From the NCBI RefSeq assembly GCF_003144245.1, contig NW_020289980.1, positions 682,001 through 746,000 of the forward strand: a stretch of 64,000 nt of DNA, read 5' to 3'. Shown here one piece after another: positions 1 to 64,000 of the stretch. The notes below the pieces were generated by a model that was not told where the DNA came from, searched no databases, and saw only the letters and a list, made by a program, of their open reading frames with translations. This stretch comes from Jaminaea rosea (lineage: Eukaryota; Basidiomycota; Exobasidiomycetes; Microstromatales). The position numbers were made by a program, and so were the translations under genes. The first letter of the stretch is position 1, and each line of letters begins with the position of its first letter.

Positions 1-1754
1 CGTCAACACTCGTCTCGAGGACTTGAAGGGCGAGATCTTCACCCTCTGCAAAGACCAACACGGCTGCCGCTACCTGCAAAAGAAGCTCGAGGAGGGCGTC
101 CCCGCGTATCGCGACATGATCTTCACCGAGACTTTTGCGCACTTTGCCGACTTGATGACGGACCCATTTGGCAACTACTTGTGCCAGAAGATGCTCGAGC
201 ATTGCACTGATGAGCAGAGGAACTGCATTGTGGAGAGCGTAGCCAACGAGCTGGTGACCATCTCGTTGAACATGCACGGGACGAGAGCGGTGCAGAAGAC
301 GATTGATTTCTTGTCGACGTCGAGGCAGATTCACTCGATCATCCTCGCGCTGGGCATGAATGTGGTGACGCTGATCAAGTGGGTGCGCCCCCAGGAGGCT
401 AGCCGTGTTCTCACCGTATCTGACTTATTCTTCTCCTCTTCGCCACCGCGCAGGGACCTCAACGGCAACCATGTCATCCAAAAGTGCCTCAATCGTCTGA
501 GCGCCGAGGACAATCAATTCATCTACAATGCCGTGGCTGCACATTGCGTCGAGGTGGCCACGCACCGGCACGGTTGCTGCGTCCTGCAGCGTTGCGTCGA
601 TCACGCTTCGGACCAGCAGCGTGTCCAGCTCGTACAGGAGATCACCTACAACGCCTTGACGCTGGTGCAGGATCCCTTTGGCAATTACGTGAGTAGGGCG
701 AGTCGTGACTCAGCGCTACCACCGCGCCCCTTACTGACGTCCATTTAACCCCTCTGCCCCCGCGCAGGTCGTGCAATACATCCTCGATCTCAATGACGCC
801 CGCTTCACGGAGGCTATCATTCGCCAATTCATCGGCAACATCTGCCTCCTCTCGGTGCAGAAGTTCTCCTCCAATGTCATCGAGAAGTGCATCCGCGTCG
901 CCGACGCCAAGCTGCGTCAACTCCTCGTCGAGGAGCTCCTCAACCGTGCGCGATTGGAGAAGTTGCTCCGCGACTCCTTTGCCAATTACGTGGTGCAGAC
1001 TGCGCTCGATTACTCGGAGCCGCTCCAGCGGGCGCAGCTCGTCGAGTGTATCCGTCCCATTCTGCCCATGATCCGCAACACGCCGTACGGGAAGCGCATC
1101 CAGAGCAAGCTGCAGAGGGACACCTTCGACCCCTCGGCTGGCCCTGCGGGAATGGGTGGGCCGATGGGTGGGATGGGCATGGGTGTTGGTGGTCACGCAG
1201 GGCTCGCAGGAGTCCCCTACCACGTTCTCCAGGCCGCAGCTCACCAGCAGCATCTCCAGGCCATGGCTGCTATGCAGGCGCAGGCTCATCATGGGGGACA
1301 GGGACGCTATCCCATGGACTACGGTGGGTACGGGAGGGGTAACCCGTACAGCGGCGGTGCGACTGGTCCCTACCCTAGCGGGCCGGCTGCTGCCGGGTAC
1401 GGCGGGGGACGGGGCGGAGGTGGAGGGGGACACGCCCTTCCGGCTCCTCACCAGCTGTACGGCGGCAACGATCGTGTCATGAGCGGGCACGGACACGGAC
1501 ACGGCCACGCCGGCGGTGGGATGGGCATGAATCGCTTTCCCTCCGGCGGCGGGCCTACCAGCGGGTATGGCGGCGGCGGTGGCGGCGGTATGGGTGGGGG
1601 CTACGGCAATGCTGCTGGTGGGTACGGAGGCGGCTATGGCGGACATCAGCAAGGCAACGCGCACGCGCACGCTCACGCAGCCAATGGACCCCTCAATCCC
1701 TCTACCTCGACCGGCTCCGTAGGCGGATTTGGGCAGGGTGGGCCGGGCTTCTAA
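1..1754 (+). CDS. PUF4: Puf4-type Pumilio RNA-binding protein, C-terminal part
   Basis: The gene runs in from the left edge, so its N-terminus is missing. Visible exons are 1-378, 454-688 and 768-1754. Introns 379-453 and 689-767 have GT...AG ends and splice in frame, joining TLIK to DLNGNH and GNY to VVQY. All eight Puf repeats of the RNA-binding domain are present, with recognition motifs HGCRYLQ, GNYLCQ, HGTRAVQ, GNHVIQ, HGCCVLQ, GNYVVQ, SNVIEK and NYVVQ. HGTRA in repeat 3 and HGCCVLQ in repeat 5 are as I recall them in yeast Puf4, rather than the HGCRVIQ of Puf3 and animal Pumilio. Puf4 proteins bind UGUA-containing 3' UTR elements and recruit deadenylation and decapping factors in the cytoplasm. 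The domain is followed by about 200 residues rich in Gly, His, Ala and Tyr, probably disordered and possibly condensate-forming. Family assignment is firm; the Puf4 subtype is likely. Confidence 0.93.
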
Positions 1755-2711
1755 GCCCTCTTCCCCCCCCTCGCGCCGCCCGCCGGTCACGATCGGATGA
1801 TCAAGAACAACTTTTTATCAACTACCAGCACCGCTGTAGCATCTCTCTTCGCGTTCGTACCACTTCACTGCGCTCAGACGCCCACTCCAGGCCGATTTGC
1901 CCACCTGTTATCTTCTCCTTTCCTTCTCGCCTCGCCTCGCCCTCCTTATACAACATATCGTCCTCATCTGTACTTCGAAGCTACCTCTCATCATCAAGAT
2001 CATGATCAATTGATTCGAATCATAGTCACGCCACGAGAAAAGGGGGCGAGAGAAGACGGGATTCTACCTCCTGAGAGGTGACAGGAGGCTTGGCTATCGC
2101 TCCCGGCGTCGGGAGTCCAAGACCTGGACCTGGACCGCTTCAGCGTGCCGAGTGCGAGGTCAAAGCGCCGGAAGAGGTATTGAGGGGTGGCTATCATTAC
2201 GCCCAGTCTCGCTCGTCATCATCGCAAACACACCTTGAAGTTGTCGCACTCGTCTTGCTCGTCTCGCCCGTCTCGCTCCCACACTTTGCTTGCTTGACAA
2301 GCTCGACTGGTGCTTGCTTGCCTGCTTGCTTGGACAAGTCGATCCCGTCAGTTCGTCTCGGCGGCAGGCAGCTGCAGGCCGTGCGCTCCTTGCAGCTCCG
2401 CCCGCACGCCCGCCCCGGGCAAGACCCGCCCGCCGAATGTGTGAGCGACACACAAGTTGCTTCCTGTCCATCTTGACCTTCGTTTCCGGCAAAGGAGAGT
2501 GGTATGCCACACGCTTGAGGGAGATAGCCAAGCTCTCCTCCATACCACGAGTACCACGAGCACTACGAGCACCAGCTTTCCATCGACAACTCCCTGCCTC
2601 TCGAGCTGGAGAAAGTCATAAGAGGGAGAGCATACAGCCACGAGTTGGCGAGTGGAGCAGTACTAGCACCTCGAAACGCTCCTCACGCACGCACCTCGCC
2701 ACTCGTCGACA
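1755..2711. other. Intergenic: Puf4 3' end and AFF-like 5' region
   Basis: No supported gene. The stretch holds the presumed 3' UTR of the Puf gene and the promoter and leader of the next gene. It has an AT-richer patch near 1975-2030 and TGCTTGCT-type short repeats near 2285-2335. Short frames here lack family features. Confidence 0.5.
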
Positions 2712-5574
2712 ATGGAATTCTTCTGCGGCCCTTCTTCCTCCTCTTCATCCTCGTCATCACATCGCCGCAATAGAGCCTCCACTGGTGGCACAGCCACCTC
2801 GTCCCGCGACGAATCCCGCCAGTGGTCTCGCTCCTCGCTGCCCTCTAGCCAGCAGCGTGGGCGTGAGCCAGAGAAGCGCAGCAACGACACTCAAAGGGGC
2901 AGCTCTACGATCAGGACTGCCTCCAGTCAACCGCAGACCGCGCCTCGCAGGAGCAATCCCGGCTCGACGTCGTCAGCTGGACAGCACCGAGTGGAGTACG
3001 CCCCGGGCGCTGGCTCCTCGTCTTCTGCTTCCTCGACCACATCGACCGCCTCTTCACGAAGCACCAATGCTACTTCTGCTTCATCGTCGACACATCCATC
3101 ACCTACGACGTCGAACAGCTTGCGCACTCCGCCGGACGTGGGGCCAAGGGGCTCTTACAGTGACAAGACGGTCATTGCAAAGGTGGGCGGCAGCAAGGAT
3201 CACGCCAACAGAAAGTGAGTACCGCAGTGTGGGCAACGAATCTGCCCTTCGTTACAACGTTCGCCATTGCCACCCGCGCCTCGTCCCCCTCGTGCCCCTC
3301 GTGCTCGCGGGCGGTTCAGATCGGCGATGACGGCGGCGGCGGCGGCAGCAAATGAGGCCGTTTCAGCTTCAACACATTTGCCGCTATCGCTCCAGCCCAC
3401 ATCGGCAACACCTCATCATGACCGCCTTGCTGACAACTCCTCCCGCATCGTCGCTCGCAGATCGCCGCTCACCATGGCGGAAATAGATCAGCGCCTCGAG
3501 GTGAGTTATCGATCATTGCTGCGTCGCTCTTGGAACCCAAATACGGGTTGCGTTTGCCTTGTGTGTGCCGTGCCGTGGTTCCCGTTCGCACCACCATCTG
3601 TTCCGCGGCTGCGTCCGGCGTCGCTGCGTCGCTGCGTCTTGTCTCGTCGCTAGCCCCGCGGCGGCCGCCCAGCGACTTTCGCTTAGCCATGGCTTGCAGA
3701 CGGGCTAAAGCTCGCCAGTACGGGACCACTCTCGATAGCTAGGCTTCCACAGGGCCTTGGCTGCATGAACGCCGCAAGTGGCGCCACGCAGATGCCGCGG
3801 GTGGGGAGGGAGGGCGAGGGTCTGACGATTTAGGCTCGCCCCGCTCCTGCGTCCAAAACGCTGTCTTCCTTACCACGAGAGCGCGAGCTCATCGCGTATT
3901 GCCTCATCTTTCTCTTCTTGCACGCGCATCGGCAGCTCCTCGACACGCTGGCCACCGAGATCGACGTCTCTATTCCGTCGCTTCCCAGGAGGGTGGGAAG
4001 CGCAGGGGCAGCGCCCTCTTCGGCCTCGTCCAAGGCAACGGCATCCAGTGCAACCATGTCGCGCGACCAGAGCAAGGCAAGCGGTAGTAGCAAAGGATCA
4101 AGAGATGCGGACAGCAAACGCAACGGGGTCGTTGCATCGTCATCATCAATCAAAAAGCGGGCATCCCCTGCCGCTGCGGGTGACGATGAAGAGGAGGAGG
4201 AGGAGGAGGAGGGATCCATCAGCGTCAAGAAGGAACAGGACCGAGAGCCGCCCCGCAAGAAGACGAGGGGTCGAGCTTCTACCAAGTGAGTACCACAGCT
4301 ACTGTGCGAGTCTATGACAATTGCTGACCACAGGCCTCATCGTCTGCAGCAGTCGTGATTACACTCCCTCGCCCGAGCCTGAGCACGCAGCCGCGCCTAT
4401 CAAACGAGAGCCCGAGAACCTCACCAAAGCACCAGTCGCGGCCACCACAAAGTCACCTCCTTCTCCCTCGCCCTCCGTTTGGAGCAAGTCCCGCTTCTCC
4501 TCCCTCTCCGCCCACTATCAAAGCAAAGGACGCGAACTCAAGCACTGCGGTGATCGCCGCACACGCGAGGCCGGCTCGTCCTCTTCACAACCCTCTTCGT
4601 CCGCGTCTGCATCACAGCAGCGGCAAATCGCCATCTACGAGCAAACTGAGGCGGTACTCCTCTACGTGTACGGCTTTTGGTGCGAGGACGCAGCCGCTAC
4701 GCTGGCCAACGCATCAGGCGCAGCAGAGGGGTCCGCGTCTCCAGCGGTCATGGTAGGCAATTGGCGCAGCCTCCTCGGGCTGATACACTACGTCGGCTCC
4801 TACCACGAGCGTCGAGGGGAATGTGCGCTTGGAGCCCTCTGTCGGCTGGTAGAGGGGCTAGTGCTGCGCCATATGAGTGGGTACGAGGCGAGGCAGGTGG
4901 GACGGCACTTGGCGAAGCTGGCAGCTTCTTCCGGCCAGCCAGCAGGTCAGACGGGTAGCAGCGCAGCCCAGTCTCCCGCACCTGGAGACGTCGCGCCATC
5001 ACCAGCAGCAAGGTCAGACACGACCAATGGGGTAGGTTCCCCTCCAAGTGGCACCGCAGCCGATGTACACGCCTCACTCGCAGACCTGGCTGCCAACCTG
5101 GGCCGCGTGCAACGAGATGAGGATCGAGCTGCCAAGCTAGTGGCTCAGGCTCGCGGCTCCAGCGGCGGCAGCGGGTCCTCTTCGATAGCGCAGGGAGTCA
5201 TCGGCGCCCTCAGCAACGCCTCTTTGGCACGCGACTTTCCTCAGACCTGGGCTACCTGCCAGCGCGGCGCCCTCGTGCGAGGAGATGCTTGGAGCTCAGC
5301 GACCGCGGTGGACCCAGCAGCTGTCAGTCGCGCCCATCCACGCGTCAAAGAGGATGGCGAAGCAGATGGAGATGACGACGCGGGCGTCTGGGCGTGGCCT
5401 TTCATCGAGGCAAGCGGGCCGGCTCCTGCCAGTGAGGCTGGGGGCGTAGCCACAGGAGGAGCGTGCCTGCCACATGTTGTATGCTTCGGTAGAGCTTTGT
5501 TGAGGGAGAGGGCGCAGAGGTGCGGGCTGAGGGGATTTGAATTGGCTGAGCTCGGGATGCCGGCGAGCAAGTGA
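2712..5574 (+). CDS. AFF4/Ebp1-like protein (candidate super elongation complex scaffold)
   Basis: Proposed exons are 2712-3214, 3461-3500, 3834-4285 and 4350-5574, giving 739 residues in one frame. Introns start GTGAGT; the 333-nt second intron ends CTGACGATTTAG. The first 170 residues are Ser/Thr-rich and disordered. A short hydrophobic helical segment (about residues 195-225, RERELIAYCLIFLFLHAH) follows, then a Ser/Lys-rich stretch with an acidic run and a SUMO-type IKRE motif. The last 370 residues contain three helical blocks: ESKG-like SKGRELKH with YEQTEAVLLYVYGFWCEDA; NWRSLLGLIHYV with CALGALCRLVEGLVLRHM; and a terminal ARDFPQTWATC block. Their order and spacing resemble the C-terminal homology domain of animal AFF1/AFF4 (AKKLKH, YLEAALSFIECG, ETVELIKYT, VLCMRCQSLLYLRMF). 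S. pombe has a weakly AFF4-like ELL-binding protein, Ebp1, so a fungal member is plausible. This is my reading by eye; it could be an unrelated helical protein. Confidence 0.5.
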
Positions 5575-5843
5575 GGAGAGAACCATCTGCGGCTCGCGTT
5601 GAGACACCAAGGCTCGGTGTGCACCACTATCTATACCCAAAGCCCACCTTGATAGGCAGACCGAAGGCATGCGGTGAGGACGGAGCGACGAGGGGCGGCG
5701 GGAGGCGCACAGGTGGAGCCATTGTATTAGAGGCTAAGCTATCATTCACTCTCGATCTCTCCCCTATCCCTGCTATACATGCGAGTCAACTCGTGAAACC
5801 TCGCGCGCTTCAATCTAGCAGTCGCATCCTCTTCGCCCACGCG

Positions 5844-7469
5844 TTACATTCGAGCCTTGCGTCTTTGCGGCTCTTCTTCCTCTTGCTCACCCTCCTCGTC
5901 CGCCCTGCCCAACTCCTCGTCCCTTCCTTCCTCCAACTCAAACCCGACTTTCCAATCCACTAGGCCTGGCAAGCCTCTCCTCCTCGCCCCCCTCGCAATC
6001 AGTCCACCACCGTGCTCCGGATTGCGCGGCGACACGTAGATGCGGTTGAGCGGACGTTGCGAGGTCGAAGGCGAGCTTGCAGATTCGTCACCCACTCCCG
6101 CCGCTCGTCGCTGCGATTTGGATGCTTGCCAGTCGCCGGGCAGTACGAGAGGGAACACGAAAGGGGTGTCCTCTTCTTCTTCACCCTCTTGCTCGCCCTC
6201 TTTGCCATTGCTCAGCGAGCTCGGTCGCTTCTCAAAGTTGAGCGCCATAGTCCCGCCTTGCTTGGGTAAGGCGTGCGGTTCGACGGCAGTGACCGCGTGC
6301 CCTTTGCTGGTAGCCACCCACCCCGTGGGCTTCTCTGTCTCCCTGTCCCACGCATAGTTCGTCCCCTTGGCCAAACCCCGCGGCTCCTCCTCTACGGGCG
6401 TGACCCCATTTCCCTGGCGTGGTCGACCGCCAAAGGCTAGCGGGGCGAGCTTTCTCGCCCTCTCCCCAATCTCTGCGCCAGCTCCTTGGCCCATTGTGGC
6501 GTACAGGTCTGCCAGTATGTAGAACTGCGGCGGGTACAGCAAGATCTCATCGCGCAGCGTTGCCTCGATAAAGTCCTCCAGCGGGCTGACCCGCAGCGAT
6601 AGCGTCTCGCTCCCATCAGCTGAGAGGGCGAGAGAGGGGAGCTCGTCGCGCGACGCCTGCCCCGAAGAGGAGGGGGCGGAAGTCGTGTCGAGGATGGTGA
6701 GGAAGAAGTGCGCCGAGAACCTCTTTCCTGGACGGACGACGGAGCGCGGTGTGATCCAATGGGAGTGGTAGGCTAGCGGGACGAGTGGGAGGGTAGGGAG
6801 TGGGACATCTTGTGTCGTCTCGATCGAGCCAGCCGCAGCGCCTGCCTGTGCTCCTTGAATCCCTATCCGCTTGGCGACACTGAGCAAGAAGTCTGGAAAC
6901 AGTCCTGCATCCTCGTGGACCTCATCGCGCTTCTTTGCCCACTCCTTTGGGCTTAGTCCTGCTTCCTTGGCTCCTACGGCACGACTGAACGGCACGCCCC
7001 CAGCGCTCTGCCTATCGCTGGGCAGTAGAAGCAGGCCAGTCTCTTCGAACGTCTCGCGCAGTGCGCACAGCTGTAACGCTCTGCGATATTCTGCCTTTCC
7101 TGCCACATCGTCCTGATCGGACACCTCCGTAGGGCACCCGACCGCAGCTTCGTCGGCCAGATCGAGCGCCCCACCGGGAAAGACGACGGCAGAGCGGAAG
7201 GACGAGCCTGCTCTGGCTGAGCGTTGAAGCATCAATGTTGAGACGCTTAATGAGGAGGCAGGCGTGGGCGTAAGGACTACGAGTGACGCTGAGAGGATGG
7301 GCGTCATAGGCTCGCCTTTCGGACCGGACTTGGCGTCGTTTGGTCGTCCGCCGGAGGGGAGCCGTCGCGGTGGTGGTGGGGAGGGAGCCATGCTGAATGC
7401 GCGCGAAGGCGAGAGAAAGAGGCGGACACGTATAGATGCTGAGCTGACAAGAGAACCGATGAGAAGCAT
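5844..7469 (-). CDS. NUDT19-type Nudix hydrolase (probable CoA/acyl-CoA diphosphatase)
   Basis: Single exon, 541 residues, ATG at 7469. The Nudix box is split: the glycine part (FPGGALDLAD, about residue 95) is separated from the helix part (LRETFEETGLLLL, about residue 140) by roughly 35 extra residues. A long insertion inside the Nudix box is the hallmark of NUDT19/RP2 enzymes, which cleave CoA and acyl-CoA to 3',5'-ADP and phosphopantetheine. The metal-binding REtfEETG residues are intact. The first 30 residues are rich in Arg, Ser and Leu without acidic residues, like a mitochondrial presequence. The protein ends Ala-Arg-Met, which fits the relaxed peroxisomal PTS1 pattern (S/A/C)(K/R/H)(L/M); animal NUDT19 is peroxisomal. 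The C-terminal third is acidic and low-complexity. It converges tail-to-tail with the AFF-like gene, 269 bp away. Substrate and location are inferred. Confidence 0.85.
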   Translation of the reverse strand: MLLIGSLVSSASIRVRLFLSPSRAFSMAPSPPPPRRLPSGGRPNDAKSGPKGEPMTPILSASLVVLTPTPASSLSVSTLMLQRSARAGSSFRSAVVFPGGALDLADEAAVGCPTEVSDQDDVAGKAEYRRALQLCALRETFEETGLLLLPSDRQSAGGVPFSRAVGAKEAGLSPKEWAKKRDEVHEDAGLFPDFLLSVAKRIGIQGAQAGAAAGSIETTQDVPLPTLPLVPLAYHSHWITPRSVVRPGKRFSAHFFLTILDTTSAPSSSGQASRDELPSLALSADGSETLSLRVSPLEDFIEATLRDEILLYPPQFYILADLYATMGQGAGAEIGERARKLAPLAFGGRPRQGNGVTPVEEEPRGLAKGTNYAWDRETEKPTGWVATSKGHAVTAVEPHALPKQGGTMALNFEKRPSSLSNGKEGEQEGEEEEDTPFVFPLVLPGDWQASKSQRRAAGVGDESASSPSTSQRPLNRIYVSPRNPEHGGGLIARGARRRGLPGLVDWKVGFELEEGRDEELGRADEEGEQEEEEPQRRKARM

Positions 7470-8761
7470 CAGCGTGCTGGCTGATGTCTCGAGGAAAGGT
7501 AGGGGGAAAGAACATCGTCAAGCTGCGAGCGAGCGCCCGCGTCCGTGATCCGGCTCGGCGGAGTCCGATCTGGCGATGCATCATGGGGCCCGAGATCCGA
7601 CGATGAGCCGGTTCGCAAGGTACGACTTCAGGATCATGGTGCGCTCCGATTGACTGCTATCTCTCGAAATGTCGATGCTACCCTCATAGCCTAGCACAGT
7701 GTTGATGTCGAAGGCATCGTCCCATCCACGCCAAAAGCGGGCCCCGGTCCATTAGTAACGCGCGAGCTCAGCAAGCTCGCCGTCTCTTCCGGCCGTTCGC
7801 AACGACAACCTTCCTCAACTGAAGTATGCTCGGCGCATTTCAATAGCCTCACTGCCAGGTCTGCGTATCCTCCTTCGCCCGGGTATTCATCCCGCCCTGG
7901 CGAGCAGATAGAAAGCGGCTGATCCACTGGATCCGCTGTAAAAGGCAGGAGCCCCTCGTACGTTCGTACCAAGACGACCGGCGGCCAGGCCCTCGAATGA
8001 TGACGTTGCGACTCCGGTCTGTCTTTGTCTGGCATTCGCCGCTTTTCTCGCTAAACGGGGGATGCGCGGGCTGCCAAGTCTACCAGACGACGGGGATGCG
8101 ATGCTCTCTACCCCGCTCCTCGCTCCTGTCCCACCGTCGATCACTTTATGAGCTAGTCGAGGCTAGGCATGGGAGCAGGAGCTCGTCGAGTGTCTTCGCC
8201 GTCTTGGAAAGTTGGGGCGCGCACGGCAATGTGCCAGCCAGGGCGGCGAGGGGGTGCAAGAGCGGCCCAACGTACTGTAGCTCCGAGCTGAGCGTGCTGT
8301 GGCGCGGCGTGGAGCCCCGCATTTCGAAGAGAGCGGACGTCAATTGCTCCCCGCGGCTCAAAGGTGGCGGGCCGTCGACCGAGAGCGTCGCGCAGCTCTC
8401 GACATCGCAGCTCGCAGGCAGAGGGCAAGACGCAGAGAGGGGAACAAGGAAATCTCGGCCGTCCTCAATTCGTTTATGCCCCGACCCAGCCTCGAGAGCT
8501 TGCCTGCGAGTTAGACCTCGTTGCGCACCTTGACTAGCTACGACATCAAACGACATCCTTGCGTGGCAGACTGGGATCGCGGCATCAGCTCTCTTTCTCC
8601 CTGTCAGCCGCGCAACGTCAGCTCAATCTCGGCCTACGTTAGCCGCAGGCTCAACCTTCGGGCCGCAACACTTGTGGGGCGTTTCAGGGCACGATTGTAT
8701 CACCCGCGCAAACATTTGACGCCATCACGCCGCCCACGCACGCCCTCGCACGCCCTCGACT
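7470..8761. other. Intergenic between Nudix and bHLH genes
   Basis: This divergent region of about 1.3 kb serves as upstream DNA for both neighbours. It contains one doubtful minus-strand frame, listed separately at 8146-8556, and otherwise no protein, RNA or repeat feature I can support. Confidence 0.4.
8146..8556 (-). CDS. Doubtful small hypothetical protein
   Basis: An uninterrupted frame of 136 residues starts at an ATG at 8556. The C-terminal two thirds have a believable mix of hydrophobic and polar residues (for example LQYVGPLLHPLAALAG and KTAKTLDELLL). I recognise no family. An overlapping plus-strand frame of 178 codons shows how easily open frames arise in this GC-rich DNA, so this may be chance. 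The CTAAC-TCGCAG sequence near 8500-8515 on the minus strand looks like an intron 3' end, which would change the N-terminus. Confidence 0.25.
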   Translation of the reverse strand: MSFDVVASQGAQRGLTRRQALEAGSGHKRIEDGRDFLVPLSASCPLPASCDVESCATLSVDGPPPLSRGEQLTSALFEMRGSTPRHSTLSSELQYVGPLLHPLAALAGTLPCAPQLSKTAKTLDELLLPCLASTSS

Positions 8762-11086
8762 ATGACCAATCAAATCGAGATGCCCTCTGCAGGCATGCCT
8801 ACTTCCTCATCGTACATCGACTCGTCCGACTTGCTGGACGAAGAGCTCTGGTTGAGCCTCACCGCTGCCACCTCTGCACCGCCAGCTCTGCCTCACATGG
8901 CCAACGCCAAGGGACAGGTCAGTACGGCACCGCTGGAAGGCTTGGACGCCTGGATGACTTTCTCACCGCAGGCGACGACTGACATGGCTTGGCATGGAGC
9001 CGTAACCGAGGCCCCAATCACCTCGCCCGCCTTGACCTCTGTGGGGACTGACGCAGCTAGCGTGGCGAGCACCTCCTCCCTCAGCGAAGCGTACAAGCAA
9101 ACAGCTCCTCGTGGCGTAGCACCTGCCACAGCTCGACCAGACAGCGAGACCGGACGCAGTCGCAGCAGAGTGCGCACCGTCGCTGGCTCGCGTGGTAATC
9201 GATCAACCTCCTCAACCAGCCGCACCGCTCTGAGTCCCGTGCGCGATGGCGTGGCTACCGACGAAGCGGGCGGAGTGGGCAAGACGTCTCGCGCTCGTAG
9301 CCGGCCAGCCCGTCGCGCCTCGATTGGCCCTGCCGCAGCTGCTATGATGCGCGTCCCGGCCTCTGCGCCAGGAAGCAAGCAGTCGGCGTCTTTGCGTCTC
9401 GACACGGCTGGGGCCACAGATGCCGGCGTGGGAACAGGACCACAGACTGTGCCGGGCATTGCCATCCCCGCTAGTATGCCGTTTGGCTCCATGTTCCCTC
9501 ACCAGCATCCCTTCGCTCCTGGCTCGCCGCCGGTCAATGGGCCGGCTCTATGGCCTGGCCCGGGTTCGTGGCCTGGACCAGGAGACGCGATGCCTGCGCC
9601 GTGGCCTATGGTGGCCCAGCACTTACCCAACTGTGGTAGTCCCTATGGCCAGCCGGGTAGCGCTTGGCCTGGAGCTCACCCTCCCTTGATCTCACCAGGG
9701 ATCGCCCCTCCCAGCCACCCATCTCAAGCCATGCAGGGCGTGTTCGACGGCATGAGTGGTCTGCACATGCACCACTCTCCTCCCATCGCAGACTCGACGG
9801 GCGTCGTCACGGCTGAGCAGCAGGGCGCCATGTCTCCCAGCACAAGCAGCAGCAGCACTCGCTCGCCCCCATCCCCCAAGGGCGGTCAACTTCACCTTGG
9901 CAGGCGCAACTCCAAGTCAGCCTCTCACGGTGGCGGTGGTCGCATGCTTGAGGACGTGCCTGAGAATCGGGCCGCCCCTGGTTTCCATGACGGCGTGATC
10001 GAGGACGAGCCGGACGAAGACGACGAAGCAGTGGACGACGTGAGCATGGCTATTCTCTCATCTACACAGCGCACCGGACGTGACTCTTCCTCCACGTCGA
10101 GCGCAGCACGAGCGCGCAGTCGCTCCTCCGACACTCGTGCACCCACGACCACATCCGAGCGCCGTGCACGCCGTCGCGAGTCGCACAACCTCGTCGAGCG
10201 TCGACGCCGTGACACGATCAACGAGCGCATTGCGGAGCTCGCCTCGCTCCTTCCTGAGGCCATGCTACTCGATGCAATTGCCAATTCGCAGTCGGGCGGC
10301 AACGCCAGTAAAGTCGTCAAGCTACCCATGCCTGCGAGCGCCATTCCTTCGAAGAAGGGTGATGAAGGCGGTCTCCTCAACGTGGACGACCTCGCATCTG
10401 CTCCCGCCGACAGCGAGACGCTCGCAGCTGCTCAAGCTCGTCCGAATAAGAGCATCATCCTGCGGAAGTCGGTCGACTATATCCGCGCGCTGCAAGACTT
10501 TATCGAGCATCAGAGGCGACAGAATGCGGACCTGTTGAGGCAGAGGGACGAGCTCATGGGTGTCATGATGGCAAGCGCGGGGCAGCCGCAGCAGCAACCC
10601 TCGCATCGCGACTCGGAGAAGCGACTCTGGCCTGACCCTACGCCGAGCATGCCGAGCATGTACGCCACGGCTTCCTCCCACCACGGTCAGGACGGCGGTA
10701 GCTTCACTACTTCTTCAAGCCAGCAACACTCCCGCCCCTCTCTCGGCGCTTGGCTTGCCACTCATCCAGAGGAGCGCCCCCGCTACTCCGGCGTTCCCGC
10801 CTCGGTACCCGCTACCAGTGCACCAGCCGAGAACAAGCAGCTGAACAGCGGCGATTCTTCGGACTCGTGGGCTTCGTCATCCCAGTCGCCACGCGATGCC
10901 GCGGCTTCATCGGGATCTTTGCTGGCTTCGCAGGCATCCGTGAGCTCCATGTCTCCGAGCGCCGCGCTCGGAGACATCGTCCCTACGGCAGGAGAGGCAG
11001 CGGCTGTCATCAAGCTTGAGGGCGACAGTGAGCAGGGGCAGGGCAGGGCGAGTGAGGGGCATCTTGAAGTGGCAGCTCAAGCGTGA
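8762..11086 (+). CDS. bHLH transcription factor with long loop
   Basis: Single exon, 774 residues, ATG at 8762. The basic region and helix 1 (about residues 470-505) read ESHNLVERRRRDTINERI, with the His, Glu and Arg that in the USF/MITF/Myc class contact CACGTG E-boxes. Helix 2 (about 560-610) reads NKSIILRKSVDYIRALQ and continues into a Gln/Arg-rich leucine-containing coil. The loop between the helices is about 55-60 residues, much longer than the usual 6-25. The rest is disordered: a Ser-rich N-terminus with an acidic-hydrophobic patch (DLLDEELWLSL, about 22-33, possibly activating), a Pro/Gly/Trp-rich centre, an acidic stretch just before the basic region and a Ser-rich tail. It should act in the nucleus as a dimer. 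The domain is certain; no orthologue or target pathway can be assigned from sequence. Confidence 0.88.
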   Translation: MTNQIEMPSAGMPTSSSYIDSSDLLDEELWLSLTAATSAPPALPHMANAKGQVSTAPLEGLDAWMTFSPQATTDMAWHGAVTEAPITSPALTSVGTDAASVASTSSLSEAYKQTAPRGVAPATARPDSETGRSRSRVRTVAGSRGNRSTSSTSRTALSPVRDGVATDEAGGVGKTSRARSRPARRASIGPAAAAMMRVPASAPGSKQSASLRLDTAGATDAGVGTGPQTVPGIAIPASMPFGSMFPHQHPFAPGSPPVNGPALWPGPGSWPGPGDAMPAPWPMVAQHLPNCGSPYGQPGSAWPGAHPPLISPGIAPPSHPSQAMQGVFDGMSGLHMHHSPPIADSTGVVTAEQQGAMSPSTSSSSTRSPPSPKGGQLHLGRRNSKSASHGGGGRMLEDVPENRAAPGFHDGVIEDEPDEDDEAVDDVSMAILSSTQRTGRDSSSTSSAARARSRSSDTRAPTTTSERRARRRESHNLVERRRRDTINERIAELASLLPEAMLLDAIANSQSGGNASKVVKLPMPASAIPSKKGDEGGLLNVDDLASAPADSETLAAAQARPNKSIILRKSVDYIRALQDFIEHQRRQNADLLRQRDELMGVMMASAGQPQQQPSHRDSEKRLWPDPTPSMPSMYATASSHHGQDGGSFTTSSSQQHSRPSLGAWLATHPEERPRYSGVPASVPATSAPAENKQLNSGDSSDSWASSSQSPRDAAASSGSLLASQASVSSMSPSAALGDIVPTAGEAAAVIKLEGDSEQGQGRASEGHLEVAAQA

Positions 11087-11383
11087 TCCGCGCCACTCGA
11101 GCAGGTCGAACACACCACATTCACATCATCATCCTCATTCAAGCTTGCTCTCATTAGCCCATCCGTGACAATGTATTCGCAGGCAGCCGCGCAGGCAGGC
11201 AGGCAGACACGAATGCATGATACCATTCCCACTCGAGGCGTGCTGCCACGTCGTGTGACGTCTACTCTGCCAAGGCCTTCCTGCTTGACTGACCACTAAT
11301 GCCTTGCCACCCGATCCGACTCGCGCACAATCGGCTGTGTTCCACCATCAAGACTTCTCGCATTGCGCTCAGTGCAAGAAAAA

Positions 11384-12952
11384 TCAAGAAGCAACGAGCC
11401 ATTTCCTGATACGACAATCCAGGTCTTGGGGACTCTCCTCGCGCGCTTCCCCTCCATCCTCTTGCGCGTCCTCGGCGTTCAGCAGCACATACCCTTCCTC
11501 GTCCTCGTCTTCGTCCTCCTCCTCGTCAAGATCGCCATCAGGCCTACGATCCTCCTCTTCCTGCCGACTCGTATCAGCTATGCGCTCGCACTTCTTCTCC
11601 TCGCCACGCGCAGCCACCTCACAAACGTGGCTATTGCCCTCCTCACTGTCATTCGGCACAGTCGTAGCTTGACAACACCCAGCCGAGCACACCCCACTAC
11701 TATCCGTGAGCGCATCACTCGTGCGCCTCTCACGATGCGCCATAAACCTCTCCCCCAGCCCAACAAAGGGAAGCCTACTGGGCCCAGCCACGCTCGATTC
11801 ACCAGCTCCTCCTCCTCCTCCTCCGATGGCCACACTGGTGGCAATCAGGGCTGCGTCTGCATCGGATCTCGCCTGACTCTCGCGCCTCAGTGTAACCACA
11901 AAGTCTTCAAAGACGCTCGGACTCTCATAGGCGCTACTGGTTGCACTGAGGCTCGCCTCGCCCGACCCGGAGGTGCCTATATCGCTTGAGCTTTGCAGGA
12001 GGGGTTCTTTTGCGTCCTCGCCTGCGCTTGTGGCGGGGGTGAAGTGGTCGTAGCAGGAGAAGAGACCGTTGAGCGGTACGGTGATGGGGGAAGGAGGGGC
12101 AGGCATGCCCGTAGTCGTCTCGCTTGGTACGGAGGTGAGGAGCTGGTCCTCCGGCCAGGCGATGTACGGACGCGGTCGCGGTGCCATTACGGTATGTGTG
12201 GAAGATAGGCTCGTGGAAGCAGAGATGGAGAACTTGATCGTCGAATCGCCTTCGTCTTCATATTTCTCATCGAGGAGCTTCTGCGTGCGTAGGGTCAGGT
12301 AGTCGACCGCTGCGGGGTCGAGGGCGCCCCATGGGAGGTAGCTTGCACGGGGGTCGTTGACGCTGGCATGGCCTTCAGGCTGGGTATAGGCGCCGATACT
12401 GCTGGCGCTACTGGTGTCGCTCGTGGTGACCGGCGTGCTGTTGCTAGCCGACGTCGACGACTCGCCAGGCTTGTAGCCATCCCAGTCAATGAAGGGCCTA
12501 GTCGCCGGCTTGAAGGCTGTAGTAGTCGCCGAGCTCCTTCCCACCGTCGATGCCGAAGGCTGCTTAGCTGCCGTAAGGCCTACAGTGACGTCTTGCTCAT
12601 CATCGCACCACTTCTCCTGCATCCAGATAGAAGCAGGCAAGGAGCGCACCCTCCTAGCTGGTGGAGGGGTGGGTGAGGGGTCCCTCTGCGCTTGAGGCTG
12701 GGCGACCTCGAGGAAGAAGGGGTGGGGCTTGAAGAGGAGTGGCTCAGACTCCGGCGAGCTTGCGGAGCCTGAGGTAGCGGTGGCGATTACAGGCGAAGGA
12801 GGGCAGCTGCTCGTACCCTTGAGCCTGTAGGAGCGTCTCGCTGTGGGAGCACCAGGCGTTGGTAGCGGAGCGACAACACGTTGCGGAGGTGTGGCGGGGT
12901 TGGAAGGTAGTGGGATGAAAGACTTGCTGCTACTGGCGGTGTGGTTCGCCAT
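11384..12952 (-). CDS. Hypothetical low-complexity protein
   Basis: Single uninterrupted frame of 522 residues starting at an ATG (MANHTASSSKSF). No known domain is visible. The sequence is mainly Ser/Thr/Pro/Ala-rich and probably disordered. It has a Gly run (about 378-383) and a strongly acidic tract near the C-terminus (about 476-495) followed by EGYVLLNAEDAQ. Two similar short motifs stand out, RPFIDWDGYKP near residue 152 and RPYIAWPEDQ near residue 262, both of the form RP-aromatic-I-x-W. They could be peptide ligands for a partner. A length over 1.5 kb without a stop and a good start context argue that it is real. It lies tail-to-tail with the bHLH gene, about 300 bp away. Confidence 0.6.
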   Translation of the reverse strand: MANHTASSSKSFIPLPSNPATPPQRVVAPLPTPGAPTARRSYRLKGTSSCPPSPVIATATSGSASSPESEPLLFKPHPFFLEVAQPQAQRDPSPTPPPARRVRSLPASIWMQEKWCDDEQDVTVGLTAAKQPSASTVGRSSATTTAFKPATRPFIDWDGYKPGESSTSASNSTPVTTSDTSSASSIGAYTQPEGHASVNDPRASYLPWGALDPAAVDYLTLRTQKLLDEKYEDEGDSTIKFSISASTSLSSTHTVMAPRPRPYIAWPEDQLLTSVPSETTTGMPAPPSPITVPLNGLFSCYDHFTPATSAGEDAKEPLLQSSSDIGTSGSGEASLSATSSAYESPSVFEDFVVTLRRESQARSDADAALIATSVAIGGGGGGAGESSVAGPSRLPFVGLGERFMAHRERRTSDALTDSSGVCSAGCCQATTVPNDSEEGNSHVCEVAARGEEKKCERIADTSRQEEEDRRPDGDLDEEEDEDEDEEGYVLLNAEDAQEDGGEAREESPQDLDCRIRKWLVAS

Positions 12953-13625
12953 GCTGAATGCTCTTCCAGTGGGAGACTCCGAAAGATTGTTGATCTACGA
13001 TGGTGAAGAGGCTGGGATTGGATCGGGGCTCGGTCGTGACCATCGGCCATGATATACCCAAACGACCATTTGACCCCGTCGTCACTCCCCCCTCGGCGGC
13101 AAAAGCCAAGGCGCACATTCTGCTTCCATGGTCACTCATTCTGCTACCGTGAGATACCGGCCGGTAAGAAGGAGGTAAGACGCCTCCTTCGGCGTTGGAT
13201 TTTTTTTCTCTGAACTGATCCATCCAACGACGGAGCTGAGTGTCACGGCGGCCTGAGAGCCGCACGGGCAATGGTTAGTCCGGCAAGATTCTCCATCTCA
13301 GATCGAGGCCTGCGATCGATCTCGCCGCGGGCCGCCGCGTTGCGCCTGCCAACGCATACGGGCGGGCCATTTCTGAGTCTGAAAAGGCGAGCCCGAGAAA
13401 ACCACCCTGGCACAGTGGCACGGCAGACCGGCGTCAAAAGAATTGGGAACGTTGAGCAGTCACAGAGGGAGAAGGGGGGGCAAGCAACGCAGCAACTTGA
13501 CGTAGGCCGCCGGCGACAAATTGGAGCCTTGCCGGTGCTATGATGGTTCACACTCAGGGTGGCGCGACGTGCGACGTGCGACGCGAGGGATGAGGAGGGC
13601 CGCCCTGAGCACATTGATTGAAAGC

Positions 13626-13650
13626 GAGACGAGACGAGACGAGACGGGAC
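13626..13650. repeat. GAGAC pentanucleotide repeat
   Basis: Four perfect GAGAC units followed by one GGGAC unit, in noncoding DNA. Confidence 0.9.
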
Positions 13651-13825
13651 GCGATGGAAGCAGATGACATTGAAGCTGAGAAAGACAAAAGCAGAGGCCG
13701 ACGAGGATCGGGATGACAAAGATGACGAATACGGACGAAGAGGTGGGGGGGCCGCGGCGCCGCCAAGCTGAGCGGCGAGGGAGCGGGGCATATTGCTGGG
13801 TCGTGAAGCAGAGGGCAGGGGAGCG

Positions 13826-13850
13826 TTCGAGCGTCGAGCGTCGAGCGTCG
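13826..13850. repeat. GAGCGTC short tandem repeat
   Basis: Three adjacent copies of a 7-base TCGAGCG unit in noncoding DNA. Confidence 0.85.
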
Positions 13851-14155
13851 TAGGATAGGAATACATGTACATAGAAGAGCAGAGGAAGCATTGTCGTCGT
13901 CTCCGTGTCCGTCTCGGCTCGCAACGCGTCGGGAAGCGTGATCGATCGGGCTGTTTGCTTGATGAAGGACGGGTGAACCTTGAAGCGCGGCTCCTTTGAG
14001 GACTCTTGAAGAGGCGTTACGATGCTTGCCAAGTGTTGAGTCAGATGGGACCGTGAAAGAGAGCAGGAGGCAGGCAGGCTTGGCTCGCAATTGCCGCCAC
14101 TGCCGCCGCTGTATCCGCGCCAGCATACAAGCATGCTTCGCTGAGCGCTCACCGC

Positions 14156-15058
14156 TCACATAACAACGCACCTACACCCGCCTGCCCCTTCTCCCTCAAC
14201 CGCCTCGCCGCCACTTCCTCTGCCCCTACTACTACCCACCGCTGCACCACTTCCCTCCTCCTTGGCAGGATCTCCCTTCTTTCCCACACCACTCGCCGCG
14301 CTCTTTCCCTCCTTTGCTGGGGTATCCGAGGGGAAGCCACCCTTGACGAGTACATGCATAACAGTCGTGGTACCAGGGAGGAGGTTGCGATGCGATGTGA
14401 CCGGAGCAGCCCCGCCAGAGCTGTTGTTGTTGTTGTTGTTGTTGGTATTTGACGAGCCAGTGCCCGTGGTACGGCGAAGGAGCTTGCTAGCAGTCGAAGG
14501 AGTTGAGGACGATGTTGATGTCGCGCCCGCAGCGGCCGGCTCTGCTTTGCCCTCTCCACTCCCGAGCACAACTCCATCCGCCAATATATGGCCCAAATGC
14601 AGGATCCTGACCTCTCCCGCTTCCCGCGGCCTACTGGGCCAACTCGTAGGCCACTCACTCCAGAGACGCTCCTTGACCTGCGCCAGGTTGGCCGAGGGCG
14701 GGAAATCGAACTGGATGCGCTGCCCTGTCACCAAGAGGAGGTCGAGCCTGACCATATGAGACGGGGGACGTCTTGATGATGAGCCCGTCGTCGTCGTCGT
14801 CGAAGGAGGTGTGAGAGCGGTTGCCGGGATTACGCCCGCTGGGACCACCATGTTCACCCCTTCTCCGGCGACCTCTGCAGCCTTGTGACTCGCAGCGGAT
14901 GAGGTGTCGTGGTCGTCCTCCGGGCTTGTGTGCGGTGTTTCGTACCCTCCGCTACCCATCATTGACGAGCTGGCCATGGACGAGGCGAGGGAAGGCTTGG
15001 CTGCGTGGCGTGGTTGGGTCATTGCGGGTGGCGCTGATGGTGGTGGAGATGATGCCAT
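14156..15058 (-). CDS. UBL3/MUB-like ubiquitin-fold protein with CaaX box
   Basis: Single exon, 300 residues, ATG at 15058. After a disordered Ser/Thr-rich N-terminus of about 100 residues comes a ubiquitin-like fold: VRLDLLLVTGQRIQFDF, then VKERLWSEWPTSWP, then ILHLGHILADG, and after a low-complexity insertion TTVMHVLVKGG. This matches the order in animal UBL3 and plant MUB proteins (LRLILVSGK, NWPMDW, IYQGRFLHG, KTTVMHLVA). The protein ends Cys-Arg-Cys-Val-Val-Met. CVVM is a CaaX box predicted to be farnesylated, and the cysteine two residues upstream could be palmitoylated, as in UBL3/MUB. UBL3 family proteins anchor to the plasma membrane and influence sorting of partners; they are not processed to a diglycine end. 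The Asn/Ser/Thr-rich insertion (about 170-215) is unusual. An internal ATG near residue 34 is an alternative start. Confidence 0.82.
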   Translation of the reverse strand: MASSPPPSAPPAMTQPRHAAKPSLASSMASSSMMGSGGYETPHTSPEDDHDTSSAASHKAAEVAGEGVNMVVPAGVIPATALTPPSTTTTTGSSSRRPPSHMVRLDLLLVTGQRIQFDFPPSANLAQVKERLWSEWPTSWPSRPREAGEVRILHLGHILADGVVLGSGEGKAEPAAAGATSTSSSTPSTASKLLRRTTGTGSSNTNNNNNNNSSGGAAPVTSHRNLLPGTTTVMHVLVKGGFPSDTPAKEGKSAASGVGKKGDPAKEEGSGAAVGSSRGRGSGGEAVEGEGAGGCRCVVM

Positions 15059-15343
15059 CTCGAGAGGTCAGAGTGCTAGCCGTGCTGCAATGCGAAGACT
15101 CCCCGCTGTATGGTGGTCGGCAAGTGTGAAAGCGGTTAGAGGCGGTGAGGAGGAGGAGGAGGAGGATGGCAATGAATGCAATGATGCGGGGGGGGGTCAC
15201 TCGAAAGATATCGGCCCGATGGTGCGTCCCGCCGTGCCTTGTCGCTGCCGTCGATCGGCCAGTCAGTAGTCGTCTTTGGGGCGAGCCTTTGATCGCTGAT
15301 GTCGGGTCGCCTGATGTGCAGAGGATGATACGACGAGTGCGCA

Positions 15344-15372
15344 ATGTGTGTGCGCGTGTGTGTGCTTGTGTG
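15344..15372. repeat. GT-rich alternating purine-pyrimidine tract
   Basis: A run of TG/CG dinucleotides in the UBL3-like upstream region; simple sequence. Confidence 0.85.
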
Positions 15373-15420
15373 ATGTAACGAAGGAGGCTAGGGACGGATG
15401 GCCGGCCCTTGTGGTCCGGC

Positions 15421-15450
15421 GAGTTGACTTGAGTTGACTTGAGTTTACTT
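15421..15450. repeat. Three tandem GAGTTGACTT units
   Basis: Two perfect 10-base units and a third with one change (GAGTTTACTT), about 365 bp upstream of the UBL3-like start. Confidence 0.9.
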
Positions 15451-16033
15451 GACGACTTGCGAATTGGTCTCGAGCAGCCTGCGCCTCCAGCCTGCGCGTC
15501 CGCCTCCGCCTGCGTCTCTGGAGGTGTGGCGGCGGGCGGCGGGCGGGCGGCGCACGGGAGCAGCGGTGCAGGCGGCACAAGGGCAAGAAAGAGGGCGGGG
15601 AGGAGCTCCAGTCGGGGTCTCAAAAATGACCTCACGAAGACGAGAGTGTGAGAAGGGGAAGGGGCAGAGGCGACACAGCCCAGCCCAGCCCAGTCCAGGC
15701 CGAGCTACGTTTAGTACGCAGGGCAGGGCATTAACAACTCAGCTAGCGTTGGGCGACGAGTCGAGAGTTGAGGAGGAGCCAGGAAGATGATGGCCTTGGC
15801 GTTGCCTTGGCAGGATGGCAGCGAGGCGGGAGAGCAACACGTGCAGCCGTGAATAACTAGCAGCGAAGAAGACGATGGCAAGCACACGATGATGGAGAGC
15901 GCAACGTGGGTGCCCATGCGTGCTGCGGGTATTGATATCTATTAGTACAGAGGCAGTGTGATGATAGATGCGTGTGCAGTCGTGATGCTGATCATGGCGA
16001 TCGTGAAGCAGTCGCAGCCCCCGTCTCTCGCCC

Positions 16034-17908
<1,875 letters not shown>

Positions 17909-18605
17909 CTACAGTCCCTTCTCATCCTCGCAGACTGCATCATGCTCGTTGCTCTGACTCGTCACGATGCTCCTCCCCACACCCTCCTGAATGCGTTTGA
18001 CCAACCTCCCATTGTTCCGCTTACTGATCCAATCAATCATCAGTCGCTTCATCACCCCAAAGAAGACGTCAGGCGCTTCCAAGCTGACCTTTCCCGTCAG
18101 TAGGGCCACATCCTCCCCTTCATGCCCTGCAACAGCATCGATCCTGTGTCACGGCAAGAGGTCAGCGTTGAGAGGTCAAGGATGAGGGGAGCAATTTGGA
18201 CACTCACATCCACTCAGAATGAAGTCGACACTTGAGCATGCCGTACTGCATATCCATGATCAAGCCGTTGGACGGGAATTGAAAGAAAGTACGCCACGTC
18301 ATCGGGATATGAGCCGCCTCTAGGGTCCCTGCTTGACGCGTGTGCCAGCAGTAGCAAGTAGTGAGCATCGCAGCTTGCCGGACGATCAACGAAACTGGTG
18401 GGGGGGAGGGGGAGCGGGAGGGGGGCGGGGGGCAGCGGAAGCACTCACAATCGTACGGGCCCCCTGAAGGATCGCTCGCATTACACAGGATGGGCGTAGT
18501 CTTCGTCTTTGCCCAGCAGAACAAGGGAGGGCTGTGTAGCCATGCCAGGATGTCAGGAGTGCGGGCGCTGAGGTGGTATTGATGGTGGAACGTTTCGTGG
18601 CGCAT
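17909..18605 (-). CDS. Unrecognised three-exon protein of 170 residues
   Basis: Exons on the minus strand are 18449-18605, 18208-18328 and 17909-18143, and all junctions keep one frame. Donors are GTGAGTGC and GTGAGTGT; acceptors end AAGCAG and CACAG; intron lengths are 120 and 64. The joined protein reads through GGPYD-WTLEAAHIPMTWRTFFQF, then GLIMDMQYGMLKCRLHSEW, then TGKVSLEAPDVFFGVMKRLMIDW. It has no low-complexity sequence, is rich in Trp, Phe and Met and alternates like a compact alpha/beta domain. That contrasts with its neighbours and suggests a conserved globular protein. I cannot name the family. An upstream in-frame ATG at 18680 would add 25 residues. No signal peptide or membrane segment is evident. 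Confidence 0.7.
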
Positions 18606-18915
18606 GATGGGCGAGTGCGGGGGAGTGAAAAGGGTTGATGATGAGAAGGGCGGAGGGAAACGAGAGTGAAGTTCAAGCATCAAAAGCTCGACGGAGCGGG
18701 TAGGTGGTTGGGCCAAAGGGTGATAGCAAGCGGCCAATCATCTCCCGCTAGCGGCCCGCGTGTCACCCCCTTGCGCCACTGAACTCGCCCGCCTCTCACC
18801 CTTCTTTGCTTGCCTTCCACGCCATCTAGTATACAATTGTTGCGAAGCGTGCATGCTTATGCGATCCAGTGTACAGTCCCTCGAAACTCTGCCTCGCCTA
18901 CCCAGCTGTTGCTCC
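18606..18915. other. Intergenic, 310 bp
   Basis: Promoter of the unrecognised three-exon gene and 3' region of the BRCT gene. Nothing else seen. Confidence 0.45.
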
Positions 18916-21456
18916 CTACTGCTCCGCTCCCTCGCTCCCCCCTTCCGCAACCACCTCCCACCTCAACAAGCTCCCCACCTCCGGCTTGAACTTCATCGCC
19001 TGCCGAGTCATATGGTCCAATCCCCCAACTCCACTGGTAGCGGTGCAAAGAAGAGACTCAAGTTGCTCCACGCTCCCCCTCGAAGGCGGTATAGCTGGTC
19101 TGCCCTCCCTCTGCGATCTCGCGAATCTCGCCGCCTCCCTCCCCACCTCAACGAGGTACCCTTCTTCCGCAACTCTCCGTCCCAACTCGACACACTCCTC
19201 TACCCAGCGCACGCTCACCACTTTCACCTGCTCCGCCTGCGCCTCCGCGTCTGCCTCCGCCCCTGCCTCCGCCCCTGCCTCCGCACCTACCCCACTACCC
19301 CTCGCCATTAGACCACGAAGGTAGCGCAGTGTGCTCGGTGTCCCTCCCTTCCAGACTATGTGCGTCAATTGTCTCCGCGAGTCTGCAGAGGGGCAGCGAG
19401 AGGCAACTTTGGCGCCGAGAGAGCGTAAAGTGGCCGCGTAGGGAGGGGAGAGGTCCTGACCGGTGGGAGAGCGGATGGAGAGGAGGACGGCGACGCCTTT
19501 CAAGGGTCGGGTGGTAGAAGGTGCGACTGGCCGTGCAATCGGTGGCGCAGCCGTCGGTGTGGTCGACGTCCTCGTGGGAGGATCTGCCTTTGCGAAGTGG
19601 GTCGAGTCGCGCGACCTTCGAACAGGCATCTCGGCTTCCGTTTCTCCCTCATCCAGCACCTTGCTTCCGATGCGTTCAGACCGATTTTCCTTCACAGCAG
19701 GAGGAAGTGGGCCGGCGCGCAACGTCCTACTCTCCTTCTTCGACTGTTGCTGACGAGCCGGCAGCGGCGACGATGAACGCGATCTACTGGTGCTCGAGGG
19801 CAGAGAAGCTAACGGGGAAGCGGGCGACGTCTCTCTCGTCTTCGGTGTGCGAGGACTGCGCCTCACCGCAGCCGCAGCCGCGGCTACGGGCGAAGACTCA
19901 GGCGTCAAGAGCTCGACGGCGGCTTCGTCCTCTTCGTCCTCGGACATTGCGGCGGCGCCCGAGCTCGATGGAGAGGAGTGCAGCGAGAGGGCTGCGAGTT
20001 GTTGTGCTACACTGGACTTCTTGCGACGCAGAGGGGCGAGAGGACGAAGTGACCGGCCCGGGGTATCGGGATCGCTGCGAAGCGACTCTTCTGGCGAGGC
20101 AGGGCTCGATGTCGCCTCTGCCTCTGCTTCTTTTCTCTCAGCTGCGACTGCTTGCTGCGGCCCTGCCTGCTGTCGCCTAGCCGCTCGAGCCCTTTCCAAG
20201 AAGCTGGGCGACCCAGACGACGTAGTCACGCCGCTCGCGCCGCTCTTGCTGTTCGCCATCCTCCGTGCCAGGTCATCAAAGGAAGGCTGCTTGCGCGGCG
20301 AGTTGCCTGCATTATCCGCTCCGCGCTCGACGTTGAGGAGGCGTTGTACGTGGCGAGAGGAGGAGCTGCTTGTGCTGACCGAGTTGTTCGAGCGACTTCG
20401 CAGGCTGTCCGGCATCTGAAGAAGGGGCGGTGCCGAGCTCTCCTTGGGCGATGATGATGACGAACGGCGGGTATCTTGCTTCTCAGGCGGGTCATGAAGC
20501 GGGGATGTGGACCTGCTCTTCACGCGTTCTTCGCTTTCATCGGTAGGCTTTGCAGAATTGCTCACCCTCCTCGCCACTCCTAAGGGCGATCGAGGCTGCG
20601 CCTCCTTTGCCAAGGTGCGGGAGCTTCTCTTACGACTCAGGATCGGGGAGGAAGGAAGTTCCGCCGGCTTGGCGCTGGGCGATGGGGATGGAGAAGAGGA
20701 GGCTGGAGGAGAGGGAGTGAGGTCCTCAGATGAGGCACGGGCATGGTATGATCGGCGGGTATATCGCGGCGGCTGATCGCTGGGCTGGGATGGGCTCGCA
20801 TCGGGCGAGTCGCTGAGACGACGCTCTGCTTGAATTCGTCTCCTCTCCTCTAGGCGTGCGAGGACTGTTGACGTCGACTTGAGGGACGATGCGCGACGCA
20901 GTGGTTCGGCTTGCGAGTCTCTACTCTTGACCGCCGCGTCTGACTGACGAAGACGAGCGCGCAGACGGTCGAAGCGCTCTTGGAATGCTTGGTGAGAGGA
21001 AGGCAAGGGTGAGGAGGGCAAGGGCGAGGATGCTGCGGGCTCCACCAGAGGCGATGCAGGGTCGTACTCTGCCCTGTCAGCCGGCTTCGGCGGTCGCGCC
21101 CTGGTAGATCGAGTCGGCGTCAACGGAGCAAGCTGCGCAGCTGCGGGGCCATCCCGACCCGACGCTGACCTCCTGAGCGCCTCTCTGAGCTTGTCTTCTG
21201 GCTCTTCCGTCTCTCTGAGGCCATCGCTCTGCTCCAAACTGGCGACGCGGGTCTGCGAGCGGCGAGTCAGCGGCGTTGACGATGTTGGCATGCGTTGAGG
21301 CGAGGAAGACGAGGACGATGTTGGGTCTCCTGTTTCTCTACGCCGCGATCTTGAGCCGCTTGCTCCTACGCGAGGTGTTGATGGGCGAGGTGTTGATGAC
21401 GATGATGATGGATGTTTCGTGGTCGCCAGCGGTGGACTGGAGGCCACCATGGCCAT
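18916..21456 (-). CDS. BRCT-domain protein, microcephalin-like
   Basis: Single exon, 846 residues from the ATG at 21456. About 640 N-terminal residues are Ser/Arg/Pro-rich and disordered, with many SP and TP sites that could be CDK or MAPK targets. One BRCT domain lies near 652-765: KGVAVLLSIRSPTGQD, then LRSLGAKVASRCP, QLTHIVWKGG, STLRYLRGLM, and the Trp of VKVVSVRWVEECVELG. The long beta1-loop with THIVWK and the STLRYLR helix resemble the N-terminal BRCT of microcephalin (MCPH1). An Ala/Glu/Gly repeat of about 25 residues interrupts the domain before its last strand. The tail includes MTRQAMKFKPEVGSLL. BRCT domains bind phosphopeptides or DNA ends in the damage response and cell-cycle control. 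The fold is clear; the MCPH1 link is tentative. Confidence 0.82.
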   Translation of the reverse strand: MAMVASSPPLATTKHPSSSSSTPRPSTPRVGASGSRSRRRETGDPTSSSSSSPQRMPTSSTPLTRRSQTRVASLEQSDGLRETEEPEDKLREALRRSASGRDGPAAAQLAPLTPTRSTRARPPKPADRAEYDPASPLVEPAASSPLPSSPLPSSHQAFQERFDRLRARLRQSDAAVKSRDSQAEPLRRASSLKSTSTVLARLEERRRIQAERRLSDSPDASPSQPSDQPPRYTRRSYHARASSEDLTPSPPASSSPSPSPSAKPAELPSSPILSRKRSSRTLAKEAQPRSPLGVARRVSNSAKPTDESEERVKSRSTSPLHDPPEKQDTRRSSSSSPKESSAPPLLQMPDSLRSRSNNSVSTSSSSSRHVQRLLNVERGADNAGNSPRKQPSFDDLARRMANSKSGASGVTTSSGSPSFLERARAARRQQAGPQQAVAAERKEAEAEATSSPASPEESLRSDPDTPGRSLRPLAPLRRKKSSVAQQLAALSLHSSPSSSGAAAMSEDEEDEAAVELLTPESSPVAAAAAAVRRSPRTPKTRETSPASPLASLPSSTSRSRSSSPLPARQQQSKKESRTLRAGPLPPAVKENRSERIGSKVLDEGETEAEMPVRRSRDSTHFAKADPPTRTSTTPTAAPPIARPVAPSTTRPLKGVAVLLSIRSPTGQDLSPPYAATLRSLGAKVASRCPSADSRRQLTHIVWKGGTPSTLRYLRGLMARGSGVGAEAGAEAGAEADAEAQAEQVKVVSVRWVEECVELGRRVAEEGYLVEVGREAARFARSQREGRPAIPPSRGSVEQLESLLCTATSGVGGLDHMTRQAMKFKPEVGSLLRWEVVAEGGSEGAEQ

Positions 21457-22294
21457 TGCGGTAGCCAAGAAAGAAGGAGAAGGGAGGCTCGTGGCCGGCT
21501 ACGGCATTGATGGTGGTAACTCGTTGAGAATGGCCGCCTCGCTGCCGCCCGGCCAAAACAACACCGCGCCTGTCTCGAATCTCGCGGGCGTCGCGTGGGA
21601 AGAGTAACACAAGCTGAGCCGCGGCAATCTCTGGTGGCGACGCTTGCTGCTTCCGCTCCTTCCGCTCCTAGGTGCGGACGGAGCGGAGGAGGATGAGAGA
21701 GAGACGCTGACTTTTGGTGGCCGCGGCCGGCGCCGGCGTGCAGCTCAGAGCGCTCCAAGATGGCCGCCTTTACCTTCTCGAGCTTCCTGTTAGCATGGGT
21801 GGCTGCAAAGGCGCGTGGTTGAGAGGGTGTGATGGTGGGCTTGATAGAAAGCTTGCGATCATGTGAACATATTTACGCAACGAATCCACTCATTACGATC
21901 TTCGCTCGAGCAGGACGAGGTCCCGATGCTGCCCCTGTTCGGCCCCGCTTCAGTTTGGAGGCTCCACCGCCGGACCGCCATGCCATGCGATGCGCCCAGC
22001 CTGGCCAGACATTACGACGACGAGGGGGCGAGGTCCAGAGTGCGCCCATCCATCCATTCATCCATCCGACCATCCATCAGCACCCTCATCACGGCGAGCC
22101 ACCGAGCATCCAAGTGTGTGCTGTGTCCGCCTGCCTTTGTCCTTTCTGACCCGCAGTGAGCGACTCGCCGTGTTCTTGCATCCGCTGCCCAACAGCTCCC
22201 GTCTTGGCGCCATTGAGCTCGTAACGTCCAAGGGTGCATCCATCCGCACCGCCAACGTGTCCACACAACGCCTTCTTCACACTGCGAGCTCTCC
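21457..22294. other. Divergent intergenic region, BRCT gene / HFI1
   Basis: An 838-bp shared upstream region. It contains a CATCCATC-type short repeat at about 22045-22080. Frames here are short and lack domains. Confidence 0.5.
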
Positions 22295-24757
22295 ATGAGC
22301 TCATCAAGCTCGTCCACAATGGTCGAGGTCAAGCAACACCAGCATCCGCAACTACCGCCCTATCTCCGGCCACCACCTGCAGCAGCAGCGGCGGCGGCGG
22401 CGGCGGCGGTGTCCAGCAGTGGTGCCGCATCGACATCCGCAGCACCCTCGCCCCCTTCTTACCGCCGAGACGGCAGCCAGCATCCGCACCATGACCACCG
22501 CGAGCACCATGCAGCAACACCACCACCGCCTCCTCCGCCTTCCCGCGTGCATACATTGGATCTCAAGGGCAAGCTGGCAGCGGCGCTTGGCAACCACGGC
22601 AAGCAGTACTGGAATGCATTGCTTCACTTCTGCAGTGCAAAGATCTCCCGCGATGAGTTTGAGCAGCAGGCCCGGATGTGCCTGCGTGCAGAGGATGGTG
22701 AGCACCGAGTGCCCCGCGGGTGGATGCATCCATCCAGTTCGTACGCTGACACCCGACCCTTCCACTGATCCCTCTCCGCCGCCAGTCCACTTGCACAACT
22801 CCCTCGTTCTCGGCATCCTCTACAATGCCTCGTCCGCCGTGCCAGGCCCATCCGCAACCCGGGGCCAAGCCGCTCGGGACGGCGCCGTAGCGGATGCCGT
22901 TGACCACCCGGACAGTCCCGCAGCATCCAAGTCGCTCCTCTCTGAAACTATCCCGCCACGCAAGCGTCTTCGTCTCCTCGTCGCCTCCCTCACTTCCAAC
23001 GAGAGACAGCGCATCAAGTCGGCAGGAAAGCCGCCAGCTCGCTCCTTTGCCTCGGGGGCCCATGCTTCGTCCTGGGCGGGGGCAGGAGCTGACCTGCTCG
23101 AGAAGCGGCGCAAGGAGGAGGACAAGAAGCAGCGAGAGGCTGATCGCAGGAGGCTGTGCGAGCTCTACACAGAGATTGGGGCGAATGACTGGGTGCAGGA
23201 GGCAGTGGAGGCAGAGACAGCTACGAGCGAGCACCGGGGGAAATTGCCCGTATGTGAGTGCGAGGCGGCAAGGATCATACATCAGATCCAGCGAATCGTG
23301 AGCTCATCGCCTCGGCTCCCCCTTCGCCCGCTCGCAGCCACGCTGCAAGCCCTCCTTCGATCACAACGAGTTCCTCTTTGCTCCCAATCCAAACAGCTGC
23401 CCGATCCTGACTCACTCGGCGACCTCATGACATCACACGCGGTAGAGCAAGGGCTGCCAGGAGGAGTATCAGGCGACGCCTCGGCTCTAATGCTTTCGGG
23501 TCTTCAGGTGAGCAGCGGGCGCAGAGCAGCGGCAGCAGAGCGGCTGGCGGCGGCGGCGACGCTTTGTTGGATGGTATTGACGACGATTCTCGCGCTGCGG
23601 TGGTATCGTAGGCGCACGTACAGCATATTGCCAGCTCCCTCATCCTGGCAATTCGTGCTAACCGTCCAGCAGGTGGGGTACGCATGCCCGAGGAAGTCGA
23701 CGACAGTGGCAGCAGCAGCAGCGCGGACGTCTCCATCGACTCGTCCTCCTCCTTCTTTGGCGGCACCACTTCCCCCGCGCAAGGACAGATGCTCCAGCTA
23801 CCCGATGGGACGACCTCGTACCCTCCCTCTTTGCGCGTGCACAGCGGGAGCAGTCGCGGGACCAGCACGGGTTCCAATTCCGTGGCGTCGACCGCTCCCT
23901 CCTCTCTCTTCGAGACCAGTCGTGCACGAAACGGGCAGCTCTACACGGCTGACTCGAGTATGGTGAGCTTGACCAGCACGGCGCCGACGAGTGTTGGTAA
24001 CGGGAGCGATGATGAGGCGGCGCATCACGAGATTGGTAAGAAGCGATCGAGAGATGCCAGTGACGAAGACGAAATGGACTTGGATGACGAGCGCGACCGC
24101 GAAGAGCGCAGCCGCGAAGACAAGCAAGGGTCGCGACGCTACCATGGTGGGGACGAAGGGCTCAGCACAGTGGACAGCGACCAGCACGAGCACACTCGCC
24201 ATTCATCGGCATCACCGACCCTACCGCATCGTCCGCTCATAGGCCGCTCGAGCAGGCCCACTCACTCTTCGCTCCGCCCCAAGCTCCAGCTACGCGATGC
24301 GGCCTTCCTCTTCGACCTCTCACCGCACATAGCCGTCGAGCCGCTGGGCGTGTCGTCTCTCGATCGACTGATGGGCGCAGACGCAGAGGATGCTACGCAC
24401 GAGGAGGCGGAGCAAGACGAGAACCAGCCTGATGCCTTCATCAAAGACGAGTCGCAATTGGACGACGAGGCTAGACTGGCGCTTGAAGCAAGGAGATGCG
24501 CATTTGCCAAGAGCACAGGCGCAGACGCCGCAGCAGCATCCTCGCACTACCTCACGGCCAGGCAGCGCTACCTCGTCAACCAACAGGGCCCGCTCACGAT
24601 GATTCTCGATCAGCGGAACGAGGAGACCAAGACCTCGCCGCAGAAGGCGGATGACGATTCAGCAGCTGCGCCCGGAAAGCGTACCCGCACCAAGGAGCCA
24701 GACCCCGTCGTGGACGTTATTGATCCTGTCAGGTTGTTGGCAGGGCTGTGCGATTGA
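22295..24757 (+). CDS. HFI1: SAGA core subunit Hfi1/Ada1
   Basis: Exons are 22295-22697, 22786-23507 and 23612-24757, giving 756 residues; all junctions keep frame (RAED to VHLHNSLV, SGLQ to AHVQHIAS). The SAGA-Tad1 domain is spread over the exons. It begins LKGKLAAALGNHGKQYWNAL with FCSAKISRDEFEQQARMCL (about 90-130), continues LHNSLVLGILYNAS, and later LPDPDSLGDLMTSHAVEQGL followed by AHVQHIASSLILAI. These are the conserved blocks of Ada1, which pairs with Taf12 through a histone fold and holds the SAGA coactivator together in the nucleus. A poly-Ala run (about 30-39) and poly-Pro sit before the domain. The C-terminal 370 residues are mostly acidic and Ser-rich, with LRDAAFLFDLSPHIAV and a final block DPVRLLAGLCD that may be conserved. 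Confidence 0.88.
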
Positions 24758-25249
24758 CCCGCGAAAGCTGCGCGCTGAAGACACACGTCAGGATCAGAGG
24801 CTAGCTTTGCATGATCAGTAAGATTTCTTGCACTCTCACTCGTGTACTCACATCGTCTTCTCATCATCTCTTGTTCACCGTCGTCACAATCATGCCTTCT
24901 CCTTGGAGCAATGACATTATGATAGCACGTGAAGCATGCCTCGTTTGAGGAGCGACATGGGCAGCGTTCACCTCTCTCAGGCACCACTTTCGGCGCCGGT
25001 CGCCGAGGCGAAGGGCGGGAGAGAAATGAGGAGCTCGCTCCAAGCTATCACCCGCCACTTTGCCCTGACATCCCGAGGCTAAGCACCGCGCGCTGAGCGT
25101 AAGAGCAATCGCAATGGCAACTGAGCGGTCGCTCGCCCTTCGCCTCTGGCCTCTCCCCCTCTCCCTCTCCATCCATCTTTGAGACTCGTCTGCACCCCAT
25201 TTCCCCCACCCATCACAAGTCGTCACGCATCGCCATCGCTCATCGCGCC
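24758..25249. other. Intergenic, 492 bp
   Basis: 3' region of HFI1 and promoter of the next plus-strand gene. It has a CACGTG palindrome at about 24917-24922 and a pyrimidine-rich stretch near 25140-25165. No gene seen. Confidence 0.5.
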
Positions 25250-28200
25250 ATGGCTGTGAAGGGGGAAGAGCTCACGCAACGCAAGGCGAGCGAGATGAGC
25301 ACATCCAGCGCCGTCAGCGCAGCTCGAGTGCCTTCTGCGTCCGCTCAGCAGATGTACATCCTCAAAGCTCGTGATTCGGTTCAAGTCCTCAAGCAGGAGC
25401 TGAGCGCCATCGCTCTAGCTGACGACCACGAGGGGAAGAAGGAGAGCTATAAGGAGGCGGAGGACTTTGTGAAGTCGCTGCTCAGCATGGTGAGTGTATG
25501 CCACCGTGCAGGCGGGTGGTGCGCCGCGTGGTGCTCCTTACTGACTGAATATCTCGCTCGTCCGCACAGCTACAAAAGGGACAGGTCGCGCCCAGCACGT
25601 CTCTCCTCAGCACCTTGCAGCACATCGTAGCCATCCAGAAGCGCAGCCTTGAGTACCTCCTCAAGCGCCTGCCCCTCGCCACCTTCAAGGCTGTCGCCGC
25701 CCTGCACGAACAGATGTGGTCGACTGCCATCCCCGACCTGTACAATGCCAGGAACAAGGTCGAGAGCCGGATGGATCAGATACTGCACGACGAGTTGAGG
25801 GTCGAGATGGTGCAGTTGTGCCACAAGGCCACAGCGCTGGCTGTGATGAGGTTGAAGGAGCTGGAAAGGGGCACGACGAGGGAGGCAATCGACTTGGCCG
25901 AGGATTGTGAGTGCACGATAGGCCTGCGATGCTCTCTGATTTACTGACGGTGCGCTGCTTCGAAACCATCGCGGCGCAGGCTTCGAAATCTACTGTCCCG
26001 TCATTATGCCGAGCATCAGTGACATCCTTTCTCACTCCTCTGACGCCTACCTCGGCTGGCTCGACAGCGCCCAACATCAAATTGACGTCCTTCACGAGCT
26101 CACTCTCTCCAAACTGGGCAGGCACTACGGGCGTCGTCTCCTCACGTCCCAGGTCCTAGGCTCTATTTGGGTACGCGCACCCACGTACGACATCTCCTCC
26201 GACCTGCTCTGGATCAGCCGCGCTCTCAGGCCGAGGCGGGAGGACTCGCAGGGGCTGGATTTGCGAGAGTGGGATGTGAGGCAGGAGGACTACTGGCACC
26301 GCTTCTTCCAGCCCTTTGTGCACCCTTCGTGCGACTTGGAGACGCTGGACGCAGCAGAGACAAAGAAAAGGGCAGAGGTTGTCGAGGGCTTGGTGCGGAA
26401 GTGGGTAGAGAGTGGGGGAAACAGCCTAAACGCCGTGAGTGAGCGTGATGCAGGGCCAGTGCGCTGCGGCTGCGGCTGCTTGTTCTGACACGCGTGTTCT
26501 ACTCACTCGCACAGCTCATCCGCGAGACTATCCGATCGGTGGGCGAAATCGATGAGACCCGGTGAGCGTGACCAGACAAGGACGCCAAAGACAACTTTGT
26601 GCTCACTGGCATCCACACTCTTGCCCTGCCAGACCTCAAGTCCTGGTCAGCAGCGGAGTCACCTTTCAGCTCGTGGACCGCAAGCTCCCCCTCTTCACAG
26701 GCGAAGCCGAGAGCTACACCAAGACGACGGACACGCAAGTCATCCTCGACTACAACTACCTCGAGTTCGGCTTCACCGAGTTTGAGGAGACGCGCAAGCC
26801 CGAGAACAAAGATGGCGACTTCATCAAGGCGCACATGCCTCTCAACAAGCTCGCCTCTGCCGATTTCAAGGTGCAGGTCGCGGGCCATGCGGTCATCACG
26901 CTCTACTTTGCGGCCGAGGACGATGAAGACGCCAATGCTAGTGGACCGATCCTTACTGCTGAGCGACCCGACGGCGAGCCCTATCCTTTGGGCGACGATG
27001 ACATCATTGCTATTGAGATACGGTGCAGCGCGGGCAGTGTGGCGCACTACAGGGCTGGATTGGCTGATCGCGGCGTGCTGGTGAGCGACCACTATGTTAA
27101 CCAGCACTCGCTGGGAAAGGAGATCTCGGCTCCTATCTTGGGGCCTTTCAAGCCGAAAGAGCAAGATGGTGAGGAGTATCACGACGTCGCGCCGAGCTCG
27201 CCCGCGTCACCCCCTCCCGAGCAAGAGCAAGAGGACAAAATCGACGATGGTCCACGAGAGCTCAGCCCTCTCGCAGAGCCCAAGACGCTCAACGACACGA
27301 ACGTCACGGGTACGGTTGCGCCGGCAGCCTCAGTCAAGGGAAGCCCCTCTTCCTCGGAGCTCACTTCGCCTTCGCCGTCCGAGGAGAGTCGCGCGGCTAC
27401 GCAGACTGGAGCCACCGTGCCTTCTCAGGGAGGCGACATTCGCGCTCGCACAACGCCCACACCAGCGCCCTCTGACACCAACTCCGGTAAAGGCACGCCG
27501 GGCAGCTCGACCAAGTTTGGTCCGGCGCAGAGGAAGGTCAAGAGCGCAGCCCAGCCTGCGGAGAAGAAGAAGAGCGACGAGTCGCAGACGAAGGGCAAGG
27601 GTAACCAGTCGCAAGCCAAGAGCAAGATCGACGATTCGCAAGCGAAGGGCAGAGCGAAGAAGGACGCGCAGCAGCAACAGACGCAAAAAGGGAACGTACC
27701 TAAGGGGCGAGGCCCAGGCCCTGCCACGAAGAAGCGCGCTCAACTTCGGGGAGACGTCACGGACGAGGATCACGATGAGGCCGAAGTGCAAAGCCAGACG
27801 CAAGTTGCTCGCCGTCAGCCCGCACGCAAGAGCAAGGCCAATGCAAAGAAGCTCAAGCTGCAGTCATCTAGCCAATACGAGAATGAGTCGCACAGCGAGG
27901 ATGGGGATGATGAGAAGGATGGTGGACCGAGCGTTCTGGCTGCCAAGTCGAAGCCCAGGCCGCCGAGCATGAGCAACGGAGCAATCGAGAAGGCAACTAC
28001 CTCGCGCGGCTCTGGAGTCGCTGCGTTGCTGCAGCAGAAGAGGGGAGCTCGTCGAGTCACGGCGCAGCTGCAGAACGGTAGCAATGATCAAGGAGGAGAT
28101 GACGCAGGTGACCCCAGCCAGTCGTCCACGGCTCAGTCTCTGACCATCGCGGCCACAACGAAGACCAAGCCTGAAGCTGCGGCAACGAAGAAAAAGTCTG

Positions 28201-29419
28201 CTACCGCCCCTTGGATGATGACTCAGACCGCTCAGAGTATCCAGCAACGCCAGGCCGAAGAGGCAGCCGCTGGAGAACAAATCGAGTGGGACGCAAGGTC
28301 TGACTCTGAGCGAGACCCTCCAGCCCCGCCCGACCACGGCGATCAAATGGACGTCTCCGCACTTAACATGGGAAGCGCCACCGAAGACGAGGACGACGAC
28401 AAGAGCAGGGAGCAGCGTCTTCGTACTCCGCAAAGCCCAACGCAGGCTGTACTTCAGCGACGTGCTGCCAATGCTGCCGCGAGCCAGCCATCGCCGACTG
28501 CGACTTCTCGTAAGCAAGCTACCACGTTCGACCGCGACGCAGCTGCGGGTGCTACGGCCCCACCCGATCTTACCGTGGGTCCCGCTGCTACCAAGAACAA
28601 GAAGCTTCGCCTCAGCGACGTCGGCGAAGATGATCAAACGAGCCCCACAGCAGTTTCCACGCGCAACGCTACCATCGATGGAGACGTGGTCTCGATGTAT
28701 CTCAGCACCAAAGAAGCCAACACGATCAAGCGCGCTCGTCAACTTCGAGCTTCAAGGAAGGGCGCCAGCGGAGGGTTTGCGGAGCCAACCGCCACCACCA
28801 CGGCCACAGCCGCGACCCGCAAGCGCAAGGCTGGAGGGGACTCGCCTGGCAAGAAGCGTCAAAAGGTAGCTCGGGAGAAGACGCCCGAGGTGAAGGATCA
28901 TCACGACGACGTCGAGAACAAGCAGCACTTCCCCGACGCGGATGACGACGACCTAGGCAGAGCCACCTGGCAGCACATGCGCAAGGGTATGCGCCTCGTC
29001 AAGTCGACCCTCTCGCCCGAGTCGAACCAAGACTCCGGCATTGGCGGCATCGAATCAGACGACGATGATCCCAACCTGCCTCTTCTCCGCCCCCACACAC
29101 GCGCAAATGCAACGCGCCAGGGAGCGCACGAGATGGAGCAGGCTCAGAAGAAGGCGCTGCAGCTCGCCGAGCAGCAGGAGAAGGAGAGCATCCAGAAGCG
29201 CTGTGCTGCGGTGGGGGACAAGTACGAGCGCGATATTGATGATGCGCAGGTGCGGCTGGACGAGTTGACGAGCTATATGTGCGTGCGGCGCGAGACGACT
29301 AGACCAGAACTGTGCTTGCTGACAATTCCTTCTGCGCTCCCGCTCACAGCACGTCGTTGCAAGGTCGATTCAATGAGATGCAAGCATGGCGACGAAGGGT
29401 TTTTGCCAATCTCGAGTAA
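25250..29419 (+). CDS. Candidate meiotic chromosome axis protein (Red1/Rec10/SYCP2-like architecture)
   Basis: Six exons (25250-25489, 25570-25906, 25980-26434, 26515-26561, 26633-29278, 29350-29419) join in frame to 1264 residues. All introns are GT-AG and 63-80 nt long. Residues 1-360 are helical and globular, for example STLQHIVAIQKRSLEYLLKR and FEIYCPVIMPSISDIL. Residues about 360-540 look beta-rich: VLVSSGVTFQLVDRKLP, VILDYNYLEFGFTEFE, FKVQVAGHAVITLYF. A 650-residue Lys/Ser/Gln/Glu-rich disordered linker follows. The last 75 residues form a coiled coil: EMEQAQKKALQLAEQQEKE, YERDIDDAQVRLDELTSY and FNEMQAWRRRVFANLE. An armadillo-like helical domain, a PH-like domain, a long linker and a C-terminal coiled coil is the plan of meiotic axis core proteins SYCP2, Red1 and Rec10, which assemble filaments and bind HORMA proteins. 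Fungal members are very divergent, so this assignment rests on architecture, not motifs. A cohesin-associated or other chromatin protein is possible. Confidence 0.7.
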
Positions 29420-30840
29420 AGCGGCCCGCCGACAAGGCGATACGCTGTCGGGTCCCTCGTTGCGGCCTCATCGTCTCACACCTACGCTTTCCTCATTCGT
29501 CATCCTCATCTCTCTCTCCCTCTGTGTCCCGGCAAGAGCGCTGTCTCGCCTCGAGATGAAATCTACGCGTCAGTTGAGACCACTGACCTCGCAGCGGCCG
29601 CTGAGACTACCCCGACCCAATACAAGACGTAGCAGTGGTTCCCACAAATTCTCGCCGCATTGACTGGCCGCATTGATGGCATGTCTGCGTGCATCGTGAG
29701 AGTGTTGACGAAGGGACGCTCAAGCGCCTGCCCGTACGCGCGGTGTGGATGTGGATGTTCGTTCGTCGACTTCAACTTGAAAGCCGGCTATCGATGCCAA
29801 TTTTCAGGCTCAGCCCGTTTGTTGACTAGCGCCCAGCCGCCGCCGCCGCCGCCTCCGCCGCCCCCGCCGCCCCGCTCCGCTGACCTTCCTCTGTTGACAA
29901 GGCCCGCGAAGCTGCACCTCGACAGCTCGGCTGCGTCGGCCCTGATGTCGACGTTGCTTGGGTGGGCGGGGCGGCGCCCCTGGCTCTTTCTGTCTCGACT
30001 CTCGATCTCCCGCACCTGCCCGCCTGCATTTGGTCCACCCCTCTCCTAATCACACGAGATGTGAGGTCGTCGTGCTCGCTCTCGCGACGTCAAACTGCAC
30101 GGCTCAAAGACCTGCCCGAACGGGGATGGATGTTCAATGAGCTCGCCGAGAAACAGGGAGGGAGATCTACCCTTGCGACGTGCGACGAAGACTGCGAGAC
30201 GTCAATCGCTGTTCTCGTCTCGTCTCGTCTCAGCGTCAACGTCGACTCAGGGTGCTAGGCCGCCGTCTCCCTCCGCCGTGCCGCGCTAGAGCTGCTTCTT
30301 CGGAGGACTGCTGCTGGGCGATGCGAACCGGTACTCTGGTCGACACGCACCTATCGCCTTGCCCCTCCCCCCCCCCCTCCGCCTCCCCCTATGCGCTTGG
30401 CTTGCGTGCTTAGCTATCCATTTGTTCCTTCTCCTTCTAGCCATCCATTCGACTTCAGATTGCGGTGTTGATCGTCCCAACGCACTTTTTTCGACTTCAT
30501 CCATCCCTCTTACCGCGCACCGTGTACTTTTTACTCGTATCATAGTCGCACCCCGCCGCCGAGGACAGCCGGCCTCGCCTCGCCGGAGTGTGCACGCACG
30601 CACGTACGCACACGCCCACGCACACGTCTAGCAGGGCTGGCCCTAGCGCGCGTCATTATACACACTCTCTCTACACGTAAGCTCCTTGGACAAGCAAGTC
30701 ACTGGCAGGAAAGCAAGGGATCGTAGCAGCAACGTTGCAGGGGAGGCGGAGTGGTGCTTTGTGCGCACTCGAGCCTCCATCGGGGCAGCGCCATCCGCCC
30801 ATTATTGGCACGGCGGATCACCGCGCTCGCCGCGCTCGCC
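29420..30840. other. Intergenic, 1.4 kb
   Basis: 3' region of the axis-like gene and upstream region of the giant disordered protein. It holds a CCG-rich tract, a C run at about 30366-30378 and a CGCACGTACG-rich patch near 30590-30625. No gene seen. Confidence 0.5.
29836..29875. repeat. CCG/CCT trinucleotide tract
   Basis: About thirteen CCG-like units with a few changes, in noncoding DNA. Confidence 0.8.
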
Positions 30841-33800
30841 ATGGGCCAAGGGCAGTCACATCATGGACGTGGCTCAGCAGACACCGCACCGCAGCCGATC
30901 GAAAGCCAAGACATCGTGTCGGCGGGGCACACCAAAGCTGACGGTGAGGAGATCTTGCCGCCTGAACACGACGATGAGTCCAGCTTCACCACAGAGCGCG
31001 ATCCAGGCAACGTAGGGCCAATGAGGCGACGACCACGACCTACTTCTGGGGTATCGTTCCAGCCTCCAGCCCTTTCGAGATGGAATGCGCACCGCGACAT
31101 GCCGCTGCAAAGCATCGTAGACACCAACAGCGACGATGTGCAGGCACAGACGCAAGTCAATTGGTTCCCCACCTACCCCGCCTGGGACAATGCAGGGCGT
31201 AATCCACCAGTTGTCGTCACTCCGACAGCTACTGCGGCCTTGCGGGCCATACATCGAGTCAGCAATCCACCGCTGTACCCAGACATTCCCGAGGTTCCAG
31301 AGGAAGGGTCAGACTTTGGCAGCGCCGGAGTCGGCGGCGGTGGCGGGTCGCTCTTGGAGGAGGCACAAGGAGGCAACGAAAGTGGCGGCAGTGCGGGAAC
31401 GCAGCCGATGCCACCGCCGAGACCGCTACCTTCTCCACTCGCTGAGGCTCTCATGATGGGACTTGGTCGTAGCGGGTCGGGCAGCAGCTCAAGGCGAGCT
31501 TCTGAACCGCAATTGTCCGAAGCGAGCAGGCTGGGTGGGGGAGACGTCTCAAGGCGTAGCACCGGACAGACGGATCGCGAGCGACTGGTGGCGTACTGGG
31601 AGTCTCGCGCTTCAGAAGCTTCCTCGCCTGCACCTCCAGTCGTGCGCCGGGCCAGCTGGTCTTCGGGACCAGCTCTGCGTGCGCCGCGTTCGCGCGAGGG
31701 AGCAGCCACCTTGGGTCGGTCCAGATCCCCGCTTGCTCCCGCAGATGAAGTCGCGGTGGACCCATACGAGGAGACGGCTCCCGTGATGGCTGTAGAGGAT
31801 GCGCCAACGCCCTATGGCCCGCAACCTTCGGTCTACGGCACGCCAGCCATTGTACTCGATGCAGACTCGCCCGACGTCGGGACGTTCCCCTGGTCGAGAA
31901 ATGCGCAACAGCAAGAGGACGAGGCTGCGAGCGGGGTGGCCCCTTTAGCTTCTTCTCCAATCATGGCCGAGCATGCTCTCCTCGTACCACCACCCATCAC
32001 ACGCGCAGCCGATCCTACCAACCTTTCAACCACATCAGGCGGCGAAAGCGACGAAGCCGTCGAGCAAATACGGTCACCACAGCCAAGCGAAGGCTCCCTC
32101 AAGCGCAAGGCTGCTCCCCTCTACGTCAGTCAGCTCGAAGGAGAGCCTGTGCAACTGCGCTCCCCTCCGCAATCCTTGCGCTCTCCACCGCGATCCCTTC
32201 AAATCGCCTCGCCGAAGGTAGAGCGACGCGCAGAGGTCCACCACGAAGGGCAGAGCCGCTTCTCGCAGTCCTCTAACTCGGACGCGGCGCTGCGGTCGGA
32301 GGTGAACATGCTCAGGGCTGGGCCGTCCACGAAGCGGGACTCTTCCTTAATCCACGACCTCTTTCGACCTTCACGCCAGAGAGGAAGCCGCGAAGACGAC
32401 GCTGCCCGGCCGCGGAAAAGTTCATTCTTTTCGCGGCTCACCGGGCGAGCTCGCAAGGGCAGTGGCACTCTTCCGCAGCCGGAGCTCATCGGCGGCTCTA
32501 CGATTCGCGCATCCGGTCTGCCTTCGTCCAGCCGCGACTCGATGCCTCTTCAAGAGCCACCCATCTTCCAAATTCGCCCTCGCATGACCTCGGCACCTCC
32601 CGAGATGGGATCGCTCGCCCGTCGCCTACAACAGGCGCGCGATCCAGCGGCCACACCGCACAAGAGTCCTAGACTCACGCAGCACACAGTTGGAGGCAGT
32701 GTCCGACGTGTGCCGAGCTTTGCTGGCTCGCATGGTAGCATACGAAGTAAGAGAAGCGCGAGGAGTGGGGCTCGCAGCTCTGCTACCAGTCTGAGGCAGG
32801 CGTACGTCGAGGGGGCAGCGAGGGCAGCGCAACGACCTGGAGCGAAGGAGGGTTGGGAAGACATTGCAGAGGACGAGGTCGTGGCTGCACAGGCGAATGC
32901 AAGCCAGTCAAGCTTCAAGGTGAAGCGCAAGCGTGTTCCGCTGGGCGTCATGTTCGGCTGGCCAAGGCGAGGGTCCAAGCAGCTCCATCCTACTGATGTA
33001 GAAGCGCTGGATGCGCGGCAGAGAGCCGTATCAGAGCCGCCTCGCGCTTCGGCGATCGTTGCGAGGCCTGCGCCTGACGAACCGCTCGTGCAGAAGATTG
33101 ACCAGAACCACCAACTTCGTCCGCCAAGCGACACGAATCTCTTGACGACGCCACACTACTCCTCGTCGACCTCAAGCTTCTCTTCACTCGCACCGCCGCC
33201 AGCACCACAGCCCGTCCCGCCGAAAAGACCACGTCGACCCCGAAGGCGAACAGGATCAGGCAGCCAGTCTGAATCAGGCGGCGCTGGCCAGTCGCCACAG
33301 CCATCGCGCTACAAAGACAAGGGCAAGGGCAAAGCTAAAGAGGAGGACGAGACCTCGACGCCTTTCTGGGACGACAGCATCCAGACTCATGGAGACGAAA
33401 ACGAGGCGGAGACAGCACCCGTACTGCCCTCTCCTCGTGGCACGTTGGCCACGATCCACTCAGTACCCTGGCGAGCCGATGAGGATGTAGCAAGCCGCAT
33501 GGAAATCCTGCACTCGGATCGAGGGTCACCGCTACCGCGAGGCCCAAACTCTGCAGAACTGTACCCTCGCCCACACTCGAAGCTCTCCGCCAGCTACCTC
33601 GACCCAGACTCGCGTCCTTCATCGCGTGCCACTGCGGCCTTGAGGCAGCAAGCCTCCGGCCAGACATTCGGTGTTGACGAGCGTCCACGCACAGCCCTTT
33701 CCATCGCGCCCGACATGCCCGCTCACGTCGAGTCACCCGTGAACAGCAGTAGCGCGGATTTCGGGGACGAAGGCGGAGTGAAACCTCCACCCACCAAAGC

Positions 33801-36800
33801 GTCGAACAGCCAGGACTCGTCGCGAGATCGTCTCACTTTTGCTCCACCACCTACCACAGCGTCGGGCGATCGCGATCGAGCCCACGTTCAGGGTCACGCC
33901 GCCGAGGGTAGCAACTCGTCCTTCACTAAGATAGCCGGAGACGACGAGGACGACCAGCTGTTGCGCTCGAGGATCAAGCCGCCCTCCCTCGCGGAGTCGG
34001 ACGTGTCCAAGACTAGTGTGCGCGGCCACCTCTCGTCGTCGGCCACTCTGGCGACTGAGGGGCCTGGCGGCATGGGAACAACGGCTACGGTTACCGGCAC
34101 GCCGTCTACCTCTGCTGGCACACCGCGTGGTCAGCACTTCCCGCTCGGCGCAGGGGCTGGACATCGTCGTACAGCGAGCGGGAGTGCAGCGAGTGGCCGC
34201 CTGTCCACGCATCTCGAGTCGCCGCGTGCGCGTGTGTCTTCGCTAGGAATGAGCAGGAGGGTGGCTCTGCCGCCTGTGGCGACCACGGAGGGACTCGGTA
34301 TCAGCAGCAGAGATGTCGCATCAACCCCGCCGTCTGCTCGAGCGCCTATTGATGGGCTGCCCGCGACGGGTGGGGATGTCTCGTCTCTGCCGCTGCCTCT
34401 TGGGCGCAACAGGGAGGCGCAGCGGGAGAGCTGGACGTCGGCGGATGGTCCATGGCGAGCAGAGATTGTCCAAGCCTCGTCCGCGATTCCTGCAGCTCCT
34501 ACGATGCTTCCCTCGATCCCTCAAGGCCGCACAGTAGGCCGACAGCGCAGTCGTTCTTCGATGAATCCGCGCACAGAACCGCTCGACGGAGCAAGACGAC
34601 CAGACGCGCCAATGGATGGTCGATCCCCACCTACCGCCCGCAATCGCGCCGTCTCTGAGCCCTTGGCTCCCCAATCGCCACCCATCGATCCAACAGCGGC
34701 AGAATCGGATCGCTGGTCGCCAGTCGACTACGATGCCATGCCCGCCGGCGGCACGCAAGCCTCCCTTGCGACGCTGATTGCGCTGGAGAAACAAAGCAGG
34801 GGAGAACCAACGACGTCGCGCTTCCTCGGATCGACCCTCTATGCCCTACCTGCGCGCAAGGCGGAGAACTACGAGTCCTCGTCATCCCTCGGTCCACCAC
34901 AAGCTGACAGGCGAGAGAGACAGAGACAGCGAGAGGCGGCTGCCGCGACCGTTGCGAACCTCTCTGGGTCACGGATGCGCGAGCGTGCAGCCCCGTATGA
35001 GCGGAGGCGACCAAGTGACTACTATTCGTCCTCATGGGAAGGTGGAGGCTACTCTTCTGCAGGCACGTCGACTATCGCTTCCCGACGCAGGCGGAGGAGC
35101 ACTCTACGGCAGCAACAACGTCGTGCTCGGCATGGGCACGGCCCCGGCCATGGTAGGGATTGGACGGGCATGGCTTTGGCTTCTTCCGATAATTGGGAGG
35201 AGAGCGATCTGCCCACCACCGCGGACGAGAGGGAGCGTTACGCGGCTAGACGGTCGATGGAGGGCGCGAGGCAACGCAGGGAGGCTCGACCGCCTGGCGC
35301 TGCTGTGCCTGGACGCGTTCAGCGACCTCCATTTGCTGGTCACGGGCGACAGAGGAGCGCCATTGAGACGCCATTGCCTCGCTCTGCTGCTGCTCGGCTT
35401 GCCGGGGATGAAGGTAGGATTCGAGTCGAGGGAGGGGTATGGGAGGGTTTGGCAGAAGGAGGATGGCAACACTATGTCACCCCACCGAGACATCTCGCCG
35501 AGCAGGCCGCTGCGGCGCTGCGAGCCGTGTCCTATCCTGATGAGTACGAAGCCGAGGACAGTCGACCACGCATGTCTTCGCCCATCATCGTCATCCAGCC
35601 CTCGCAGCCCGGCAGGCGCTCTACCACTACGACGCCCGCAGCCGGCCCCGCCCCACCCCTTCCGCAAGAATCCACGCCAACGGCGGCAGGCGCCAACACT
35701 TCCTCCGAACACATCATCTCCACGCTACAACGTCAACTTCGGGAGCTCGAATCCCGACTAGAAGACGAGCTCTCCCGCAGTCGCATAGCCGCCGTAAGTC
35801 CCGCCGCCAGCCGCAGGGATCGCAGCGATAGACCTGCGGAGCAGCCCAGCGCTACCTCTCCGCTCTCACCAGCGCGACGTCCCCTCCCTGCAGTACAGTC
35901 AGTCGCGCCCTCGGCTTCCATGCTGGGCGTGGCGCAGGAAAGTCATCCGATTCCTGCAGCGTCTGGCTCGCCGCTGACTGACGGGCTGAGCCCGCAATTA
36001 TTGGAGCAGCACGAGGACTTGGCTAGGCGGGTAAGAGGGGGAGCGAGAACGAGTGGAGCAACACAACCCACGATACGGGATGTGGGGACGGTCCCGTTCC
36101 CCTCGTCATCTCGTCCCCCTAAGAACAGGCCAAGACATAGCGCGAGAGAGGAGCGACGTCGATACCATGAGGACGACTATTCGCCTACGGTCGTCGACGA
36201 GTTCGGACGAACAGCCCGTCCCTTGCCGTCTGGCGGAGGCGGGGCATCGCGATCCATGCCATTGAAGGGCGATCGTGACCGTGAGCGACAACGACCCCAT
36301 CGCTATGATGACGAAGAGGAGCCGTCCCACTCTTATCACTTGCATCGCAACAACAGTGGTGGAGCAGGAGCGCGCAGGCAGGATCTCGAGCTCGACGTAC
36401 GCGCCACAGAATCGAGGAGACGCGACTACTACCCACGCGAGCCAGAGGAGGAATACTACGAGGATCCGCCCTCCCGCTCCACTCGGTATGGCTTCCCTCG
36501 ACGAAGCCAGGGAAGTAGGAGATACGACCGCGACTACGAGCGCGACTACGACCGCGACTATAACTACGAAGAGGCCCAAGACCTCGAGCAGTCAGATCGC
36601 TACTATTCTGTTGATCCCACCCGCTCACGACGAGGTCATCATCGACGTCCTTCCTCCACTTCACAGCGCGGTGCTGCCCCTCCAGCTGCGGCTCTCGCAC
36701 CAGCTCCCACTACCTCATCTCGTCGTGAACATGCCGCCGATCCCAGCGCTGCGATGGGGAGTGGCAGCACAAGAAGGCAGGGTAGAGCATCAGGAGGCCC

Positions 36801-36978
36801 CGCTTCTGTGCCCGTCCCGGTTCCCGTGGCTACTGAGGCGGCGCCCAAGAGGGGAAGCGAGCTGTCAACGGGAGGAAGTAAAGCTGGGTATCAGCGGAAG
36901 GACATTTTGGTTTGGAGGGTGGGGTTGCGTGGTGAGGGTGAGGGTGAGGGTGAAGAGGGGGAGGGGGAGGGGGTGTAG
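30841..36978 (+). CDS. Giant disordered protein with N-myristoylation signal
   Basis: Single frame of 2045 residues from the ATG at 30841; the frame is open 30 codons further upstream. The start MGQGQSHH has Gly2 and Ser6, the classic N-myristoyltransferase signal, which supports this start and predicts membrane attachment. The chain is rich in Ser, Pro, Arg and Ala, with many RxxS and SP sites. A basic Pro/Arg patch, PPKRPRRPRRR, lies near residue 795. A short coiled coil is predicted near 1625-1650 (ISTLQRQLRELESRLEDEL). A Tyr/Asp/Arg repeat (RDYERDYDRDYNYEEAQDL) lies near 1895. The tail ends in a Gly-Glu repeat. No catalytic or membrane domain is visible. It may be a cortical scaffold for polarity or signalling, but that is only inference. 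Over 6 kb without a stop makes a coding role near certain. Confidence 0.8.
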   Translation: MGQGQSHHGRGSADTAPQPIESQDIVSAGHTKADGEEILPPEHDDESSFTTERDPGNVGPMRRRPRPTSGVSFQPPALSRWNAHRDMPLQSIVDTNSDDVQAQTQVNWFPTYPAWDNAGRNPPVVVTPTATAALRAIHRVSNPPLYPDIPEVPEEGSDFGSAGVGGGGGSLLEEAQGGNESGGSAGTQPMPPPRPLPSPLAEALMMGLGRSGSGSSSRRASEPQLSEASRLGGGDVSRRSTGQTDRERLVAYWESRASEASSPAPPVVRRASWSSGPALRAPRSREGAATLGRSRSPLAPADEVAVDPYEETAPVMAVEDAPTPYGPQPSVYGTPAIVLDADSPDVGTFPWSRNAQQQEDEAASGVAPLASSPIMAEHALLVPPPITRAADPTNLSTTSGGESDEAVEQIRSPQPSEGSLKRKAAPLYVSQLEGEPVQLRSPPQSLRSPPRSLQIASPKVERRAEVHHEGQSRFSQSSNSDAALRSEVNMLRAGPSTKRDSSLIHDLFRPSRQRGSREDDAARPRKSSFFSRLTGRARKGSGTLPQPELIGGSTIRASGLPSSSRDSMPLQEPPIFQIRPRMTSAPPEMGSLARRLQQARDPAATPHKSPRLTQHTVGGSVRRVPSFAGSHGSIRSKRSARSGARSSATSLRQAYVEGAARAAQRPGAKEGWEDIAEDEVVAAQANASQSSFKVKRKRVPLGVMFGWPRRGSKQLHPTDVEALDARQRAVSEPPRASAIVARPAPDEPLVQKIDQNHQLRPPSDTNLLTTPHYSSSTSSFSSLAPPPAPQPVPPKRPRRPRRRTGSGSQSESGGAGQSPQPSRYKDKGKGKAKEEDETSTPFWDDSIQTHGDENEAETAPVLPSPRGTLATIHSVPWRADEDVASRMEILHSDRGSPLPRGPNSAELYPRPHSKLSASYLDPDSRPSSRATAALRQQASGQTFGVDERPRTALSIAPDMPAHVESPVNSSSADFGDEGGVKPPPTKASNSQDSSRDRLTFAPPPTTASGDRDRAHVQGHAAEGSNSSFTKIAGDDEDDQLLRSRIKPPSLAESDVSKTSVRGHLSSSATLATEGPGGMGTTATVTGTPSTSAGTPRGQHFPLGAGAGHRRTASGSAASGRLSTHLESPRARVSSLGMSRRVALPPVATTEGLGISSRDVASTPPSARAPIDGLPATGGDVSSLPLPLGRNREAQRESWTSADGPWRAEIVQASSAIPAAPTMLPSIPQGRTVGRQRSRSSMNPRTEPLDGARRPDAPMDGRSPPTARNRAVSEPLAPQSPPIDPTAAESDRWSPVDYDAMPAGGTQASLATLIALEKQSRGEPTTSRFLGSTLYALPARKAENYESSSSLGPPQADRRERQRQREAAAATVANLSGSRMRERAAPYERRRPSDYYSSSWEGGGYSSAGTSTIASRRRRRSTLRQQQRRARHGHGPGHGRDWTGMALASSDNWEESDLPTTADERERYAARRSMEGARQRREARPPGAAVPGRVQRPPFAGHGRQRSAIETPLPRSAAARLAGDEGRIRVEGGVWEGLAEGGWQHYVTPPRHLAEQAAAALRAVSYPDEYEAEDSRPRMSSPIIVIQPSQPGRRSTTTTPAAGPAPPLPQESTPTAAGANTSSEHIISTLQRQLRELESRLEDELSRSRIAAVSPAASRRDRSDRPAEQPSATSPLSPARRPLPAVQSVAPSASMLGVAQESHPIPAASGSPLTDGLSPQLLEQHEDLARRVRGGARTSGATQPTIRDVGTVPFPSSSRPPKNRPRHSAREERRRYHEDDYSPTVVDEFGRTARPLPSGGGGASRSMPLKGDRDRERQRPHRYDDEEEPSHSYHLHRNNSGGAGARRQDLELDVRATESRRRDYYPREPEEEYYEDPPSRSTRYGFPRRSQGSRRYDRDYERDYDRDYNYEEAQDLEQSDRYYSVDPTRSRRGHHRRPSSTSQRGAAPPAAALAPAPTTSSRREHAADPSAAMGSGSTRRQGRASGGPASVPVPVPVATEAAPKRGSELSTGGSKAGYQRKDILVWRVGLRGEGEGEGEEGEGEGV

Positions 36979-37278
36979 GGAGTGGGTGGGGAGGTTTAGT
37001 TGGAGCGGAGGATCCGGGGGAAGGGGCGATGGTGATGACGATCGAAGGGAGGGGAGGGAAGGGTGGAAGAAAATCGAAAGGGGATAGGCATCGTCGTGGC
37101 CGGGAAAGTAAGGGGAAAATTCCTGTATCGCGCTGAGCACCCGAAGTTGACTCGCGCTTGCCTCCGTCTCTCTGTCGTCTTGCAATCAGATTGAATCGAA
37201 TCGATTGAACTGATATAAATTGATCGCTCGCACTTGCGTGCGTGCGTGAATGAAGAAATCAACGAAGGAAACATCGTA

Positions 37279-38699
37279 TCATCGACCCTTTACCCTCTCC
37301 ACGTATCCATCGTACAAGGCAGCCACAAAGTCCTTGTCCGTATGGATCAACTGGAGAATCTCCCGTACAAAGTCTCCCTTGCTCATCATCATCATCGCTG
37401 GCGTCGTGCTCTCGCTCCCAGGAGCTGTCTCCTGGCTGGCTTGAGAACGATGCGCCTCGTGCGCGTCGAGTAGCACGGAGGATGCCGTTTGTGGGAAGGA
37501 GGCTGTGGCAGTACCATTTGTCGAGGTATGTGACTTTGACTTTGTCTTGGGCTCAGTCTTGGACGCAGCTGCAGGTGCAGGTGCTGGTGGTGCAGAGGAT
37601 TGCGTGACCTGTTGCTCCTTTGACTTCTTTTCCTCCTCCTCCTCCTTCTTTCCTGCCCCAGCCCCTCCTCCAAGACCAAGCATGGCCATCAATCCAGCAG
37701 CGGCCGAGTCATTCTTCTTGTTCTTTGCCTCATCTCTGGGCGACGCCGTTTTCTCCTCAACTACTGCTGGTGGTGCTGATGGTGCTGCTGGCGCTGCTGC
37801 TGGCTGCGCGCTCTTCTCCTCCTGCTGCTTCGTCTGAGGCTGTGACTGAGACTGAGACTGAGACTGAGATTGGAAGATGGCGTCCAGCAGTGAAGCGCCG
37901 GATCCGGGGAGCTGGCTCGGCTGTGCCTGCGATGAAGCTGGCGGTGTAGGAGCGAAGGCAGCTGCTGCGGGTGGTTGGGAAGGGGCTGAGCTGCTAGAGG
38001 AGGAGGAGGAAGCTGAGGCGAAGAGGGCGTCGAGGGAGATGCTTTGCGACGGTGGTTGCTGCTGGTGGTGCTGCTGCTGCTGTAACGGTGCAGAGGTGGT
38101 AGAGGTGATTCCCGCCGGCTCTTGACCGTCCTCTTGCTCAGCAAGGGTTTGCAATCTAGCGAAAAGAGGAGGTAGCAGGTCAGCAACTTGCCCCCATTTG
38201 CGGTAACCGCACCGCACCGCGCCCGAACGCACCTAATCATCTCATCCCCCATGGCGACTCTCTGCTCCTTCTCAAAGACCCAAATACCGACGACGCGATC
38301 CCCATCCCCATCTTCCTCGTCATCTTCTTCGTCATCGTGATCCCCTTTTTCACCGCTCGTCGACCTAAAAATGACAAAATCCTCGCTCACCTCCAAATCG
38401 TCTTCCCCCCTTATACTACTCGCCCAATTCTCCACCCCATTCCTATTGAGAACAAAAGCCCCATAAAAAGGGCTCTCACTGCGCTTGAAGAGGAACATGG
38501 GACCTTCTATGCCCGTCTTTGTCCATGAGCTCGAAGAGGTCGAGTATTGGTAGAGGACGACGAAAGAGGCAGAGTAGAGGATGGAAGAGATGCTGGCATC
38601 GTGTCGACGGAGGACTTTGATGTTGAAAGCGTGGCGGGCTGAGTCGTGCGCGGACGGCGGCGTTGAGCCTGACATTGAGGAGGTTGAAGCGGTTGCCAT
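37279..38699 (-). CDS. DCP1: mRNA decapping activator Dcp1
   Basis: Exons are 38233-38699 and 37279-38155 on the minus strand; the 77-nt intron joins GDEMIR to LQTLAEQE in frame, giving 447 residues. The EVH1-type domain is clear: FNIKVLRRHDASISSILYSA, VVLYQYSTSSSSWTKTGIEG, PMFLFKRSESPFYGAFVLNR, then VVGIWVFEKEQRVAMGDEM. The Tyr/Trp and Arg residues that form the proline-motif pocket are in place. A helix at the end (GDFVREILQLIHTDKDFVAALYDGY, about 415-445) matches the Dcp1 trimerization helix of animals and plants, which S. cerevisiae Dcp1 lacks. The linker is Gln/Ser/Ala/Pro-rich with SISLDALFA and GASLLDAIFQ motifs. Dcp1 activates Dcp2 in cytoplasmic P-bodies. An acidic insertion (about 112-125) sits inside the EVH1 fold. 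Confidence 0.93.
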
Positions 38700-39018
38700 T
38701 GTGAGATTTGTTGATGTTGATGATGAAGTTGAAGGAAAGGGAAGGCAAGGTAAGACGTGTGCCGCCGCCCTTCGTCCTTGTATGCCGCCTCGACGAACGA
38801 GCCTCGAAGCGGTCGCCTGAGCGCTCCGCCCTTGAGTCGCAGCCGTCACGCTGACGTAATCCACGTCGACTGGGACGATTTTTCCAACTTGTAGGATTGG
38901 TATCCGCCCCTCTGCGCTTCCGTTTTTGGCTGCGCATCATCTTTGGCTGTCGCGCTTTGCTTTTCTCTATCCTCCTCCTCTCCTCCTGTTACCTTGATTC
39001 TTTCCTCGCGTCGCCGCC
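38700..39018. promoter_or_regulatory. Divergent promoter DCP1 / UTP12
   Basis: The two start codons are only 319 bp apart, so both genes must share this DNA for transcription start. A pyrimidine-rich stretch (about 38955-39005) precedes the UTP12 ATG. No TATA box is obvious. Confidence 0.7.
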
Positions 39019-42000
39019 ATGGTCCGCTCCTACTTACGGCACGAACCCACCTCAGCCTTCGGTGTCGTCACGTCCCCCTCAGCTCGCTGCCTCCTCTCCT
39101 CGGATGGGAAAACGGCGTATGTTGCTGCGCTCGAAGATGTATTAGTCTGGGATGTCCGCCGCGGTGAGCAGGTGGCGATGTGGCACGACGTAGGGCTTCG
39201 CAGCCCCGTGACAGCTCTTGTACGCTCTGTCGCTAGCCCATCGACATTCGCCGTAGGTTACGAGGATGGATCGGTGCGAATCTGGGAAGAGGGAAACAGC
39301 GAAACGCCCAGCGTTACTTTCCATGGACACAAGCGCGCAATCACCGCCATGCACTTCGATGAAGCTGGGATGCGACTCGTCACCGCTAGTCAGGATACGA
39401 CGTTGATCTTGTGGGATCTAGTGGCGGAGAGTGGACTTTTCAGACTAAAGGGACATAGAGACGCCATTACGGATGTGGCATTCGTTCCCACCTCGTCGCC
39501 TTCGCCTTCGACGTCACAGGTCGCCTCTTCCTCTTCCTCCTCCTCCTCGCCTCGCACGCGCAACAACACCCACCTCCTCTCAACAAGCAAGGACGGTCTC
39601 CTCAAGCTGTGGGACATCGATCTGCAGCAATCCATCCAGACAGTCGTACCGGGAAAGGGAGAGCTCTGCAGTCTAGCCGTACTGCCCATCGAGGCGGGGG
39701 ACGCCCTTCTGCTCACGGGCAACTCCGAGGGACAAGTAAAAGCTTGGACCCTCTCCGGTGAGGCACTAGCATCTGGTCTGGCACAGACTGGGTCCAGTGA
39801 GGAGGAACAGGTGCGGTTCATTACTGCGCTGGGCCAGATCGAGGTGGCGAGCAAGAGAAGAGTCACACAGATGAGCTTCAATGCTGCTTCTTCGCCAGGG
39901 AATGGGGCTTCGGCTTCGCATCTAGCCATAACTAGCTCAGATCGCAGTGTGCAGATCTTCAGGTTGAGGGAAGAGGAGGAGATGCGACGCAAGATGGCAA
40001 GAAGACAGCGCAGGATCAAGGAGAAGGCAAAGGGAGCTAGTAATGGTACAGCCCTAGCGACTGGGGAGGACGACGAAGTGGCGCAACCCAAGGTTACATG
40101 GCTAGACCGCATCGAGGCGTACACCATTGTGCGCCCAGAATCGGGGAGACTCAGGAGCTTCGCCTTCCCCAGCGATACCAGCGGCACTAGCGGCACATAT
40201 TCGTCCTCCTCCTCCTCATCATCCGGCCTCCCAATCCTCTGCGCAACATCCAGCAACTCTCTCGAAATCTACTCCATCCCTCCTCCCCCTTCCAAGTCGG
40301 CAAAGAAAGCCCTCCCCTCCACGGGCACGGGCACAGGCAACCCAGAGGCGACCCTCTCCTGCACCCTCGACCTCCCAGGACATCGCAGCGAATCCAGGGC
40401 AGTCGCCCTCACCTCAGACGACTCCCTCCTCGCATCTGCCGACTCCACCGGCCTCCTCAAAGTATGGAACGTCGCTACCAACAAGTGCGTGCGCACCTTA
40501 CTCTTTGGCGGATCCATCCCTGGGTCAGGGTACGCCTTGTGCGTCTCCTGGCTACCGGGGGATAGGTACGTGCTGGTGGGTTGCAAAGATGGGAGTTTGG
40601 TCACCTTCGACGTACCGGCGGGGGAGGTGGTGGAGGTCATCAAGGCGCACGATGGACCCTTATGGAGCGTCGCCATCCACCCGGATGGGATGCGCTGCGT
40701 GACTGCTAGTGCGGATAAGGACGTCAAATTCTGGGAATTCGAGATGCGCAGCGCTGAGACAACGCAGACTCAGACGCAAGTAGAGCAGCCCAACGACTCG
40801 GATGACGAGGAGTCTCCTCGTCCTCGACCCTCAGGCCCTCCGCGTCTCTGCCTCGCTCACACGCGCACCCTAAAAATGACAGACGAAGTCCTCTATGCCC
40901 GTTTCTCCCCTCAAGACGGGAAACTTCTAGCCCTCTCCCTTTTGGACAATACGGTGAAAGTCTTCTTTACCGACTCTTTGAAATTCTTCTTGAGTCTGTA
41001 TGGTCATAAGTTGCCTGTGTTGGCTTTGGATATCAGCCAGGATGGGAAATTGTGCGTAACGTGTTCGGCGGATAGGAATGTTAAGATTTGTGAGTACGAC
41101 GCGGGGACGCCCCACGAAGAAGAAGAAGAGAAAGTAGAAGGATGTGTAGAGCTGACCACCCCCCTTCCTCCCTCGCTCTCTCCGCTCGCTCGCCAGGGGG
41201 TCTCGACTTCGGAGACTGTCATCGCTCCCTCTTCGCTCACAGTGACAGCGTCATGTCCGTTGCCTTTGAGCGCGGAATGCAAGGCGGTGGGTTGCTTGGC
41301 GGTCGCGAGGGAGCTTCACACCACTTCTGGACGGTAGGGAAGGACGGTCTCGTCAAGTACTGGGATGGGGATCGATTCGAGCTCATCCAGACCATGGAGG
41401 GGCACCATGGTCCCGTGTGGGCCTTGGCTGTCGGCCATGCGGGGACCAAGGTGGTGAGCAGTGGGGCGGATCGTAGCTTGCGCGTCTGGGAAAAGGGGGA
41501 GGAACCCCTCTTCCTCGAGGAGGAGCGCGAGAGAGAACAGGAGCGTTTATTGGAGGAGGCGGATAGGGAGGAGAGGGCCAGGCAACAGGGTCACGTAGGC
41601 GCTGTAGGCTCTTTGGTGGGGGGGAGCGGTGCGGATGGGGCACCCCAGCAGGAAGAGCCGGAGAGCGGGGCAGTCACGAACGAGACGACGGGCAGTCTCA
41701 TGGCGGGGGAGAGGCTCATGGAGGCACTAGACGTCGCAGACGCGGAGGTGGCACAGAGGGCCGAGTGGATCAAGTTGGGCAAACGTGGACCGCCCCCGCC
41801 ACGCAATGCGTTGATCACCGCAGCGCTGGGCCCCTCAGACTCGGAACAGGACGAAGAGGACTCGGCCGCCGCCCATCAGTACGTCCTGCGCGTCCTCCAA
41901 TCCATTCCGGCAGCACAATTGGAGGACTCCCTCCTCGTGCTTCCATTCGAAAAGGTCGTCTCCCTCCTCACGCACATGGATTCTCTCCTCTCCCAGACAC

Positions 42001-42329
42001 CCGGCAGAAGCACCGTCAGTATCGTCCCCTTGCTAAGTCGTACCATCACCTCGTTACTTCGCGCCCATCACGCGCACATAGTCTCTCATCCACCAAAGGG
42101 GCTACGTGCCGCTCTGTCCCGGATTAGGGGGAACATGGGGCGAGCCTTGAGGGAGGAGAAGGCCCTTGTGGGGTATAATGTTTGTGGGTTGGCGGCACTC
42201 AAGGGTAGGGCGAGGGAGAGGCGGAGCGCTAGGAGGTTTGAGGAGGGGGGGTTTGGTGAGGTGCAAGGCGAGGGGGAGGGGGATGAGGTGGATGGGGGGA
42301 CGAGGAAGAGGAAGGTCACGATTAAGTAG
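39019..42329 (+). CDS. UTP12: U3 snoRNP component Utp12/Dip2 (WDR3)
   Basis: Exons are 39019-41089 and 41197-42329; the 107-nt intron joins VKI to WGLDFGDCHRSLFAH in frame, giving 1067 residues. The protein starts MVRSYLRHEPTSAFGV, the conserved start of WDR3/Utp12, and carries two stretches of WD40 repeats (for example GHKRAITAMHFDEAGMRLVT, GHRDAITDVAF, AHDGPLWSVAIHPDGMRCVT, GHKLPVLALDISQDGKL, HSDSVMSVAF and GHHGPVWALAVGHAG). The Utp12 helical tail follows (LPFEKVVSLLTHMDSLL). Utp12 sits in the UTP-B complex of the small-subunit processome and is needed for 18S rRNA maturation in the nucleolus. Low-complexity Ser and Lys/Arg insertions occur between blades. Confidence 0.94.
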
Positions 42330-42425
42330 GCGAGGCGAGAGATGGGGTCTGAAAGAGGTGAGCAGAGCAGCGCAGGGCAGGGCAGAGCGTCGCACGGCGT
42401 TGATCGCATCGCAGAAAAGTAATTA

Positions 42426-42445
42426 CATAGCATAGCATAGCATAG
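42426..42445. repeat. CATAG pentanucleotide repeat
   Basis: Four perfect CATAG units in the short convergent gap between UTP12 and the CDKN3-type phosphatase gene. Confidence 0.9.
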
Positions 42446-42596
42446 CATGAAGATGTAGATGAATGAAAGAGGGGATAAGGAAATGATGCCACGGAAGCAC
42501 GATGAAAGTAATGACGATGATGCTGTCTGTCTGATGTGTTCTGGCTTTGCCTGAAACGAAGTAAACTCCTTGACTCCCACCCCTCCGCTCCTCCGG

Positions 42597-45500
42597 CTAC
42601 TCCTGCCTCCCACCAACAGGCAGCGCATCCAACTCCATCTCGTCTGGCTCCCGCTGTCCCAGACCACCCTGCGCTGCTGCCACCACGGTCCCATTGGCAA
42701 TCGCAGCGGAACTAGGCGACGAGCTAACCGTATTGCGTCTCTTCCGAGTCGCCTGCCCATCATCGTCGCGCTCAATAGTTGCTGCCCTTTCCCTTCTATC
42801 TTCTTCTCTACACACCTCCCCCCCTGCCCCCGCTGGTGGGGCCGACTGCTCCTCCTTATTCGCCGTAGCAAGGCGGGGAGCAGTGATAGTCGCAGTTGCG
42901 GCCGGCTGAACCACTTTGGCAGCGTGTCGCGAGTTGATGTTGGAGTGATGGCCATTCGTAGCACCAGCAGCAGCAGAGTGGGGAGGCGGAGTGTCGACGG
43001 CGTCCTCTCCTCCTCCCCCTCCAGCTTCGGAGCCATCCCGAGCGGCCTCGCGTTGAAGCCACAAGTTCGTCTCGAGCCGCATGCGCTTCCAGTACTCGTC
43101 TACCAGGGCACAATGTTGCCGCGAGAGGGATAGGTCCCCCACCCCCGCCCCATCTCCGCGACTCTGTTCGACTTGATCCAGTACATGCCGGGCAAAGTGG
43201 GAAATATACTCTGCTTGCTCCGCCGTCTCGATTGCCTTTGAGCTCCTACGTAATCGAACGACCTGCAAGGCCTGCCACATCATCTCGGCCTCGGGCCACA
43301 TGCTGCCGCGAATCGCACATTCCGAGATTGGGCGATGTTCGTCTACGAAGCCCATCTTGATCAGCCAACAGGCGGCCACCAGCCCCGCCCGACCCACGCC
43401 GCCTCGACAGTGCACGAGGACGTTGATGCCCTTGAGGGTACAGTGCGTTATGATCTCGTCGAGCCAGTGGGAGAGGGAGGACGTCGAAGTGGGACAGTTG
43501 CCCTGTAGCGTTGCGTGGGGAGAGGGGGACGAGGGGACGAAGGGACGAAGGGGTTTAGCTCTGCCCTCTCACATCCACGCGGAGGAGGCGGGAGTCCAAT
43601 CGCGATACTCACCTCGACCATGGGTACCCTCACCAAATCCACACCCAACGCATCCGCCTCTCTCACATACTCCTCCCACCTAACCCCAATAACCCCCAAC
43701 TCGGCATCGCTCAAACAACAGACCAAAGTCCCCACTCCCAACTCCTTGAATCGCTTCAGATCAACACCCAAATCACGACAAACCGCCCCGCGTCCCCTGA
43801 CGGCTCCTGTGAGCCTTACCTTCTTCCCCGGGCAGGAGGAGAGGAAAAGATTGCCAATCTTGAAAGAGGCAGGAGCGGGCGGGTGGGAGGCGGCACGACG
43901 GGTAGACCAACGTGCGCCCGATGCAGGGCCGGCGAGGGAGCGAGAGGCTGCATACTCCTCGTCGCCTGGGTAGCGGAAGGATGGTCCGTGCAAGTCGGGG
44001 GAGCGCCAGGGTAGCTCGTCATCCGTTACTACTGCAGCTATGTTGACCACGGGGGGGATGCGTGCTGGCAGCCCGCTTCTTCTCGCCGAGGCACTTTGAT
44101 CCTGTTCCTCCTCCTCCTTCGCTTTGCCTGGCCAGGGTAAGCGCCTCTCGTCCTCGTTACACCAGTATGCCAGCAAGGCGGGGTCAACCCGCCCGACCAG
44201 CTGCGCGTATACATGCTCCCTGATCCAAGGCATGAGGTTGTCCGGTATCAGCACAGAGACGGTGATGGGGTTGGTGTGCGATGTAGCGGCGGCGATGCCC
44301 GCTGGAGGTTGTGGCTGTTGCTGACTAGCAGGCGCGACGGGCTTCACGGCATCCTTGACTGCCTGTCGACCCATTGCTTGGGGTTGCTCCAGCTCTTGGT
44401 CTATGACCTCCTCGTCGGGGACAGCGACGGAGACCGTGGGAGGGTTGGCGACAGAGACTGCCGTTCCCGCGGCTGATGCTGATGCACCAGCTCCAGAGCC
44501 GTTGCTGGAGGAGGCGCGCAAGGCGGCAGCATGTGCGTCGAGCTGGCGCTGTGTTGAGGCGATGTTGCGCCGCTGGGCCAGCCAGAGGAGGGCGGCGGAT
44601 TCTTGAGCTTCTTGATCTTTGCGGGATGCTTGGAATTCGGCGGGGTTGGTGATGGCGAATGGGCTGTGCGTATTCGCGGGCCAGATGATGAGAGGAGAAT
44701 GGTCAGTGCATGGCTCGTCGTGCTCGCCTGCTGCTCCTCGCAAGCGTCAACGCACACATAGGGGTGGGGTGATCCCCATTCTCCGTACTTGACTCTGAGA
44801 GGGAGCGCGAGCAGGAAAGATGAGCTGGTCAGCCACGCGCGCGCCTACGTCTGGCTCTCGCCGCGTACCCACTTGTGATACATCGAATGCGGATTATGCG
44901 AGGCGAACCCTGCGAAATCGTACAGCTCATTCTGTGGGTTCGTCCCGTGCATCCTACACCACTTGTCCCACTGATCCTGAAATCTCGATCTCTCCAGGTA
45001 AAATTCGGTGGGAAAAGCCTTGCGATTCTTTGAGGCGCAGACCTCCTCCTCCTGCTGTTCCTCGCCTTGCTGCTGCTGCTGCGATGACGAGGCGGAGGCC
45101 TGACTCCCGTCCTCGCTGCGAGAGGCAGAAGGGGAACGATGCTCGCTCTCTGCTTCTGCCACGCCCGTGAAGATGCCCAGTACGGGGGCACGTTCAGGCG
45201 ACGAGGAGGCGGAGCGTCCGGTGCGTCGCCTTAGCAGAGCCTTATGTCTATTCCTCCGCTGCTCCTCGAGATGTTGCCCAAATATAATCCGGTCTTGTAG
45301 CCCTCTATCCCACTTCGTCCTGACCAAGAACTTGAAGCACAGCATCTCCGCGGCGCTTCCCATGGGCAGGAGGTCGAACTGGGCAGCCAGGTCTGATCGC
45401 CAGAGGTAGATGGCCGAGGGTGAGGGGAGGGAGCCGCTGTTGTACCAGGGTGGGGCGCGGAGGCAGGAGAGGGAGGAATGGGGCTTGCGCAGCGCGAGGT

Positions 45501-45849
45501 TCAGGGTGGGCTTGATCGACACGAAGCGGTCCCATGCTTGATGCTCGGCGGGCGAGGACTGCTGGCAGCGCGAGGGGGTCGAAGGGTCAAGAGGCTCGAG
45601 GTGGGCATGCCAAAGGTCCGAGACGAGGCCGAGCGTGGGGACTGCGCTCGGTGTGCCGTTGCCGTTGCCATAACCATTGAGCGTAGCATGCTTGGAGCCT
45701 GGAATGGGGGCGTCGACGTCGGGCGCGGTCAGGTCTGTATCAGATGAGCCTCCCGTCGATGGGGAATTGCTCGAGCGCTGAGCGGCTGCGCCTACATCCA
45801 CATCGCCTGCTGCTGTCTCGCCGTTGGTACGAGGTGCGAAGGAGTTCAT
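42597..45849 (-). CDS. CDKN3-type dual-specificity phosphatase with large N-terminal region
   Basis: Minus-strand exons 44869-45849, 44758-44792, 43613-44663 and 42597-43502 join in frame to 990 residues. The 35-nt second exon encodes STENGDHPTP; its acceptor (AGAG) is the least certain boundary. The phosphatase domain (about 590-760) begins GNLFLSSCPGKKVRL, has LVCCLSDAELGVIGV, DLVRVPMVEGNCP and the active site LVHCRGGVGRAGLVAACWL, a CX5R loop as in CDKN3/KAP and related fungal enzymes. The catalytic Cys and Arg are intact and the upstream Asp in CLSDAEL could be the general acid. The N-terminal 330 residues contain a second conserved-looking region: SAIYLWRSDLAAQFDLLPMG, MLCFKFLVRTKWDRGL, FYLERSRFQDQWDKW and LYDFAGFASHNPHSMYHKW. 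I recognise no family for it. The C-terminal 200 residues are low-complexity. The two halves could be separate genes, but the splice phases favour one. Confidence 0.78.
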
Positions 45850-46990
45850 GCCCAGGTGGCGGCGTCGAGGACGAGGTGACGAGGGTGATGGGATGGGCCG
45901 CCTCTGTGTCTAGTATCGCTGTTGAACGGCTTGCATTCGATGGCGTTTGCAGCTGAGGCAGAAGGAGGGAGTGGAAGAGGGTGGCGAGGCCGGCAGGAGA
46001 GGGACGGTGTGTTGGAGATCGCGGCGTCTACTTTGGTCACACACGATACGAAGCAAAGGAGAGGAAAGGGGGGAGTAGGGCAAAGACGTCGACGCCGGAG
46101 TCGATGCCAATGCGATGCGATGTTGGTACGGGCGGAGAGAGGTGGTGTGGTGTGGTGTGATTGAGGAGACGACGACTACTATAATTGTCCGCTACGTGGG
46201 GGGCGCTGGCTTCTCGACTCGACAGTCACTCACTCGGATCGATGGATGGACGACGGTCGACCCCTGCTGCTGCCTCGCCCTCGCCACTCTCGCAGCCAGC
46301 CTCTCCGTGTATGCGTGCGTGCGTGCGTGCGTGTGCGAGCCTGTGCGTGTGTGTGTCGTGTTCCCTCGTCCCGCGAGGCTGCAAGTCGATCTGATCTGCA
46401 AGGCCGGGGGGAACCGACGCTGGCTGGCTGGCTCGCTGCGCTGCCTTGTGCGTCGTTGCAACAAGTGACACCAACACGAACCAAGGGCGGGTAGGATGGA
46501 GGTGGTCTTGTCTTGATGGCAGTTGCGATGTTGCAAGCCTCGATGCCGACGTTGATCCGAGTCGAGCGACACTTGCACTTATCGAGATGGAAGAGCAAGA
46601 AGCGGCTCCCGAATTGAGTGAGGGGCCCTCTCGTCTGGCTGTATGCTAGCCCCAAACAAAGCCCAGTTTAGTTCAACTCAGCGCATGGCCTCGCCAAGTG
46701 TATCGATGGTGACGGTAGGGCGGGGACAACTCCTCCCTGTCCCACGTCTGGCGGCACATCATCGCTCGACCCTCGCACCAATGTGATGCCGTCGTCTCTC
46801 GGGCTGGTAGACTAGCAGGGCGCGGACGCCACGCGAGCGAGCAACCAAGCCAGCCTCGAGTCAAAGGCAGAGAGGGTCACGCAAGGGCTCGCCCTACTTC
46901 CGCCTTTTCGGTTGAAGCGGCGGCGGCGCTCTTGCCGTCCCACGCCCTCGCCATTTCATTTCTTCTCACTCATACACTTCACAGCACAGC
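45850..46990. other. Divergent intergenic region, phosphatase / aspartokinase
   Basis: A 1.1-kb shared upstream region with a GCGT repeat, several TGCGTGTG runs and two near-matches to a Gcn4/CpcA site (TGAGTGA near 46616, CGAGTCA at 46857-46863). No gene seen. Confidence 0.5.
46312..46335. repeat. GCGT tetranucleotide repeat
   Basis: About five TGCG/GCGT units passing into a TG-rich run, in noncoding DNA. Confidence 0.85.
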
Positions 46991-49385
46991 ATGACCACTC
47001 CTACACAGGACAGCATTTTGTCCTCTGGTCCACCAGCTCACCTGCCACCTCCATCAGGGTCAGGAACACGGTCAGCCTCATCCTCAGCATCTACATCCAC
47101 CGCACCCTCCTCTCTCTCTCCCCCGCAGACATGGATCGTCCAAAAATACGGGGGCACCTCCGTAGGCAAGTTCCTACGCGCCATCACATCCGAAATAGTC
47201 CCCTCGTACCTCGTCTCCTCACCCTCGACCCGCCTAGCGCTCGTATGCTCAGCCCGCTCCGGCTCCACAAAGGCGAGGGGGACTACCAACCTACTCCTCA
47301 CAGCGGCAGGGCAAGCCTTGGCGCTGGATGCTGCCGGGCAGGACCTGGCTAGCTCCGTCTCCGGGATGACTTTGGCCAGAACGCCGTCTGCTAATGGGGA
47401 GGGAAGCTTGAGCAGCTCGACGGGGAGCTTGGGCAGTGATTCGAGTGCGGGCACCACGCAGACGTCGGCTGCTTTCGATTCGACGGTGGATATATTGCTT
47501 CAGGAGCATCTAGGAGCGGTCGAGATTGCCGTCACTCATGATGTGGAGCTGCGCAAACGATTAGAGGCGGACGTGAGGGGAGACTGTGATCGTGAGTGTG
47601 CGCTGCGGCATAATCTACTCAAGACTGTTCCGACCTCTGCCCAAGAGGAAAAGCCCTGACGCTCCCTCTGCCCACTTGTCCTCTCACGCCCAGGCCTTCG
47701 CCAGTTCCTCCTCGCCGCCCGTATAATCGAGGAGATCTCTCCAAGATCAAAGGACATAATTCTCTCTCTTGGCGAACGCCTCTCCTGTCGTCTAGTCGTC
47801 GCCTCCCTGCAAGACCTGGGAATCCCCGCAGAGCTGGTAGGGTTGGAGTCGGTGATTGATGCAGCCTTCTTGGAGGAGGTGGGCAAGAGGCGCGCATCGC
47901 CCGGTGGAGGTGTGGGTGGAGTTGGAGTGGGGGAGGAGAATCAACTGGACCAGCACTTTTACGACCTCTTGGCAGAGCGACTCGGAGAGCGATGTAGGAA
48001 TGCACAAGGCGTGCCCGTCGTCACTGGGTACTTTGGTGCCGTACCGGGCTCGCTGCTGCAGCAGGTTGGAAGAGGTGAGTGCGCGCATCGTGTTGCCTGA
48101 ACAACCTAGCTTCAATCCACGATCTGACCACCGCATCTTTTCGCCTCGCCGCCAGGGTACACCGACCTCTGCGCCGCTCTCTGCGCTGTAGGGCTCGGAG
48201 CTCTGGAACTCCAGATATGGAAAGAGGTAGACGGAGTCTTTACGGCTGACCCTCGCAAAGTCTCGACTGCGAGGCTCATTCCCTCCATCACGCCCGAAGA
48301 GGCCGCAGAATTGTACGTCCCTGTCCTCGCGCGTACACTCGCAGGCCGCAACAGACCTGCCCAGACTGACGCTCCCGCCCCCGTTTTCCCTTGTCCTCCC
48401 CCCCGCGCCGCCGCCGCATCGCCAGGACATACTACGGCAGCGAAGTGATCCACCCCTTCACGATGGAGCAAGCGATCCGTCGTCGTGTACCCATCCGCAT
48501 CAAGAATGTAGAGAACCCAAGCGGAAGCGGGACGGTCATCCTTCCGGACTCGGAGGAGCCGGAGCGGGATCATTTGGTCGAGGGACACGTAGCACAACCG
48601 CAGACTCCGCTCACGAGTGGAGCGAATACGCCTGCGCGAGCGACGGGAGCCGGGGGAATGCCCTGGGGTGCTGCGGAGGGGGCTTGGCCCGGGTTGGAGT
48701 TGAGTGGGATGGCGGGAAGTGGGGTAGGGGGAGCCGGCGGGGCCCAGCAACAGCAGAGAAGATTACCGACTGCCGTTACGATTAAGGTGCGTGGCCACAG
48801 GAGCGCGAGGAGGCTTTTCCCCCCATGATTGCTAACCATGTTGACCTCCCCGCCCTGCTCACACGCACCTACGTACAGGAAGATGTCCTAGTCCTCAACG
48901 TCCATTCGAACCGCAAGACGCTTTCCCACTCCTTCTTCTCGCGCATCTTCTCCACCCTCGACCGACACCACGTAGCCGTGGACCTCATCTCGACCAGCGA
49001 AGTCCACGTCTCCATGGCCATCTCTGCCGCCTCGTTGCGTCGCCCCTCCCGCACGCTCGACCTAGTCTGCTCCGAGCTCGGCCCCGTAGGAACCGTATCC
49101 GTCTTGCGGGACATGGCGATCCTCTCCCTTGTAGGGAGACAGATGCGACATATGGTAGGCGTGGCGGGTAAGATGTTCGCCACCCTGGCCGAGGGCGGAA
49201 TCAATATCGAGATGATCAGTCAGGGGGCCAACGAGATCAACATCTCCTGCTGCATTCATGCAAAGAGCGCTCTCAAGGCTTTGAATCTTATTCATTATTC
49301 GGTGCTAGAGGTGGGCGGGCCGGCGGGAGTGGGGGTTAAGCCGGTGGGGATGGAGAGTGGGAATTTCGGGAGGAGCTTTGTGTAG
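46991..49385 (+). CDS. HOM3: Aspartate kinase (Hom3)
   Basis: Five exons (46991-47591, 47694-48074, 48156-48312, 48426-48786, 48879-49385) join in frame to 668 residues. The kinase lobe starts IVQKYGGTSVGKF (about 48-60). It continues with a VTGYFG block, then GRGYTDLCAALCAVGLGALE, IWKEVDGVFTADPRKV and LTYYGSEVIHPFTMEQAIRR. Two ACT domains follow (LNVHSNRKTLSHSFFSRIF; VGVAGKMFATLAEGGINIEM with SQGANEINISC), the site of feedback inhibition, by threonine in fungi. The enzyme phosphorylates L-aspartate, the first step toward threonine, methionine and homoserine, in the cytosol. It is longer than yeast Hom3 (527) because of three Ser/Gly-rich insertions: the N-terminus, after LARTPSANG and before the first ACT domain (TPLTSGANTPARATG...). 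The last would lie at the kinase-regulatory hinge. Confidence 0.95.
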
Positions 49386-50302
49386 GTGCGGGCGCGAGGA
49401 TGGATAGATAGAGTGCTCACAATCAGATCTTACTCGTTATTGCTGTTCGATGAGTGATCCTTACCATCCGTACCTGTCAATCGTCGATCGATCGTGTCAG
49501 TCGCGTTTCTCTCTCAAATGATGGCGGCCGCCGCGGCCCAAGCCCCCCTCCCTGCTTGAACGCCGTTGTTCCCCCCTCCCGTCGGGCTCTGCTTGGTGAG
49601 CGGGCGAGCGAGAGAGAGCGCCGCCTGCGTCTCCTCACCGCACAGAGACGCAGCAGGCGGCGAGGGAGCGGCGAGTTGGTCTTTTCTGTGGTGCGAGCCG
49701 GCGGGGCGCGGAGGTGGCTGTCGAAGAGGCTGGCTGGGCTAAGGCCGAGGCTGACGACGAGACAGGAGAGGGAGCGGACGGGGGGCTAGTCTCACGTCGC
49801 AGGCAAGTCTGTAACGCGAGGCTGCGTTTCACTTTCCAACACGCCGTGCGAGCGAGAGAGACGCACACACAGAGAGAGACTCGCCTTCCTTTCGTCTCAT
49901 CATCACCATCATCGCCTCTTTCCCTCCTTCTTCCTCTTCGTCACTCTTCCTTCTTCTCACACTCTTTGCTATAGCGCGCCGACTCTGTTCGTTGTTGCGC
50001 CTCGCTCCCCCCCCTTTCCCTCCCGGATCCACGCTCCCTCGTCGCCTCACTTCTTGATCTCTCCTTGGTAGGAGGCATCTGCGCCCGCCCGCCCAAGCAA
50101 GCTCGCAGCGTACTCTGCTGCTCGTAGCTACGATCTCGGTCTCTCTGTCATCTCGCTCGTCTTCACGATCCTGTTTACGACATACACGACAAGCAAGCGG
50201 CTGCGCGAGATCCTGGACGACCAAGTCTCTCTGCTCTGCGCTGCTGCGCCTTTGTACTCCTCCTGAGCTCAACAGGGACAGCCTCCCGCCGCCGCCGCCC
50301 CG
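49386..50302. other. Intergenic, long pyrimidine-rich leader of chitin synthase
   Basis: About 0.9 kb. The proximal 500 bp are rich in CT on the plus strand (for example 49885-49970), a common core-promoter or 5' UTR trait in filamentous fungi. Possible 5' UTR introns cannot be fixed by eye. No gene seen. Confidence 0.45.
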
Positions 50303-53300
50303 ATGCCGATGCGCAACAGTGACTTCACAAAGTCCTTTGTCCGCAAGCCCGGCTCTCGTGCCACTGGCGGTGACACATCAATACCGATCCGTACAGAGGC
50401 TCCACCCCCTCTACGCCAGCCAACACGCATAGCGCGCTCCAAGACCTTGACCCGCCCTGAGCGATTTCAGCCACAAGTTCCACTCATCAATCCGCAAGAG
50501 GGTCCTGCCTCAGGGAAATCAGAGCCTGGTTCACCGACATGGCGCATCTTTTCGCTCCTTGTTACCTTTTGGGCTTGTAGTCCGTGCATGAAGGCGTGTG
50601 GGATCAAGGATCGACCCAGCCAGCAGGCGTGGAGGGAAAAGGTGGCACTGGTATTCCTTGCGCTGTGCATGGGCGGGTTTGTGGGGTTCATCACCATGGC
50701 TCTGAACCGTGTACTCTGTCCCGTGTCTGTCTCGGCGGACTCGACGTTGTTCGATCGGATTGGTAGCGGCAATAGCGCGGCGTTGGGCATTCAGGGCTGG
50801 TGAGTTCTGCGGCCAGAAAGCAGGCGGAAACGATGCGCCCTCTGCGGGCGGTGATACTGACCTCTCATCCCCTCCCCACTCTCGCTGCTCGCAGGGACTT
50901 TGACGTCTCACAAGCCAAGCTGCCAGGCGCAAACGACGTCGGAGTCAATCTATACACGATGGCGTCGACGCTCTCGGGCTTCGACGTCACTCCCCTCTTC
51001 ACTCGCACCGACTTCCCCGCCTGCGCAGGCAAGACGGCCGCCTACGCCACGGCGGACAGCTGTACGCCTGCTGAAGCTGGGCAGGCTAAATGCCCGCTCG
51101 GCGCCCTGACTACGGCGCACCTCGCTGAGCTCAAGCTCACCAACATGACGCGCCGCGTGGGGTACGGATGGGACGATCTGGGCAACGCCACCTTCCGCAA
51201 CTACATTGTGCTGGACGGCAACGTGCTCAACCTCACGCCTTATATCAATGCTCACCCAACCGCAATCGCAAATGACAAGGTCGATCTGGCTATCCGCACG
51301 CAGCTCACCAGCATCGACGCAACGGGCGGGCGTGATGCGACGAAGCTCTTCTACTCTAGCAGCGAGACCAAGGACGCTGTGCGCTGTCTGGTGCAAAAGT
51401 ACTACGCGGGACACATAGACAAGGTATCGCCGGGCTGTTTCGTGTCGGACCTGTTCCTCTACGTCTCCCTGGTCATCATCCTCGGCCTGGTTTTCGTCCG
51501 CTTCCTCATGGCCATCTTCTTCTCCTGGTTCATGAGTGCAAAGATGTCTGCCCCACCCAAAGAAGACGGGCGACGCAAGCTGGGGCACAGCATGCTGCCC
51601 AACGGGGCCATGAGTACCGTAGACGACGGCGGGGCGGCGCCGTGGGCTGGCGCGGGGGCTAAGCAGCAGCAGCAGCGTCGCCTCGTGTCGGATGCATCGT
51701 CGCAGGTGTCGAGCAACTTTGGGAGCGGGGCGCTCAACCGGCAGACGATTGGCAATGAGCCCTACATCATCTGTCTGGTGACGGCCTATTCCGAGGGCGA
51801 AGAAGGGATCAGCAACACCTTGACTTCGCTAGCAGAGTGCGACTACCCGGACACGCGCAAGCTCCTCTTCGTCGTGGCAGACGGTATGGTGACGGGGTCG
51901 GGGGAGAGCCAGTCCACGCCTGACATCTGCGTAAGTTTGCTCGAGGCGGACGAGCGCTTCGGCACTCCCATGCCCATGAGCTTCGTGAGCGTCGCCCAGG
52001 GCAAGAAGCAGCACAACATGGCCATGGTGTACGCGGGCCATTACGTGCGCGCAGGAGGGCATCGCACGCCGATGGTCGTCGTGGTGAAATGCGGGACGAG
52101 CGATGAGTTCAACGAGGCCAAGCCTGGCAATCGTGGCAAACGAGACTCTCAGATGATCCTCATGAATTTCCTGCAGCGCGTGACGTACAACGATCGCATG
52201 ACCCCCTTGGACTTCGACCTCTTCCGCAAGTTCCAGGGACTCATGGGCGTCACGCCCGACTTTTTCGAGTTGATCCTCATGGTGGATGCGGATACCAAGG
52301 TGTTCCCGCAGGGGATGCGCAAGTTGTCCAATGCGATGATGCGGGACCATATGATTATGGGGGCTTGCGGTGAGACGAGGATTGCAAACAAGACGGCGAG
52401 CTGGGTGACGGCGATTCAAGTATTTGTGAGTAGCCCGGCGCGCGGCCGCGAGGGCAGCTGTGCACCAGGGCGCGGGCGCAAGGACGCGCACGCTGACTCT
52501 TCTTGTCTCCTCGCCACGCTGCGCGTACACCAGGAATACTTCATCTCACACCACATGGTCAAGTCCTTCGAGTCCGTCTTCGGCGGCGTCACCTGTCTGC
52601 CCGGCTGTTTCTCCATGTACAGGATCAAGGCGCGCAAGCCCAGTGACGATGACTGGGTGCCTATCATTGTCAAGCCCGAGGTGACGCGCGAGTACTCGCA
52701 GTCCACCGTAGTCACGCTGCATCAGAAGAACCTCCTCTTGCTTGGAGAGGACAGGTTCTTGACCACTTTGCTGCTTAGGACTTTCCCGAATCGCAAGATG
52801 GTCTTCGTCCCGCAGGCAAGGTGTAGGACTGAGGTGCCCCATACGTTCAAGATGTGAGTGTGCGAGGCGGGGGCACGAGAATCGCGAGCGTCGACAAAGA
52901 GGCCAAGCTGACCCTTTATCCTGGCTTGCTCGCACGCCCAGGCTCCTCTCACAACGCCGTCGCTGGATCAACTCGACGATCCACAACCTTATGGAGCTCG
53001 TCCTCGTCCGCGACCTCTGCGGTACCTTCTGCTTCAGCATGCAGTTCGTAGTCTTCATGGACCTAATCGGCACCGCCGTCCTCCCCGTAGCCATCTGCCT
53101 CACCTACGTACTGATCGTCTCGTACTGCCTGGACCCTCCGCACACCTTCTCGCAAGCCATCCCCTTGATGCTGCTCATAGCCGTCATCGGTCTACCGGCG
53201 GTGCTGATCCTCATGGCGACACGCAAGGTAGTCTACGTCATGTGGATGGGGGTGTACCTCATCTTCTTGCCGGTGTGGAACTTCATTCTGCCCGTGTACG

Positions 53301-54304
53301 CCTTTTGGCACTTTGACGACTTCTCGTGGGGAGAGACGCGTAAAGTCGAGGGTGAAGCCAAAGGGGCCGGGCATGGCGATGCCGAGGGAACGTTTGCGGC
53401 CGCTTCGGTGCCGTTTAGACGGTGGGAGGATTGGGAGAGAAGCAGGTTGAAGAAGCAGAAGCGCGAGGAGAAGCGGAGGAGAGAGATGGAGGAGCAGTAC
53501 GGCGGGGAGTTCTGGAATGACCAGCAGCAGCGCGATGCCGGGGCGGGATTGCAGCCGAGGGGTAGGCGCGACTCGGACTCTTTCTCGGATACGACGCAAG
53601 AGGATGTGTGGGGTGCGCAGATCGGCGTGTACGAGGAGGCCGCCCCGCCTCCGACGCGAATCGTGCGTCACACGATGATCATCGACAGTAACGACGTGCT
53701 CGGGGCTGGGGAACTGGAAGCCATGTTGGAGAAGGAAGGCTTCGAGCAACCAGCAGCACCCAAGCGCGGAGCCAGTCGTCGAGCCAAAGGGAATGGACCG
53801 AGTGGGCAGCCCCTCGCGCCCAGTAGAGCACAGGCGCGCAGGTCGGTGCGTTTCTCGCAGGCTCACCCGATGCCGCAGCGTAACAACAACAATAGGCACG
53901 GCAACGGCAGCCCGACGTCAGCGTCATCGCCGCACCTCCACCCAGGCAACAACGGTCACGATGCAGACCCGTTGCGACGCACGCCCAGCCCCCTCTCCAC
54001 TTTCACGCAGCACAGCACCAACTCCTTTGTGGCGTTGGGAGAGGAGGTCTCCCTCATGCGCGGCGTAGGCGGAGAACTAGGCTCGGCCACTTCTTCGCAC
54101 GGCGGCTTTGCGCTCGAAGACCTGGGACCGCAGAGGGGCGTCGCCGGGTCGGGGCAGAGCAGTGCGACTAGTACTGGGGCGAGTCCCTACGGGTTCGCGG
54201 GGGGACAGCAGGGACATGCGAGACAGCGTAGTCAGGGGAGTGGACAGCAGTATCATCGCGTGGACCTGGGAGGGCGAGGGCCACCCCAAGGAGGAAGACG
54301 ATGA
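50303..54304 (+). CDS. CHS3: Class IV chitin synthase
   Basis: Exons are 50303-50799, 50895-52425, 52534-52853 and 52942-54304, giving 1236 residues; junctions keep frame ([28 protein letters not shown]). Near residue 115 the block [20 protein letters not shown] marks the N-terminal membrane segments typical of class IV. A cytochrome-b5-like segment lies near 268-340 ([15 protein letters not shown]). Another membrane helix follows (350-380). The GT2 catalytic core has [25 protein letters not shown] (metal-binding DxD), [12 protein letters not shown] and LLSQRRRWI, all intact. Further helices follow (about 805-905), then a 300-residue disordered cytoplasmic tail with [13 protein letters not shown]. 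It polymerises UDP-GlcNAc into cell-wall chitin at the plasma membrane; yeast Chs3 needs chaperones for export. The assignment is firm; numbering within the CHS family varies between species. Confidence 0.95.
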
Positions 54305-54910
54305 TGCGCGAAACTTGCTGGGATACAGCTTCCTCATCGTGATCCTGTCGCGCCCAGGCAGACGGGTGGTTGCTCATAGCCACCTAATTTGGATGCTTGT
54401 TTGGAATCGCACCTACCACGCCTTGCCTGCCTGCCTGCCTCACACCTTTGATCCTCGCTTTGGAATCTTGCCTTGCAATCGTGCCTTGCCCCACCCTTTC
54501 TCTCCTCTGCGTGGCGTCTTTGGCTTTTGGCTTCTGGCTCGTCCAAGGGTCCCCTCCATGCCATCCCGCCGGCTTGAATCCACGTCCTCGGCTTTTGCGC
54601 TTTTGCCTGTCGCTTTCGCTCGCTCGTCCTCTGCTGCCTGCCTGATGATGCGTGGAATGCTGCACGCAAAGCAATAGGCGGCAAGCGGGCGGCTGGGCGG
54701 AACTGGATGATGCATGACGAGAGTCGAGAGTGTGGATTCGAGGTCCGAGGCTTGGATGTCATGAGGCTGTTTGTTGCTTTCTCTCTCCTAGCTCCTCGTT
54801 CCTCGCTCCTATCCTTGCCACGATGCTACCACCTACTAGCACTTACGACAGCATACATTCAGCTCTCATCTAGATCGTGCGACCGCACAGCAGTATAGCA
54901 CGACGTCGTG
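54305..54910. other. Intergenic, 606 bp
   Basis: 3' region of chitin synthase and promoter of the dysferlin-domain gene. It has CCTGCCTGCC-type short repeats near 54422-54440. No gene seen. Confidence 0.5.
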
Positions 54911-57900
54911 ATGGCTGCATCGCCTCTCTCATCGCCCGAGCAGGGGCCAGTCGCCGAGCCCCTTTCCAGGCCTGCGACACCTTTCAGCTTGGGAACGGCA
55001 CAGAAAGCGGCGCCACCATCATCGTCACATCAGTCTACGCGCAGGAACTCACACGCAATACCAAATGGCGGGAGCGGGATGGATCATCATCCGCACTCGC
55101 GCCCGCCTTCACGCTCAACGACGCCATTCGACTCTGCGCGCGTGCTCAACCTGCCCGAGGCCATTGGTGCAGGTGATACAACAACTTACCAAGAGGCTGG
55201 TGGCCAGTCAGAGGATGCAGGCTATAGAGACGGCAAGGAGTCTGGCGAATCATCTTCGTCGAATGGCGGGGAGAGAATAGACTACGTAGCCCTGTTACCT
55301 CAGAAGGCTTCCATCGACGAAGCCTCGGCAGCTATTGCCAAGTTGGACCGCATACAGACGGCCAAAGAGAACAAGCGCTGGTGGCTCAAGGCTACGGGGA
55401 TGGGCGCGATCGTCAGGTCCAAGGATGGGCAGACGAAGAAGAAGGAGAGACGGCGAAGGAGAAGAAGAAGGGACGATTCTGCTTCTGGAGATTTGGAGAT
55501 GGGGACACTTGCCTCGGGCTCTGGCTTGGCCTCGGCCTCGGCTTCCACCTCTCGCCTCGACCTGGATGAATTGCAAACACCGCAAGAAGTTCACTTGGGC
55601 ATCACGAGCGTACCGGGCTACTCGGTCCTTGCAGTCAAGAAGGCGGCGAGCAAGACAAAGGGCGTGGCGGGGAGGGTGAGGGGTACGAGTCGCTACTTTG
55701 GCGCCAGATCGACCAGCCCTGATCTTGACCAAGAGGAGGAGGAGGATGACGAGCCGGATGAGACGGGGCGTGCTCACTCTTTGAGAGGGAGAAAATCGCC
55801 TCCTCCCGCCACGTCGGCGAAGCGCAGGGAATCGTTAGGCCACCGCTTGGCCTCGGTCAGACATCGCCCGACGCAGAGTCTGGATGGGGCGCTTCTCGCG
55901 GGGAATGGGGAGGCGCAGCAGCAGCAGCAGCGAGAAGGAGAGGCGAAGAGGCGCGGCAGTGAGGCTGGTGCGGCGACTCAACCACTCGTAGCACCTGCAA
56001 CGTCACCACCTCCGACGGGAGCGGACACGGATCCAGGGCTGGGCGCGGTAGCAGAGGATCGACATCTCGAGGAGCAGGCGGACGAGACGATCATTGACAA
56101 GGAGCAAGCACGGCACTCCAAGCCGATCAAGCCGCGATTGAGGATTCCGACCTTCCACGTGCAGGAGCCCAGCAACCAGTCGGTCCTCGTCGACAATGAC
56201 GGGCGCGATTCGCCTACCGTCAGGCCGGTCGCAACGCGTGGTGCCCTCTCATTTGGCTCGTCAAGTCGGGACGAGGAGAACGTAGAGCAGGATCTCCTCT
56301 TCACCTCCCCGATCGAAGATACGCAAATCCGTCGCTGGCCCTCCTCCACCTCCTCCTCGTCGAGCACGGCCGATCCCAGTCCAGGCGACAGAACGGCGGC
56401 CGACCTGACCCACTCGCGCGACTCGGCCTCCTCTTCGAGCGACGATGAGGGCGCTCTGGCCTCCCTGCAACTGGAGCACGGCCAATCCCTCACCAACAAA
56501 GAGCTACGCAAACAGCTCAAGCGCGATAAAGCCCTCCCGCGGGATTCGATGGGTCGAGCCACGAACCTGACGCACAAGGTATCGCGCGGTCTGCATTATG
56601 CGAGCAGCGAGAGTCGTAATCGACGGGCGATGGATAAATTCTCGCCGAACCAACAGCGCGGCGAGGCGCAGGCGCAGGCGCACGCACAGCAGCAGGGCAG
56701 AAGGGGGTCCATGGCTTCTATCCTCGAGTCGGGCGGGCTCAGCCGCGTCAATACATCGAGCAGCAGTGCGCGCAGGACGCCTACCATGGATGGCGGCGGC
56801 GGCGGCGGCGGCGGCGGCGGGTGGAACCCGACATTCAGCATGACGCGGGCCTCGCGAAGAGGCAGTACAACGACGGCCACGGCGACTCCCGCCGGGATCA
56901 GCACCGCCAACACGCCCGAGGAAAGCGATGCGGGCGACCCGCTCTCCCGCGCTGCCTCGCCTCCCGTGGCTGAGCCGCAGCAAGGAGAGGATCAGCTTAA
57001 GCGCACCACGACGCTCCAGAGCATGGCGAGCTCCACCGCCGAGTCGCAGTCGCATCTCCACGCCCCGCGCCCCTGGCACTTTCGTCAAAGGCATCGCTGG
57101 GCGAAAGCGCACGCAGACGAGGGAGCCGCCGTGCCTGGGGAAGTAGACGGGGAGGGCTCCTCCCCCCGCCACGAGGTCGAAGCCCAAGCCGACGCCGAAG
57201 CCGAGCTTCAGGACGTCCTCACCAAGCTCGCCGCCGAACAGGCCCCAACGCAGAGTGGCGTCCGCTTCGAATGGGACGTCCTTTACGAGAATCAGCGCGG
57301 CATGCTCTTCTTTGGCCTGCCCAAGTTTTCCGCTCGAACCCTCCTTCAATGGGATCCGGCACCTTGGGTCGATGCGAGGGGCCAGAACTCCCCTTACTCC
57401 ATTGTGAACGCTCAATTGCCCGACCCGAGCTGGGGGTGGGTGTACCCTGAGTGGGTGATCGATATGGCGGGGGACGTGGATGAGCAGGGCTGGCAGTATT
57501 CGGGGAATTTCGGGAGAAACCCCTTTGCGGCGTTAGGCCACTTGAGACGTGGGAAGCCGATGGCCAAGGGGAAGGAGGCGGATATGGAGATGAGTCAGAG
57601 GTGGAAGGAGCGCGATGACGAGAGGCGCAAGAAGGAGAGACAGAGGGAGGATGAGGGCTTGGAGGCGTTGAAGCGCAGTATCAAGGCGAGGGGGAGTAAG
57701 TGGACCGGTCGGCCAGATCCTGGGAGCTTTGTACGACGGCGGAGGTGGATAAGGCTGCGCAAGCGTGCTGCGTTGGATACGCTCACCTCTTCTGCCCAAG
57801 CGGCCATGGCTCAGCAGCAGCAGCAGCACAACCAGGCGAGAGGAGGGGACTTGACCCATGGCCTGAAGTTCCCTTTGCACAACGAGGAGATGGGAGCGGA

Positions 57901-60091
57901 CGACGACGACTCGATCAGTCTCTCGTCTAGCAGCGAGTCTGACTCGGAGATGGACGAGGAGGACACGGCCAGCTCGCACGACGACTCAAACTCCGATCAC
58001 GATGCCGAGCGCGACCGCGAGCGCGACTACACGGGACCGTACGGCAAGCCTTCCGCCTTTCTTCCCCGTCGCACGGCCGGGCACCTCCAGAACGGTCCGG
58101 ACCCGCTTGCATCTAGACGCTCGCGCTCCAAAGCAATTCGGCGACACCGCAAAGAGTTCACGGGGACGCTGCGCGAGTTCAAGACTCTTTTGCCTACCTT
58201 GCTCGGATGCGAGGCCAACAAGGGCGGGAGAGCAGAGGGGATGGGCATGGCCATGGGGACCATTGATGCGCGCAATCCGTTCTTGAGCTGGGCGTTCATA
58301 CGACGTAGGTTGATGGACGACGATATGAGCTGGAAGACGACGAGCCTCAGGCAAAGGGAGAGGAGACATTTGCAACGGCACGGAGGACACCACCATCAGA
58401 ATCACCAGGACGGCGAGGCCAGACGCCTCCCCTCGGCGTGGAGCCCGGCGAGCGGGGCCGGGGTTGAAACGCGCGATTTCGCTGCGTCCATGACCAGCGC
58501 GGGACGACGCTACTCCGAGTCGGGGGATCCTTCGCCCCTCTCCTGGGACCTGACGAGGGACGCACTAGTGGAGATCAACTTCATTCGCGTCAAGCGGGTG
58601 CTTCGCGCCTGCAAGGTGGACAGACAGCGACTCGACCTGTGGAGATGCTGGCTTGGCTCACCTGCTCCCACTGCCGCTCCTGACGAGCGCGACCATCACC
58701 ACCAGCAGGGAGGTCCAACACGCTCCTTCTCTACTACCTCCACGATTCGACAGCCACGTCGTCAAGCAACGCAGCTCAATGCCCACCCGGACGCCAATGA
58801 CGTCTGGGACGTGCTGGAGCGACGACTGGATGCTGTGCTATACCTCTTCGAGTACAATGCCTCGCGCGCAACGCTCTTGACCCTTCTACTTACGACGCAC
58901 GATGCTGCCCACCCGACGCATCGTTATCGTGGGGGAGTCAGCGGAGGGGGCACGAGATACGGATTGCCGGACAGGGAGGGGCACTGCGTTCAGGTGAGGG
59001 CGCCGAGGGAGTTGGACCCGCTCCAGGGGAGGAGACGTGCTGAAGGTGAGGGCGGCGAGCAGGCTCAGATGGGTAGACCGCGCGAGATGGACTGGGTTGT
59101 GGGTCTTGCGGCGAGGCTGCAGTTCTACTCTGACGTGAGGGCGATTGCGGACGCGATTGAGGTGCAGCGACATGGCCACGGGCACGGTCGAGAGGAGAAC
59201 GATGCTCGAGAGCACAATCACGGCCCGCGACGAAGCTCCACCGTCGCGGTAGGGGATCGAGCCAGCTCTAGCCCCAGTCCTAGCCCCAGCCCGAGCTTCG
59301 GGATGCGGGCTTCTACTCTCTCGCCTCCCCTATACATTCCCGGCGCAGGTTCAAGCGGAAGTAATAGCAGCTTCAATGCGGCGGCCGCGGAGGGCTCTGA
59401 TGGCAGCAGACAAGACTCTCCTTCCCCTCAACCTCAACATCAACCCACGCACAGAGCTCCAACGCCGAGGAAAAGACCCTCCCACGCTGCGACGCATTCT
59501 ATGGATTTGGGGATCAGCCCGCATCCGAGCTTCCTTCACGAGGAGCGGCGTGGCAGCACCGGCGGCGGCGGCGGCAAGTACGCAAGCACCTTGGGTCCTT
59601 CGTCTTCCTTTTCACTTGGGAACGGGCACGCCAAACCACAAGCCCATCTGGGCGGGGGCGGAGGCGGAGGACTGACCGTCCCCGCCGCTTCATCCGCATC
59701 GCGCTCTCGTTCGCCTCTGACCAGAGTGTGGAGCACGGCCACTACCGCTGCATCTGATGGCGGAGAGGACGACAACAGCGGCAGCAGTGTGCCGAAGGCA
59801 TCGCCAACTTCGCTGACGGCTTCGTGCTCGCAGATAGAGGCTGGGCATGAGCAGGAGCCAACCAGCAGGGGGATCGAAGCCCTTTTGGCCGAGCAGAGCC
59901 GCGTGTTGAATGGCGCCAAGGGCGCGGGGGCTGCGGGTGGGAAGGGCTCATCTGGCGCGGATCTGAGGCGATGGGAGGAGGACGCGGAGCGTGAGGAGGA
60001 GCAGCAGCAGCAGGATGAGGGGGAGGGGGATGAGCAAGGCGCGTTTAGTGACTCGCCAAAGGAGATGAGTGTTGAGATTGGGCAGCCGTAG
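54911..60091 (+). CDS. Dysferlin-domain protein (Spo73/Mug65/Pex30-type)
   Basis: Single frame, 1726 residues from ATG 54911. The dysferlin domain lies near 785-950. Its first half reads FEWDVLYENQRGMLFFGLPK, LLQWDPAPWVDARG, then DPSWGWVYPEWVIDM and GWQYSGNFGRNPF. Its second half, after a charged Arg/Glu helix, reads FVRRRRWIRLRKRAA. The Trp and Arg residues that stack in this fold are present. Fungal proteins with this domain include Pex24p-type peroxins, which shape peroxisomes at the ER, and sporulation proteins Spo73 and Mug65. Here no reticulon-like or other membrane helix is visible, which favours the Spo73/Mug65 kind. Two further compact blocks lie C-terminal: around 1210-1240 (LVEINFIRVKRVLRACKVDR with LDLWRCWLG) and around 1290-1420 (VWDVLERRLDAVLYLFEYN; MDWVVGLAARLQFYSDVRAI). 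They look conserved and helical. The rest is disordered. Confidence 0.83.
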   Translation: MAASPLSSPEQGPVAEPLSRPATPFSLGTAQKAAPPSSSHQSTRRNSHAIPNGGSGMDHHPHSRPPSRSTTPFDSARVLNLPEAIGAGDTTTYQEAGGQSEDAGYRDGKESGESSSSNGGERIDYVALLPQKASIDEASAAIAKLDRIQTAKENKRWWLKATGMGAIVRSKDGQTKKKERRRRRRRRDDSASGDLEMGTLASGSGLASASASTSRLDLDELQTPQEVHLGITSVPGYSVLAVKKAASKTKGVAGRVRGTSRYFGARSTSPDLDQEEEEDDEPDETGRAHSLRGRKSPPPATSAKRRESLGHRLASVRHRPTQSLDGALLAGNGEAQQQQQREGEAKRRGSEAGAATQPLVAPATSPPPTGADTDPGLGAVAEDRHLEEQADETIIDKEQARHSKPIKPRLRIPTFHVQEPSNQSVLVDNDGRDSPTVRPVATRGALSFGSSSRDEENVEQDLLFTSPIEDTQIRRWPSSTSSSSSTADPSPGDRTAADLTHSRDSASSSSDDEGALASLQLEHGQSLTNKELRKQLKRDKALPRDSMGRATNLTHKVSRGLHYASSESRNRRAMDKFSPNQQRGEAQAQAHAQQQGRRGSMASILESGGLSRVNTSSSSARRTPTMDGGGGGGGGGGWNPTFSMTRASRRGSTTTATATPAGISTANTPEESDAGDPLSRAASPPVAEPQQGEDQLKRTTTLQSMASSTAESQSHLHAPRPWHFRQRHRWAKAHADEGAAVPGEVDGEGSSPRHEVEAQADAEAELQDVLTKLAAEQAPTQSGVRFEWDVLYENQRGMLFFGLPKFSARTLLQWDPAPWVDARGQNSPYSIVNAQLPDPSWGWVYPEWVIDMAGDVDEQGWQYSGNFGRNPFAALGHLRRGKPMAKGKEADMEMSQRWKERDDERRKKERQREDEGLEALKRSIKARGSKWTGRPDPGSFVRRRRWIRLRKRAALDTLTSSAQAAMAQQQQQHNQARGGDLTHGLKFPLHNEEMGADDDDSISLSSSSESDSEMDEEDTASSHDDSNSDHDAERDRERDYTGPYGKPSAFLPRRTAGHLQNGPDPLASRRSRSKAIRRHRKEFTGTLREFKTLLPTLLGCEANKGGRAEGMGMAMGTIDARNPFLSWAFIRRRLMDDDMSWKTTSLRQRERRHLQRHGGHHHQNHQDGEARRLPSAWSPASGAGVETRDFAASMTSAGRRYSESGDPSPLSWDLTRDALVEINFIRVKRVLRACKVDRQRLDLWRCWLGSPAPTAAPDERDHHHQQGGPTRSFSTTSTIRQPRRQATQLNAHPDANDVWDVLERRLDAVLYLFEYNASRATLLTLLLTTHDAAHPTHRYRGGVSGGGTRYGLPDREGHCVQVRAPRELDPLQGRRRAEGEGGEQAQMGRPREMDWVVGLAARLQFYSDVRAIADAIEVQRHGHGHGREENDAREHNHGPRRSSTVAVGDRASSSPSPSPSPSFGMRASTLSPPLYIPGAGSSGSNSSFNAAAAEGSDGSRQDSPSPQPQHQPTHRAPTPRKRPSHAATHSMDLGISPHPSFLHEERRGSTGGGGGKYASTLGPSSSFSLGNGHAKPQAHLGGGGGGGLTVPAASSASRSRSPLTRVWSTATTAASDGGEDDNSGSSVPKASPTSLTASCSQIEAGHEQEPTSRGIEALLAEQSRVLNGAKGAGAAGGKGSSGADLRRWEEDAEREEEQQQQDEGEGDEQGAFSDSPKEMSVEIGQP

Positions 60092-60155
60092 GCGGCAAGC
60101 GGGCGAGCGGTTATACCCTAGCATGACGATGACGAGGAACAAATGCAATGCAGCG

Positions 60156-60185
60156 CATGCCATGCCATGCCATGCCATGCCATGC
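60156..60185. repeat. CATGC pentanucleotide repeat
   Basis: Six perfect CATGC units in the 105-bp gap between the convergent dysferlin-domain and MED7 genes, so likely part of both 3' UTRs. Confidence 0.92.
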
Positions 60186-60196
60186 CAGTTCATCCC

Positions 60197-61261
60197 TCAT
60201 CTCTCCTCTGTGTCAAGCTCCATCCCCATCCCCGTACCATTCTCTGCCTCTCCCTTTCCCGTCATGCAAACATGCCCCTGCCCCTCCCACCTCGTGATCA
60301 TCCTCCTCACCTCCTCGCACTTCTCCCTCACCCTCCGCGTCTCCTCCCTCCTCTCCCTCACTTGCCCCTCCATGACCCTCTCCAAATTACGCGCAGCCTG
60401 ACTAGGTCGAGAGCGATTGAGCACTTCCTGGAAATTCAAGACGAGGGTACGCAAGTGAGCCCACTGTGCCGAGCTCGTGGTGTGCCATTCCTCTTCGCCG
60501 GGCACGCCCTCCGGCACCTCGCCATTGGTATCGTTGCCATTCGGGCCTGCATGCCCTTCCTCCTCCTCCTCTCCTCGCCCACCGAGCTCCTTGGACGCAA
60601 AAGTGCGCAACGAATAGAAGCTAGGCGGGTACTGCAATAAGCTCAACAGCTTCAGGTACGTGACCAGGAAGCTGCGCAACAGCATTAGGAGCGTTGGTCT
60701 CCTATCGACTCTTCCCTCCGAATCGCGATCCGCCCCCGGCTCTGCATCGTCGTCGGCGTAGAGTCGTTGTACGCCCGCCTCCTCCAACCCGGGAAGGCGA
60801 GCAGGGACAGGCCACCATTGCCCGTAGAGGTGATAGCCCTGCGCTATTCCTGTGATGACGTTGAGGTCGGGAGGGTCGAGTTCCAGTTTGAGGTCGAGGG
60901 GGAGAGAGAGGATGTAGCTGCGTAGCGAGGAAGGGGTGTACTGCGAGGTGATGTGCGACGGCGTTGAAGGGTCACTGAGCGCGTCGAGGGCGTGAAGGAG
61001 GAGGAGACGTCGTTGTAGCTTCATGCGCGGGGATGTGGAGCTCGACTTGGAGGTAGCAGAGGTGTCATCATCCCCCTCCTGTTCTTCGTCTTGAAGAGCC
61101 TCCTCCTCCCAATGCTCGTTGAGCACGCCGTGAAGCCAGAGGTTGACTGGCGTGTAGTGTATGTGCGTGGCCGGGGGTGGAGGGAAGAGGGAGGCGGACG
61201 TGAGGGGTGGGTATTGTGGGGAGGAGGGGCCTGCGTCGTTGTTGTCGTTGACGTCGTCCAT
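60197..61261 (-). CDS. MED7: Mediator subunit Med7
   Basis: Single exon, 354 residues from ATG 61261. Conserved blocks in order: SLFPPPPATHIHYTP near the start, LDPPDLNVITGIAQGYHLYG, QWWPVPARLPGLEEAGVQRL, LLRSFLVTYLKLLSLL with PPSFYSLR, LRTLVLNFQEVLNRSRPSQA and a terminal coiled coil (RREETRRVREKCEEVRRM). These match Med7 of the Mediator middle module, where it pairs with Med21 and Med31 to relay activator signals to RNA polymerase II. Insertions compared with yeast Med7 are acidic or Ser-rich. The frame is open upstream to 61588 without a better ATG and encodes a Gln run from the CTG repeat on the other strand. Confidence 0.9.
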   Translation of the reverse strand: MDDVNDNNDAGPSSPQYPPLTSASLFPPPPATHIHYTPVNLWLHGVLNEHWEEEALQDEEQEGDDDTSATSKSSSTSPRMKLQRRLLLLHALDALSDPSTPSHITSQYTPSSLRSYILSLPLDLKLELDPPDLNVITGIAQGYHLYGQWWPVPARLPGLEEAGVQRLYADDDAEPGADRDSEGRVDRRPTLLMLLRSFLVTYLKLLSLLQYPPSFYSLRTFASKELGGRGEEEEEGHAGPNGNDTNGEVPEGVPGEEEWHTTSSAQWAHLRTLVLNFQEVLNRSRPSQAARNLERVMEGQVRERREETRRVREKCEEVRRMITRWEGQGHVCMTGKGEAENGTGMGMELDTEER

Positions 61262-61567
61262 GGTGAACGTAGGGGGGCGGGAGTGAATGTATGCACTCTG
61301 CTGCTGCTGCTGCTGCTGCTGGGCTCGACTGGATATTGAGCCGCTAGTCCGCTGTTGCGTGCCTGTCGCGTGGCACTCGCGAGTCGATGTGGTCGATTGC
61401 TGAGCCCAAATCCGTCGTCTGCTCTCCTTGCCTGGCTGCCTGGCTGCCCTGCTTGCTTGTGCCGCCCCGCGCCGCGTAAACTGAGCGACTTTGTCCTCCC
61501 TTTCTTTCCTTTCCTTCCAAGTGATCCTCGTCATCATCATCACCACGCTCGGCGCACACCAGCAGCC
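61262..61567. promoter_or_regulatory. Divergent promoter MED7 / CK2 alpha
   Basis: The start codons lie 306 bp apart. A pyrimidine-rich stretch precedes the CK2 ATG. A CTG repeat at 61298-61321 would lie in the MED7 leader, reading CAG in its mRNA. Confidence 0.7.
61298..61321. repeat. CTG trinucleotide repeat, 8 units
   Basis: Eight perfect CTG units, 37 bp upstream of the MED7 start codon. Confidence 0.93.
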
Positions 61568-62746
61568 ATGACGCAACCCATCGGGCACGGCGGCGGCCGG
61601 TCCGTCGCTCGAGTCTACGCAAACGCCAACGAGCGCTTCGGCCGCTCATGGTGGGACTACGACAATTTGACGGTGCAGTGGGGAACACAAGACAATTACG
61701 AGATCCTACGCAAGGTCGGGCGAGGAAAGTACTCCGAAGTATTCGAGGGAGTCAACGTAGCCGCCCTTGGTCAGCCTTCCACCTCAGCCAACCCAGCACC
61801 CGCACCAGCACCCCTTCCAGCCTCAGCCCCAGCCCCCTCATCTAGCGGCGATGACCCGCACCCCACGCCTGGTCCCGGCCGCATCACCCAGTCCGTTGGC
61901 GAAAAGTGCATCATCAAGGTCCTCAAACCGGTCAAGAAGAAGAAGATCAAGCGCGAGATCAAGATTCTCCAAAACCTCGCGGGAGGACCCAACGTCGTCG
62001 GTCTCCTAGACGTGGTGCGAGACCCTCAATCCAAGACTCCCTCCATCATAACCGAGTACGTAAACAACACAGACTTCAAAGTACTCTACGGTCGTTTCCA
62101 GGACAGCGATGTGCGCTACTACATCCACGAGCTTCTCAAAGCCTTGGACTTCTGCCACTCGCGCGGAATCATGCATCGCGACGTCAAACCGCACAATGTA
62201 ATGATCGACCACGAGAAGCGCACTCTCCGCCTCATCGACTGGGGTCTCGCAGAGTTCTACCACCCACACACAGAGTACAACGTTCGAGTCGCCTCACGTT
62301 ACTTCAAGGGTCCCGAACTCCTAGTCGATTTCCAGGAATACGACTATTCCCTCGATCTCTGGTCCCTAGGCTGTATGTTCGCCAGCATGATCTTCAGAAA
62401 AGAACCCTTCTTCCACGGTCACGACAACTACGATCAGTTGGTGAAAATCTGCAAAGTATTGGGGACAGATGAGCTTTACCTCTACCTGGAGAAATACGAT
62501 ATAGAGCTCGACCCTCAGTACGACGATATATTGGGGAGATACCCGAAGAAGGCTTGGGGCAGGTTCGTTAATGCGGATAATGCGAGGTTTGTCAGTGCGG
62601 AGAGTGTGGATTTTTTGGATAGGTTGTTGAAGTATGATCATCAGGCTAGATTGACGGCGAGGGAGGCTATGGAGCATCCTTACTTTGCGCCGGTTAGGGA
62701 GGCAGAGGCTGCTGCGGCGGCGGCGGCGGGGGCAAAGACGAGTTAG
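61568..62746 (+). CDS. CKA1: Casein kinase 2 catalytic (alpha) subunit
   Basis: Single exon, 392 residues. CK2 hallmarks: [19 protein letters not shown], glycine loop [14 protein letters not shown], the basic [18 protein letters not shown] cluster that binds acidic substrates, catalytic loop [14 protein letters not shown], the Asp-Trp-Gly metal motif ([10 protein letters not shown]) that replaces DFG in CK2, and activation segment [18 protein letters not shown]2 phosphorylates acidic Ser/Thr sites throughout nucleus and cytoplasm and is constitutively active with a beta-subunit dimer. About 45 Pro/Ala/Ser-rich residues (about 63-110) are inserted between the glycine-loop strand and the strand carrying the ATP-binding Lys ([10 protein letters not shown]), where usual CK2 has a tight turn. 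An Ala run ends the protein. Confidence 0.95.
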
Positions 62747-63090
62747 GTGGGTGGCGGAGCGAGGGGAGAGCGAAGCAGGGGGAAAGGGGGGGAGGGAGAG
62801 GAGGAGCGTCGTGCAGAGTCGACCAAGTTACGAGCAGTAGGACAGCGCACCCGGCTAGACCTCGACGCGCATCACGACGATCGATTCACGTACATGGCGA
62901 GGCTAGATGCGACGAATGACTACGAGGGGCTCGCGATCCATCCGTCTCCTTCCATCCTCTCGCCTTCTAATCATCAAATGCGATTCGCGATCCACGCATT
63001 CGAGCACGCAGGCACGCGCGCAAGCAGATGGGGCACATTCTCGTCTCTTCTCATTGGATGTGGGTATCATTCGCCTCCTCTCGCAGCGTC
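62747..63090. other. Intergenic, 344 bp
   Basis: 3' regions of the convergent CK2 and coiled-coil genes. Nothing else seen. Confidence 0.5.
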
Positions 63091-64000
63091 TCATCGTCTC
63101 CCCAAAGCCCAAGCAACCGTACTCCTACTGCGCTGCTGCTGACCCAACCAACTTCGAGCCCCAGCCCCTCCCTGCGGCCCAGTGGCAGCAGTAGCCCCCC
63201 TCCCTCCCGCCGACGCGCCCGTACTGCTCATCCGCATAGCCAGCTGGTACCAAGCGGCAAGAATATACTCCTGCTCCAGCTTCAGCGCCTCATTCTCCTT
63301 GCGCAGCTCGGAGCTCGCCAAGTCATCGCTCGCCGTAGCGTCACTAGTCTCCTTGACGCTCCTTGCTTCTTGGAGTAGACGATCCTGCTCCTTGATGAAC
63401 TGTTTTGCCTTTCCCATCCGCTCGCGAAGGATCTCCAACTGAGAGCGGAGGGAGCGCGCCTCTTCCTCCGCATCGCCATGCCCCTCCTTGTCTCCGGCGC
63501 TTCCGCCTTTGGTGAAAGCTAAAATCGCCTTCCTCATCTCCTCAGCTTGCCCCTTACCTCCGCCGCCGCCAGCGTCGAGCAGAGCTATCTTGTCCATCAG
63601 TAACCCCTGCACCCGGTCGGACAGCTTCGCGTGCGCCTCGCGACTGTGCGCTAGATCTGCCTTGGTGGAGGCCAGCTGGGCGCTGAGGGAGTCGACCTCG
63701 GCGGAGACGGAGGCGCGTAAAGAGGTTAGGATGGAGGTGCGATCCCGGCCTACGAGGGAGACTGGGGGCATAGCGGGGAGGGCAGATGAGAAGGAGGAGG
63801 AGGAGGAGGAGGAGGAGGGGAAAGGTGGGTTAGCATTGGAGAACGCGTGGGCGACGACGACGCGTCGAGGAATGGGCGAGGGATACTCACGATCTGTCCT
63901 CGCCTTCACCAAGTCCTTCTCAGACTGTTCAAACTCCTCTCTGGCCTCCTCCCATCTCCTCTTGACATCCTGCAACTCCTCCTCAACTTCCTTCGCCCGC
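63091..64000 (-). CDS. Coiled-coil protein, Hook-like C-terminus (partial)
   Basis: The gene runs off the right edge; its N-terminus is missing. Exons seen are 63891-64000 and 63091-63761. The 129-nt intron (GTGAGTATC donor, CCCCCAG acceptor) joins KARTD to LSLVGRDRTS in frame. The product is a long heptad-rich coil (SAEVDSLSAQLASTKADLAH; LRSQLEILRERMGKAKQFI; SSELRKENEALKLEQEYIL) followed by AAWYQLAMRMSS and a Gly/Ala-rich tail. The helix with an AWY motif just after the last coil is reminiscent of the C-terminal region of Hook proteins, dynein adaptors on early endosomes in fungi. This is weak evidence; any coiled-coil cytoskeletal protein is possible. Confidence 0.75.
   Translation of the reverse strand, partial: RAKEVEEELQDVKRRWEEAREEFEQSEKDLVKARTDREYPSPIPRRVVVAHAFSNANPPFPSSSSSSSSFSSALPAMPPVSLVGRDRTSILTSLRASVSAEVDSLSAQLASTKADLAHSREAHAKLSDRVQGLLMDKIALLDAGGGGGKGQAEEMRKAILAFTKGGSAGDKEGHGDAEEEARSLRSQLEILRERMGKAKQFIKEQDRLLQEARSVKETSDATASDDLASSELRKENEALKLEQEYILAAWYQLAMRMSSTGASAGGRGATAATGPQGGAGARSWLGQQQRSRSTVAWALGRR

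Follow-up and report, generated by a model that had tools for sequence, protein, structure and literature searches.

A six-exon gene of Jaminaea rosea with a composition-level plan resembling SYCP2, Red1, and Rec10: a possible diverged chromosome-axis core protein

Positions 25250-29419 on the + strand of the window (the whole 64,000-nt stretch of Jaminaea rosea DNA that was analyzed) contain six exons that join into one stop-free frame of 1264 aa (Table 1). We tentatively interpret the gene as coding for a highly diverged chromosome-axis core protein working like Red1, Rec10, or SYCP2, an interpretation that falls somewhat short of an even chance. An axis role was nevertheless the single most likely reading, plausible with family membership unproven, and it was favored because the plan of the protein, a motif resembling a nuclear localization signal (NLS), a cluster of SQ/TQ sites, and the presence of a Hop1-type partner gene agreed.

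Table 1 Features of the candidate gene and its product, in window coordinates
Feature	Position	Strand	Description
Exon 1	25250..25489	+	Residues 1-80; Ser/Lys-rich leader, then helix-like
Exon 2	25570..25906	+	Residues 81-193, codon 193 split; helical
Exon 3	25980..26434	+	Residues 193-344; helical by periodicity
Exon 4, 47 nt	26515..26561	+	Residues 345-360; between helical and beta parts
Exon 5	26633-29278	+	Beta-rich part, linker, first part of coil
Beta-rich part	26634..27188	+	Residues 361-545, start of exon 5; weak beta index
Charged, hydrophobic-poor linker	27189..29108	+	Residues 546-1185; composition
SQ/TQ cluster	27582..27881	+	Residues 677-776, 7 sites
Bipartite nuclear-localization-like motif	28818..28859	+	Residues 1089-1102; pattern only
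Coiled coil, first part	29109..29278	+	Residues 1186-1241, end of exon 5
Exon 6	29350..29419	+	Residues 1242-1264 and stop

Hydrophobic periodicity was helical in residues 30-345, with an alpha index of 1.39 compared with 1.02 ± 0.15 in 20 shuffles. Residues 361-545 gave a weak beta signal (beta index 1.22 vs. 0.93 ± 0.19; alpha index 0.70 vs. 1.03 ± 0.18; 20 shuffles), and the linker, which was expected to have no beta signal, showed a beta index of 1.11 (1.00 ± 0.13). When folded with AF2 in isolation and with no homologues in the input, residues 361-545 gave an all-beta model with a pLDDT of 36, and exon 3 gave a model with a pLDDT of 37 that was not usable. Foldseek returned no match at E ≤ 0.001 for the beta model, a result that was set aside. 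Thus, of the helical N-terminal domain and beta-rich domain described in the first-pass annotation, the helical periodicity and a weak beta periodicity were recovered, whereas an ARM-type fold and a PH fold were not, with these pLDDT values and a linker that itself gave some beta signal. Residues 68-175 were weakly similar to the HEAT-type N-terminal domain of symplekin (PF11935; E = 0.033, 14.2 bits, under the cut-off of 25). The symplekin of J. rosea is a different gene (C3:973687-974334; E = 3.7e-47), so the weak match of the candidate means at most HEAT-type helices, and identity with symplekin/Pta1 was rejected. The tests of the N-terminal domains for axis kinship were each negative or without decision.

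The C-terminal coiled coil was confirmed. Residues 1185-1264 had an alpha index of 1.51 (0.98 ± 0.24 in 20 shuffles), and the strongest heptad pattern in the whole protein was located at the C-terminus, in residues 1222-1255 (score of 0.9 on a simple heptad scale). The heptad register was continuous over intron 5, with I1228, A1231, L1235, L1238, I1242, L1245, F1249, and M1252 in the a and d positions. Among the five pieces searched with Pfam, the one containing the coil matched a coiled-coil DUF (E = 0.0022, 18.9 bits) under the cut-off of 40.

The rarity of this plan was estimated using 81 non-overlapping stop-to-stop frames of at least 300 aa, taken from the window (minus the candidate frame) and from 20 stretches of 10 kb; these frames are unproven genes, often without their true last exons, and the resulting base rate is indicative only. 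A heptad score of at least 0.9 was found anywhere in 3 of the 81 frames, and a score of at least 0.775 within the last 100 residues in none of them (candidate, 0.9). The longest hydrophobic-poor run covered 491 scanning-window positions in the candidate, compared with a maximum of 377 in the 27 other frames of at least 600 aa. Runs of at least 300 were present in three of these 27 frames, none of which had a C-terminal heptad. The anatomy of the candidate was uncommon among the sampled frames of the genome. Helical repeats and coils are common, and architecture alone is therefore weak evidence.

The genomic setting was examined through the HORMA loci, of which three were found: Mad2 (PDB match, E = 1.5e-23), Rev7 (PDB match, E = 8.9e-18), and, distinct from both, a Hop1-type locus on C1 (HORMA PF02301, E = 1.2e-10), which is annotated as a HORMA-domain hypothetical protein. 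At E ≤ 1, the HORMA domain of the Hop1-type protein had no match in the PDB, whether to meiotic HORMADs or to Mad2. Downstream of it, a PHD-like pattern of seven cysteines and one histidine was read by eye; this region matched nine PDB sequences at E ≤ 1, the best being PHD finger protein 20 (E = 0.03) and none being Hop1, and Pfam gave no PHD match in the protein at E ≤ 0.1. According to the accessible text of PMC10907721, many fungi and animals have a Hop1 chromatin-binding region made up of a PHD and a winged-helix domain, and in yeast Hop1 the zinc ligands of the PHD are seven cysteines and one histidine. The genome also contained a Spo11-type gene and two Rad21/Rec8 kleisin loci. J. rosea belongs to the Microstromatales (Exobasidiomycetes, Ustilaginomycotina) and is listed among phylloplane fungi (PMC7766764, in its accessible part); the hint at teliospores in the first-pass annotation does not transfer directly to such a fungus.

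The linker (640 aa, approximately 12% ILVFMWYC) agreed with the approximately 650 residues of charged disorder described previously, being poor in large hydrophobic residues, and the long disordered linker typical of SYCP2 was present in the candidate on composition alone. Its SQ/TQ cluster had a counterpart in the Hop1-type protein, which likewise had 7 sites per 100 residues (residues 734-833 of the gene model used). The maximum number of sites per 100 aa in the 81 background frames was 0 (7 frames), 1 (22), 2 (28), 3 (18), 4 (5), or 5 (1), and no frame exceeded 5. Shuffles reached 7 sites per 100 residues in 0 of 1000 cases for the whole candidate, in 7 of 1000 for the linker only, and in 2 of 1000 for the Hop1-type protein. 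The total of 17 sites in the candidate was ordinary (13.1 expected; reached by 257 of 2000 shuffles), and what is unusual is their clustering, not their total number. Clustering of SQ/TQ sites marks targets of ATM/ATR (Tel1/Mec1). These kinases phosphorylate Hop1 (PMC12678776, accessible text). Because the feature was picked after inspection, the cluster has the status of a lead; other DNA-damage proteins would match it too.

In Red1 and SYCP2, the closure motif that binds Hop1 sits just after the ordered N-terminus. When residues 521-1264 were compared without gaps to the C-terminal 202 residues of the Hop1-type protein, no segment scored above shuffles, which reached the best score in 33, 91, 37, and 42 of 200 cases for lengths of 8, 10, 14, and 20, respectively; the HORMA closure-like motif sought in the linker did not emerge as a segment common with the Hop1 tail. 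Closure motifs vary between lineages, so this is not strong counter-evidence. A cohesin SA-SCC1-type pattern had no match in the candidate.

If the candidate is an axis core protein, its helical (ARM/HEAT-type) and beta (PH-type) N-terminus would dock on chromatin or cohesin, and a motif in the linker would recruit Hop1 through closure of the HORMA domain. The SQ/TQ sites of the linker might serve Mec1/Tel1-type kinases, and the C-terminal coil would oligomerize to form axis filaments. The meiotic axis role proposed in the first-pass annotation was favored by the setting (Hop1-type gene, Spo11-type gene, two kleisins, and SQ/TQ clusters in both the candidate and Hop1), whereas the lack of a Pfam axis match, the low-pLDDT folds, and the failure to find a closure motif or a homologue counted against it. 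A possible but rather doubtful alternative is a nuclear DNA-damage or chromatin scaffold of mitotic cells, in the style of a checkpoint adaptor and not an axis core. Such a protein might combine a helical/beta N-terminal module, a linker targeted by kinases, and an oligomerizing coil. The NLS-like motif, the SQ/TQ cluster, the hydrophobic-poor linker, and the coil are compatible with it, and no meiosis-specific feature was seen within the candidate protein; however, adaptor domains such as BRCT or FHA were not listed by Pfam for the whole candidate or its five pieces. PDB sequence searches with the candidate gave nothing usable, the best match of the beta part being an RNF8 chain at E = 1.8, and the idea of an FHA domain derived from this chain was rejected as resting on a chance-level match.

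No Pfam model matched the whole candidate above its cut-off. Red1, SYCP2_ARLD, and SYCP2_SLD were absent from the listings at E ≤ 10 of both the whole candidate and the five pieces; the HMMER filters remove most matches above approximately 0.1. This leaves kinship possible, because the N-terminal region of Red1/Rec10 is itself highly divergent (PMC8131943, accessible text). Genome-wide scans with these three models and with the HOP2 model PF07106 gave no match either, but their controls were equally silent, and these scans carry no weight. At E ≤ 10, homologues were found neither for residues 1-560 among the 7986 best word-sharing proteins nor for residues 280-480 among the 877 proteins scored. 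In the control search with Hop1, 1 of 1775 proteins matched, which was that of J. rosea itself, and no other fungal Hop1 was recovered. The protein search thus detects close relatives only, and orphan status of the candidate is not implied. A lineage-specific scaffold with an unrelated function (for example, in RNA processing, the kinetochore, or the cytoskeleton), whose likeness to SYCP2 would be a compositional coincidence, would account for the two empty homologue searches and for low-grade matches spread over unrelated families, including the N-terminus of symplekin, an RNA 3′-end factor. It is unlikely, given the short reach of the search, the location of the symplekin gene elsewhere in the genome, and an arrangement of parts, ending in the strongest heptad of the protein, that was uncommon in the sample.

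No second genomic copy was seen using exon 2, exon 3, residues 361-545, and residues 1135-1241 as queries. Four weak further matches were obtained (E = 0.012-0.79). That of exon 3 at C1:1927387 (E = 0.012) was rejected as a paralogue, with two internal stops and a position out of frame with a long open frame that looks kinase-like by eye, and that of residues 361-545 on C3 (E = 0.79) was rejected because the open frame was unrelated by eye. The coil query matched weakly on C12 (E = 0.126) and C18 (E = 0.35).

The gene is a real six-exon fungal gene. The start ATG of exon 1 lies in a GCCATGG context, and introns 1-5 (80, 73, 80, 71, and 71 nt) all have GT..AG boundaries, starting with GTGAGT, GTGAGC, or GTGCGT and ending with CAG. 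Each of the five contains at least one branch-site-like CTNA[CT] motif 29-36 nt upstream of the intron end. Retention of intron 1, 2, 3, or 4 resulted in a stop at residue 127, 206, 362, or 361, respectively; with intron 5 retained, the frame stayed open through the joined stretch, but a different sequence took the place of the coil's end. Omission of the 47-nt exon resulted in a stop at residue 395, and this exon is therefore required for the frame. The pattern search as used found no alternative in-frame introns with a branch-site motif inside the exons. The spliced multi-exon product proposed earlier was borne out by the open frame, the consistent introns, and the dependence on the 47-nt exon. 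The proposal that this exon splits the folded N-terminus was abandoned, as residues 345-360 form the border between the helical and beta parts and no domain is split as far as is visible. That mis-joined exons (from two adjacent genes or a faulty splice model) produced an artificial chimera is highly improbable: although the splice model was derived from DNA and not from transcripts, and the candidate was absent from the protein search listings although the searched collection includes the annotated Hop1 of J. rosea, the five introns are consistent and carry branch-site motifs, the frame survives only with the 47-nt exon, and the coil register runs on across intron 5.

With an axis core protein as the preferred reading, the gene bears on a reported loss. 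In its accessible text, a 2021 survey, which takes E < 0.01 to clade-specific ARM-PH profiles as its criterion for the family, scores SYCP2-3 and HOP1 as lost together in Ustilaginomycotina, reports that no SYCP2-3 genes were found in this subphylum, and refers to studies of the absent synaptonemal complex of Ustilago maydis (PMC8131943). The Hop1-type locus of J. rosea argues against a loss of HOP1 throughout the subphylum, whatever the candidate proves to be. No earlier report of HOP1 in Jaminaea was found in the literature searched, which mostly comprised papers outside subscription, and the sole mention of Hop1 in a Wallemia genome paper concerns Wallemia sebi. It is conceivable, though we would not yet count on it, that J. 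rosea retains both members of the axis pair, HOP1 together with a diverged core of the SYCP2/Red1 type, within Ustilaginomycotina. If so, the pair would have been lost inside the subphylum, closer to the Ustilago side, which would shift the point of synaptonemal-complex loss in smuts and their relatives; J. rosea could then be tested for the synaptonemal-complex-type meiosis that U. maydis lacks. Axis core proteins evolve fast, and absence from a survey may represent a failure of detection. With the candidate and the Hop1-type gene present in a clade scored as having neither, this can be tested directly.

Among known systems, symplekin/Pta1 resembles the candidate in the weak, below-cut-off similarity of residues 68-175 to its N-terminal domain, but differs in being encoded by a separate J. 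rosea gene. RED1 of Ectocarpus is similar in having ARM, PH, and C-terminal coil regions (its coil modeled as residues 1075-1291) and differs in having predicted folds and one closure motif demonstrated by biochemistry, neither of which applies to the candidate (PMC12678776, accessible text). Compared with SYCP2, Red1, and Rec10, the candidate has no Pfam model match and no closure motif found, its plan is drawn from composition and not from folds, and its subphylum is reported to be without the family in the accessible text of PMC8131943. At 1264 aa, it compares with 1500 aa for mouse SYCP2 and 827 aa for yeast Red1 (PMC6349405, accessible text). Red1 orthologues are described as consisting of ARM, PH, linker, and coil (PMC12678776 and PMC8131943, accessible text). 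The SYCP2/Red1/Rec10-like plan claimed in the first-pass annotation holds at the level of composition (periodicity, hydrophobic-poor linker, and heptads): as in these proteins, a helical N-terminus, a beta-rich part, a long disordered linker, and a C-terminal coil follow each other in this order, and the genome holds a Hop1-type partner gene.

The Hop1-type gene found elsewhere in the Jaminaea rosea genome (locus L004) encodes a HORMA domain, a PHD-like Cys/His pattern and then an SQ-rich tail, and its product is annotated as a HORMA-domain hypothetical protein (P0001, 919 aa). This gene speaks against the loss of HOP1 reported for Ustilaginomycotina in a survey (PMC8131943). By eye, the tail holds a near-repeat pair, TPRITSSFDP and APRITSRFLP, both possible closure-motif candidates (segments bound by the Hop1 HORMA domain).

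Features and their coordinates
Feature	Position	Strand	Remark
860-aa frame	window 18919-21498	-	mainly low-complexity
Hop1-type gene	C1:726500-733500 (L004)	-	HORMA at C1:730713-731375
Chitin synthase frames	window 50776-54301	+	N-terminal domain CHS4/cytochrome-b5-like
Hydrophobic island PWMMTQ	window 28209-28226 (candidate residues 886-891)	+	within linker

The C-terminal stretch of the 860-aa frame was BRCT-like in appearance by eye; a Pfam search of the frame returned nothing at E ≤ 0.01.

In PMC12678776, the brown-algal Hop1 closure motif is given as (K/R)MMMT(K/R), to which the island in the linker of the tentative Red1/SYCP2-like candidate bears a faint, statistically unsupported likeness.
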